A DNA stretch of 39,541 nt from contig JAUIDR010000030.1 of the NCBI GenBank assembly GCA_030428565.1, positions 1-39,541 of the forward strand, read 5' to 3'. Below, piece after piece: positions 1 to 39,541 of the stretch. The DNA comes from Alphaproteobacteria bacterium (GTDB taxonomy: Bacteria; Pseudomonadota; Alphaproteobacteria; UBA7985; JAUIBT01). The notes below the pieces were generated by a model, which was not told the DNA's origin, ran no database searches, and saw only the letters and a list, made by a program, of their open reading frames with translations. Both the position numbers and the translations under genes were made by a program. The first letter of the stretch is position 1, and each line of letters starts with the position of its first letter.

Positions 1-204
1 GCCCACTCAACCAACGAAAACGGGCAAATCAGAGCCAATGCGCGCCCTGGCGTGGATGCCATAGAGAGCCGGAGCAAAAAATTTGCCACCGCGTGCTCAA
101 ATCAACCGTTAATGCGGGTGACCAGCTTGGAAGGAATACAAGCTATATTTGGTGTCATTTACTGCGCCTATCATGATTTTGGTTCACATATATATCACTT
201 ATAG
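1..204 (+). CDS. possible 3' end of an unidentified gene (partial)
   Basis: Frame 1 is open from the first base of the window to a TAG at 202-204, giving 67 codons with no start inside the window needed. The translated product has no motif that I recognise. Its second half enters the AT-rich part of this segment, so its base composition is unlike the housekeeping genes further right. It could be the C-terminus of an accessory gene cut by the window edge, or chance. Sequence to the left of the window is required to decide. Confidence 0.2.
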   Translation, partial: AHSTNENGQIRANARPGVDAIESRSKKFATACSNQPLMRVTSLEGIQAIFGVIYCAYHDFGSHIYHL

Positions 205-600
205 GCGAATAAATAACCAAAATCCGAAATAATCATATTCGGGAGCAATAAATGTGACCTATCTGCGAGAATGAATGCAATTATGGTGCATTTTTATAAA
301 ACACGATTTAGATGCCAGCTATCAAAGCGCCACCATTAGTTCCGTTTAACCGCGTGATCATGAGTTCTTGTACAGGTACCTGTGCACTTGCATTTAATGC
401 TGTTAGAGCCGAAATGACGGAATATGAAACCAATCCTTAAGATAATTTTCGGTCTTACTACAATTACGAGCTTTATATTTATTGCTGATAGCCTGTCTCT
501 GCGCGTGCCAGGTGTGATAGGAGCATCAATTTTATATGCGGTTGTAGGCTATGTTCTCTTTGGCGGGGCCGGCCGTCGCCGCCGCCCGCCTGAGCGCCGT
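121..600. other. AT-rich segment
   Basis: Composition drops sharply here. Positions 181-240 hold 17 G+C of 60 and 241-300 hold 21 of 60, against roughly 60% for the rest of the window. There is no long gene in it. The low GC, the lack of housekeeping genes and the presence of small membrane ORFs suggest horizontally acquired DNA or its remains. No integrase, transposase or terminal inverted repeat was found. Confidence 0.6.
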
Positions 601-603
601 TGA
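424..603 (+). CDS. small two-helix membrane protein, 59 aa
   Basis: An ATG at 424 opens a 59-codon frame ending at TGA 601-603. The product begins MKPILKIIFGL. It has two hydrophobic stretches (about residues 4-21 and 29-49) and a strongly basic tail with four consecutive arginines, as expected for a small inner-membrane protein with a cytoplasmic C-terminus by the positive-inside rule. A weak purine-rich sequence precedes the start. Upstream is AT-rich DNA that could hold a promoter. I do not recognise the family. An antisense ORF (479-739, minus strand) overlaps its 3' half and also contains a hydrophobic segment, so the coding strand is not certain. Confidence 0.4.
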   Translation: MKPILKIIFGLTTITSFIFIADSLSLRVPGVIGASILYAVVGYVLFGGAGRRRRPPERR

Positions 604-730
604 GGCAGAACCGGCCCAGAACAATCAACAGGAAAAGACTATCAATGGCGCTAAATGCCACTTGGCGATCGAACATAGATGGAACAAACTTCTTGGCAGT
701 CGCTAAGGCCTCTGATAGGAGTATCGCCAT
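479..730 (-). CDS. uncertain hydrophobic ORF overlapping the preceding gene in antisense
   Basis: From an ATG at 730 the minus strand is open for 83 codons. The N-terminal half reads like protein, with a hydrophobic segment around residues 30-42 (IDSLFLLIVLGRF), followed by a glycine-rich stretch. The C-terminal half is merely the complement of the 424-603 ORF. There is no clear ribosome-binding site. This may be a broken gene or a shadow. Only one of the two overlapping ORFs is likely to be real. Confidence 0.2.
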   Translation of the reverse strand: MAILLSEALATAKKFVPSMFDRQVAFSAIDSLFLLIVLGRFCLNGAQAGGGDGRPRQREHSLQPHIKLMLLSHLARAETGYQQ

Positions 731-1013
731 GGCAAACAACTTGACAATAATCTGCTTTCGGCGCGTGCCTCGGTTTCGCCCTACGGTGCGAAGCCCTCGC
801 TGCGCCCGCCACCTTTCAACCCAGCCTTGCGCGGCGAAGCCCTGAAACGGTTCTTGTATCCACCTGTCAAGGTGCGGTCACACACCTGGCGTTCAAAGCA
901 CGTCGAACAGCCCATCACATCGCCTGCGCACCGACGTACAGGTCCACAAGCCTCTGGGCCCAAGATAACCTACCCACACGCTTATGTTCGGCGCGGCCCA
1001 GGTTATCCGGAAA

Positions 1014-1051
1014 ACGGCCCAACACCTGCAACGGCCCAACACCTGCAACGG
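1014..1051. repeat. tandem duplication, 17-bp unit x2
   Basis: The unit acggcccaacacctgca occurs at 1014-1030 and again at 1031-1047, followed by the first four bases of a third copy. It lies in apparently non-coding sequence upstream of the glycine-rich ORF. It is one of about a dozen short tandem duplications in the window. Confidence 0.85.
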
Positions 1052-1095
1052 CTTACTCAAGACAAGCGATTGCAGACAAATCTTCCCCTACGCCG

Positions 1096-1323
1096 GTGAA
1101 TTGGAAAAGGTTCTCTCAATGTGGCTTGGACATCTTCAACGGCGCTCGTACTGAGGCCTGGGCCTTCGGAGCGCCGGGAGCAGCTATTGGAGCGATTTCA
1201 CCTGATCCTGCCACGACGATAGGTGGCGCTGGAATAGGCGCAGGTATTGGCTCGGTTGTTTGCGGCCTGGCGGGCTATGCAGGCTCAGATGCCTGCCGAC
1301 AAGGCTCGATGTCTCCGAAATAG
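1096..1323 (+). CDS. small glycine-zipper protein, 75 aa (tentative)
   Basis: A GTG at 1096 opens a frame ending at TAG 1321-1323. Residues about 24-62 are rich in Gly/Ala spaced as in glycine-zipper membrane segments (for example GGAGIGAGIGSVVCGLAGYAG). Two cysteines flank the last zipper part. Such segments occur in pore-forming or oligomeric membrane peptides and in colicin-V-like bacteriocins, but no leader motif proves that role here. The frame is open upstream as far as 751 without a good start, and no Shine-Dalgarno is evident before the GTG. The next small ORF lies in the same frame directly after the stop. Function is unknown. Confidence 0.35.
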   Translation: MNWKRFSQCGLDIFNGARTEAWAFGAPGAAIGAISPDPATTIGGAGIGAGIGSVVCGLAGYAGSDACRQGSMSPK

Positions 1324-1365
1324 AGCCACACACCGGCTGGTCCTGTCATAAGAAAGAAACGCTCT

Positions 1366-1566
1366 GTGGTCTTCTTGCTGCTCGCAATCGTTGGAATTTA
1401 TGTGCTGGTAAGCTTCGTGACTATAACGGTTGCTTATCAGTTGCTGAAAGCCAAGGACGTCAAAGACCCCAAGAAGGATTCCCGCATCTATGGTTCTTTG
1501 GCGGCGCTGGCGATCGTGCTCTACTATGTGCCAGAATACATTAAGCTCGTTATGAAAATCTGCTGA
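1366..1566 (+). CDS. small two-helix membrane protein, 66 aa (tentative)
   Basis: GTG at 1366 starts a 66-codon frame ending at TGA 1564-1566. Two hydrophobic helices (about residues 2-26 and 44-63) are joined by a charged loop with the run KAKDVKDPKKDSR. The basic residues encoded just upstream (RKKRS) would make a natural N-terminus if translation began earlier, but no ATG/GTG/TTG exists between the TAG at 1321 and this GTG. It may be translated after the preceding ORF, with which it shares a frame. Small membrane proteins of this layout occur as bacteriocin immunity proteins or holin-like proteins. That is only a possibility here. Confidence 0.4.
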   Translation: MVFLLLAIVGIYVLVSFVTITVAYQLLKAKDVKDPKKDSRIYGSLAALAIVLYYVPEYIKLVMKIC

Positions 1567-1756
1567 TCTCCGGCCACCTTTGGGTTGGTCTCCCAGGCCG
1601 CAACATCAAGCGGACGTGCGCCGCTATGAGCAGCGGTCGTTTGGAGCACAGCACTTGCGAGCCGCTGGTCGGCCTGTTGCCGGGGCACCCCTCAGGGCAG
1701 CGCGACAGGTTCCATTGCAAGAGCCGCAATGGCTAGCGCACCGGGTATTAGTTTTT
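1567..1756. other. intergenic, nothing recognised
   Basis: This stretch lies between the last small ORF and repeat copy A. ORFs crossing it have no coding character. No promoter, hairpin or RNA gene stands out. Confidence 0.5.
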
Positions 1757-1840
1757 CAACAGCCTATCCGCTCTAGCTAACTGATTTCTAACGCAAGTCC
1801 ATGCTCATTCGTATTGCCACTCATTCGCGGCTTGCTCTAA
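1757..1840 (+). repeat. dispersed intergenic repeat, copy A (partial)
   Basis: This is the core of a repeat family also found at 5853, 15535 and 38272. It carries the conserved blocks caacagcc, tccgctctagct, actgatttctaacgcaag, tccatgctca and tcgcggcttgc. The left arm (CTAGAGCGTCGGGCGC in fuller copies) is absent or diverged, so this copy is truncated. It lies just outside the secA terminator. Confidence 0.85.
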
Positions 1841-1860
1841 CCAAATCCGTTGTTGCCAAC

Positions 1861-1894
1861 AAAAAAGCCCGCAGCCCTCTAGAGAGCTGCAGGC
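1861..1894 (-). terminator. rho-independent terminator of secA
   Basis: On the minus strand a stem of about 9-12 bp, GCC-T-GCAGC pairing with GCTGC-G-GGC around a CTCTAGAG centre (1867-1894), is followed by six T residues (1861-1866). It lies about 110 bases past the secA stop codon and faces the right way to end the secA transcript. Confidence 0.85.
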
Positions 1895-2006
1895 CTTTAT
1901 GAGCTTAGGCGCTCGACTTGGGAAACGAGCCCAGGCGCTGGGCGCGAAAGTCAAGAGGGTCTTCAAACGGCGCTCCAGGAGGGCCCGCAACCAGGCTGTA
2001 CCGAAA

Positions 2007-4745
2007 TCAGGTCAGCTTGCCGTGGCAGTGCTTGAACTTTTTACCAGAACCACAGGGGCAGGGCGCATTACGTGGAACCTTGCCCCAGTCTTCGCCGCCG
2101 CTCGCGGCGCCGGCAGATGCCGCGTCACTAGCGCTTCCGCCCGCCGCCGTGCTGTTGAGCGCGGCTTCTTCGGCCAGGGCCGGGTCATCGACCGCCGCAG
2201 CCTCGCGCGCTTTTTCGGCCTCGGCTTGCTGCTGGGCGTTTTGCACCTGCACGTTCAACAGGTAGCCGGTGACACTGTAACGCAAGTTGGTCAGCATTTC
2301 TTCGAACAGACCAAAGGCCTCGCGCTTGTACTCGTCTAATGGATTGCGCTGGCCGTAGGCGCGCAGGCCAACGCCGTCACGCAGCTGGATCAGCTTTTGC
2401 AGGTGCTCGCGCCAGTTTTGGTCAAACAGCTGCAACAACAGCGCTTTTTCGACATAGCGCATAGTCTCGTGCCCGACGGCGACGGCTTTTTCTGCCATGA
2501 CCTTGTTGAAGATGTCTTCGATGCGCTTAATCAGCTCTTCGTCGGCGACGCCTTCTTCTTTGGCCCACTCATCGACGGGCAGGTCGATGCGCAGCTTTTC
2601 AATCAAGGCCTGGCGCAGACCGGGCGCGTCCCACTGATCGGGGTAGGAGCCCGGCGGGATATGGGCTTGAACCAGTCCGGTGATGGCCTGCTCGCGCATA
2701 TCGCGCACCACGTCCACCACCTCTTCGGCGTCCATGATTTCCAAGCGTTGCTCGAACACCACCTTGCGTTGATCGTTCATTACGTTGTCGAACTTGACGA
2801 CGTGCTTTCGAATTTCGAAGTTGCGTTCCTCGACCTTCTTCTGCGCCTTTTCGACGGCCTTGTTGATCCAAGGGTGAACGATGGCCTCGCCTTCTTCCAG
2901 GCCCAGGCGCTTGAGCATGCCGTCGAGGCGCTCTGAACCGAAAATGCGCATCAAGTCGTCGGTCAGGCAGAGGTAGAAACGCGATTCACCGGGGTCGCCC
3001 TGACGGCCCGAACGACCGCGCAACTGGTTGTCGATGCGCCGGCTCTCATGGCGCTCGGTGCCCAGTACGAACAGGCCGCCCGCGTCCTTGACGATCTGCT
3101 TGGCTTCGCTAACGTCGCGCTTGATCTCGTCGGTAATGCGTTGGCGCTCGGCCGCGTCTTCGACGCCTTCCAAGGCTTGGCTAAGGTGCAAATCAAGATT
3201 GCCGCCCAACTGGATGTCTGTACCGCGGCCTGCCATGTTGGTGGCGATGGTCACCGCGCCCGGTCGGCCAGCATCGGCGACGATCTGGGCTTCTTGCTCG
3301 TGATAGCGCGCGTTCAGAACCTGGTGCGGGATTTTGCGCTGCTTCAGGCGTTCTGAGAACAGCTCTGACTTTTCGATCGACACTGTGCCGACCAGGACCG
3401 GCTGCTTCTTGGCGTGGCACTCTTCGATCTTGTTGATGATGGCGGCGACTTTTTCTTCAAAGGTGCGATAGACCTCGTCGTCTTGGTCCAGGCGCGCGAT
3501 GGGCTGGTTGGTGGGAATTTCCACCACGTCCAGGCCATAAATATCCAGGAATTCGTCGGCTTCGGTGGCCGCTGTACCGGTCATGCCCGCCAAGACTTCA
3601 TAGCCCCGGAACAGGTTCTGAAAGGTAATGGAGGCAACCGTGATGTTCTCGCGCTGGACGTTGACGCCTTCCTTGGCCTCCAAGGCTTGGTGCAGGCCAT
3701 CGGACAAACGGCGACCGGACATGGCGCGGCCGGTGAATTCGTCGATCAGCACCACTTCGCCTTTGCGCACCATATAGTGCACGTCTTTTTCCAGCATGGT
3801 ATTCGCGCGCAACGCCGAGTTTGCGTGGTGCAGCATGGTGATGGCCGCGGCGTCAAACAAGGACTGGCCTTCTTCCAGCAAGCCCTGTTCGGTCATTTGG
3901 GCTTCCATGAATTCCAGGCCCTCATCGGTAAAGATGACCTGGCGCTGCTTTTCGTCTTTTTCGTAGTGCTCGGGCTGAAGGCCCTTCATCATGGCGTCGA
4001 CGGCCTGATACAGCGTGCCCGAGTCGTCCGAAGGGCCCGAGATAATCAAGGGGGTGCGCGCTTCGTCAATCAAGATGGAGTCGACTTCGTCGACGATGCC
4101 AAAGTGGAAGCCGCGCTGCACCATGTCAGCTTTGCGGTGCTCCATATTATCACGCAGGAAATCGAAGCCGATTTCATTGTTGGTGCCATAGGTCACATCA
4201 CAGGCATAAGCGGCACGACGCGCGGCCTTGACCTGGTCATAGGGGGTGTCTTCGGGCAGGCCCATGGATTGGCTGATACAGCCGGTGGTCATGCCCAAAA
4301 AGCCGTAGACCTTGCCCATGTCGGCCGCATCACGCTGGGCCAGATAGTCGTTCACGGTCACAACGTGGGCACCATGGCCGGTCAGGGCGTTGAGGTAGAT
4401 GGGCAGCGTGGCGGTCAGGGTCTTACCTTCACCGGTCTTGGCTTCGGCAATCATGCCTTGGTGCAGTACGATACCCGCCACCAACTGGACGTCATAGTGG
4501 CGCAGACCCAAGGTACGCTTGGCCGCTTCGCGCACGACGGCAAAGGCTTCTTGCAGCAGGTCGTCAAGATCTTCGCCTTGCTCTAAACGGTCGCGAAATT
4601 CTTGGGTCTTGGCTCTCAGCTCATCGTCGTTGAGCGCCTCAATTTCGGGCTCCAGCGCGTTGATCGCAACCACGTCCTTATTCAGCTTTTTAAGGTAGCG
4701 ATCGTTCGCCGAGCCGACGACACGGCGGATGAGAGATTGCAGCAT
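2007..4745 (-). CDS. secA: preprotein translocase ATPase SecA
   Basis: SecA is the ATPase motor that pushes unfolded preproteins through SecYEG; it cycles between cytosol and inner membrane. From the chosen ATG at 4745 the product is 912 aa, the usual length. Visible are Walker A (AKTGEGKT, about residues 102-109), the DEVD Walker B box (about 219-222) followed by [11 protein letters not shown], helicase-type motifs such as [12 protein letters not shown], and a C-terminal zinc tail [13 protein letters not shown] that binds SecB and ribosomes in other SecA proteins. The reading frame extends 13 codons further upstream, but [12 protein letters not shown] matches the family start and has TGAGG upstream. 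A sigma70-type promoter and a terminator flank it, so it appears monocistronic. Identification is secure. Confidence 0.98.
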
Positions 4746-4807
4746 GGGGTCCTCAGGGGGTAATATAGCGCCGATGGCAGCCAATATAGAATGTCAAATG
4801 CCGCCAA

Positions 4808-4836
4808 CACATAAGAGCGCAACCTGGCCCTGTCAA
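4808..4836 (-). promoter_or_regulatory. probable sigma70 promoter of secA
   Basis: On the minus strand TTGACA (4831-4836) is separated by exactly 17 bp from TATGTG (4808-4813). The predicted transcript would start near 4800 and have a leader of about 55 bases before the secA ATG at 4745. The -35 box is perfect and the -10 box moderate. Confidence 0.6.
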
Positions 4837-4990
4837 TTGAACCAAGTGCCCGGGCCCTACAACGAGGGCGGCCAAGTGGCTCTCTGTGCTGCGGTGAGCC
4901 GGAGATTGGGCGGCGCTGTCGATCTCGGCCACGGCTCAATCGAGGCCGTTCTAACGGACTCCGACGGCCAGCGGCAGATGGCGCCCAGCG

Positions 4991-5302
4991 CTATTCTTCG
5001 CTGCGTTCGTCTTTGTCGGTCTTTTCTTTGCCCAAAGCAGACGCCAAGGTCTTGCCTTCGGGCAGAACCGTCACGCTTTGGCCGTCGTAGTCCAGAATGC
5101 CGGTAATCAAAGCCTGGCAGGCCAAGCGCACACTGCGGGGAATAACGATGGCTTTACCATCGCGCTCACCCTTCTCGTAATACTGGATGATGCGCAGCTT
5201 GAGACCCAGCGCCTTCGCCGCTTCTTTTTGAGAGAGTCCAAGCTTGCGGCGCCAATTCTTGAAGGCCTCCGCAGACATAACTTGTTTTTTGGATTTTTTC
5301 AT
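4991..5302 (-). CDS. Xre-family helix-turn-helix regulator
   Basis: This encodes a small DNA-binding protein of 103 aa if read from the ATG at 5302 (MKKSKKQVMSAEAF). A Cro/C1-type HTH covers about residues 12-40, with the typical pattern WRRKLGLSQKEAAKALGL and the recognition-helix region RIIQYYEKGER. The remainder is short, charged and probably a dimerisation or disordered tail. A second start at 5278 (MSAEAF) is equally possible, and neither has a clear ribosome-binding site. The longer open frame upstream is not convincing. The gene is upstream of secA on the same strand but 245 bp away with its own spacing, and it is divergent from the 41-codon unit at 5447. It could control that unit and itself. 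Confidence 0.8.
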   Translation of the reverse strand: MKKSKKQVMSAEAFKNWRRKLGLSQKEAAKALGLKLRIIQYYEKGERDGKAIVIPRSVRLACQALITGILDYDGQSVTVLPEGKTLASALGKEKTDKDERSEE

Positions 5303-5377
5303 TCTTTTGGCGGGCAATGGGAGGCTGAAGCGCCGGTTGATCCGACTCCGACAACTTAGACTTGTGCGAAAAATCAT

Positions 5378-5405
5378 GCAATTAATTCTTGCCAAAGCGC
5401 AATTA
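5378..5405. promoter_or_regulatory. two GCAATTA direct repeats, candidate operator
   Basis: GCAATTA occurs at 5378-5384 and again at 5399-5405, 21 bp apart start to start (two helical turns). Together they bracket the -35 box and spacer of the rightward promoter in the gap between the divergent Xre gene and the small ORF. This geometry fits binding by a small HTH dimer. Binding by the neighbouring Xre protein is inference. Confidence 0.4.
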
Positions 5406-5416
5406 GTGCATATATT
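5389..5416 (+). promoter_or_regulatory. probable sigma70 promoter of the 41-codon unit
   Basis: TTGCCA (5389-5394), a 16-bp spacer and TATATT (5411-5416) precede the AAAGGAG and GTG of the small ORF. The local AT-richness is unusual for this chromosome. Transcription would start near 5423. Confidence 0.55.
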
Positions 5417-5446
5417 GGAATCAACTTGTAGAGAAAGGAGCACATC

Positions 5447-5572
5447 GTGCGCTATTTAGTCGTATGGAAGGCCATGAGTGCAGCCAGCAAACGGAGCGAT
5501 CCGGTCAAAGAGCGCGAAAAGCGCATGGCCTACTCATCTCCGCTGCCGCCCTTGGATAAGAAATCTTCCTAA
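5447..5572 (+). CDS. unrecognised 41-aa protein
   Basis: GTG at 5447 opens 41 codons ending at TAA 5570-5572. The start is supported by a near-perfect Shine-Dalgarno AAAGGAG (5434-5440) six bases upstream. The product starts MRYLVVWKAMSAASKR, is basic in its middle (VKEREKRM) and ends in a proline-rich segment (SSPLPPLDKKSS). It has no signal peptide or membrane segment. A promoter lies at 5389-5416 and a strong terminator at 5621-5657, so the unit is a free-standing transcript of about 235 nt, divergent from an Xre regulator. I do not recognise the family. It might be a small regulator partner, or the transcript may also act as an RNA. Confidence 0.6.
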   Translation: MRYLVVWKAMSAASKRSDPVKEREKRMAYSSPLPPLDKKSS

Positions 5573-5620
5573 AGGGCGTCGGTCACTGGCTGACTGAACG
5601 TTCTTCTGTTTCCAAAGACA

Positions 5621-5657
5621 AAGACCCTCAGAATCGCCTCTGAGGGTCTTTTCTTTT
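5621..5657 (+). terminator. strong rho-independent terminator
   Basis: A perfect 12-bp stem AAGACCCTCAGA / TCTGAGGGTCTT with a six-base loop is followed by a T-rich run (TTTTCTTTT). It lies 48 bases past the stop of the 41-codon ORF and ends that short transcript. Confidence 0.9.
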
Positions 5658-5852
5658 GCGTTTTCTAGGGGCCTAAGCTCTGTGGGTTCTAGAGCGCTGC
5701 AAAAGCGCAGGCCCCCAACGAGGCGCGATGGGACAAGGATGCGGCCTTGCTTTAAAAACAAGACCTTGGAGCACGACGGCGGGCGTCAGGCCAGCGGCCA
5801 ATGCTCCAGGTCCTGATGCCCCAATTCCAGAATCACTAATGCCCAGCGCTTT
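5658..5852. other. intergenic, nothing recognised
   Basis: Between the terminator of the small unit and repeat copy C there is no coding region with convincing start or codon use, and no further regulatory signal was seen. Confidence 0.5.
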
Positions 5853-5957
5853 AGCGCAAGCCGTGAATGAGCGGCAACACGCGTGAGCATGGACTTGCAC
5901 AAGAAATCGGTCAGCGAGAGCGGATGGACTGTTGAAGCACCGGCGCCCGACGCTCTA
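5853..5957 (-). repeat. dispersed intergenic repeat, copy C
   Basis: This copy reads on the minus strand relative to copies A and B. It contains the conserved blocks gcgcaagccg, ggcaacacgcgtgagc, tggacttgc, gaaatcggtcag and gagcggatgg, then the left arm gcgcccgacgctctag. It lies directly downstream of purH, and its left arm is expanded into the 15-bp tandem repeat that reaches the purH stop codon. Confidence 0.9.
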
Positions 5958-5987
5958 GCGCCCGACGCTCTAGCGCCCGGCGCTTTA
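5943..5987. repeat. tandem repeat, 15-bp unit x3, ending in the purH stop codon
   Basis: The unit gcgcccgacgctcta is present at 5943-5957 and 5958-5972, and a variant gcgcccggcgcttta at 5973-5987. The last three bases of the third unit are the complement of the purH TAA. The unit equals the left arm of the dispersed repeat. Confidence 0.9.
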
Positions 5988-7529
5988 GTGATTGAAGTGG
6001 CGCATGCCGGTAAACAGCATGGCTAGGCCTGCCTCATTGGCGGCCTGGATGACCTCATCATCGCGCATGGAGCCGCCCGGCTGGATGACCGCTTTGGCAC
6101 CCGCGTCGATGGCCATTTGAATCCCGTCAGCGAAGGGGAAAAAGGCATCCGATGCCAGGACGCAGCCTTGGGCCTCATCACCGGCTTTCCAGGTGGCAAT
6201 GCGCGCGGCGTCAACCCGGCTCATTTGCCCGGCGCCGATGCCAACGGTGCGGCCGTCTTTGACCAAGACAATCGCGTTCGATTTGACGTGCTTGGCGACT
6301 CTAAAGGCAAATTCTAGATCGGCGCGTTCGCTGTCGCTGGCTTGGCGTTGGGTGACACAATGGATCTTGTCGGGATCGGCCCAGCTTTGATCGCGGTTTT
6401 GCAGCAAGAAGCCGCCGCGCAGGGTCTTGACGATCAGGCTCGACTCGCTGGCTGGCGTCTGATCGCCGGTGATCAACAGGCGCAGATTCTTTTTAGCGGT
6501 GAACAGATCCTTGGCTTCATCACTGACGCTGGGCGCGACCACGACCTCGGTGAAAATCTGCGTGATGAGCTCAGCGGTCTTGGCGTCGAGCTGCCGGTTG
6601 ACCGCCACAATGCCACCAAAGGCCGAGGTGGTATCGCAGGCATAGGCCTGTTGGTAGGCTTCGACCAGATTGGCCCCTACGGCCACCCCACAGGGGTTGG
6701 CGTGCTTGATGATGGCCACCGCCGGTTCGCGGAATTCGGACACCAAGTTCAACGCAGCGTCGGCGTCATTGATATTGTTGTAGGACAGCGGCTTGCCTTG
6801 CACCAAGGTGGCAGCGGCCAGACCTTCGGGTCGGCTACCGCTGGCGTACCAAGCCGCGCCCTGGTGGGGGTTTTCGCCATAGCGCAGGGTGGCCAAGCGC
6901 TTGCCAGCCAAACTGAATTCTTCGGGAAAGTCTTCCTGATCTTTATCGGCCAACCAACGCGCAATATCCGAATCATAGGCGGCGGTGTGCGCAAAGGCTT
7001 TGCGCGCTAGCTTTCGGCGCAGGCCATCGCCAAGACCGCCTTGCTGTTCTGCTCCTGCTAGCGCCTCTTGCACGGCGGCGTAGTCGTTGGGGTCGACCAC
7101 CACAGCAACGCTGGCGTGGTTCTTGGCCGCCGCGCGCAGCATGGCGGGCCCGCCAATGTCGATGTTTTCAACGCAGGTATCAAAGTCGGCGCCGCTGGCC
7201 AGCGTTTGGCGGAAGGAATAGAGGTTAACAACCAATAGGTCGATAGGCGCGATGCCTTCGGCCTCCATGGTGGCGACGTGCTCGGGCTTGCGGCGATCGC
7301 CCAACAGGCCGCCGTGAATTTTGGGGTGCAAGGTCTTAACGCGGCCCTCCAAGATTTCGGCTTGTCCGGTGTGTTCGGCGACTTCGGTCACGGCTAGGCC
7401 TTCGGTCTGCAGCAAGCGAGCGGTGCCGCCAGTCGAGAGCAGCTCAACGCCTTGCTCGGCCAAGAAGCGAGCGAAGGGCAATAGGCCGGATTTGTCAGAA
7501 ACGGAAAGCAGGGCGCGGCGAGGGAACAT
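5985..7529 (-). CDS. purH: bifunctional AICAR transformylase / IMP cyclohydrolase PurH
   Basis: PurH catalyses the last two steps of de novo IMP synthesis in the cytosol: formylation of AICAR with 10-formyl-THF, then ring closure. The 514-aa product has the usual two domains. An N-terminal MGS-like cyclohydrolase domain (about residues 1-145) carries the [21 protein letters not shown] and LVVNLY motifs. The C-terminal transformylase domain carries [11 protein letters not shown] and [10 protein letters not shown] and ends in RHFNH, close to the family's usual C-terminus. The ATG at 7529 is preceded by AAGAGAC. It follows purD on the same strand with a 132-bp gap and probably shares its transcript. 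The stop codon lies in a short tandem repeat. Confidence 0.98.
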
Positions 7530-7661
7530 GATCGTCTCTTTTGTGCGGTTCGTTGGGTCGAGTAGAGAGGGGATTGGCGCGATCGGTCGGGCCGCGCGAG
7601 CCGTCTGGCTTCCGCTCTTGGCCCGACTCGCTGTTGCGCCGGTTGAAAGGGGAAGCCTGTT

Positions 7662-8981
7662 TTAGGGGCTTGGTTGCTTGAGCGCACGCCAAGCAATGTC
7701 GCGGCGATAGAAGCCTTGCGGCCAGTCGATGGCAGCGCAGCCGCGATAGGCCAGGGCTTGGGCATCCGCCAGCTGGGGTGACAAGGCGCTGATGGCCAGC
7801 ACGCGGCCGCCGGTGGCGATGATTTGGCCGGCCTCGTTCTCTGCGGTTCCCGCGTGGAAGACCAGCGCCGGGCAATCGGAAAGCCCAGCGATGGTGCTGC
7901 CTTTCTCATAACTGCCGGGATAGCCCTGGTTAGCAAATATGACGGTGATGGCCGCCTCATCGCGCCACTGCGGCGCGGGCGCGTCGGCTAACTTGCCGTT
8001 GGCCACGGCTGCCAACAGGGGCAGCAGGTCGCTTTGCAAGCGCAGCATCAAGACTTGGCATTCTGGATCACCAAAGCGAACGTTGAATTCTAGCACCTGG
8101 ATTTGCTCGGCGCCAGCCTTGGTCTCGTCGATCATCAGTCCGATAAACAGAACGCCGCGCAGCGGACAGCCGCGCGCCTTCATGGTCCGCGCGATGGGCT
8201 TGGCGATGGTCTCAAGAATGGCCTGCTCTCTGGCATCGCTCACGATGGGGGCAGGGGTATAAGCCCCCATACCGCCGGTGTTCTCGCCCGTGTCGCCTTC
8301 GCCGACGCGCTTGTGATCTTGGGCCGATCCGAAGGCCAGAACCTCATCGCCATCGACCAAAACGAAATAGGAGGCTTCTTCGCCCGTCAAAAAGGCTTCA
8401 ACGACCAGGGTCTCGCCCGGTTTGTGTAGGCGATCGACGGCATCAAGGGCTTGGTCAAGGCTCTCGGCGACCACAACGCCCTTGCCCGCGGCCAAGCCAT
8501 CGGCCTTGACGACAATTGGCGCGCCTTGCTGGCGGATGAAAGCCTTGGCGGCCTCTGGGTCATCGAAGCTGCCATAGGCGGCGGTCGGTACGCCTGCTTC
8601 AGCCATCACGTCCTTGGCGAAGGCTTTGGAGCCCTCCAGTTCGGCGGCGGCTTGGTCGTGACCAAAGACCGGGAAGCCTTGCGCGCGCAGGGCATCGGCC
8701 AGACCTTCGACCAGTGGTTGTTCCGGGCCGACAACGACAAGATCGATGTCTTGCTCGCTGCAAAAAGCCAGGATTTCGGCCTGCTCGCTGAGCGCGATTT
8801 GCGAGACCGGGGCAAAGCTGGTCGGACCGTCGGCCAGACCCTTGCCGCCCATGACCGCGGGCATATCGAGCATGCCGGGGTTGCCGGGCGCGCAATAAAG
8901 GCGAGTGCATTGAGCCGATTGGGCGATTTTCCAAGCTAACGCGTGTTCGCGGCCGCCAGAGCCGATAAGCAAAACGTTCAT
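7662..8981 (-). CDS. purD: phosphoribosylamine-glycine ligase PurD
   Basis: PurD (GAR synthetase) joins glycine to phosphoribosylamine with ATP, the second step of purine synthesis. Read from ATG 8981 the product is 439 aa, beginning MNVLLIGSGGREHALAW, the classic PurD N-terminus. The ATP-grasp core is visible: the VVVGPEQPLVEGL substrate region, VVKADGLAAGKGVVVA, GEEASYFVLVDG, and GGMGAYTPAPI. The C-terminus FYRRDIAWRAL also matches the family. An upstream extension of 61 codons in the same frame is low in similarity and was left out. No clear Shine-Dalgarno was seen. It is divergent from xseA and upstream of purH. Confidence 0.98.
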   Translation of the reverse strand: MNVLLIGSGGREHALAWKIAQSAQCTRLYCAPGNPGMLDMPAVMGGKGLADGPTSFAPVSQIALSEQAEILAFCSEQDIDLVVVGPEQPLVEGLADALRAQGFPVFGHDQAAAELEGSKAFAKDVMAEAGVPTAAYGSFDDPEAAKAFIRQQGAPIVVKADGLAAGKGVVVAESLDQALDAVDRLHKPGETLVVEAFLTGEEASYFVLVDGDEVLAFGSAQDHKRVGEGDTGENTGGMGAYTPAPIVSDAREQAILETIAKPIARTMKARGCPLRGVLFIGLMIDETKAGAEQIQVLEFNVRFGDPECQVLMLRLQSDLLPLLAAVANGKLADAPAPQWRDEAAITVIFANQGYPGSYEKGSTIAGLSDCPALVFHAGTAENEAGQIIATGGRVLAISALSPQLADAQALAYRGCAAIDWPQGFYRRDIAWRALKQPSP

Positions 8982-9247
8982 GATGGAAGCAATGAAACCT
9001 TGCAGTTCCTGAGCAGATCGGGCGCAGAGCGCCTCCGCTGCGGTCAATTTCGGGGAGGGTGCGACGGCCTTGAACGGCCCCGCTTTGGTATTTGCGCCCT
9101 GATTAGCAACAAGCCAGCGCCAAGAAAAGGGATCGCATTGCCACAAGGCGTCTGACTCGGCCATTTAGGCCGGCTAGCCGGGAAAATTGCGCTTTGGGGG
9201 TGGATAAGCTGCTTTTTCGACGCCGCGCCTTGCGCTAAACCCATGCC

Positions 9248-10975
9248 ATGACAACACCGCGCTTTCAATTTTCAGGCTCAGCGGAGCGGCCGGGCGCTCG
9301 CTCGACCAAGGCTGCAACCCAGGTTCCCAACCCCAACGCCACCGAATATTCGGTCAGCGAACTGTCGCTTGCCGTCAAGCGCACGGTTGAGACCAGCTTT
9401 GACTTTGTGCGCGTGCGCGGGGAGATCTCGCGTCCGACCTATGCACGCTCTGGCCATTTGTACTTTACGCTAAAAGACGAGAAGGCGGTTCTGGACGTGG
9501 TCTGTTGGAAGGGCCAGGTCGCCAAGCTCTCGACCCGCGCCGAAGAGGGGCTGGAGATCATCGCCCAGGGCCGCTTGACCACCTATCCGGGCTCTTCCAA
9601 GTATCAATTGGTGCTGGAAGCCATGGAGCCCGCAGGCGAAGGCGCACTGCTCAAACTGTTAGAAGAGCGAAAAAAGAAACTGGCCGGCGAAGGCCTGTTC
9701 GACCAGGAGCGCAAGCAAAGCCTGCCGTTTTTACCGCGCTCGATTGGCGTCGTGACCTCGCCGACGGGGGCGGTCATACGTGATATTTTGCACCGCATCG
9801 CCGATCGCTTTGCGCGTCCGGTGCGCCTGTGGCCGGTCAAAGTGCAAGGCCAAGGTGCCGCCGAGCAAATCGCAGCCGCGATTGCCGGTTTCAACGCTTT
9901 GCCTGATGACTTGCGCCCTGATATTTTAATCGTCGGGCGCGGCGGCGGCAGTCTGGAAGATCTGTGGGCATTTAACGAAGAAGTGGTGGTGCGCGCGATT
10001 GCTGACAGTCGCTTGCCCATTATCTCGGCCGTGGGTCACGAGACCGATACAACGCTGGCCGATTTCGCCGCTGACTGGCGCGCCCCGACCCCAACCGGGG
10101 CGGCCGAGCGCGCGGTTCCCGTCCGCACTGAGCTGCTGCTGGGGGTGGAGGATTATGGGCTTCGCCTGGGGCGCAGCGGCCAAGCGCTGATGGCGCGCCG
10201 CAAGGAGGCTCTGGCTGGTCTCGCGCGTGGTCTTGGTCAACCTGGCCAACTTCTCGATTTGGCTTACCAGCGCAGTGACACCTTGGCTCAGCGCCTGGAT
10301 CGTGGCTTTGAGCGCCAGGTCCAGGTCAAAAGCCAGGCGGTCGAGCGTTTGGCACTGAAATTGTTGCATCCGCGCGAAACCTTAAGGGCCGCTGAAGACC
10401 GCCTAACCCAAGGCTTTGAGCGCTTGGGGCTGGCCAGCCGATCCATGCTGCGGGCGGCGGCTGGCGATTGGCGCAACCTGCAAGCCCCGCGCCGTTTGGC
10501 CCAGGCCCTGCAACGACAGCTCGATCGCGACGGCCAGGCGCTGAGCCAGTTGGTTGCCCTCATGGCTTCTTATCAGGCGGTGGACAAGCGGGCTCTGGAG
10601 CGCGGCTACGCGCGGGTCGAGCGTCCCGATGGCAGCTTGGTGACGCAGGCAGCGGCCCTGGCAGCGGGCGAACGTTTGCGGTTGGTCTTTTCGGATGGCG
10701 CGGGTCTGGTGCAGGCCCTAGGCCAGAGCGAGCCTTTGGGCCAGAGCGATCCCGTGGGCAAGAGCGAGTCCACGGGGCCGCAATCGCAACCCAAGCCTGC
10801 CCTAGGACAGCCACACGCCGATGCTAAAGAGCCGGATAGTCCTAACGCGCCCGCGGTCGATGCTGCAGTCGAAACTGAGCCTGAAAAGGCCAGTGCCCAA
10901 CGCTCAGGCAAAGAAGGGCGTAAGGAAAAGCCGCGTTCCAAAGACCAAGACGATAAGCAGGGCTGGCTGCTCTAG
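9248..10975 (+). CDS. xseA: exodeoxyribonuclease VII large subunit XseA
   Basis: XseA is the catalytic subunit of exonuclease VII, which degrades single-stranded DNA in repair and recombination together with XseB (not in this window). The 575-aa product has an OB-fold (about residues 30-130, YSVSELSLAVKR onward, then GEISRPTYARSGHLYFTLKD). The nuclease domain follows, with GVVTSPTGAVIRDI, DILIVGRGGGSLEDLWAFN, AVGHETDTTLADFAAD and the PTPTGAAE signature, and then the helical region. After about residue 485 comes a tail of nearly 90 residues, rich in Ser, Pro, Gln, Lys and Glu and partly built of imperfect GQSEPLGQSDP-like repeats, making it longer than the common 400-540 aa. The start ATG at 9248 is the first in frame. 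Confidence 0.97.
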   Translation: MTTPRFQFSGSAERPGARSTKAATQVPNPNATEYSVSELSLAVKRTVETSFDFVRVRGEISRPTYARSGHLYFTLKDEKAVLDVVCWKGQVAKLSTRAEEGLEIIAQGRLTTYPGSSKYQLVLEAMEPAGEGALLKLLEERKKKLAGEGLFDQERKQSLPFLPRSIGVVTSPTGAVIRDILHRIADRFARPVRLWPVKVQGQGAAEQIAAAIAGFNALPDDLRPDILIVGRGGGSLEDLWAFNEEVVVRAIADSRLPIISAVGHETDTTLADFAADWRAPTPTGAAERAVPVRTELLLGVEDYGLRLGRSGQALMARRKEALAGLARGLGQPGQLLDLAYQRSDTLAQRLDRGFERQVQVKSQAVERLALKLLHPRETLRAAEDRLTQGFERLGLASRSMLRAAAGDWRNLQAPRRLAQALQRQLDRDGQALSQLVALMASYQAVDKRALERGYARVERPDGSLVTQAAALAAGERLRLVFSDGAGLVQALGQSEPLGQSDPVGKSESTGPQSQPKPALGQPHADAKEPDSPNAPAVDAAVETEPEKASAQRSGKEGRKEKPRSKDQDDKQGWLL

Positions 10976-11116
10976 TCTGCCGTACGGCGGGCTTCTGTCC
11001 TACCAAATCCGCGTCGCTGCCTGCCTCGCTGAATTCGAAAGGCTCATGTTCTTTGTTACAGTATCGAGAGACAAGAAAGTCCTGGCGGCGCGGCGAATTT
11101 TCTAGTGGAGCCGCCC

Positions 11117-12037
11117 ATGCGCCCATTCTTTTCTGACCTGACCGCGCAGCCCAACCCTCGGGCTCCTTGCGGTTTGCCCCAATGGCGGCAAGCGCAGGCG
11201 CTGGTGTCCCTGTCGTTGGGCCTGGCGTTGGGCCTAATGCTGGCCTTGACGTTTGGGGCTCCGCTCTATGCGCTTACCGTCCTGAAACCGGAGGCCGCCC
11301 AACAAGGGGCGCTGATCTGGGCTCAATCCCAGCCAGGCGCTAAAGTGACAGTGGCTGGCAAGGCCGTGCCCGTGCTGCCCGATGGCCGCCTGTTGATCGC
11401 TTTGGGCCGTGATGCTCCGGCCAAGGTCGAGCTGGTTGAGACCCTGGCAAACGGCCAAAGCCAGACCCTGGCCCTGGCCGTCAAGCAGCGCAAGTTTGAC
11501 ATCCAACGCATCGACGGCCTGCCTTCCGGCAAAGTGACGCCGCCGCGCAAAGCAGAGCTGCAAGCGCGCATCAATCGTGAAGTGGCGGAGATCAAGGCCG
11601 CTCGGGCGATTATGACGCCCTATCCCTTGTTCGATAGCGGCATCGAATGGCCGCTGCTGGGCCGGATATCGGGCGTCTATGGCTCACAGCGGGTGCTGAA
11701 CGGCACGCCAAAGACGCCGCATTATGGCATTGATATCGCGCGGCCAGAGGGCACCTCGGTCCGTGCGCCTGCCGATGGTGTGGTGCGGCTCATCCACACC
11801 GACAACTACTATTCAGGCGGTACGCTGATCTTAGATCACGGCTACGGGCTGAACTCGGCCTTTTTGCATATGAAGGCCTTTCACGTCAGCGAGGGCGACT
11901 ACGTGCCCAAGGGCTTTGTCATTGGGACAGTGGGATCAACGGGCCGTTCGACCGGGCCGCACCTGGATTGGCGCATCACCTATAACGGTGTTCGGGTTGA
12001 CCCGGCGCTTGTGGCCGGGCCTATGCCCAAGCAATAG
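11117..12037 (+). CDS. exported LytM/M23-family protein with altered metal site
   Basis: This is a probable periplasmic cell-wall protein of the M23 (LytM) fold, which in the family cleaves peptide cross-links of peptidoglycan or activates amidases. From ATG 11117 (GGAG six bases upstream) it is 306 aa. There is a hydrophobic export segment at about residues 27-53, a beta-rich middle part and a C-terminal LytM domain from about 178. Family ligands His202 and Asp206 (HYGID) and the catalytic-type His251 are present. The usual HxH motif is HLD here (His282, Asp284), so one zinc ligand His is replaced by Asp. As far as I recall, a subgroup of proteobacterial homologues shares GPHLDWR. It may keep metal with Asp, or be non-catalytic. 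Confidence 0.88.
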
Positions 12038-12168
12038 TCAGCCTTTGGCGCGCTCGTCTGCCCCCAAAACGACCAGGCCCGCGATGCGCCACGCTTGGAA
12101 TGGCGCGCCAAAGCGGTTATGACCTGCGCCAAGCTCCTTTCTCACCGCCTGCATATTTAGTCGCGACT

Positions 12169-13149
12169 ATGACCTCGCCCTTAACCGCATCTTCACCGCT
12201 GCCTGCCGCTGAGGCTTCCCGATCAGAGGGACCAAGCCTCCAAGGGCAAGACGCCGTGGCCGATCCCCACTCGGCCAATACCAACAAGCTCCGCAAGCGC
12301 CTGACCCGCAACGTGGCTGAGGCCAACATCGACTTCAATATGATCGAGGACGGCGACCGGGTACTGGTGTGCTGCTCGGGCGGCAAAGATTCCTACACGC
12401 TGCTGACTATTCTGGCCGACCTGGCTCAGCGCGCGCCGCTGAATTTTGAGCTGGTGGCGATGAACCTGGATCAAAAGCAGCCAGGTTTCCCCGATGAGGT
12501 ATTGCCCGCCTACTTTGAAACCACGGGCTTGGCCTACCGCATCGTCACCGAAGACACCTATGCCATCGTGAAAGACAAGATCGCGGCCGGAAAGACCACC
12601 TGCTCGCTGTGTTCGCGCTTGCGCCGGGGCATCATCTATCGCACCGCGCGGGAGTTGGGTTGCAATAAGATCGCTCTGGGGCACCACCGCGACGACATCC
12701 TTGAGACCTTCTTTTTAAATCTGTTCTTTGCCGGTCGCCTGAAGGCCATGCCGCCCAAGCTGAAGACCGACACGGGCGACCTGATGGTAATCCGGCCATT
12801 GGCCTACTGCGCTGAAAAGGATATCGCGCGGTTTGCCCGCGCTATGGCCTATCCCATCATTCCTTGCAATCTTTGCGGTTCGCAGGAAAATCTCCAGCGC
12901 CAGAACATCAAAGCCATGTTGCAGGATTGGGAGAAGAGCTACCCAGGCCGCGCTGACATTATGTTCAAGGCGCTGCAAAACCTGGTGCCTTCGCACCTCA
13001 TGGATCACCGGCATTTCGAGTTTGCCGAATTGCGCGTCGATCAAGAAGGCGGTTGGGATTTTGGCGTCGAGCCCGAGTCTGGCGATCGCGCGGGCACGGC
13101 GGCCTTTTTGAGCCAATGGCTGCCCAATCCGGCGACAAGCGCAGACTAG
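12169..13149 (+). CDS. ttcA: tRNA 2-thiocytidine(32) synthetase TtcA
   Basis: TtcA thiolates cytidine 32 of certain tRNAs, using ATP and an iron-sulfur cluster. Read from ATG 12169 the product is 326 aa. The PP-loop SGGKDS is at about residues 70-75. Cysteine pairs CSLC (145/148) and CNLC (233/236) match the family's cluster-binding cysteines. [14 protein letters not shown] and the C-terminal [11 protein letters not shown] region are typical of TtcA. Conserved sequence begins only around [11 protein letters not shown], so the exact start is unsure. ATG 12100 in the same frame would add 23 residues, and neither start has a strong ribosome-binding site. Confidence 0.96.
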
Positions 13150-13349
13150 CGGTGCTCCTGCACCGGCATCAACCCCAGATTGCATTGCAAAATGCGAGCC
13201 TTTCCAAGCGCTTGTCCGTGAAACTCCGCTGATAGTGGCCAGGCCTTGAACTTGGCCCCATACTAACCTTAGGTAAAGTATATCTTCGTTTGAGCCCGCC
13301 GTTGGCGGAGCCTGACGGCCTATTGCGCTTTAAACCTAAGGAAAGATCC

Positions 13350-14009
13350 ATGACCTTCCCCGATCCCCGCTCTTCAAGCACGCCGCGCAATCGCCTGCAG
13401 CGCCGTTTTGCGGCGCGCGTGGTCGCCAAGAGCCGCCGTCTGGACCTGCGTCCCTTGGGGATCCTGGCCGGGCTTGTGCTGCTGGCATTCGGTCTGGCGC
13501 TGGCAGGTCAGGCGCGCGCTGATATGGCCAAGCAACGCTGCTATACCGTGATGGACAAGCCCGCCCATCTGAGCGCGGCCCCCGTTACAAGCCAAGCCCC
13601 GCTCGCGGGTGGCCCGCCGCAGATCGTCAACACGCTGCCGCAAGGCCAGGTGGCCAACCAGGCCTACTACGTGGCGCCCAACGGCCAGCCCGTTTTGCCG
13701 GCATCCCAGGGAACCAGCGGACTGGGGGTCATCATCGACGGCAAGTGGTACCCGGAGCCGGACGTTTCGGGCTATTTCTATTACGTTGAGGTTCAAGGCG
13801 ACGCCTCGGTCTACTGTGAGCCAGGCGTGCCGGTGGTCTATCAACAGCCCGCTCATGCAAGCGAGGCCGCCATGAACAGGGATGTGACCCAGCAGGGCAC
13901 GCGCTCTGGTGGCGTGCTGCCGCCGCAACAAGATGGCGGCCCGGTCGTGGTGCCCATCGGCTACGCCGGCGCGCCCGGCACGGTCTTTCAGCCGGTCGTC
14001 GATAACTAG
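13350..14009 (+). CDS. exported protein of unknown function, 219 aa
   Basis: ATG 13350 has a good ribosome-binding site (TAAGGAAAG) and gives 219 aa. Basic N-terminus, hydrophobic stretch at about residues 36-54 and an ARA site near 57 form a signal peptide or anchor. The exported part contains two cysteines (about 64 and 155), one near KQRCYTV and one in SVYCEPG, spaced so that a disulfide is possible. A compact middle region (LGVIIDGKWYPEPDVSGYFYYV) is followed by a low-complexity Gly/Pro/Gln tail. No family is recognised. The next gene downstream also encodes a small exported protein on the same strand, 200 bp away, and the two could act in the envelope together. Confidence 0.75.
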   Translation: MTFPDPRSSSTPRNRLQRRFAARVVAKSRRLDLRPLGILAGLVLLAFGLALAGQARADMAKQRCYTVMDKPAHLSAAPVTSQAPLAGGPPQIVNTLPQGQVANQAYYVAPNGQPVLPASQGTSGLGVIIDGKWYPEPDVSGYFYYVEVQGDASVYCEPGVPVVYQQPAHASEAAMNRDVTQQGTRSGGVLPPQQDGGPVVVPIGYAGAPGTVFQPVVDN

Positions 14010-14077
14010 GGGCGCTGGGCTCGTGCCTGCGGTGCTCATCGCCTTAGGCCGAGCGACGGGTTGAGGTTTGACGCCAG

Positions 14078-14101
14078 GGACGCAACCTGGGACGCAACCT
14101 G
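14078..14101. repeat. tandem duplication, 12-bp unit x2
   Basis: The unit ggacgcaacctg is found at 14078-14089 and 14090-14101 in the gap between the two exported-protein genes. Confidence 0.8.
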
Positions 14102-14210
14102 GGGCACAATCAGGGGCGCGTCGGATATCGACATAGGCGCGCACTGAGCGTCGAGGCCAGAACGAGACCCTCGCCGCGGGCCGGGTGCGCGTTTGGCTAA
14201 GGAGGAGCCC

Positions 14211-14705
14211 ATGATCCCACGTCTACCGCCGCTTCTAAGCCCGTCTTTGGCGCGCCAACGTGGCCGCTACGCGCTATCTGGCCTGTTAGTCGGACTTGGC
14301 TTGGTCGCCGTCCTCACTACCGCAGCTCAAGCCCAATCTATGGCCGAGCCGCAAGCGCCAACACCGCGCGCTTCTGCCCTCCAAGGGCCGGTCGTGACAT
14401 ACTGGCATCCGCACCAAGTGCAGCTTCAATACCGCCAACAGACGCTGACGGTGCCGCAATGGCAGCTGCAGCCGGTCTGGGCGCAACAAAGCCTGCCCAG
14501 TCTGCAGCCGAGCTATCAGCGGGTCACGGCGATCACCTATCGCCCGCGTTTGATTCTGGAGCCCGTCGAGACGTCGGTTTGGCGTTTGCACTGGCAACAA
14601 CAGCAAGGACAAAGAGCGATTCGGGTCTGGCAGCCGCAAATCAAGCCGCAACAGATACAAATTTGGTATCCGCATTGGCAGACGGTGGCACCCGAGGTGC
14701 GCTAG
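14211..14705 (+). CDS. exported Gln/Trp-rich protein of unknown function, 164 aa
   Basis: The start is well supported: ATG 14211 lies just after a full AAGGAGG (14199-14205). The 164-aa product has a signal peptide with hydrophobic core at about residues 22-38 and a likely cut after AQA (about 41). The mature part of about 123 residues is unusually rich in glutamine (about 26) and tryptophan (8). It shows a loose recurring pattern of W-x-P-x-Q/W (YWHPHQ, VWQPQI, IWYPHWQ) and alternating polar/aromatic residues as in beta strands. There are no cysteines after the signal. I do not recognise a family. The strong ribosome-binding site argues for efficient translation. Confidence 0.75.
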   Translation: MIPRLPPLLSPSLARQRGRYALSGLLVGLGLVAVLTTAAQAQSMAEPQAPTPRASALQGPVVTYWHPHQVQLQYRQQTLTVPQWQLQPVWAQQSLPSLQPSYQRVTAITYRPRLILEPVETSVWRLHWQQQQGQRAIRVWQPQIKPQQIQIWYPHWQTVAPEVR

Positions 14706-14784
14706 GCTGGCGAACACCCGCAGTGGGGTGGCGAATCTGGTCAACCGGGCGAAGCGCCAACGCCAGCAAGCGCTCTACGAGCGC

Positions 14785-14817
14785 CCTAGTAGCAGCCTAG
14801 TAGCAGCCTAGTAGCAG
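14785..14817. repeat. tandem repeat, 11-bp unit x3
   Basis: The unit cctagtagcag occurs three times without change at 14785-14795, 14796-14806 and 14807-14817. The 11-bp period is close to one helical turn. It lies 80 bp after the stop of the Gln/Trp-rich gene. Confidence 0.9.
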
Positions 14818-14875
14818 CTTGGCTGATAGATTTCGCGCAAATCGCCTGGAATCGCGCCGTCAAGACAGATAATCC

Positions 14876-14905
14876 TTGACCATAGGGGGCGTTGTTGCCT
14901 ATCAC
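14876..14905 (+). promoter_or_regulatory. possible sigma70 promoter of rpmB
   Basis: TTGACC (14876-14881), an 18-bp spacer and TATCAC (14900-14905) precede rpmB by about 150 bases. Both boxes are imperfect. Confidence 0.3.
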
Positions 14906-15052
14906 ACGCGTCCGATTTTCGCCAAAGCGACTCCCTGGGCGCTCTGCAATGGCAGGCTGAAACGCCGACTTGCGGCCCGGCTCGGACCATGAGCTCTACC
15001 TTGCCTCGGGGCTCAACTTTGGCTTTGACACTTTAGAGATGAAGAGAAACTC

Positions 15053-15358
15053 ATGGCTCGTCGTTGCGATTTTCTGAAAAAGGGCGTGCAGTCCGGTAAC
15101 AACGTTTCCCACGCGCACAATACCACACGCCGCCGCTACCTGCCGAACATTCAGACCAAGTCTTTGCTGTCAGAAGCGCTGGACGAAATGGTCAAGGTCA
15201 AGATTTCTATGCACGGCCTGCGCTCTGTTGAGCACAAGGGCGGCCTGGACGCTTTCTTGTTGAACACCGCCGACACCAAGCTTGGCCCCGATGCGCTGAA
15301 GATCAAGCGCCGTATCGTCCAGAAGATCCGTAAGGACGAGCGCCGCGCGGCCGCTTAA
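15053..15358 (+). CDS. rpmB: 50S ribosomal protein L28
   Basis: This encodes large-subunit ribosomal protein bL28, 101 aa, of the longer alphaproteobacterial form. The N-terminus MARRCDFLKKGVQSGNNVSHAHN and the following TRRRYLPNIQ region are the conserved L28 core; the C-terminal half is basic. A purine-rich site (GAAGAGAAA) precedes the ATG. A rho-independent terminator follows within 50 bases, so the gene is transcribed alone. No rpmG is adjacent. Confidence 0.98.
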   Translation: MARRCDFLKKGVQSGNNVSHAHNTTRRRYLPNIQTKSLLSEALDEMVKVKISMHGLRSVEHKGGLDAFLLNTADTKLGPDALKIKRRIVQKIRKDERRAAA

Positions 15359-15404
15359 GGCCAGCGCCTCGCCTGCTTTGCGCAGCGTCGGAAGACAAAA
15401 TTTA

Positions 15405-15434
15405 GGGCCGGGTGCCAGCGCACTCGGCCCTTTT
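15405..15434 (+). terminator. rho-independent terminator of rpmB
   Basis: An 11-bp stem GGGCCGGGTGC / GCACTCGGCCC (one G-T pair) with a four-base loop is followed by TTTT. It is 46 bases beyond the rpmB stop. Confidence 0.85.
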
Positions 15435-15470
15435 GTCGTTGCCTTGGTCGTTCGACCGGGCTCAGTGGTC

Positions 15471-15509
15471 CGGCGCCAGAGCCCGGCGCCAGAGCCCGGC
15501 GCAGTGGCC
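15471..15509. repeat. tandem repeat, 13-bp unit x3
   Basis: The unit cggcgccagagcc is at 15471-15483 and 15484-15496, with a diverged third copy cggcgcagtggcc at 15497-15509. It lies between the rpmB terminator and dispersed repeat copy B. Confidence 0.8.
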
Positions 15510-15534
15510 CGGCATCAAAGCCTAACGCTCTCGG

Positions 15535-15642
15535 CTAGAGCGTCGAGCGCTGGTGTAGCAACAGCCCATCCACTCTAGATGACTGATTTCTAACGCAAGT
15601 CCATGCTCACACGGGTTGGCACTCGTTCGCGGCTTGCGCTAG
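15535..15642 (+). repeat. dispersed intergenic repeat, copy B (full length)
   Basis: This is a full-length copy. It has left arm ctagagcgtcgagcgctgg, then gtagcaacagcccatcc, actctag, tgactgatttctaacgcaag, tccatgctca and ending tcgcggcttgcgctag. The last bases contain the stop codon of the flavin reductase gene, which reads in from the right on the minus strand. Confidence 0.9.
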
Positions 15643-16556
15643 GCTTTTTCTGGGCTCAGCAAATGGTCCGAGAAATAGATCCCGTAGTTGCCGCGGCTCT
15701 TCTCACCAAAATAGCGTTGCAGCACAAAGCGGGTATCGGGATCAGACAGAGCGTCAAAATCGATTTCCTCTTGGGCAAAGAAGCGCCCGCCAATCGGTGT
15801 CCCGTCTTCAGACACGCAGCGATAGGCCACGGTCTGGCGCTGACCTTCGGCGTCGGCGTAGACCGAGAACAGAAAGCCGATTGAGGCTGTTAGCCCCAAA
15901 CTTCCCAACAAACGGCGGTAGGCCTGCGGGTGGCCTTCGCCCGCGTGCAAGGGAAGGCGCGGCAGACGCAGGCTGTCGTCCTCGGCGCGCTCAAGATAGA
16001 CGTGATCTTCGCGATCAATAACCGCGGTCACGGACACAGGCTTATCCGAGCGCAACGAGGCGCTTGCGCGCTCGATCAAACTGGGGTGATAAAAAGCGCC
16101 GCGCACATAGCCAAGACCATCGCGTTCGCGGTCGTGTTCGAAAGCCTGGATGTGGCCGATCAACAGCAAGTGGTCGCCCGCATCGACTTGTTGGTGCATG
16201 CTGCAATCGAACCAAGCGCAGACATCTTTCAACAGTGGCCGGCCATCGGGGCTGCGAAACCAGGCCACTTTGGCAAAGCGATCTTCGACCTTCGAGGCAA
16301 AGACGTTGGCCAAGCCGCGCTGTTGTTCGCTCAAAATGTTGACCGCAAAACCGTCCGCAGCTTCAAAAATCGCCAGATTGCTCGAGGATTTGGCCAGTGA
16401 TATCAGCAACAAAGGTGGGTCCAGCGACACCGATGTGAAGGAATTGGCAGTAAATCCAATGGGGGCTTTGTCCTGATCGAGCGCGGTGACAACGGTCACG
16501 CCGGTCATGAAGGAGCCAAAGGCGTTGCGTAGGGCGCGTTTGTCCAGCTCAGTCAC
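15639..16556 (-). CDS. flavin reductase-like protein with a Nudix-like C-terminal domain
   Basis: The 305-aa product has two parts. Residues about 1-160 form a flavin reductase-like (FMN-binding split-barrel) domain: FGSFMTGVTVVTALD, GFTANSFTSVSLDPPLLLIS, FAVNILSEQQ and a final GDHLLLIGHI. Such proteins reduce flavin with NAD(P)H or supply it to a monooxygenase. Residues about 175-305 (VTAVIDREDHVYLERAED onward) look like a Nudix fold with the Nudix box mostly lost (GEGHPQAYRRLLGSLGL retains its spacing, not its glutamates). GTG 16556 is preceded by AGAAAGGAT. The stop codon falls in a dispersed repeat. The physiological partner is unknown. Confidence 0.85.
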   Translation of the reverse strand: MTELDKRALRNAFGSFMTGVTVVTALDQDKAPIGFTANSFTSVSLDPPLLLISLAKSSSNLAIFEAADGFAVNILSEQQRGLANVFASKVEDRFAKVAWFRSPDGRPLLKDVCAWFDCSMHQQVDAGDHLLLIGHIQAFEHDRERDGLGYVRGAFYHPSLIERASASLRSDKPVSVTAVIDREDHVYLERAEDDSLRLPRLPLHAGEGHPQAYRRLLGSLGLTASIGFLFSVYADAEGQRQTVAYRCVSEDGTPIGGRFFAQEEIDFDALSDPDTRFVLQRYFGEKSRGNYGIYFSDHLLSPEKA

Positions 16557-17005
16557 GTCTATCCTTTCTGCCTAAGGGCCTTGCTAAGCGCATCCGGTGC
16601 GCTCTGGCCCTTGTGTCCTACGGTTGTTGCATGGTCTTGATTGTCCGCCCAGGCGCTGGTCGCCATGGTACTGGTCGCCTTGCTACTGGCTATTTTGGCA
16701 TTGGCTGCCGTTGGTAATGGCCGCTTTCGGGTCGGACCGACATGCTTTTTTTGCCGAGACCAAGAGCGCATCGATCCCAAAGGAGTCGATCAGCGCTTGG
16801 ACATGGCCTTCAATCTTTGAACAGACGAAAGCAATCACCACGGCGCGCTGATTAGACCAAGGCCGTGTTAGTCAGGCCAGCCTAAATGCGTCCTGGCTCG
16901 TTCAAACGGCCCCGCTGTTTTGTTTGAGCTTTGTGCGGGCTTCTGCCTTGTCCCGATTGGGGGCAGCGCTCGGCGGGGCTAAGGCGGGCGCTGCCCTCCG
17001 TGGCG
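16557..17005. other. intergenic region with a possible gene remnant
   Basis: No complete gene is supported here. One minus-strand stretch (16683-16841) has coding-like composition, described separately. A plus-strand ORF over the same bases has a Trp-rich, improbable sequence and was set aside. Confidence 0.4.
16683..16841 (-). CDS. possible small ORF or gene remnant, 52 aa
   Basis: From two adjacent GTG codons (16841 and 16838) the minus strand is open for 52 codons to a TAG at 16683-16685. The product begins VVIAFVCSKIEG and contains QALIDSFGIDALLVSAKKA, an amphipathic protein-like sequence. An in-frame TGA lies a short way upstream and no ribosome-binding site is visible. It could be a decayed gene fragment, a small protein or chance. 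Another ORF (16559-16780, same strand, other frame) competes with it. Confidence 0.2.
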   Translation of the reverse strand: MVIAFVCSKIEGHVQALIDSFGIDALLVSAKKACRSDPKAAITNGSQCQNSQ

Positions 17006-17944
17006 CTAGCACGCCCCGTTCGCGGCTTGAGCGATTTGGCGCAAATGGCGCATATCGCTACCACAGCAGCCCCCCAACACGCTGAGCTGTGGGAATCGTT
17101 GGCGCAGAGCCGCCAATTCTTGCCCCAGCTCCTGCGGTTCGCCGTCGTCTAGGCTGGTGGCTTCATCGAGCTCGGCGTGGCTACAGCGCGAGGCGTTGGC
17201 GACTAGGCCGCGCAGTCGCTGCATCCAAGGTGCGCCGTCCAACAGCGCCGCGAAATGGTCCGGGTGGGCGCAATTGATCATGTAGTAGGCGGCATAGCCG
17301 TCGGTCGCCTGATCGACTTCGCGAATGGCGTCTGGCAACGTGGCGCCGGTGGGAAGGCGGCCGTCGGTCTCAACGGTAAAGGCAATGACGCCCGGAAGGT
17401 CAAATTCGCGGCACGCCTGAATCAGGCCTGCGGCTTCGGCGGGATAGGCCAGGGTGTAGCCGCTGACCAAATCGACCGCCGTATCCGCGAGCACTGATAT
17501 CTGCTCGCGATGATAGCGCCGGGCCTCATCGATACTCATTTGTTGTTCGGGCGCGTAGGCGTCTTGGCGCGGACCGATGTTGGCGCTCAGCACGCTGGGT
17601 AGATCACCAGCGGTGTCGCGAACTATCTCCATGAGCGCAATGGCCTGGCGGTTGAGGTCTAACAGGCGCTGTGCGCTGTAGCCAAGCGGCGCACCACGGT
17701 CTCGATTGGCGACCCAGGTAGGGCTCTCTAAAATGACACCGGTGCCGGTCTCCTGCCCAAGCGCAATCAGATCAGCGAAATAGCGGCTCAGCAGCGCTCG
17801 CCCGTCTTGGCTCTCGAGCAGGGGATAGGCGGCAAAACCGGGTAGATCAATGCCCTGATTGAATAGAAGGTCGGTCTCCATCCCGGTATAGGCTAAATAG
17901 AGCGAACCGCCGAGTTGTGGCAGGGCCTTGCGATAGCGCGCCAT
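17006..17944 (-). CDS. homocysteine S-methyltransferase family protein
   Basis: This is a zinc-dependent methyltransferase of the Hcy-binding (TIM-barrel) family, which transfers methyl groups to homocysteine, usually from S-methylmethionine or betaine-type donors. From ATG 17944 (GAAAGGA upstream) it is 312 aa, the usual length. The zinc-binding cysteines are seen as INCAHPDHF (Cys about 225) and GGCCGSD (Cys about 293-294). Other family landmarks are ETDLLFNQGIDLPGFAAYPL near the N-terminus and SANIGPRQDAY. The frame extends 43 codons further up to 18073, but that part has no family similarity. It is divergent from the MFS gene. The methyl donor cannot be told from sequence. Confidence 0.9.
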   Translation of the reverse strand: MARYRKALPQLGGSLYLAYTGMETDLLFNQGIDLPGFAAYPLLESQDGRALLSRYFADLIALGQETGTGVILESPTWVANRDRGAPLGYSAQRLLDLNRQAIALMEIVRDTAGDLPSVLSANIGPRQDAYAPEQQMSIDEARRYHREQISVLADTAVDLVSGYTLAYPAEAAGLIQACREFDLPGVIAFTVETDGRLPTGATLPDAIREVDQATDGYAAYYMINCAHPDHFAALLDGAPWMQRLRGLVANASRCSHAELDEATSLDDGEPQELGQELAALRQRFPQLSVLGGCCGSDMRHLRQIAQAANGAC

Positions 17945-18206
17945 GGCTGCGTCCTTTCCGGCTTTGGTCAAAGGCCCCCAAAAGGCGAGGGAGCCTTTCG
18001 AACCATCAGCTTGCACCAGAATCGTGGTCTCGTCCAATCGTGCGCCGTTCTTGACCCTGCCCTGCGCCCACACGCAAAGCCGGTAGCCAGCTGGCCAGAT
18101 TGACGCCCGATTGGGGCTTGGGCTTGCACTTTGGTTCCAGATTTGCGACCTGTTGACGCCTTGGGCGCTCTGTGGCCCCTTTCTGTTCGGTTATCAAGGT
18201 TTTCGC

Positions 18207-19514
18207 ATGCCCGCCTCCGCCCCTTCCCATCGCTCCACCCTTCTGTTTGTGGCGCTGATCATGGTGTTGAACGCGACGGGCATCGGTTTGATTTTGCCGA
18301 TTATGCCGGATTTGCTGCAGCAGATTGCACCCAGCCTCAACGATGCGCGGGCCGCGACTTGGGGGGCGGGGCTGTCTTTCACCTATGCCGCAATGCAGTT
18401 TCTCATGAGCCCGACGCTGGGCAATATTTCGGACCGCTTCGGTCGTCGCCCTGTTTTGCTGGTCTCCATCTTTATGCTGGCCTTCGATCAGCTCTTGATG
18501 GCCTTAGCACCCAGCATGATCTTGTTATTTATCGCGCGCATGTTGGCGGGTGGATCGGCAGCCACCTATGCCACCGCCAATGCGGTAATTGCCGATATTT
18601 CGACCCCCGACGAACGCGCCAAGCGCTTTGGACTCTTGGGCGCGTCGTTTGGCATGGGCTTTGTTCTGGGGCCATTGATCGGGGGGTTCTTGGGCGAGTT
18701 GGGCCCGCGTGCGCCCTTCTTTGCCTCCTGCGCCCTCATGATCGCCGCGGGCGTCTTCGGCGCTATCATGCTGCCCGAGACCTTGGCGAAAGAAAACCGC
18801 CGTCCCTTCGATTGGCGTCGAGCCAATCCGCTGGGTACGCTGAACCAGGTGCGCAAGCTGCCTTCTGTCTCCTGGTTTCTGGTTGCCTTCTTCTTTTTCC
18901 AGATGGGCCACTTTGTCTATCCGGCTATTTGGTCCTATTTCGCCAGCGAACGTTATGGCTGGGAGAGCCGTCAGATTGGCTTGTCACTGTTTTTGGTGGG
19001 CATCGGCTTTGCCATTGTCCAGGGCGGTCTGATCCGCAAACTGCTGCCGATCCTGGGTGAGGCCAAGACCGCCATTCTCGGCTTTGCGATCAATGCGACT
19101 ATCTTGGTCTTGATGGGTCTATCGGTCGCGGGCTGGCAAGCCTATGTGCTGATGCCACTGGCTGCTTTGGGCGCCATGGCGACACCGGCTCTAAACGGCA
19201 TGATGTCGCGTTTAATTTCTGCCGATGCACAAGGCGAGCTGCAAGGCGCCACCGCCGGTATCACCGCCGTTACCATGATGATTTTGCCGCCGAGCATGGG
19301 TTGGATCTTCTTTTACTTCACCGATGAAGCCGCGCGCTTGGTCTATTTCCCAGGCGCGCCCTTTGTCGTCGCGGGCGGGTTGATGGCCTTGGCGATCTGG
19401 CCGTTGATGCTGGGCATTCGGCGTATGCGCCATCTGGAGGCCGCGCGCGCTGCTGAGGCTGGCGCGCCGCATACCGCTGCCCCGCAAACCGGTACGCCAG
19501 CCCCCGGTGAATAA
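18207..19514 (+). CDS. MFS multidrug/tetracycline-type efflux transporter
   Basis: This is a 435-aa inner-membrane transporter with 12 predicted helices, of the drug:proton antiporter (DHA1, TetA-like) group. Motif A, GNISDRFGRRPVLL, lies at about residues 72-85 between helices 2 and 3. The helix-1 region GIGLILPIMPDLL and the helix-5 motif GASFGMGFVLGPLIGG are typical of TetA/MdtG-like exporters. ATG 18207 has AAGG eight bases upstream; the frame is open 32 codons further up. The C-terminal 25 residues are Ala/Pro/Gly-rich. Substrate unknown. A tandem repeat that echoes its last codons follows the stop. Confidence 0.9.
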   Translation: MPASAPSHRSTLLFVALIMVLNATGIGLILPIMPDLLQQIAPSLNDARAATWGAGLSFTYAAMQFLMSPTLGNISDRFGRRPVLLVSIFMLAFDQLLMALAPSMILLFIARMLAGGSAATYATANAVIADISTPDERAKRFGLLGASFGMGFVLGPLIGGFLGELGPRAPFFASCALMIAAGVFGAIMLPETLAKENRRPFDWRRANPLGTLNQVRKLPSVSWFLVAFFFFQMGHFVYPAIWSYFASERYGWESRQIGLSLFLVGIGFAIVQGGLIRKLLPILGEAKTAILGFAINATILVLMGLSVAGWQAYVLMPLAALGAMATPALNGMMSRLISADAQGELQGATAGITAVTMMILPPSMGWIFFYFTDEAARLVYFPGAPFVVAGGLMALAIWPLMLGIRRMRHLEAARAAEAGAPHTAAPQTGTPAPGE

Positions 19515-19520
19515 GTCCCA

Positions 19521-19558
19521 GTGAGCTAGGCCCGGTGAGCTAGGCCCGGTGAGCTAGG
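19521..19558. repeat. tandem repeat, 14-bp unit x2.7, after the MFS gene
   Basis: The unit gtgagctaggcccg occurs at 19521-19534 and 19535-19548, followed by gtgagctagg. The flanks ccggtgaataag (end of the MFS gene) and ccagtgaataag are further variants of the same sequence. The array fills the 64 bp between the convergent MFS and glnE genes. Confidence 0.85.
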
Positions 19559-19578
19559 GGCCAGTGAATAAGACCAGC

Positions 19579-22197
19579 CTAATCAGCGCCCGCCGCGTCG
19601 AGCCAGCGCACCGCTGTCTCTTGGTAGCCAGGCAGTTGTGCCGGGCTGAGATCTGCGGGCCCCGCGATGGCGGCGTCAATCTGAGCCAAAATGCGCGCGA
19701 ACATGGTCTCAAGCTCGGCAATCGGGCGATGCTTGAGCCAATCCTCACCATAGAGACGGGCAAAGAACTGCGCCTGCTGCAAGGCGCGCGCATCGCTCGC
19801 GAGGTGTGAGCCCTGACCCAGTTGGCTGTCCAGGGCGGCGGGCAATTCGGGCAATGGCGTTTGCAAAAGCTGTGGCGCGCTACTGGCTTGAGCCAGAACC
19901 TGAAAGTTGATCAAGAACTCCAATTCCATCAAACCGCCCGATCGCAGCTTGACCTCGCCCGCGCTTGGTTCGGCTTCGTAGCGTGCCCGGCGCAGACGGC
20001 TGAGCATCTTCCAGGCGTCCTGGCAGAGCTGCTTGGCATCGCGTGGCCGCGCCAGGATCGACGCGCGCACCGCCTCAATATCCTGCCCGATGCCGGGGGC
20101 GTCCAACACGACACGGCTGGTGACGAGCGCCAGGTGCTCCCAGGTGTGGGCCTGCTTGGCCTGATAGGACTCAAAGGAGGAGAGGCTGACGGTCGGCGGA
20201 CCCGAGCGTCCCGACGGGCGCAGGCGCGTATCGGTTGGATAAGCGCGGCCTTCCTTCATCGGTGCGTCCAGCAGCGCTACAAAGCGGCGCGCAATTTTGT
20301 TTGCCTGATCGAAATCGGTGCCGTTGGGCACGATGAAAATCAGGTCCAAATCGGACAAGGGCATCATGTTGCGTGTCGCCAGTTTGCCGAGGGCCAAGAC
20401 GCTAAAGGGCAGCGCGTCCAGGCCTTGTTCTTGGCACAAAATATCCGATGCCAATTGCAAGGTCATGTCGGCTAGATCGGTCAAAAACTCCTGCGCCCAC
20501 AGAGTATCGCGCTGTTCATCGAACACCGCCAAGAAGGCCATGTAGAGCTGTTCATTGACGAAAGCGCGCAGCGCGCCCAACTGGCGTTCGTAGTTGGCAG
20601 AGGCATTGACCAACGCTTGGCCGGTCTCGACGTCCGGCACGTCAGGAACGCGCCCGCCGTTGGAAATGAGCCCATCCACGACGTAAGGGGATTGGTTCAA
20701 TAATATCGCCATCGCACCCGAATGCATCAGTGGGCGGATAACGTGGCCGGTGAGCCGCGGCTGTTCGGCAAATAGCCGCAAATAAGAGCCCGCTGAAGGG
20801 CCGAGGCTCTTCAAAAAAGCGTGGGTCGCCTGGCTGGCGGCTTTGGCGTCAGCGCTCTCAAGGCAGAGCCGCGCCATTTCGCGCCCCAGCGCCTTGAACT
20901 TGGGTTCGGCTTCTTGCGGCAGACCGTAGGCCTGAAAGCCCGCTTGCCAATTGTTGAGCAGCTCAATATCGGTCTCGACGGCTTCGCCTTCGCCCTCGGA
21001 GCCTTGGAAATACCCTTTGAAGGCGGCTTGAACCCGCGCGCGGATCGCCACTACTTCGCTCTCCAGCGCTTGCCAGTCCGCTTGGCCCGAGCGTTGTGCG
21101 ATCCATTCTTGCTGGTGGGGTACGCTCGGCAGTGCATGCTCGTGGCCGTCCGCCCAAAGCTGGACCCGGTTTTCCAGGGCCCGTAGGCGCTTATAGGCGG
21201 GCTCTAGTTCAGGCACCAACACGCCCTCTTCGGCCAAGACCCTAAGCGCGGTCAGGGTGTGGGGGGTCTGCAAGCGTGGGTCGCGCCCGCCCCAGACCAA
21301 TTGATGTGCATTGATGAGAAATTCGATCTCTCGGATGCCGCCTCGGCCGAGCTTGGTATGAAAGCCCGCCGCTTGGTCCAAGGGCACTTGCTGCGAGCGT
21401 TCGGTTTTCAGCTCGGGGTGTTCGGCGTGGATTTTGTCGTGCAGGGCGTTGATTTCGTCGATAGCCCGTTTGTCCAGCGAGCGGCGCCAGATGAAAGGGT
21501 GCAGCTCGCCCAAAAAGCGTTGTCCGGCCGCCTTATCGCCCGCCACCACACGCGCTTTCATCATGGCCAAGCGTCGCCAGGGCGGAGAGTGAAAGAAGAA
21601 ATAGTCCAGCCCTGCGCTGGTCGACATGGCCAGATCCGTGACCGAAGGATCCGGGCGCAGACGCCAATCGATACGCCAGGCAAAGGGGCCGGTTTTCGAG
21701 CCATCTAGCAGTTTATTGAGATTGCGCAAGGCACGCGCGCAGACATCGGTTTTGCCCTCAAAGGGCTTCACGGGCACAAGGTCCGGCTCGTAGAAGGCGA
21801 CCAGGTCCACGTCGGAGGAGAAGTTGAGATCTTGGCCGCCGAGCTTGCCGAGTCCCAGGATAAAGAGCCCCGGCACGGGCCCAGTTTCGGGTAGCTCGGT
21901 CGTGCGGCGCTTCATATCGGATTGGCGCCAGGCGGCGGCCAGGCCTTCGTCTAGCATGCGATCGGCCTGATCGGACCACCAAAGGCCCAGGGTCTCGGGG
22001 TCTTCGCCCTCAGCGTCGCGCTGGATATAGGCGCGCTGGATGCGCCGCTTATCGGCCAAAAACCCAGCGCGATCATCGTCGGGATCGTGAATGCTCTCTG
22101 GGCTATCTAGCCTCTGCTTTAGAGGAAAGGCATCTAAGGGCGAGGCGGCAGAGGACACGGCAGGGCAGACCTTTAAAGTAGAGCCGTCGCGCTGCAA
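19579..22197 (-). CDS. glnE: glutamine synthetase adenylyltransferase/deadenylase GlnE
   Basis: GlnE switches glutamine synthetase off and on by adding or removing AMP in response to PII signals. The 872-aa product carries both nucleotidyltransferase domains. The first has GLGKLGGQDLNFSSDVDL (about residues 115-132) and the second ALGKLATRNMMPLSDLDL (about 600-618), with a helical region containing KLGRGGIREIEFLIN between. The second site has lost the GG and LxxSSD details of the first. The start is uncertain: TTG at 22197 directly follows an in-frame stop and has no ribosome-binding site. About 80-100 residues usually found before the first domain in alphaproteobacterial GlnE are missing, so the 5' end may be truncated or altered. 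Confidence 0.93.
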   Translation of the reverse strand: MQRDGSTLKVCPAVSSAASPLDAFPLKQRLDSPESIHDPDDDRAGFLADKRRIQRAYIQRDAEGEDPETLGLWWSDQADRMLDEGLAAAWRQSDMKRRTTELPETGPVPGLFILGLGKLGGQDLNFSSDVDLVAFYEPDLVPVKPFEGKTDVCARALRNLNKLLDGSKTGPFAWRIDWRLRPDPSVTDLAMSTSAGLDYFFFHSPPWRRLAMMKARVVAGDKAAGQRFLGELHPFIWRRSLDKRAIDEINALHDKIHAEHPELKTERSQQVPLDQAAGFHTKLGRGGIREIEFLINAHQLVWGGRDPRLQTPHTLTALRVLAEEGVLVPELEPAYKRLRALENRVQLWADGHEHALPSVPHQQEWIAQRSGQADWQALESEVVAIRARVQAAFKGYFQGSEGEGEAVETDIELLNNWQAGFQAYGLPQEAEPKFKALGREMARLCLESADAKAASQATHAFLKSLGPSAGSYLRLFAEQPRLTGHVIRPLMHSGAMAILLNQSPYVVDGLISNGGRVPDVPDVETGQALVNASANYERQLGALRAFVNEQLYMAFLAVFDEQRDTLWAQEFLTDLADMTLQLASDILCQEQGLDALPFSVLALGKLATRNMMPLSDLDLIFIVPNGTDFDQANKIARRFVALLDAPMKEGRAYPTDTRLRPSGRSGPPTVSLSSFESYQAKQAHTWEHLALVTSRVVLDAPGIGQDIEAVRASILARPRDAKQLCQDAWKMLSRLRRARYEAEPSAGEVKLRSGGLMELEFLINFQVLAQASSAPQLLQTPLPELPAALDSQLGQGSHLASDARALQQAQFFARLYGEDWLKHRPIAELETMFARILAQIDAAIAGPADLSPAQLPGYQETAVRWLDAAGAD

Positions 22198-22246
22198 GGG
22201 GTCGCAAATTTATATGGCTCTGAAGAGCCTGCAAAATCTGCTCTAG

Positions 22247-22278
22247 GATCCGCACTAAGATCCGCACTAAGATCCGCC
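22247..22278. repeat. tandem repeat, 12-bp unit x2.7, upstream of glnE
   Basis: The unit gatccgcactaa is at 22247-22258 and 22259-22270, followed by gatccgcc. It lies 50 bp upstream of the proposed glnE start, in the gap between glnE and the outer-membrane protein gene. Confidence 0.85.
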
Positions 22279-22406
22279 TTGAGCGCCGCAGCTTGTAAAT
22301 GATGGGTTTATAGCGGGATGAACCGGTAGCCTCCAGCATGGCCCAGGCCCGCGCCAGGCTCAAGCAGCGGTTTGCTGACCAGGTGCGGCAATGGCGGCAA
22401 AGGCGA

Positions 22407-23237
22407 TCAGAAGAACTGATTTTGCATCTCAAAGCCAATGCGCAAGCCGAAGGTATGAATGCCGCCGCCGTCGCTAAGGTTGGGGTCATTCAGGATTTGT
22501 GAGTGTTCGTAGAGGCCCAGGATCAACCCGCCCTCGGTCACATAGTCAACGCCGATGCCAAAATCGTAGATCAGCGCGTTTTCCTGCTTGGCATAATCTT
22601 TGCCGTTCCAAGTGCCGTTAAAGTCATAGGAGGCACGCCCCAAGCCGAAGTGGATGTAGGGCTCTAAGACATCATTTTCCAAGCGATAGTGCAGACCCGG
22701 CGTGACCGCCAAGGCGCGGTAGTCGCCGCCAGCAACCGACCAAGTGGCACCGTTCGTGTCGGTGACTTGCTCGAAGTTTTGGGTGACGCTGGAGACGCTC
22801 AAGTTGACGCTGGAGACGCTCAAGTTCAGGCCGAAGCCCGAAAACAGATCCTGTTCGATGCCGAAGGCAAAGGAGCGCGCGTACATGGGGTCGAAATCGA
22901 CGCCATACGTCGAGGTGAGGTCATAACTACTCTCACGCACCACGCTGGGGCCCCCTTGAAAATAGACGCGGGTATCGTTGTTGCTCAGCGGGTAAGCGCC
23001 CTGATCGTAGCTGTCTAAATCGTAAGGGTCATAGCCAGCATCATAGTTGCCATAGCCCTCAGAATAATCGTCGCCCGATTCGCCGCCATGCGCGCTGGCG
23101 CTCCAGACCAGCACGCTCGCCAACAATAGGGCAGAGCGGGCTAGCAAGAGCCATGGCCCGTCTTGGCGGCGCGCCAAAGCAAGGCTGGCCACGGCGCTCG
23201 GCTTTTGGGGCAAGGTCTGGCGGGCGTGTTTGGGCAT
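22407..23237 (-). CDS. outer-membrane beta-barrel protein
   Basis: The 276-aa product starts with a long signal peptide (basic N-terminus, hydrophobic core about residues 28-46, cut near ASA-HGG). A Tyr/Asp/Gly-rich linker follows (about 51-85). The rest alternates polar and hydrophobic residues as in an eight-stranded beta barrel of the OmpA/OmpW-like 'outer membrane beta-barrel' group, ending in a phenylalanine (NQFF), the C-terminal residue favoured for BAM recognition. ATG 23237 has AGGAAG six bases upstream. Within the barrel a 21-bp tandem duplication encodes NLSVSSV twice in a row. The exact function (porin, adhesin or structural) is not known. Confidence 0.8.
   Translation of the reverse strand: MPKHARQTLPQKPSAVASLALARRQDGPWLLLARSALLLASVLVWSASAHGGESGDDYSEGYGNYDAGYDPYDLDSYDQGAYPLSNNDTRVYFQGGPSVVRESSYDLTSTYGVDFDPMYARSFAFGIEQDLFSGFGLNLSVSSVNLSVSSVTQNFEQVTDTNGATWSVAGGDYRALAVTPGLHYRLENDVLEPYIHFGLGRASYDFNGTWNGKDYAKQENALIYDFGIGVDYVTEGGLILGLYEHSQILNDPNLSDGGGIHTFGLRIGFEMQNQFF
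22784..22825. repeat. in-frame tandem duplication, 21-bp unit x2, in the outer-membrane protein gene
   Basis: The unit from 22784 to 22804 is repeated exactly at 22805-22825. It encodes two adjacent copies of NLSVSSV, lengthening a strand or loop of the barrel by seven residues without breaking the frame. Confidence 0.95.
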
Positions 23238-23741
23238 GGGGCTTCCTCGATCACGGAGCGTTCAGGGCAATACCTCTAGATCGCCTGACTGCGGTGCGTT
23301 TAGAACGGCAACCTCAAGGCTAGCACAACTTGGCGGCTGCCAAGCGCCAAGCGGCAAATCATACACGGATTTTTCGACCCTGTGCCTTGGTGTCACGATT
23401 TGATTAGGAATTGCCCGCCGCGACTTTGCTACCCTAAAAGGCGCGCAACGACATATAGCCGCGCTAGAGTAGGCGCTTTGCCCCGGACTCTCCACGCTAG
23501 CGCGCAAAAACACCTAGGATGGCAAGGCAGGTGCGTCCTGTAGCCAGCCGTTTGACGCGGCGCAATTTGATCTAAATCAAACGTGGTGTCAGAGCTTTGC
23601 AGTATCGCAGATGGGCAGCGCGCCAAATTGTCCATTCATCCCATTTTTACCCTTCGCTCCGTTTGGATACCTGGTTTGTAACCGCTAAGGGTGCTAGATT
23701 TTTTGGGTAAGTGAGGCCGCCGCCGCCCCAGCCGAGCGCCA
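23238..23741. other. intergenic region between the outer-membrane protein and GntR genes
   Basis: About 500 bp with no supportable gene. It must hold the divergent promoters of both neighbours, but no hexamer pair was convincing. A palindromic site at its right end is listed separately. Confidence 0.5.
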
Positions 23742-23762
23742 CGCATCACCGCGCGTGATGCG
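23742..23762. promoter_or_regulatory. inverted repeat CGCATCAC-N5-GTGATGCG, candidate operator
   Basis: Perfect 8-bp arms (23742-23749 and 23755-23762) separated by five bases lie 65 bp upstream of the GntR-family start. The 21-bp symmetric size suits a winged-helix dimer. Binding by the adjacent regulator (autoregulation) is inferred from position only. Confidence 0.5.
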
Positions 23763-23827
23763 CTTTGACGACTAAGCAGGTCGGATTGGGCTTAGGTTCT
23801 GACAGATTGCCGGATAGGGAGATGCCC

Positions 23828-24712
23828 ATGTCATACGGGCTGACGCAAAAATGGCGACACATCGCTGATGTGATCCGCTCAGAGATTGACCGCCAGCGCT
23901 ATCGGCCGGGTGATCAATTGCCGACCGTGGTGATTTTGGCCGAGCGCTTTGGCGTCAACCGCCATACGGTGCGCCGCGCGCTCGACTCGCTACAACAGTC
24001 GGGCCTGGTCTCGATGGAGCAGGGGCGGGGCACTTTTGTCGCCGATACCCGTATTGTGCACCGGCCGCCGCAGCGCTTGGGCTTGGACTTTGCTGGCGGG
24101 CCGATCCCACTGAGCGCTGCTGAACTGCTAGGCGCCAAGCCGGACGGCGTCGAGGCGGATCAGCCCATGCGTCTGACCCACAGCCGCTTGGCTCTGGAAA
24201 AGACCCAACCCACCTTGGAACTGCGCGCGCTGTTTGACGCAGCCGAGACGGAAGCCTTTTGGCATCTGCGCCTGCTGACTCACCTCAACGGCGAGCCGCT
24301 TTGTGTGTCGGACCATTTCTTGCGGGTCCGCCGGTTTGCCGATTTGGATGCTAGCTTGGAACGCGCCAACCACGATGTGGCGGCAAGTCTGGCCGAGCAC
24401 GATTTCAAGAACCTGCGCCGCCGTGAGACCGGCGTTCAAGCCGCTATGGCTAGCCCGGATCAGCAACACCGCCTCAATCTGAGCCCCAATCAGCCGATTT
24501 TGTTGACCAGTGGTCTGGACGAAGACCCCAAAAGCGGCGAGCTGTTGCAGTATCAAATCACCGCTTGGCCCGCCCAGCGGGTCTATTTCTTGCAGCAAGC
24601 AAGCGAAGCGTCCGCAGACCGGCAGCAAGACGGCGCTAAGAACGGCTACCAGAAGGCCTTTGTCGGCACGACGACTGGCAGCAGTCTGGCCTCTGCGAGC
24701 GCGGCGCTTTGA
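23828..24712 (+). CDS. GntR/HutC-family regulator, PhnF-like
   Basis: This encodes a transcription regulator of 294 aa from ATG 23828, chosen because AGGGAG lies six bases upstream; TTG 23765 and ATG 23822 are in-frame alternatives. An N-terminal GntR winged helix covers about residues 5-75 (RYRPGDQLPTVVILAERFGV, VNRHTVRRALDSLQQSGLV, MEQGRGTFV). A UTRA effector-binding domain follows at about 95-240. The HTH most resembles PhnF, the regulator of phosphonate uptake, but there are no phn genes in the window, so its ligand and targets are unknown. The C-terminal 40 residues are Gln/Ala/Ser-rich. A palindrome just upstream could be its operator. Confidence 0.85.
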   Translation: MSYGLTQKWRHIADVIRSEIDRQRYRPGDQLPTVVILAERFGVNRHTVRRALDSLQQSGLVSMEQGRGTFVADTRIVHRPPQRLGLDFAGGPIPLSAAELLGAKPDGVEADQPMRLTHSRLALEKTQPTLELRALFDAAETEAFWHLRLLTHLNGEPLCVSDHFLRVRRFADLDASLERANHDVAASLAEHDFKNLRRRETGVQAAMASPDQQHRLNLSPNQPILLTSGLDEDPKSGELLQYQITAWPAQRVYFLQQASEASADRQQDGAKNGYQKAFVGTTTGSSLASASAAL

Positions 24713-24788
24713 CCGCGCCAATCGGCAGAAAATCGGGAAAATCAAGCCAAATGGCCACAATCATTTGTGGGCCTTAAACCTCTAGTAT

Positions 24789-24817
24789 TTGAGGCCTGCG
24801 ACCAGAGCTGCTAAACA
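24789..24817 (+). promoter_or_regulatory. possible sigma70 promoter of gyrA
   Basis: TTGAGG (24789-24794), a 17-bp spacer and TAAACA (24812-24817) lie about 40 bp before the gyrA TTG start. Both hexamers deviate at two positions from the consensus. Confidence 0.35.
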
Positions 24818-24857
24818 CGAGCCACATCTTGATTTTACCGATTTGTAGGACCCTGTT

Positions 24858-27599
24858 TTGGCAGACGATTCCCTTTTGGATTCCGGCGCTTCTGAGCCGT
24901 CGGATATCGCGCGTATCACCATCGAAGAGGAGATGCAGCGCTCCTATCTCGATTATGCCATGTCGGTCATTGTCGCGCGCGCTTTGCCGGATGTTCGCGA
25001 CGGCCTAAAGCCGGTTCACCGCCGCATTCTCTATGCCATGAAAGAGGGCGGGTTCGATTGGAACCGCGCTCACCGCAAGTCCGCCAAGGCCGTCGGTGAG
25101 GTCATGGGTAACTACCACCCGCACGGCGATACCGCGATCTATGACACCATGGTGCGCCTGGCCCAGCCTTGGTCTATGCGCCTCAAGCTGATCGATGGCC
25201 AAGGCAACTTCGGCTCGGTAGACGGCGATCCCCCGGCCGCTCAGCGCTATACAGAGAGCCGTTTGACCCGCGCCGCCAGCCAGATGCTGGACGATATCGA
25301 CAAAGATACCGTCGATTTCCAACCCAACTACGATGAGAGCACCACCGAGCCGGTCGTGCTGCCGACGCCATTTCCGAACCTTTTGGTCAACGGCGGCGGC
25401 GGTATTGCTGTGGGTATGGCCACCAACATCCCGACCCACAATCTGGGTGAGGTGATTGAGGCCGCCAAGATGCTGCTGGAAAACCCAGGGGCTACCATCG
25501 ATGAGCTAATGACCGTGTTGCCGGGCCCTGATTTCCCAACCGGCGCGCTGATTTTGGGCCGCTCTGGCATTCGCTCGGCCTACCACACCGGGCGCGGCTC
25601 GGTCATGATGCGCGCGGCGACCCGGATCGAGACCTATGGCAAGCAAGACCGCGAAGCCATTGTCATTGATTCCTTGCCCTACCAGGTCAACAAGGCCAAG
25701 CTGGTCGAGAAGATTTCAGAACTGGCCAAGGAAAAGACCGTCGAAGGCATTTCAGAATGCCGCGATGAGTCCGACCGCGAAGGCATGCGCGTGGTGATCG
25801 AGCTGAAGCGCGACGCTCAGGCCGATGTAGTGCTGGCGCAGTTGTTCCGCTATACCCAGATGCAGACTTCCTTCGGCGTCAACATGTTGGCCATCGACCA
25901 AGGCCGCCCTAAGCTGTTGAACCTAAAAGAAGTTTTGGCAGCCTTCCTCGATTTCCGATTTGAAGTTGTCACCCGACGCACGGCCTATTTGCTGAATCAG
26001 GCGCGCGACCGCGCGCACATCTTGGTGGGTCTGGCGGTCGCTGTAGCCAACATCGACGAGATCATCCATTTGATCCGCAACGCCCCCGATCCGGTGGTGG
26101 CGCGCGAGCAGCTTATGGCGCGCCATTGGCCCGCAGAAGATATCGCGCCCATGATCGCGTTGCTGGACGATCCGCAATATCGCGTGGCGGCTGATGGCAC
26201 CTACCAGCTCTCAGAAGCGCAGGCGCGAGGCATCTTGGATCTGCGCCTGCAACGCCTGACCGGCCTGGAGCGCGACAAGATTGGCGACGAACTGGAAGAG
26301 CTGGCGGCCAAAATCAAAGACTACCTGGATATCCTTAGCTCCCGCGATCGGGTCGTGACCATCATCCGTGATGAGATGGACGCCTATGCCACCATGCACG
26401 GCGATGCGCGGCGCACGACCATCGAAGACATCGAGTTTGATCAAGACATCGAGGAGCTAATTCCGCGCGAAGATATGGTGGTGACGGTTAGCCACGCGGG
26501 TTATGTCAAGCGCGTGCCGCTGGATACCTACCGCGCCCAGCGCCGCGGTGGCAAAGGTCGCGCTTCGATGACCACCAAGGACGAGGATTTCGTCACGCGT
26601 GTCCTGGTCTGCAATACCCACACGCCCGTGCTGTTCTTTAGCTCCATGGGCAAAGTCTACAAGACCAAGGTCTATAAGCTGCCCGCCGGCGCGCCCCAGG
26701 CTCGCGGCAAGCCCTTCGTCAATATCCTGCCGCTGGAGCCGGGTGAGACCATCACGACCTTCCTGCCGATCCCCGAGGACGCCAAGGAAGCCGATGGCCT
26801 CTACCTCATGTTCGCCACCTCAACCGGTATGGTGCGCCGCAACGCCCTGTCCGATTTCGAGCGCGTGCAGTCCAATGGCAAGATCGCCATGAAGCTGGAC
26901 GAGGGCGAGCATCTGGTCGGTGTGCAGATCGCGCGCGAAGACCAAGATTTCTTGCTGGGCTCGACGCTGGGTAAGGCCATGCGCTTTGCCATCAGCGATG
27001 TGCGGGTCTTCCAAGGCCGCGATTCGCGTGGTGTGCGGGGTATTAAGCTGGCCGCAGGTGATCAAGTCATCTCGGCCGCTGTTATCGACCACGTTGATTT
27101 GGATATTGAAGAACGCGACGCCTATCTGCGCCGGGCCAACGCCATCCGGCGCGCCGCCGATGAAGAAGGCGAGGACTTAAGCGATACCGGCGATATTTCC
27201 AGCGAGCGTTTCGCGGAACTGTCGGCGCACGAACAGCGGCTGTTGGCGGTGTCCAACGACGGCTTTGGCAAGCAGACTTCGGCCTTTGAATACCGCGTCA
27301 CCGGACGCGGCGGTCAGGGTGTCGAGGCCATCGACCTATCGCGCGCCAAGAAAGGCATGCGCGCCGAGACCATCGCGCTGGTGCCGGTCACGCCTAACGA
27401 TCAGCTCATGCTTGTGACCGACGGTGGCAAATTGATCCGTATGGGGGTCGATGAGATCCGCATCGCGGGACGCAGCACCCGCGGCGTCACCTTGTTCCGC
27501 ATCGCTGAAAACGAGCGCATCGTCTCGGTCGCGCGTCTGGAAGATGCCGCCAATGAGGAAGGCAGCGACGCGCAGAGCCAGGACGAGGACGAGGCCTAG
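24858..27599 (+). CDS. gyrA: DNA gyrase subunit A
   Basis: GyrA carries out DNA breakage and rejoining in gyrase, the enzyme that introduces negative supercoils. The 913-aa product starts from a TTG (24858) with AGGA upstream. The catalytic tyrosine is at about residue 131 ([10 protein letters not shown]). The quinolone-determining region reads [18 protein letters not shown], with Thr92 where E. coli has Ser83 and Asp96 for Asp87. The GyrA box QRRGGKG (about 561-567), needed for DNA wrapping, separates this from ParC. A beta-pinwheel C-terminal domain follows, with an acidic insertion ([12 protein letters not shown]) near residues 768-780 and an acidic tail. GyrB is not in the window. Confidence 0.98.
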
Positions 27600-27687
27600 G
27601 GCCATGCTCTAGGCTGACCCTATCAACGGCAGCGGCGGAGCGTCTAGGGTTCCACCGCTGGCCAGCCAACCAAAAAGCGAGGCCTTC

Positions 27688-28704
27688 ATGACCCAGATCC
27701 AGACCGAGACCCTGAGCCTGGAGGCCATCGAAGCCCTGGCCTACGACGCCCTGACCGCAGCGGGTGCGAGCGATCTTCAGGCCCGCAGCCTGGCCCGCGC
27801 CACAGCCGACACAGAAGCGATGGGCGTCGCGAGCCACGGCTTGGCCTATATCCCGATCTACGCCGAGCACTTGCGGTGCGGCAAGGTTGACGGCGCTGCC
27901 GTGCCGACTTTGGATCGCCCCGCGCCCGCTATGCTGCGCGTCGATGCGGCTTGTGGCTTTGCGCACCCGGCGATTGATCTGGGCTTTGAGGCCTTGGCCA
28001 CCGCGGCGCGCGCGCATGGCCTTGCAGGCCTGGCGATCCATCGGTCCTACAACTGCGGGGTTTTGGGTGTTCACACCCACAAGCTGGCGGCCCAAGGGCT
28101 GTTTGCGCTGGGCTTTACCAATGCGCCTGCTTCAATCGCGCCCTCGGGCGGACACAAGCCCTTAGTCGGCACCAACCCTTTCTCAGTAGCGGCCCCTGAC
28201 GGCCAAGGCGGCGCGGCGCTTTTGATCGACCAGAGCGCTAGCACCATTGCGAAATCCGAGGTCATGAAGCACGCCCGCGAAGGTAAGGATATTCCCCTGG
28301 GCTGGGCGCTGGACCCGGACGGCAACCCTACGAGCGATGCGGCGCTGGGGCTCAAGGGCTCGATGGCACCGTCGGGCGGCTATAAGGGTGTCGGCATCGC
28401 TCTGTTGGTCGAATTGATGGCCGCTGCCCTGAGCGGCGCGACGCTGGGCAAGGATGCCAGCCCCTTTTCTGGACCGGTTGGCGGCCCGCCGCAAACCGGG
28501 CAATTCTTTATTGCTATTGATCCTGGCGCAGCTTCGGGCGGGCAGTTTGCTGATCGTTTGTCAGCTTTGCTAGGTGGCTTTGAGGAACAAGACGGCGCGC
28601 GCCTGCCCGGCACCAATCGCCTCAGCAAGCAAGTAGCCGCACAAGCGCAGGGCGTGGCGGTCAGCGTCGCCATACTGGACAAGGTGCGCGCGCTGCTCGG
28701 CTAG
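27688..28704 (+). CDS. Ldh2/malate-lactate-ureidoglycolate dehydrogenase family oxidoreductase
   Basis: The 338-aa product belongs to the Ldh_2 family of NAD(P)-dependent 2-hydroxyacid dehydrogenases (malate, L-lactate, ureidoglycolate, delta-1-piperideine-2-carboxylate reductase). Family features seen are GVASHGLAYIPIYAEHL near residue 47, the central HRSYNCGVLGVHTHKLA, the APSGGHKPLVGTNPFSVA segment, the MAPSGGYKGVGIALLVEL segment, and the usual length. GAGG six bases before ATG 27688 supports the start. It follows gyrA at 88 bp but no shared operon is proven. The substrate cannot be inferred from the sequence. Confidence 0.88.
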   Translation: MTQIQTETLSLEAIEALAYDALTAAGASDLQARSLARATADTEAMGVASHGLAYIPIYAEHLRCGKVDGAAVPTLDRPAPAMLRVDAACGFAHPAIDLGFEALATAARAHGLAGLAIHRSYNCGVLGVHTHKLAAQGLFALGFTNAPASIAPSGGHKPLVGTNPFSVAAPDGQGGAALLIDQSASTIAKSEVMKHAREGKDIPLGWALDPDGNPTSDAALGLKGSMAPSGGYKGVGIALLVELMAAALSGATLGKDASPFSGPVGGPPQTGQFFIAIDPGAASGGQFADRLSALLGGFEEQDGARLPGTNRLSKQVAAQAQGVAVSVAILDKVRALLG

Positions 28705-28728
28705 GCGCGCTGCTGCCAGTCTGGCCAT

Positions 28729-28752
28729 GTCTCTTGATTCGTCTCTTGATTG
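28729..28752. repeat. tandem duplication, 12-bp unit x2
   Basis: gtctcttgattc (28729-28740) is followed by gtctcttgattg (28741-28752) and then a partial third unit gtctctgg. It lies 25 bp after the stop codon of the Ldh2-family gene. Confidence 0.8.
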
Positions 28753-28983
28753 GTCTCTGGCTTCGCCGCCCCCGATCCTGCGCATCGTGCGTTCCAGCAG
28801 CTATATCCATGCCTTGTCTGCGTTCTACTGACAGGGGCCTTTGAGGTCTGGAGCAGCGTCGCAGGCCACCACGGCTGGCACTTGGTTCTGCAAAACGCGG
28901 CCTTGTCGCTCTAAGGCGCGAGGGATAAATCTCTTGCCCAGCGTTTGCGCTTTTCGGGCTGTGGTGTTCGCCAGGATAGCGGG

Positions 28984-29011
28984 TTGCGCAATTTGCTCTA
29001 TGCTTTACATA
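28984..29011 (+). promoter_or_regulatory. possible promoter of accA
   Basis: TTGCGC (28984-28989), a 16-bp spacer and TACATA (29006-29011) precede the accA ATG by about 125 bases. The match is weak. Confidence 0.25.
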
Positions 29012-29134
29012 TGACAACCCTGGGATTGACGCCTTGAGGTCGTGAATGTGTGGCTAGAGATAGTCATATGGCAACCGCTGCGCGTCGTCACCCCGCCCAA
29101 CGAAAAAGATCAAGCGCTAGAGAAGCTGCCCCTT

Positions 29135-30151
29135 ATGTCCTTAGCCATCCTGGATTTTGAAAAGTCTGTCACCGAGCTGGAGCGCAAAATTCAAGAGCTG
29201 AAGCGTCTGGCCAACAAGCAAAGCCAAAGCGGCGAAAAGACAGAGGAGGGCGCAGCCAAAGGCGACAGTCTGCCCGATGACATGGGCGAAGAGATCGCGC
29301 GCCTAGAAGACAAGGTCGCCAAGCAGCTCAAGAGCCTCTACGCCAATCTCAGCCCTTGGCAAAAGGCCCAGGTGGCCCGCCACCCGGATCGTCCGCACTT
29401 TCTGGCCTACGTCGAGGCGCTGTGCGAAGATTTTCAGCCCCTGTCGGGCGACCGTGCATTCCACGATGACCAGGCCATTATTGGCGGCCTGGCGCGTTTT
29501 CGCGGCGAAAGGGTCATGGTGATTGGCCAAGAAAAGGGTCACGACATGGCGACCCGTGTAAAGCACAATTTCGGCATGGCACGCCCGGAAGGCTACCGCA
29601 AGGCGATCCGCCTCATGGCGCTGGCCGACCGCTTTAACCTGCCGATCTTGACCTTTGTCGATACCTCGGGCGCTTATCCTGGCGTTGGCGCAGAAGAGCG
29701 CGGCCAGGCCGAGGCCATCGCGCGTTCGATTGAAAAGTGCTTGGATGTCTCGGTGCCAATCATCGCCACTGTCATCGGTGAAGGCGGTTCTGGCGGCGCC
29801 ATTGCTATCGCGGCGGCTAACCAGGTCTTGATGCTAGAGCACGCCATCTATTCGGTGATTTCACCCGAAGGCTGTGCGTCGATCTTGTGGCGCGATGGCA
29901 GCCATGCCTCGGATGCAGCCAACGCGCTCAAGCTGACCGCTCAAGACCTTAAGGGACTGAAGGTAATCGACGAGATTGTCGCCGAGCCGCTGGGCGGTGC
30001 GCACCGCGATCCACAAGCGGTGGTGCAAGCGCTGAGCGACGCCCTCTATGTTGCTCTGCAGGCCGAGATGAGCCGCGACGGGGACGGCCTCAAGCGCCAA
30101 CGTCGCCAGAAATTCTTAGGCATGGGCCGCAACCTGGGCGTGGCTGCCTGA
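29135..30151 (+). CDS. accA: acetyl-CoA carboxylase carboxyltransferase subunit alpha
   Basis: AccA, with AccD, transfers the carboxyl group from carboxybiotin to acetyl-CoA to make malonyl-CoA for fatty-acid synthesis. From ATG 29135 (MSLAILDFEKSVTELERKI, the normal AccA start) it is 338 aa. Conserved blocks include RPHFLAYVEAL, GMARPEGYRKAIRLM, FVDTSGAYPGVGAEERGQ, GEGGSGGAIAIA, and the SVISPEGCASILWRD motif. A short Lys/Glu-rich stretch at about residues 28-45 follows the first helix. The C-terminus ends in a basic helix. accD is not nearby. It converges with rpoH, whose terminator lies in between. Confidence 0.97.
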   Translation: MSLAILDFEKSVTELERKIQELKRLANKQSQSGEKTEEGAAKGDSLPDDMGEEIARLEDKVAKQLKSLYANLSPWQKAQVARHPDRPHFLAYVEALCEDFQPLSGDRAFHDDQAIIGGLARFRGERVMVIGQEKGHDMATRVKHNFGMARPEGYRKAIRLMALADRFNLPILTFVDTSGAYPGVGAEERGQAEAIARSIEKCLDVSVPIIATVIGEGGSGGAIAIAAANQVLMLEHAIYSVISPEGCASILWRDGSHASDAANALKLTAQDLKGLKVIDEIVAEPLGGAHRDPQAVVQALSDALYVALQAEMSRDGDGLKRQRRQKFLGMGRNLGVAA

Positions 30152-30192
30152 CGCGAAATTGCGGCTGCCGCCCCAGCCTTGGACAAATCAGC

Positions 30193-30224
30193 AAAAAAAT
30201 CCCCGACAACAGGCGTTGCCGGGG
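30193..30224 (-). terminator. rho-independent terminator of rpoH
   Basis: On the minus strand CCCCGGCAAC pairs with GTTGTCGGGG (one mismatch-type G-T) around a four-base loop (30201-30224), followed by A then seven T (30193-30199). It is 130 bases past the rpoH stop and serves the leftward transcript; the plus-strand reading has no T run. Confidence 0.85.
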
Positions 30225-30354
30225 TGAGTGCGTTTCGCTCAATGGACCGAAGTGGGGATCTGTGTCGCGCCAAGCTCGCGCCCTATTGGCAAGAGGTGCG
30301 GGCTTGAGGCTGTTGCGCCCCTGCGCAATCAAGGGCGATGGATGGCGCTGTGTT

Positions 30355-31233
30355 CTAGAGGCGTAAATCGTCGTTGCAGTTGGCTTGATCGGCGATCCAA
30401 GCCCGCATTTTCTTCATGGCACGGGTCTCGAGTTGACGTACCCGCTCCTTGGAGACGCCAAAGCGTTCGCCCAAACTCTCCAACGTGGTGCCATCCTCGC
30501 TCAACCGACGCTCTTTGATGATAATGCGCTCGCGCTCGTTGAGACAATCCAAGGCATCGTGGACCCAGCGCGTGTGCTGGTCTTCATCGTGAAAGCTCTG
30601 CACGGCTTCTTCGGGAGTCGGGCGCTCGTCGGCGAGGAAATCGATCCAAGACGCTTCGCCATCCTCGCTCATGCTAGCGTCCAGGGAGTTATCGCGGCCC
30701 CACAGACGGCCTTCCATATCCTCGACGTCGGATAGGCGCACGCCCAACTGTTCTGCGATCATCTCACGGCCGGCCTGGCCGAAGGCCTCGCCGTCGTTCT
30801 CTTCGATCTGCGCGCGCAGGCGGCGCAGCTTGAAGAACAGCGATTTTTGGGCCGCCGTCGTGCCGGTGCGCACGATCGACCAGTTGCGCAGAACGAAATC
30901 TTGCATGGCCGAGCGGACCCACCACGAGGCATAGGTCGCAAAGCGTAGATCCCTTTCGGGCTCAAAGCGGTTGGCAGCCTGCATCAGCCCGATAATGCCT
31001 TCTTGAATGAGGTCGCCGGTCGGCAGGCCGTAGTGGCGAAACTTGCTGGCGTTGGCCACCACCAAGCGGCTGTAGGCTTCGATCAAGGCGTGCAAGCTGT
31101 TCTCGTCGCCGTCATGGCGCCAGGCGCGAGTTAGAGCTTGTTCCCTGTCTTTGCTCAGCATCGGGGCGGTCATGGAGCGGCGAATGAAGGCCAAATTGGC
31201 CTGGCGGGTCTGCGTATCGTCGAAGTGTTCCAT
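30355..31233 (-). CDS. rpoH: heat-shock sigma factor RpoH (sigma32)
   Basis: RpoH directs RNA polymerase to heat-shock genes. From ATG 31233 (AAGGACACCC upstream) it is 292 aa. Region 2 is clear (GLPTGDLIQEGIIGLMQAA, then RFATYASWWVRSAMQDFVL). The RpoH box, the diagnostic sequence between regions 2 and 3, is seen as QKSLFFKLR (about residues 129-137). Region 4.2 carries the HTH with TLESLGERFGVSKERVRQLE. The reading frame extends 75 codons upstream through low-similarity, Arg/Pro-rich sequence, rejected as coding. It has a sigma32-like promoter 88 bp upstream and its own terminator. Several alphaproteobacteria have two RpoH paralogues; which one this is cannot be decided here. Confidence 0.95.
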   Translation of the reverse strand: MEHFDDTQTRQANLAFIRRSMTAPMLSKDREQALTRAWRHDGDENSLHALIEAYSRLVVANASKFRHYGLPTGDLIQEGIIGLMQAANRFEPERDLRFATYASWWVRSAMQDFVLRNWSIVRTGTTAAQKSLFFKLRRLRAQIEENDGEAFGQAGREMIAEQLGVRLSDVEDMEGRLWGRDNSLDASMSEDGEASWIDFLADERPTPEEAVQSFHDEDQHTRWVHDALDCLNERERIIIKERRLSEDGTTLESLGERFGVSKERVRQLETRAMKKMRAWIADQANCNDDLRL

Positions 31234-31688
31234 GGGTGTCCTTGCGGGGGCTGAGGTCTGCGGATTCGCTTCTTCGTGGCTTTGGGCGGGCCGAAGGCAG
31301 GCCGCCGCTGACGCGATTTGATATGGTACGACCAATCTCACAAGTCGAGTCCTAAGATGAAAAAAAGGCGGACAATTCAATAAACTCACTGGTTCGTGAC
31401 GGCATGCGATCCGCCGCCGCCTGCGCGAGGGCGACGCGGCGCCCGCCAATGATGTCAACGAAGGGCCTGCTCTAAGCAGCGGTGCAGGGCAGCGAATACA
31501 GCAGGCCTGCCCAGGGGTTATGCGAGCCCCGCAGGGGCCCCGACGGTTTTCCGCAATGGACAGGGCGCTAGGATAGGCGTAGCGCTAAGGGCCAAGCATG
31601 CCAACGCGCCACAAGCGCCGCTGCAATCGGGATCGGCGGTAAAGCCAGGTCTTGGCCGGATCCCATCGTTCAAGAAAGTCCGTTCTTT
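31234..31688. other. intergenic region between divergent rpoH and the EamA transporter gene
   Basis: About 455 bp without a supportable gene. It contains the rpoH leader and promoter. No promoter for the transporter was picked out with confidence. Confidence 0.5.
31321..31344 (-). promoter_or_regulatory. sigma32-type promoter of rpoH
   Basis: On the minus strand CTTGTGA (31338-31344) is separated by 11 bp from CCATAT (31321-31326), close to the RpoH consensus CTTGAAA-N(11-14)-CCATnT. Transcription would start near 31313, giving an 80-base leader. This suggests that rpoH is under heat-shock control, possibly by itself or by a paralogue. Confidence 0.55.
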
Positions 31689-32657
31689 ATGACCGATAAA
31701 ACTCAATCGGCCACGCTCCCTTTGGAACCAACAGCCCAAGCCCCGCGGCCCCCTGCCGGCGATTACGCTACCGGCATGGCCTTTGCGCTCTTGAGCTATT
31801 TCCTGTTCTCCTCAAACGACGCCATCGTGCGGCTAACCAGCCAGACCTTGAGCCCGCCGCTGATCATAATCGGCTCATCCCTGGTTGCGCTGCCCTTGCT
31901 GATCCTGTTTTTTTGGGTCCGCGGCGAAGAAATTACCTGGTGGCCGCAGCGCCCGGGGCTGGTCATGTTGCGTACCGCCCTAGGCGGCATCACCGCGCTG
32001 TTCGCCTTCAACGCCTTTAAGCGCCTGCCCTTGGCGGATGCCTATGTGTTCATTTTCACCATGCCGCTGTTTTTGACCGGCTTATCCATGCTGATCTTCA
32101 AAGAGCGCATCGGGTGGCGGCGCTGGGCTGCGGTCGCGGTGGGCTTTTTGGGGGTCGTGGTGGCGTTTCGGCCCGGTCAAGCAGCGCTGGATTGGGGGCA
32201 CTTATTTGCGCTCTGCGGCGCTGTGACGGGCAGCATGTCCTTGGTCATCATGCGCATCGTCAGCCAGGTTGAACGACGCCCATGCCTGGCCATCTGGCAA
32301 TTTCCTGGCACCCTCGTCGTCCCCGCATTGCTGTTGCTGTTCAGCCCGCAGGCATTGGCACCTATGGCCCAACCCCCGGTCTTGGGCTTGTTGCTCGCCT
32401 CTGGCTTTTTGGTGGCCGCCGTACAGCTTAGCCTCATTATCACCTTGCGCAGCGTGCCGCCGTCACAGGTCGCGCCTTTGCAGTATTCGCAGATCTTTTG
32501 GGGCGTGGTGTTCGGTTGGTTATTGTTCGGTGATTGGCCGCAAGCTTCTGTCTGGTTCGGTCTGGTGCTGATTGTCGGTTCGGGCGTCTACACCTGGCAT
32601 CGGGAGCGGGTGCGCATACGCCAGGCTGCTCTGCAAAACCCGCCCGTGCGGCTCTAG
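31689..32657 (+). CDS. EamA-family (DMT) transporter
   Basis: The 322-aa inner-membrane protein has ten hydrophobic helices arranged as two EamA repeats (about residues 28-158 and 168-305). Typical elements are the first-helix region with FLFSSNDAIVR, the RPGLVMLRTALGGITALF segment of repeat one, and QYSQIFWGVVFGWLLFGD in repeat two. Members export amino acids, metabolites or nucleotide sugars; the substrate here is not known. The N-terminal 25 residues are hydrophilic and Pro-rich. ATG 31689 is preceded by AAGAAAG. It is transcribed away from rpoH and converges with the acyltransferase gene. Confidence 0.9.
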   Translation: MTDKTQSATLPLEPTAQAPRPPAGDYATGMAFALLSYFLFSSNDAIVRLTSQTLSPPLIIIGSSLVALPLLILFFWVRGEEITWWPQRPGLVMLRTALGGITALFAFNAFKRLPLADAYVFIFTMPLFLTGLSMLIFKERIGWRRWAAVAVGFLGVVVAFRPGQAALDWGHLFALCGAVTGSMSLVIMRIVSQVERRPCLAIWQFPGTLVVPALLLLFSPQALAPMAQPPVLGLLLASGFLVAAVQLSLIITLRSVPPSQVAPLQYSQIFWGVVFGWLLFGDWPQASVWFGLVLIVGSGVYTWHRERVRIRQAALQNPPVRL

Positions 32658-32709
32658 CGCCTATTCCTGTCAGGCTGAGCGGTAACGTCGGTCCTTGGCC
32701 GACGCCGTC

Positions 32710-34728
32710 CTAGTCGCGCGTGAGTGCAGGCAGGCCTAGCTTGGGCACCAGCCAGCGCACACCGTGCGCGTTGAGATGACCTTGATTGCGATAGAGCAGC
32801 GTACCATCGGCCACGAGGCGGCAAAAGTCGTCGGGGCAGAGCCATGTGCTGGGCAGGCTGAGCGCCACATTGTCGAACCGCCGCGCAAAGCCGCTGTAAT
32901 AATCTTCGGTCTGGCTCAGCCGTTCGCTCTTTTCGCGCCCACAGCTGGCTTCTGCATGCGCGCGCCGTACCGCCGCCTTGATACACGCCGCGCGCAGGTT
33001 CATGCGGATTTGGATCGGCGCGATGACGTGCAAATCAATGCCGCGCTCGGCTAGAAAAGCGGCATAGTCAACCAGGGCGAGGCTGCGTTGATGATCGGCG
33101 GCCATTTGGGCGTCAAAATCGGGCAAAAACCGAAAATGCGTCGCTAGAATCACCAGCTTGAGATTGGGATTGGCCTCGATGACCGAGACAAGCGCCTGAT
33201 GATAGTCTGTGCAGACCTGCACCTTGCTGGGATCGCGCCCAATGATCTCTGGCACGCCAGCGCAGGTGGAATTGGTGACTTGGCGTAGGCTGATATCTTG
33301 CTGTTCGGCCCAGATTTTTAGGCCGGGCACGTATTGATCGGCAAAAGACGAGCCGACGATAATGGCATCAAAGCCGTGGTCCGGATCATAGGGCCGTCCC
33401 AACGTACAAAAGGCATTGTCCTTATCGGCATTTTGCCAAGAATCGCAGCGCTCTCGGTAGGGGTTCTCGCTGGCCTGCTGCTCATAGATAAGGCGATCCA
33501 GGCCCGATAGACGCCACGGCATGCCGTCGAATACCACCAGCGCGCGCCCCAGGCCCGCGACGACCAACAAAGCGGCTAGGCCCGCCGCGATGACCGCCAG
33601 CTTGCGGCCAAGGGTGGTCGCCCCCTTCCAGCGGCGAATGGGCTGTTCCAAATAGCGCCAGGAGCCATATGAGGCCAGGAAGGTCAGGGCGACCAACAGC
33701 GGCCAGAGCCACAAGGGCGGCTGACCGCCGGTGGCGATGCGCGCAAAGGCGAAAATCGGCCAGTGCCAAAGGTAGAGCGAATAGGACAGAAGCCCGATCC
33801 AGACAAAGCCGGGCCAGCACAAAATCTGGGCGATACGGGGTTGATAGCGCGCGCCCAGCCCCAGTATGGCGGCGGTGCCTGCCACCAGCGGGATCGAGGC
33901 CAGACCGGGTAGGTGGAAGTCTTCGGACAGCAGCGCCAGGCTTGCCAAAATGGCTAGCGCGGCCAGGCCGCTGGCGATTTCTGCCCAGCGGGGGGCGGGG
34001 TGAGGCTTGGCGTCTTCGCTGCTTTCGCGCTGGCTGGCCAGATAGAGGGCCAGCAAAGAGCCCGCGCCCAGCTCCCAGACCCGCGTTACCAAAAAGAAGA
34101 AGTGATTACCCGGCTTGGCCTCGGGCACGAACAGCAGCACGGTCAAAGACGCCAAAGAGGCCAACGCGATCAAGCCAGCGGCCAGAGCATAGCGCCGAGC
34201 CTGCCCTCGCATGGCGAAAAAGCTGACGGCGATGACGAAAGGCCAGATGAAATAGAACTGCTCTTCGACCGCCAGCGACCAGAAATGCAGCATGGGATGT
34301 TCACCGGCTGGGGCGGCGAAGTAGTCTAGCGTATCGGCAAAGAACAAGTTGGCATGGAACAGGGCGGCGGCGACCAGGCTTTCCCCAAAGACTTTGGCTT
34401 CTTCCAGCGACATGAAGGCCAGGGCGGCCCCCAGGCTCACCAGCATGACCGCGGTTGAGGCGGGCAGCAGGCGGCGCACGCGGCGTTCCCAAAAGCCGAT
34501 GAGCGCCAGCGGGCCGCGCTCGGCTTGCTTGATCAAGACGCCGGTGATCAAGAAGCCCGAAATGACGAAAAAGATGTCCACGCCCAAATAGCCGCCCGGC
34601 ATGAGGCTGGGTGAGAGGTGAAACAACAGCACCGGCAGGATGGCGAAGGCGCGTAGGCCGTCGATGAAACGCAAGTAGGACACGTTCGGGGCTTTGGGCT
34701 GGAGGGCGGACGAAAACTCGGACCACAA
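32710..34728 (-). CDS. membrane acyltransferase OafA-type with C-terminal SGNH domain
   Basis: This is a probable O-acetyltransferase for lipopolysaccharide, exopolysaccharide or peptidoglycan. Residues about 18-360 are an acyltransferase-3 membrane domain with ten helices, beginning YLRFIDGLRAFAILPVLLFH (the family's R/H motif) and containing GGYLGVDIFFVISGFLI and HFWSLAVEEQFYFIWPF. After a last helix, an exported SGNH domain runs from about 455 (IIVGSSFAD for block I) to a block V near 640 (NQGHLNAHGVRWL, with the catalytic-type His). The chosen TTG start at 34728 is the longest; GTG 34683 just before SYLRFIDG is equally possible and neither has a clear ribosome-binding site. The acceptor molecule is unknown. 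Confidence 0.9.
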   Translation of the reverse strand: MWSEFSSALQPKAPNVSYLRFIDGLRAFAILPVLLFHLSPSLMPGGYLGVDIFFVISGFLITGVLIKQAERGPLALIGFWERRVRRLLPASTAVMLVSLGAALAFMSLEEAKVFGESLVAAALFHANLFFADTLDYFAAPAGEHPMLHFWSLAVEEQFYFIWPFVIAVSFFAMRGQARRYALAAGLIALASLASLTVLLFVPEAKPGNHFFFLVTRVWELGAGSLLALYLASQRESSEDAKPHPAPRWAEIASGLAALAILASLALLSEDFHLPGLASIPLVAGTAAILGLGARYQPRIAQILCWPGFVWIGLLSYSLYLWHWPIFAFARIATGGQPPLWLWPLLVALTFLASYGSWRYLEQPIRRWKGATTLGRKLAVIAAGLAALLVVAGLGRALVVFDGMPWRLSGLDRLIYEQQASENPYRERCDSWQNADKDNAFCTLGRPYDPDHGFDAIIVGSSFADQYVPGLKIWAEQQDISLRQVTNSTCAGVPEIIGRDPSKVQVCTDYHQALVSVIEANPNLKLVILATHFRFLPDFDAQMAADHQRSLALVDYAAFLAERGIDLHVIAPIQIRMNLRAACIKAAVRRAHAEASCGREKSERLSQTEDYYSGFARRFDNVALSLPSTWLCPDDFCRLVADGTLLYRNQGHLNAHGVRWLVPKLGLPALTRD

Positions 34729-34858
34729 GGCGGCTCAACAAGGGGCCAGCTGGGCGCGACGGCCTCCAGACATAGCGAAAATGTGCGTTAGTGCCAGCGA
34801 AAACCGGCGCCAGCGGCTTGTTGTTCCATGCCGCTTGTTGGCTGCTGGTCGTTCCGCG

Positions 34859-34911
34859 CTGGCAGGTTCCCCCTGGCAGGTTCCCCCCTGGCAGGTTCTC
34901 GCTGGCAGTTC
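34859..34911. repeat. tandem repeat, about 14-15-bp unit, 3-4 copies
   Basis: ctggcaggttcccc is repeated at 34859, 34873 and 34888 with small changes, then once more as ctggcagttcc. It lies between the divergent acyltransferase and dioxygenase genes. Confidence 0.85.
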
Positions 34912-35024
34912 CTTTTCGCAACCCGCGATGACGCTTAGACGCTTGGCATCTTCTGTCGCGGCGGCTAGCGTGACCGCGAAATCTGCCAAACTGCTTTAGC
35001 CCCTCAGTCAAGACAGGAGCCCCC

Positions 35025-35822
35025 ATGCCCCATCCCCTCGTCTCTCATGCCGACATCCAGGCCTACCAGCGCGACGGGGTCGCGCTGATCCGTGGCTTGT
35101 TCAAGGATCAAGTTGAGCTGTTGCGCCAAGGGGTCGCCCGCAATATGGACGAACCGGGCACTTATGCCGCCGAGAACTTAAAGCCCGGCGAGGGGGGCCG
35201 GTTTTTCGACGATTACTGCAATTGGCAGCGCATCCCAGAGTTCCAGCAGGCGATCCAAGAGGCCCCCGCGGCTGAGGTAGCTGCCGATTTGATGGGATCG
35301 GACACGGTGCAACTCTTCCACGATCACGTGCTGGTCAAAGAGCCGGGAACCTCCAAGCCGACGCCTTGGCATCAGGACGGACCTTATTACTTCGTCGAAG
35401 GCCAACAGACCCTATCGTATTGGGTGCCGCTGGACCCGGTGCGCGAGGCTTCTTTGCGCTGCGTGGCAGGCTCGCACCTGTGGGACAAGCCGGTGCTGCC
35501 GACCCGCTGGCTGGCTGAGACGAGCTTTTATCCCAACGAAGATGACTACATGCCGGTGCCCGATCCCGACGCTGAGGGCATGAAAATTCTGGAATGGGAT
35601 ATGGAGCCAGGCGATGCGGTGGCCTTTAACTTCATGGTTCTGCATGGTGCGCGTGGCAACGAGACCAGCAACCGCCGCCGCGCCTTCTCGCTGCGCTTGG
35701 TGGGTGATGATGCGCGCTATGTCGAACGGCCAGGGCGCACCTCACCACCCTTTCCGGGCCACGACATGCAGCCAGGCCAGCGCCTACGCGAAGATTGGTT
35801 CCCGATTATCCTGGAGCGCTGA
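35025..35822 (+). CDS. phytanoyl-CoA dioxygenase (PhyH) family oxygenase
   Basis: This is a probable Fe(II)/2-oxoglutarate-dependent hydroxylase of 265 aa. The iron facial triad is visible as WHQDGPYY (His116, Asp118) and a distal LHGARGN (His207). The arginine that binds 2-oxoglutarate would be in RRRAFSLRL (about 219). The family consensus LVKEPGT and a cupin-like core are also present. CAGGAG six bases before ATG 35025 supports the start. The family hydroxylates substrates as varied as phytanoyl-CoA, ectoine and small natural products; which one here is unknown. An MFS transporter starts 121 bp downstream on the same strand, so uptake or export of the substrate or product is plausible. Confidence 0.9.
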   Translation: MPHPLVSHADIQAYQRDGVALIRGLFKDQVELLRQGVARNMDEPGTYAAENLKPGEGGRFFDDYCNWQRIPEFQQAIQEAPAAEVAADLMGSDTVQLFHDHVLVKEPGTSKPTPWHQDGPYYFVEGQQTLSYWVPLDPVREASLRCVAGSHLWDKPVLPTRWLAETSFYPNEDDYMPVPDPDAEGMKILEWDMEPGDAVAFNFMVLHGARGNETSNRRRAFSLRLVGDDARYVERPGRTSPPFPGHDMQPGQRLREDWFPIILER

Positions 35823-35943
35823 GTAACGCCAACAAAGCGTGTTTGGCGAATGACGCGGCAATAAGGCGGCGATCTGGTTTTGACCTCATTGCTGGCTGGG
35901 TCCAAGCTTGCGGGCCTCTCCCTTTCAACGAAAGAAGGGCCCG

Positions 35944-37239
35944 ATGACCGCAGCCCCTTATAGCCTGGGTATTCGCGAAAACCGCACCGCCTTTTTAGAG
36001 CAACTCTTGCAGGTCTTTTTCGTCGGCCTGACCATCGGCATGCAGCGCACCGTCTTGCCAGCGCTGGCTGAAAGCGAATTCGGCTTGGCACGCGGCTCCA
36101 TGACGGCGCTATTCGCGCTAGTCGTCTCATTTGGCATCGTCAAAGGCAGCATGAACTTTGTCTCTGGCCGGCTGTCCGAGCGGGTCGGGCGTCGGCGCGT
36201 TTTGCTGTGGGGCTGGCTGGTAGCGGTGCCGATCCCCTTCTTGATCTATTGGGCACCGTCTTGGGGCTGGCTGGTCGCCGCCAACGTGCTGTTGGGCGTC
36301 AATCAAGGCTTTACCTGGTCGATGACGGTGACTGCCAAAATGGATATCGTGCGCGCCAATCAACGCGGGCTTGCCACGGGCCTCAACGAATTCCTGGGCT
36401 ATGGCGGGGTCGCGCTGGCGGGGCTGTTGACCGGCTATTTGGCCAGCCTCTATGACCCTCGCCTCAGCCTCTTGGTCTTCGGCATTGTCGTGATCGCCGC
36501 GGCTCTGCTGGCGGGCCAGTTTGCCTTTACCGAGACCCTAGCCTTCGCCCAGGCCGAGGCGGCGGCTTTCAACGCTGCGCAACTGCCCGACGGCAACAGC
36601 GCCTCAAGCCAGCGCGCGCGCTATGTCGCCGGGCCCGACAAGCCAACGACCGCCGAGATTTTCGCGCTCGTGACTTGGCGCAATAAGACCTTCATGGCGC
36701 TGGCCCAGGCGGGTTGCATTGAAAAGTTTGTTGATGCCCTGGTCTGGGCCTTAGTGCCCGTTTTCTTGATCGCCAAGGGTGCCAGTTTGATCGAAATTGG
36801 CTGGGTGACAGGCCTCTATGGCTTCATTTGGGGCATCAGCCAGCTGTGGACCGGCCCCTTATCAGACCGCGTAGGCCGCAAGGCGCCGAGCGTTGCGGGC
36901 TTTTTCATCTGTGCGGCTGGCGTGGTGGCCTTCCCTTTCTTTACAACGGTCTGGGCCTGGGGCTTGACGGCGGCGGTCATCGGGGTGGGAATGGCTCTGC
37001 TCTACCCGACGCTGATTGCGGCCATGGGCGATATTGCCCACCCCGCCTGGCGCGGCTCGGCGCTGGGAGTCTACCGGTTTTGGCGCGATCTGGGCTATGC
37101 CATCGGTGCCTTGGCCATGGGTCTTATCGCTGACGCAACCGGCTTGTTGGAGGCCGGATTTTGGCTGACGGGCGCGGCTATGCTGATCTCGGGCCTTTGG
37201 CTCGTGCTGGCCATGGAAGAGACCCACGGCGAGAGCTAG
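35944..37239 (+). CDS. MFS transporter
   Basis: The 431-aa inner-membrane protein has about 12 helices. MFS motif A-like sequences occur after helix 2 (SGRLSERVGRRRVLLWG) and in the second half (GPLSDRVGRKAPSVAG), showing the two-fold repeat of the superfamily. NQGFTWSMTVTAKMDIV and GLNEFLGYGGVALAG lie in the middle of the first half. ATG 35944 has AAGG six bases upstream; the frame is open 12 codons further to a TTG. The substrate is not evident. It follows the PhyH-family gene in the same direction and may share its transcript. The gene converges with xerD 22 bp away. Confidence 0.88.
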   Translation: MTAAPYSLGIRENRTAFLEQLLQVFFVGLTIGMQRTVLPALAESEFGLARGSMTALFALVVSFGIVKGSMNFVSGRLSERVGRRRVLLWGWLVAVPIPFLIYWAPSWGWLVAANVLLGVNQGFTWSMTVTAKMDIVRANQRGLATGLNEFLGYGGVALAGLLTGYLASLYDPRLSLLVFGIVVIAAALLAGQFAFTETLAFAQAEAAAFNAAQLPDGNSASSQRARYVAGPDKPTTAEIFALVTWRNKTFMALAQAGCIEKFVDALVWALVPVFLIAKGASLIEIGWVTGLYGFIWGISQLWTGPLSDRVGRKAPSVAGFFICAAGVVAFPFFTTVWAWGLTAAVIGVGMALLYPTLIAAMGDIAHPAWRGSALGVYRFWRDLGYAIGALAMGLIADATGLLEAGFWLTGAAMLISGLWLVLAMEETHGES

Positions 37240-37260
37240 TGCGCACCCGCACTGGGGCCA

Positions 37261-38187
37261 CTACTGCGCACCCGCGCTTAAGGGGTGGCAATCGGTGACC
37301 AGCGATTTCAAGCGTTGGTTTGAGACGTGGGTGTAGATCTCGGTGGTTGAGACATCGGCGTGTCCCAACAGCGTTTGGACGATGCGCAGATCGGCGCCGT
37401 TGTGCATCAAGTGGGTGGCGAAGGCATGCCGCAAGACGTGGGGTGAGACCAGCGCAGAAGGCAGGCCCGCGCGCTCAGCAAGCGCTTTTAGCACTTGGCC
37501 CATCCGCTGGCGGGTAAGGTGGCCTTGCTGACCGCTGGAGGGGAAGACGTAGGATTGCGCGGCAAGGCGGCGGGGCAAAAACAGCCTGCGCTGGTCCAGG
37601 TAGGCGGCCAGGGCCAACTGCGCCGCCCGGCCAAGCGGCACAAGGCGTTGCTTGTTGCCCTTGCCGGTGACGATGAGGGCTTCGCCCCCTGCCTGGATAG
37701 CCGACAGCGGTAGGCTGACCAATTCGGAGACACGCAGACCGCTGGCGTAGAGGATTTCCAGCAAGGCCCAAGTGCGCAGAGCTTCTGCGCGCACCAGCGC
37801 TTGGTCCGAGCTATCCGCGGCTTCGACTTCGGTTTGGGCCTGGTTCAATAGGGCTGTGACTTGCTCAGGGCTCAAGACCTTGGGCAGTGCGCGCGGCGCG
37901 GCAGCGACTTTCAGCGCATCGGCAGGATTGTCGGCGCGCAGGCCTTCATCGCTCAAGAAGGCGAAATACTGTTTTAGGGCCGAGCGTTTGCGCGCGATGG
38001 ATGATTTGGCAAAGCCCTGGTCCGCCAGGTCGCGCAAGTAGTCGCGCAGCATGGTCGCATCGGCCTGCTCAAGCGGGCAAGCCAAGCTCTCGCTGGCTTG
38101 CTCAAGGTCGCGTCGGTAGGCCTCGAGCGTATTATCAGCGGCGTTGCGCTCAACCAGGAGGCTTTCAAAGAAAAGGGCTAAAGACAT
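37261..38187 (-). CDS. xerD: tyrosine recombinase XerD
   Basis: XerD, with XerC and FtsK, resolves chromosome dimers at dif. From ATG 38187 the product is 308 aa. The N-terminal SAM-like DNA-binding domain (about 1-95, LALFFESLLVERNAADNTLEAYRRDL) is followed by the catalytic domain with the complete active site: Arg152 (SGLRVSEL), Lys176 (TGKGNKQR), His250 and Arg253 (HVLRHAFATHL), His276 (LGHADVSTTE) and nucleophile Tyr285 (IYTHVS). Its length and the neighbouring aroK argue for the chromosomal XerD rather than a phage integrase. The frame extends 27 codons upstream without similarity. No dif-like site was found nearby. Confidence 0.93.
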   Translation of the reverse strand: MSLALFFESLLVERNAADNTLEAYRRDLEQASESLACPLEQADATMLRDYLRDLADQGFAKSSIARKRSALKQYFAFLSDEGLRADNPADALKVAAAPRALPKVLSPEQVTALLNQAQTEVEAADSSDQALVRAEALRTWALLEILYASGLRVSELVSLPLSAIQAGGEALIVTGKGNKQRLVPLGRAAQLALAAYLDQRRLFLPRRLAAQSYVFPSSGQQGHLTRQRMGQVLKALAERAGLPSALVSPHVLRHAFATHLMHNGADLRIVQTLLGHADVSTTEIYTHVSNQRLKSLVTDCHPLSAGAQ

Positions 38188-38271
38188 GCGCCCCTTATTG
38201 CGGGGGACTTTGGCTCGATTATGCTGGGATTGTGAGGCATTGCAGCGACGGCCTGCGCGATGCGGCAAGCA

Positions 38272-38379
38272 CTAGCGCAAGCCGCGAACGCGTGGCAACA
38301 CGCGTGAGCCTGGACTTGCGTCAGAAATCAGTCAGCTAGAGCGGATGGGCTGTTGCTACATCAGCGCCCGACGCTCTAG
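38272..38379 (-). repeat. dispersed intergenic repeat, copy D (full length)
   Basis: This is a full-length minus-strand copy. It carries ctagcgcaagccgcgaacgc, gtggcaacacgcgtgagc, ctggacttgcg, gaaatcagtcagctag, agcggatgggctgttgctac and ends cagcgcccgacgctctag. Its outer arms, CTAGAGCG and CGCTCTAG, are perfectly complementary in this copy. It lies between xerD and the small membrane-protein gene, both on the minus strand. Confidence 0.9.
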
Positions 38380-38420
38380 GCGACGGCCTCGTTTTGGCGG
38401 GCGTCGAGCTTTACGGCTTC

Positions 38421-38460
38421 GTTCTGCTCGCCTTAGTTCTGTTCGCCTTAGTTCTGTTCT
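38421..38460. repeat. tandem repeat, 15-bp unit x2.7, carrying a stop codon
   Basis: gttctgctcgcctta (38421-38435), gttctgttcgcctta (38436-38450) and gttctgttct (38451-38460). The last three bases of unit two are the complement of the TAA that ends the small membrane-protein gene. Confidence 0.85.
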
Positions 38461-38639
38461 GGCAATTCTGGCGCGGGCATGTCGATGCCTTCAAAAATGA
38501 TCGGCGGCAAGGAGCGCTCGACGCGATACTGCGGGCGCGGAATTTCCCAGGTCATGAACATCAGCGTTGCGAACAACAAGATCAGCGTAAAAACGACCAG
38601 CGGCGCTACCCAAGCATGATGCTGGCGAGGTCGGCGCAT
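38448..38639 (-). CDS. small single-helix membrane protein, 63 aa
   Basis: ATG 38639 (upstream AAAAGGAA) opens 63 codons to TAA at 38448-38450. The product has a basic N-terminus (MRRPRQHH), one hydrophobic helix (about residues 12-33, PLVVFTLILLFATLMFMTW) and a Pro/Glu-rich tail that would face the periplasm. It is on the same strand as xerD and about 260 bp upstream of it. I do not recognise the family, but the strong helix, basic start and ribosome-binding site support a real gene. The complementary strand also holds an open frame with hydrophobic residues, made by the tandem repeat and judged a shadow. Confidence 0.6.
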   Translation of the reverse strand: MRRPRQHHAWVAPLVVFTLILLFATLMFMTWEIPRPQYRVERSLPPIIFEGIDMPAPELPEQN

Positions 38640-38896
38640 AGACGTCAATTCCTTTTCTCGTTGCGTTTTGCATTGCCCAAACGGGCGTTGTGTCTCTTAT
38701 ACCAACGCTGGTAGGCGCTGGTGACGGCAGTAATTCTTTACAGGCGCATGCCTATGCCGATATGTCAGGCACAAAGCAAGTCTTAAGCGACCGTTTGCGC
38801 CGCCCTTGGGTCCAGCGATTCGCAAGATGGGACAAGGGGCAGATCAAGGCAGCGCCGACAGCCAATTGAGGGCTAGCCTAGGAATAAGGAAAGGCT

Positions 38897-39541
38897 ATGA
38901 CGCCGGAGCTCAAAAAGAGAGCCAAATCTTTTCGCGCCAAACATCTGCCGCTTAACCGCAGTTTGGTCCTGGTGGGCCATATGGGCTGTGGCAAGTCAAC
39001 CGTGGGCCGCCGCTTGGCGCAGGTCTTGGACTTGCCTTTCGTTGACGCCGACCAAGCCATCGAAGAATCGGCAGGTCAGAGCATTGCCGATATCTTTGCC
39101 ACCCACGGCGAACCCTATTTTCGCGACGGCGAGCGCCGGGTCATCAAACGCTTGCTGGAAGGCGAGCCCATCGTTCTGGCCACCGGCGGCGGGGCTATCA
39201 TGAACGAACAGACCCAGGCCAAGATCAAAGAGGCTGCGGTTTCCATTTGGCTCAAGCCGACGCTGGAGCAACTGTTGGCGCGCACCGCAGGGCGCACCCA
39301 TCGCCCTTTGCTCAATACCAGCGATCCCAAAGCCGTTTTTCGGCGCCTGTTTAAGACCCGCGATCCGGTCTATAAGACAGCGGATGTGATCGTGCGCTCG
39401 GGCAAGGAAGGCCCGGACGTGGCCGCGGCCATCGCGCTCAAGCGTCTGTCGGCCTTTTTGGACAGCCAAGAGCGCGACACGGGCGCGCGCGAACCCCAGC
39501 ACTGGACTCACAAAGATCGGCAGCACAAAAACAGGCAAAGC
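38897..39541 (+). CDS. aroK: shikimate kinase AroK (3' end beyond the window)
   Basis: AroK phosphorylates shikimate at the 3-hydroxyl in the pathway to aromatic amino acids. ATG 38897 has a clear AAGGAAAGG just upstream. The frame is open for 215 codons to the last base, so the stop is outside the window. The P-loop GHMGCGKST is at about residues 27-35. The shikimate-binding DAD (about 50-52), arginine in PYFRDGERR (76), TGGGA (96-100) and the lid arginine in HRPLL (about 136) are all present. With about 200 residues as the usual length, little of the gene is missing. A 20-residue basic N-terminal extension precedes the P-loop. aroB would be expected to follow. Confidence 0.96.
   Translation, partial: MTPELKKRAKSFRAKHLPLNRSLVLVGHMGCGKSTVGRRLAQVLDLPFVDADQAIEESAGQSIADIFATHGEPYFRDGERRVIKRLLEGEPIVLATGGGAIMNEQTQAKIKEAAVSIWLKPTLEQLLARTAGRTHRPLLNTSDPKAVFRRLFKTRDPVYKTADVIVRSGKEGPDVAAAIALKRLSAFLDSQERDTGAREPQHWTHKDRQHKNRQS

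What the first reader, a model, noticed from the sequence alone, without database searches (positions are those of the whole stretch)
5303..5657. Self-contained 41-codon unit divergent from an Xre regulator
Promoter (TTGCCA-N16-TATATT), near-perfect AAAGGAG, GTG ORF of 41 codons and a perfect 12-bp terminator stem lie within about 270 bp. The product (MRYLVVWKAMSAASKR...) is not one I know. The layout, with an Xre gene reading away from it, resembles small regulated modules such as antitoxin-toxin, anti-repressor or sRNA units.
Basis: partly seen in the sequence, partly recalled or inferred. Interest (0 to 1): 0.6.

Follow-up and report, generated by a model that had tools for sequence, protein, structure and literature searches.

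The report
Repressor controlling a hidden 41-residue protein
The short reading frame is a real, conserved gene for a 41-residue protein, read away from a small repressor gene and very probably switched off by it; the same repressor, DNA binding site and short-protein layout recurs in several distant families of Alphaproteobacteria and appears to have no name.

Summary
In detail: promoter, ribosome site, 41-codon GTG ORF, terminator and divergent Xre gene are all at the stated places. The ORF is a protein gene, conserved in all three held species of the genus (dN/dS 0.04-0.08), always beside the Xre. Exact relatives stop at the genus, but the module does not. Close relatives of the Xre in five other alphaproteobacterial families also have a divergent 23-57 aa ORF with a similar N-terminus (M, 2-3 residues, hydrophobics, aromatic/W) and a mostly basic tail. 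A profile trained without the window genus ranks the window ORF first among all non-training sequences of 910 candidate ORFs. A palindromic site (TGCGCAC-N3-GTGCGCA) lies between -35 and -10; the window's site plus -10 matches one from another family at 19 of 21 bases. A second window site covers the ribosome site and GTG start. The Xre core is distantly related to the repressor Aca1. Best reading: an Aca-like repressor silencing a small effector protein. Binding, repression and the effector's job are inferred. Toxin-antitoxin and sRNA readings are not supported. Other family members carry an unrelated ~80 aa partner in the same slot.

The parts
4991..5302 (-). Xre/HTH_3 regulator, 103 aa, Aca1-like HTH core, divergent from the small ORF
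   Evidence: Pfam HTH_3 E 3.8e-7; 93% and 86% identical in G001, G002; core profile hits Aca1 chains E 5e-6
5389..5394 (+). -35 element TTGCCA
   Evidence: f11 loci carry TTGACA at the equivalent place
5396..5412 (.). operator site 1 AGCGCAATTAGTGCATA, in the -35/-10 spacer and overlapping the first two bases of the -10
   Evidence: 10 of 14 matches to TGCGCACNNNGTGCGCA; with the -10 matches the f11 genome G249 site 19/21, next best place in the window 14/21; conserved in G001, G002
5411..5416 (+). -10 element TATATT
5434..5440 (+). ribosome binding site AAAGGAG
   Evidence: identical in three species
5437..5453 (.). probable operator site 2 GGAGCACATCGTGCGCT over the ribosome site and start codon
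   Evidence: 11 of 14 consensus matches, reached by 1-2 of 200 shuffles in G000 and G001; GGAGCACAAAGTGCGCT in G002
5447..5572 (+). small gene, 41 aa MRYLVVWKAMSAASKRSDPVKEREKRMAYSSPLPPLDKKSS, GTG start
   Evidence: dN/dS 0.04-0.08 in three species; N-terminal pattern shared with divergent partners of Xre relatives; model with helices 2-15 and 19-29, pLDDT 70
5620..5651 (+). intrinsic terminator; purH converges from the other side
   Evidence: related hairpins with changed stem bases in G001 and G002

Best explanation
A two-gene regulatory module: a small autorepressor of the Xre/HTH_3 class with an Aca1-like HTH, and a divergently transcribed gene for a 41-residue basic, helical protein. Proposed working: an Xre dimer binds a palindrome filling the -35/-10 spacer of the small gene's promoter and a second palindrome over the ribosome site and start codon, excluding RNA polymerase, and probably limits its own transcription from the same intergenic region. 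When repression is lifted by a signal not identified here, a monocistronic mRNA of about 230 nt is made and ends at the terminator. The protein then acts as a small effector through its conserved hydrophobic N-terminal helix, with a variable basic tail. Shown: coding constraint, linkage, recurrence, conserved sites, N-terminal pattern. Inferred: binding, repression, transcript, effector role.
For: Coding constraint on both genes. The pair stays together in all three genus members. Xre relatives in families f2, f11, f18, f94, f123 have a divergent SD-preceded 23-57 aa ORF; dN/dS is 0.08-0.26 in f123 and 0.23 in f2. The N-terminal profile built without f1 scores the window ORF above all 806 background N-termini and above every other non-training ORF among 910 (9.2 against 4.4). 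Palindromic sites of 12-14/14 matches lie in the slot in most families, against a shuffle mean near 8.7, mostly spaced 31-34 bp when there are two. The site pattern alone, scanned in 385 genomes, found 9 genomes, 7 of them Xre carriers; 7 of 10 sites lie beside the Xre and the reversed control found none (hypergeometric 1e-6). A terminator and a convergent gene follow the small gene here and in f123, which argues against a leader peptide.
Against: No expression, binding or phenotype data exist here. Window site 1 is a weak match to the general consensus (10/14); its support is the match to the f11 site and conservation in the genus. Sequence similarity of the small proteins across families is limited to about 12 N-terminal residues, so common descent is likely but not proven. 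Some f11 pairs have high dN/dS (0.28-0.66). Several family members (f6, f107, f112, f139, G074) show neither a clear site nor a small partner. An anti-repressor role for the protein cannot be excluded.
Confidence: 0.72

Rival explanations
1. Anti-repressor loop: the 41-residue protein binds the Xre and lifts its own repression, giving a bistable switch.
For: The conserved N-terminal helix always sits beside the same Xre subfamily; divergent repressor/anti-repressor layouts are known in phages (general knowledge).
Against: The same Xre subfamily with the same sites carries an unrelated ~80 aa partner in other families, which fits a shared controller of different effectors better than one conserved binding partner.
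Confidence: 0.15
2. Toxin-antitoxin module with the small protein as toxin and the Xre as antitoxin.
For: Small basic protein with a hydrophobic helix; repressor beside it; HTH similarity to antitoxin regulators such as MqsA.
Against: Divergent genes rather than one operon; no toxin family match in Pfam, NCBIfam or PADLOC; no stretch hydrophobic enough to span a membrane.
Confidence: 0.06
3. Regulatory RNA: the transcript is an sRNA and the ORF incidental.
For: Short transcript with a strong terminator; whole-transcript fold z -4.1; low synonymous change between G000 and G001 (P about 0.003).
Against: Without the terminator z is -1.4; changes versus G002 fall mostly at third codon positions; the low synonymous change can be explained by operator site 2 and the start region.
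Confidence: 0.03
4. Chance ORF beside an ordinary Xre gene.
For: No match in any protein family library; no exact relatives beyond the genus among 385 genomes.
Against: Strong purifying selection and recurrence of site and pattern in other families.
Confidence: 0.02

Closest known systems
Anti-CRISPR-associated (Aca) repressors, Aca1 in particular
   Same: Small HTH protein; core profile matches Aca1 chains 7vjn, 7c0g, 7fa3 at E 5e-6 to 1e-5. Aca proteins bind one or two inverted repeats within the core promoter and repress it (PMC9410906), the geometry seen here.
   Different: aca genes follow acr genes in one operon (PMC9410906); here the small gene is divergent, no acr is known, and the locus sits among housekeeping genes.
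Caulobacter RtrA/RtrB and phage TgrL XRE regulators
   Same: Alphaproteobacterial XRE factors studied as regulators of holdfast development, a process that turns on the small protein HfiA (PMC10688885).
   Different: Their sequence relation to this Xre was not tested here; the published motif has one strong and one weak half-site, whereas the site here has two.
Xre-type type II toxin-antitoxin operons (MqsA, HipB, RES/Xre)
   Same: HTH similarity only.
   Different: Divergent genes, no toxin family match.

Membership tests
Xre / HTH_3 transcription regulators | HTH_3 domain above the curated cut-off | tested here: met
   30.5 bits against a cut-off of 23
Aca (anti-CRISPR-associated) proteins | Aca-like HTH sequence | tested here: inconclusive
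   Aca1 chains matched at E 5e-6 by the family profile, as remote HTH relatives; no Aca-specific model was available
Aca (anti-CRISPR-associated) proteins | inverted repeat(s) in the core promoter of the controlled gene | tested here: met
   sites at 5396-5412 and 5437-5453 and in related loci; binding itself not tested
Aca (anti-CRISPR-associated) proteins | encoded in one operon with an anti-CRISPR gene | tested here: not met
   the only close partner is divergent; no family match for the small protein
Type II toxin-antitoxin system | toxin and antitoxin genes in one operon | tested here: not met
   divergent orientation in every locus where the pair was found
Type II toxin-antitoxin system | partner is a toxin neutralised by the HTH protein | not testable with these tools
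   no toxin family match; needs an expression assay
Divergent Xre / short-protein module described here | divergent SD-preceded ORF of about 23-57 aa with the N-terminal pattern | tested here: met
   held-out profile score above all background
Divergent Xre / short-protein module described here | palindromic site between -35 and -10 of the small gene | tested here: met
   19/21 match to the G249 site at 5396
Regulatory sRNA | constraint on RNA structure rather than codons | tested here: not met

The most novel reading that the evidence does not exclude
An unnamed, widespread class of alphaproteobacterial modules in which one conserved Aca1-like repressor and its operator control exchangeable small proteins (23-57 aa type A, ~80 aa type B) that act as host-directed or mobile-element effectors, so that the operator and repressor could be used to find further hidden small proteins.
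Probability: 0.3. Interest if true: 0.75.

Novelty: new variant of a known kind. Interest (0 to 1): 0.52.

Why it matters
Small proteins of 20-60 residues are often missed by annotation. A repressor plus an operator conserved across families gives an independent handle for finding them, and the repeated repressor/small-protein linkage makes their function directly testable. It also shows an Aca-like repression layout (inverted repeats inside the core promoter) serving a chromosomal, divergent gene in Alphaproteobacteria.

Tried and rejected
Weak order-level hits to the ORF matched only its tail, inside other frames, and were dropped; the 385-genome profile search gave about as many weak hits as expected by chance. 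Viral contigs hold no relative of the small protein and only distant Xre relatives, mostly of a phage-type subfamily without this site. Plasmid and phage records gave only 42-44% identical Xre relatives. A first regular-expression scan of Xre loci failed and was redone. Rfam found nothing in the window. An alignment of loci in the wrong orientation was discarded. Outside Alphaproteobacteria only weak Xre matches appeared. Literature searches found no description of the pair; the library is open-access only.

Full report
Observation. The promoter alone is unremarkable (1 found, 0.5 expected in shuffles). The window lies in a 3.5 Mb alphaproteobacterial genome, and the unit lies between secA and purH.

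The ORF is a gene. All three held genomes of the genus carry it (95% and 83% identity). Against G002 the changes by codon position are 7, 2, 18; dN/dS is 0.042, 0.074 and 0.083 in the three comparisons. The Xre is also under purifying selection (0.04-0.13). Exact relatives were not found outside the genus: 385 alphaproteobacterial genomes, a public genome collection (only the two congeners), viral contigs. purH was found in six genomes of the sister families; in the four whose flank was printed, secA follows it closely with no room for the module, so the module was inserted here or lost there.

Following the Xre. A profile of the Xre core finds 36 of 385 alphaproteobacterial genomes at E 1e-8, with about 30 strong members. 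Upstream of them on the other strand, a Shine-Dalgarno-preceded short ORF was found in families f2, f11, f18, f94 and f123, for example MLGHFIYWKFVFKDMSNKNKKSKK and MLKNMMYWLSFGITPRREQ... They share the start: M, two or three residues, hydrophobic residues, an aromatic or W near position 8, then a usually basic tail. These ORFs were picked by eye for that look, so the fair test is the window ORF, which was given beforehand. A profile trained without the window genus scores it above all 806 background N-termini, and it and its congeners are the best of all non-training ORFs among 910 (9.2; next 4.4). Other family members (f31, f67, f99, f108, f110, f125) have an unrelated ~80 aa ORF in the same slot.

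The operator. Setting out the upstream DNA by start codon showed a palindrome, TGCGCAC-N3-GTGCGCA, in the promoter spacer. In most families it scores 12-14 of 14 with shuffles near 8.7. Sites often come in pairs 31-34 bp apart. As an independent test, the pattern TGCGCANNNNGTGCGYATA was scanned in 385 genomes: 10 sites in 9 genomes, 7 of them Xre carriers, 7 sites beside the Xre, reversed control zero (P 1e-6). The window's own site 1 is only 10/14, but with the -10 it matches the f11 genome G249 at 19/21 bases, where the next best place in the window reaches 14. Site 2 (5437-5453, 11/14) covers the ribosome site and the GTG start and is kept in all three species; this may explain both the GTG start and the low synonymous change between G000 and G001 (inference).

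What the parts are. The Xre has an HTH_3 domain; its family profile matches solved Aca1 chains at E 5e-6. Aca proteins repress through one or two inverted repeats within the core promoter (PMC9410906). The small protein has no family match. A moderate-confidence model (pLDDT 70) gives helices 2-15 and 19-29; the protein carries net charge +6 and no membrane-spanning stretch. A terminator and convergent purH follow, as a terminator and convergent gene do in f123, so it is not a leader peptide.

Verdict. Shown: coding, linkage, recurrence, conserved sites, shared N-terminal pattern. Inferred: binding, repression, the transcript, the effector role. Limits: no expression or binding data; homology of the small proteins rests on about 12 residues; several family members lack both site and partner.

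Noticed in passing
window 5851-5958: A stretch of about 110 bases recurs at several places in this genome and in G001 (83-89% identity) and once in G002 (79%): a dispersed repeat of the genus.
   Followed up: no
L087, L088, L092, L097, L099, L101, L149 upstream of the Xre: A different ~80 aa divergent ORF, with no Pfam match for the four tested, occupies the small-protein slot in families f31, f67, f99, f108, f110, f125 under the same kind of site.
   Followed up: partly
L090 offsets 151 and 490 upstream of the Xre: Two short ORFs of the module type in tandem in G157, only the first preceded by a clear site.
   Followed up: partly
L159 1501-1519 and L164 1501-1519: Two copies of the site without an Xre nearby, in G233 and G122; L164 has a second similar palindrome beside it and lies near a contig end.
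   Followed up: partly
window 2007-7529: secA and purH flank the module here, while in sister families purH and secA follow each other closely.
   Followed up: yes
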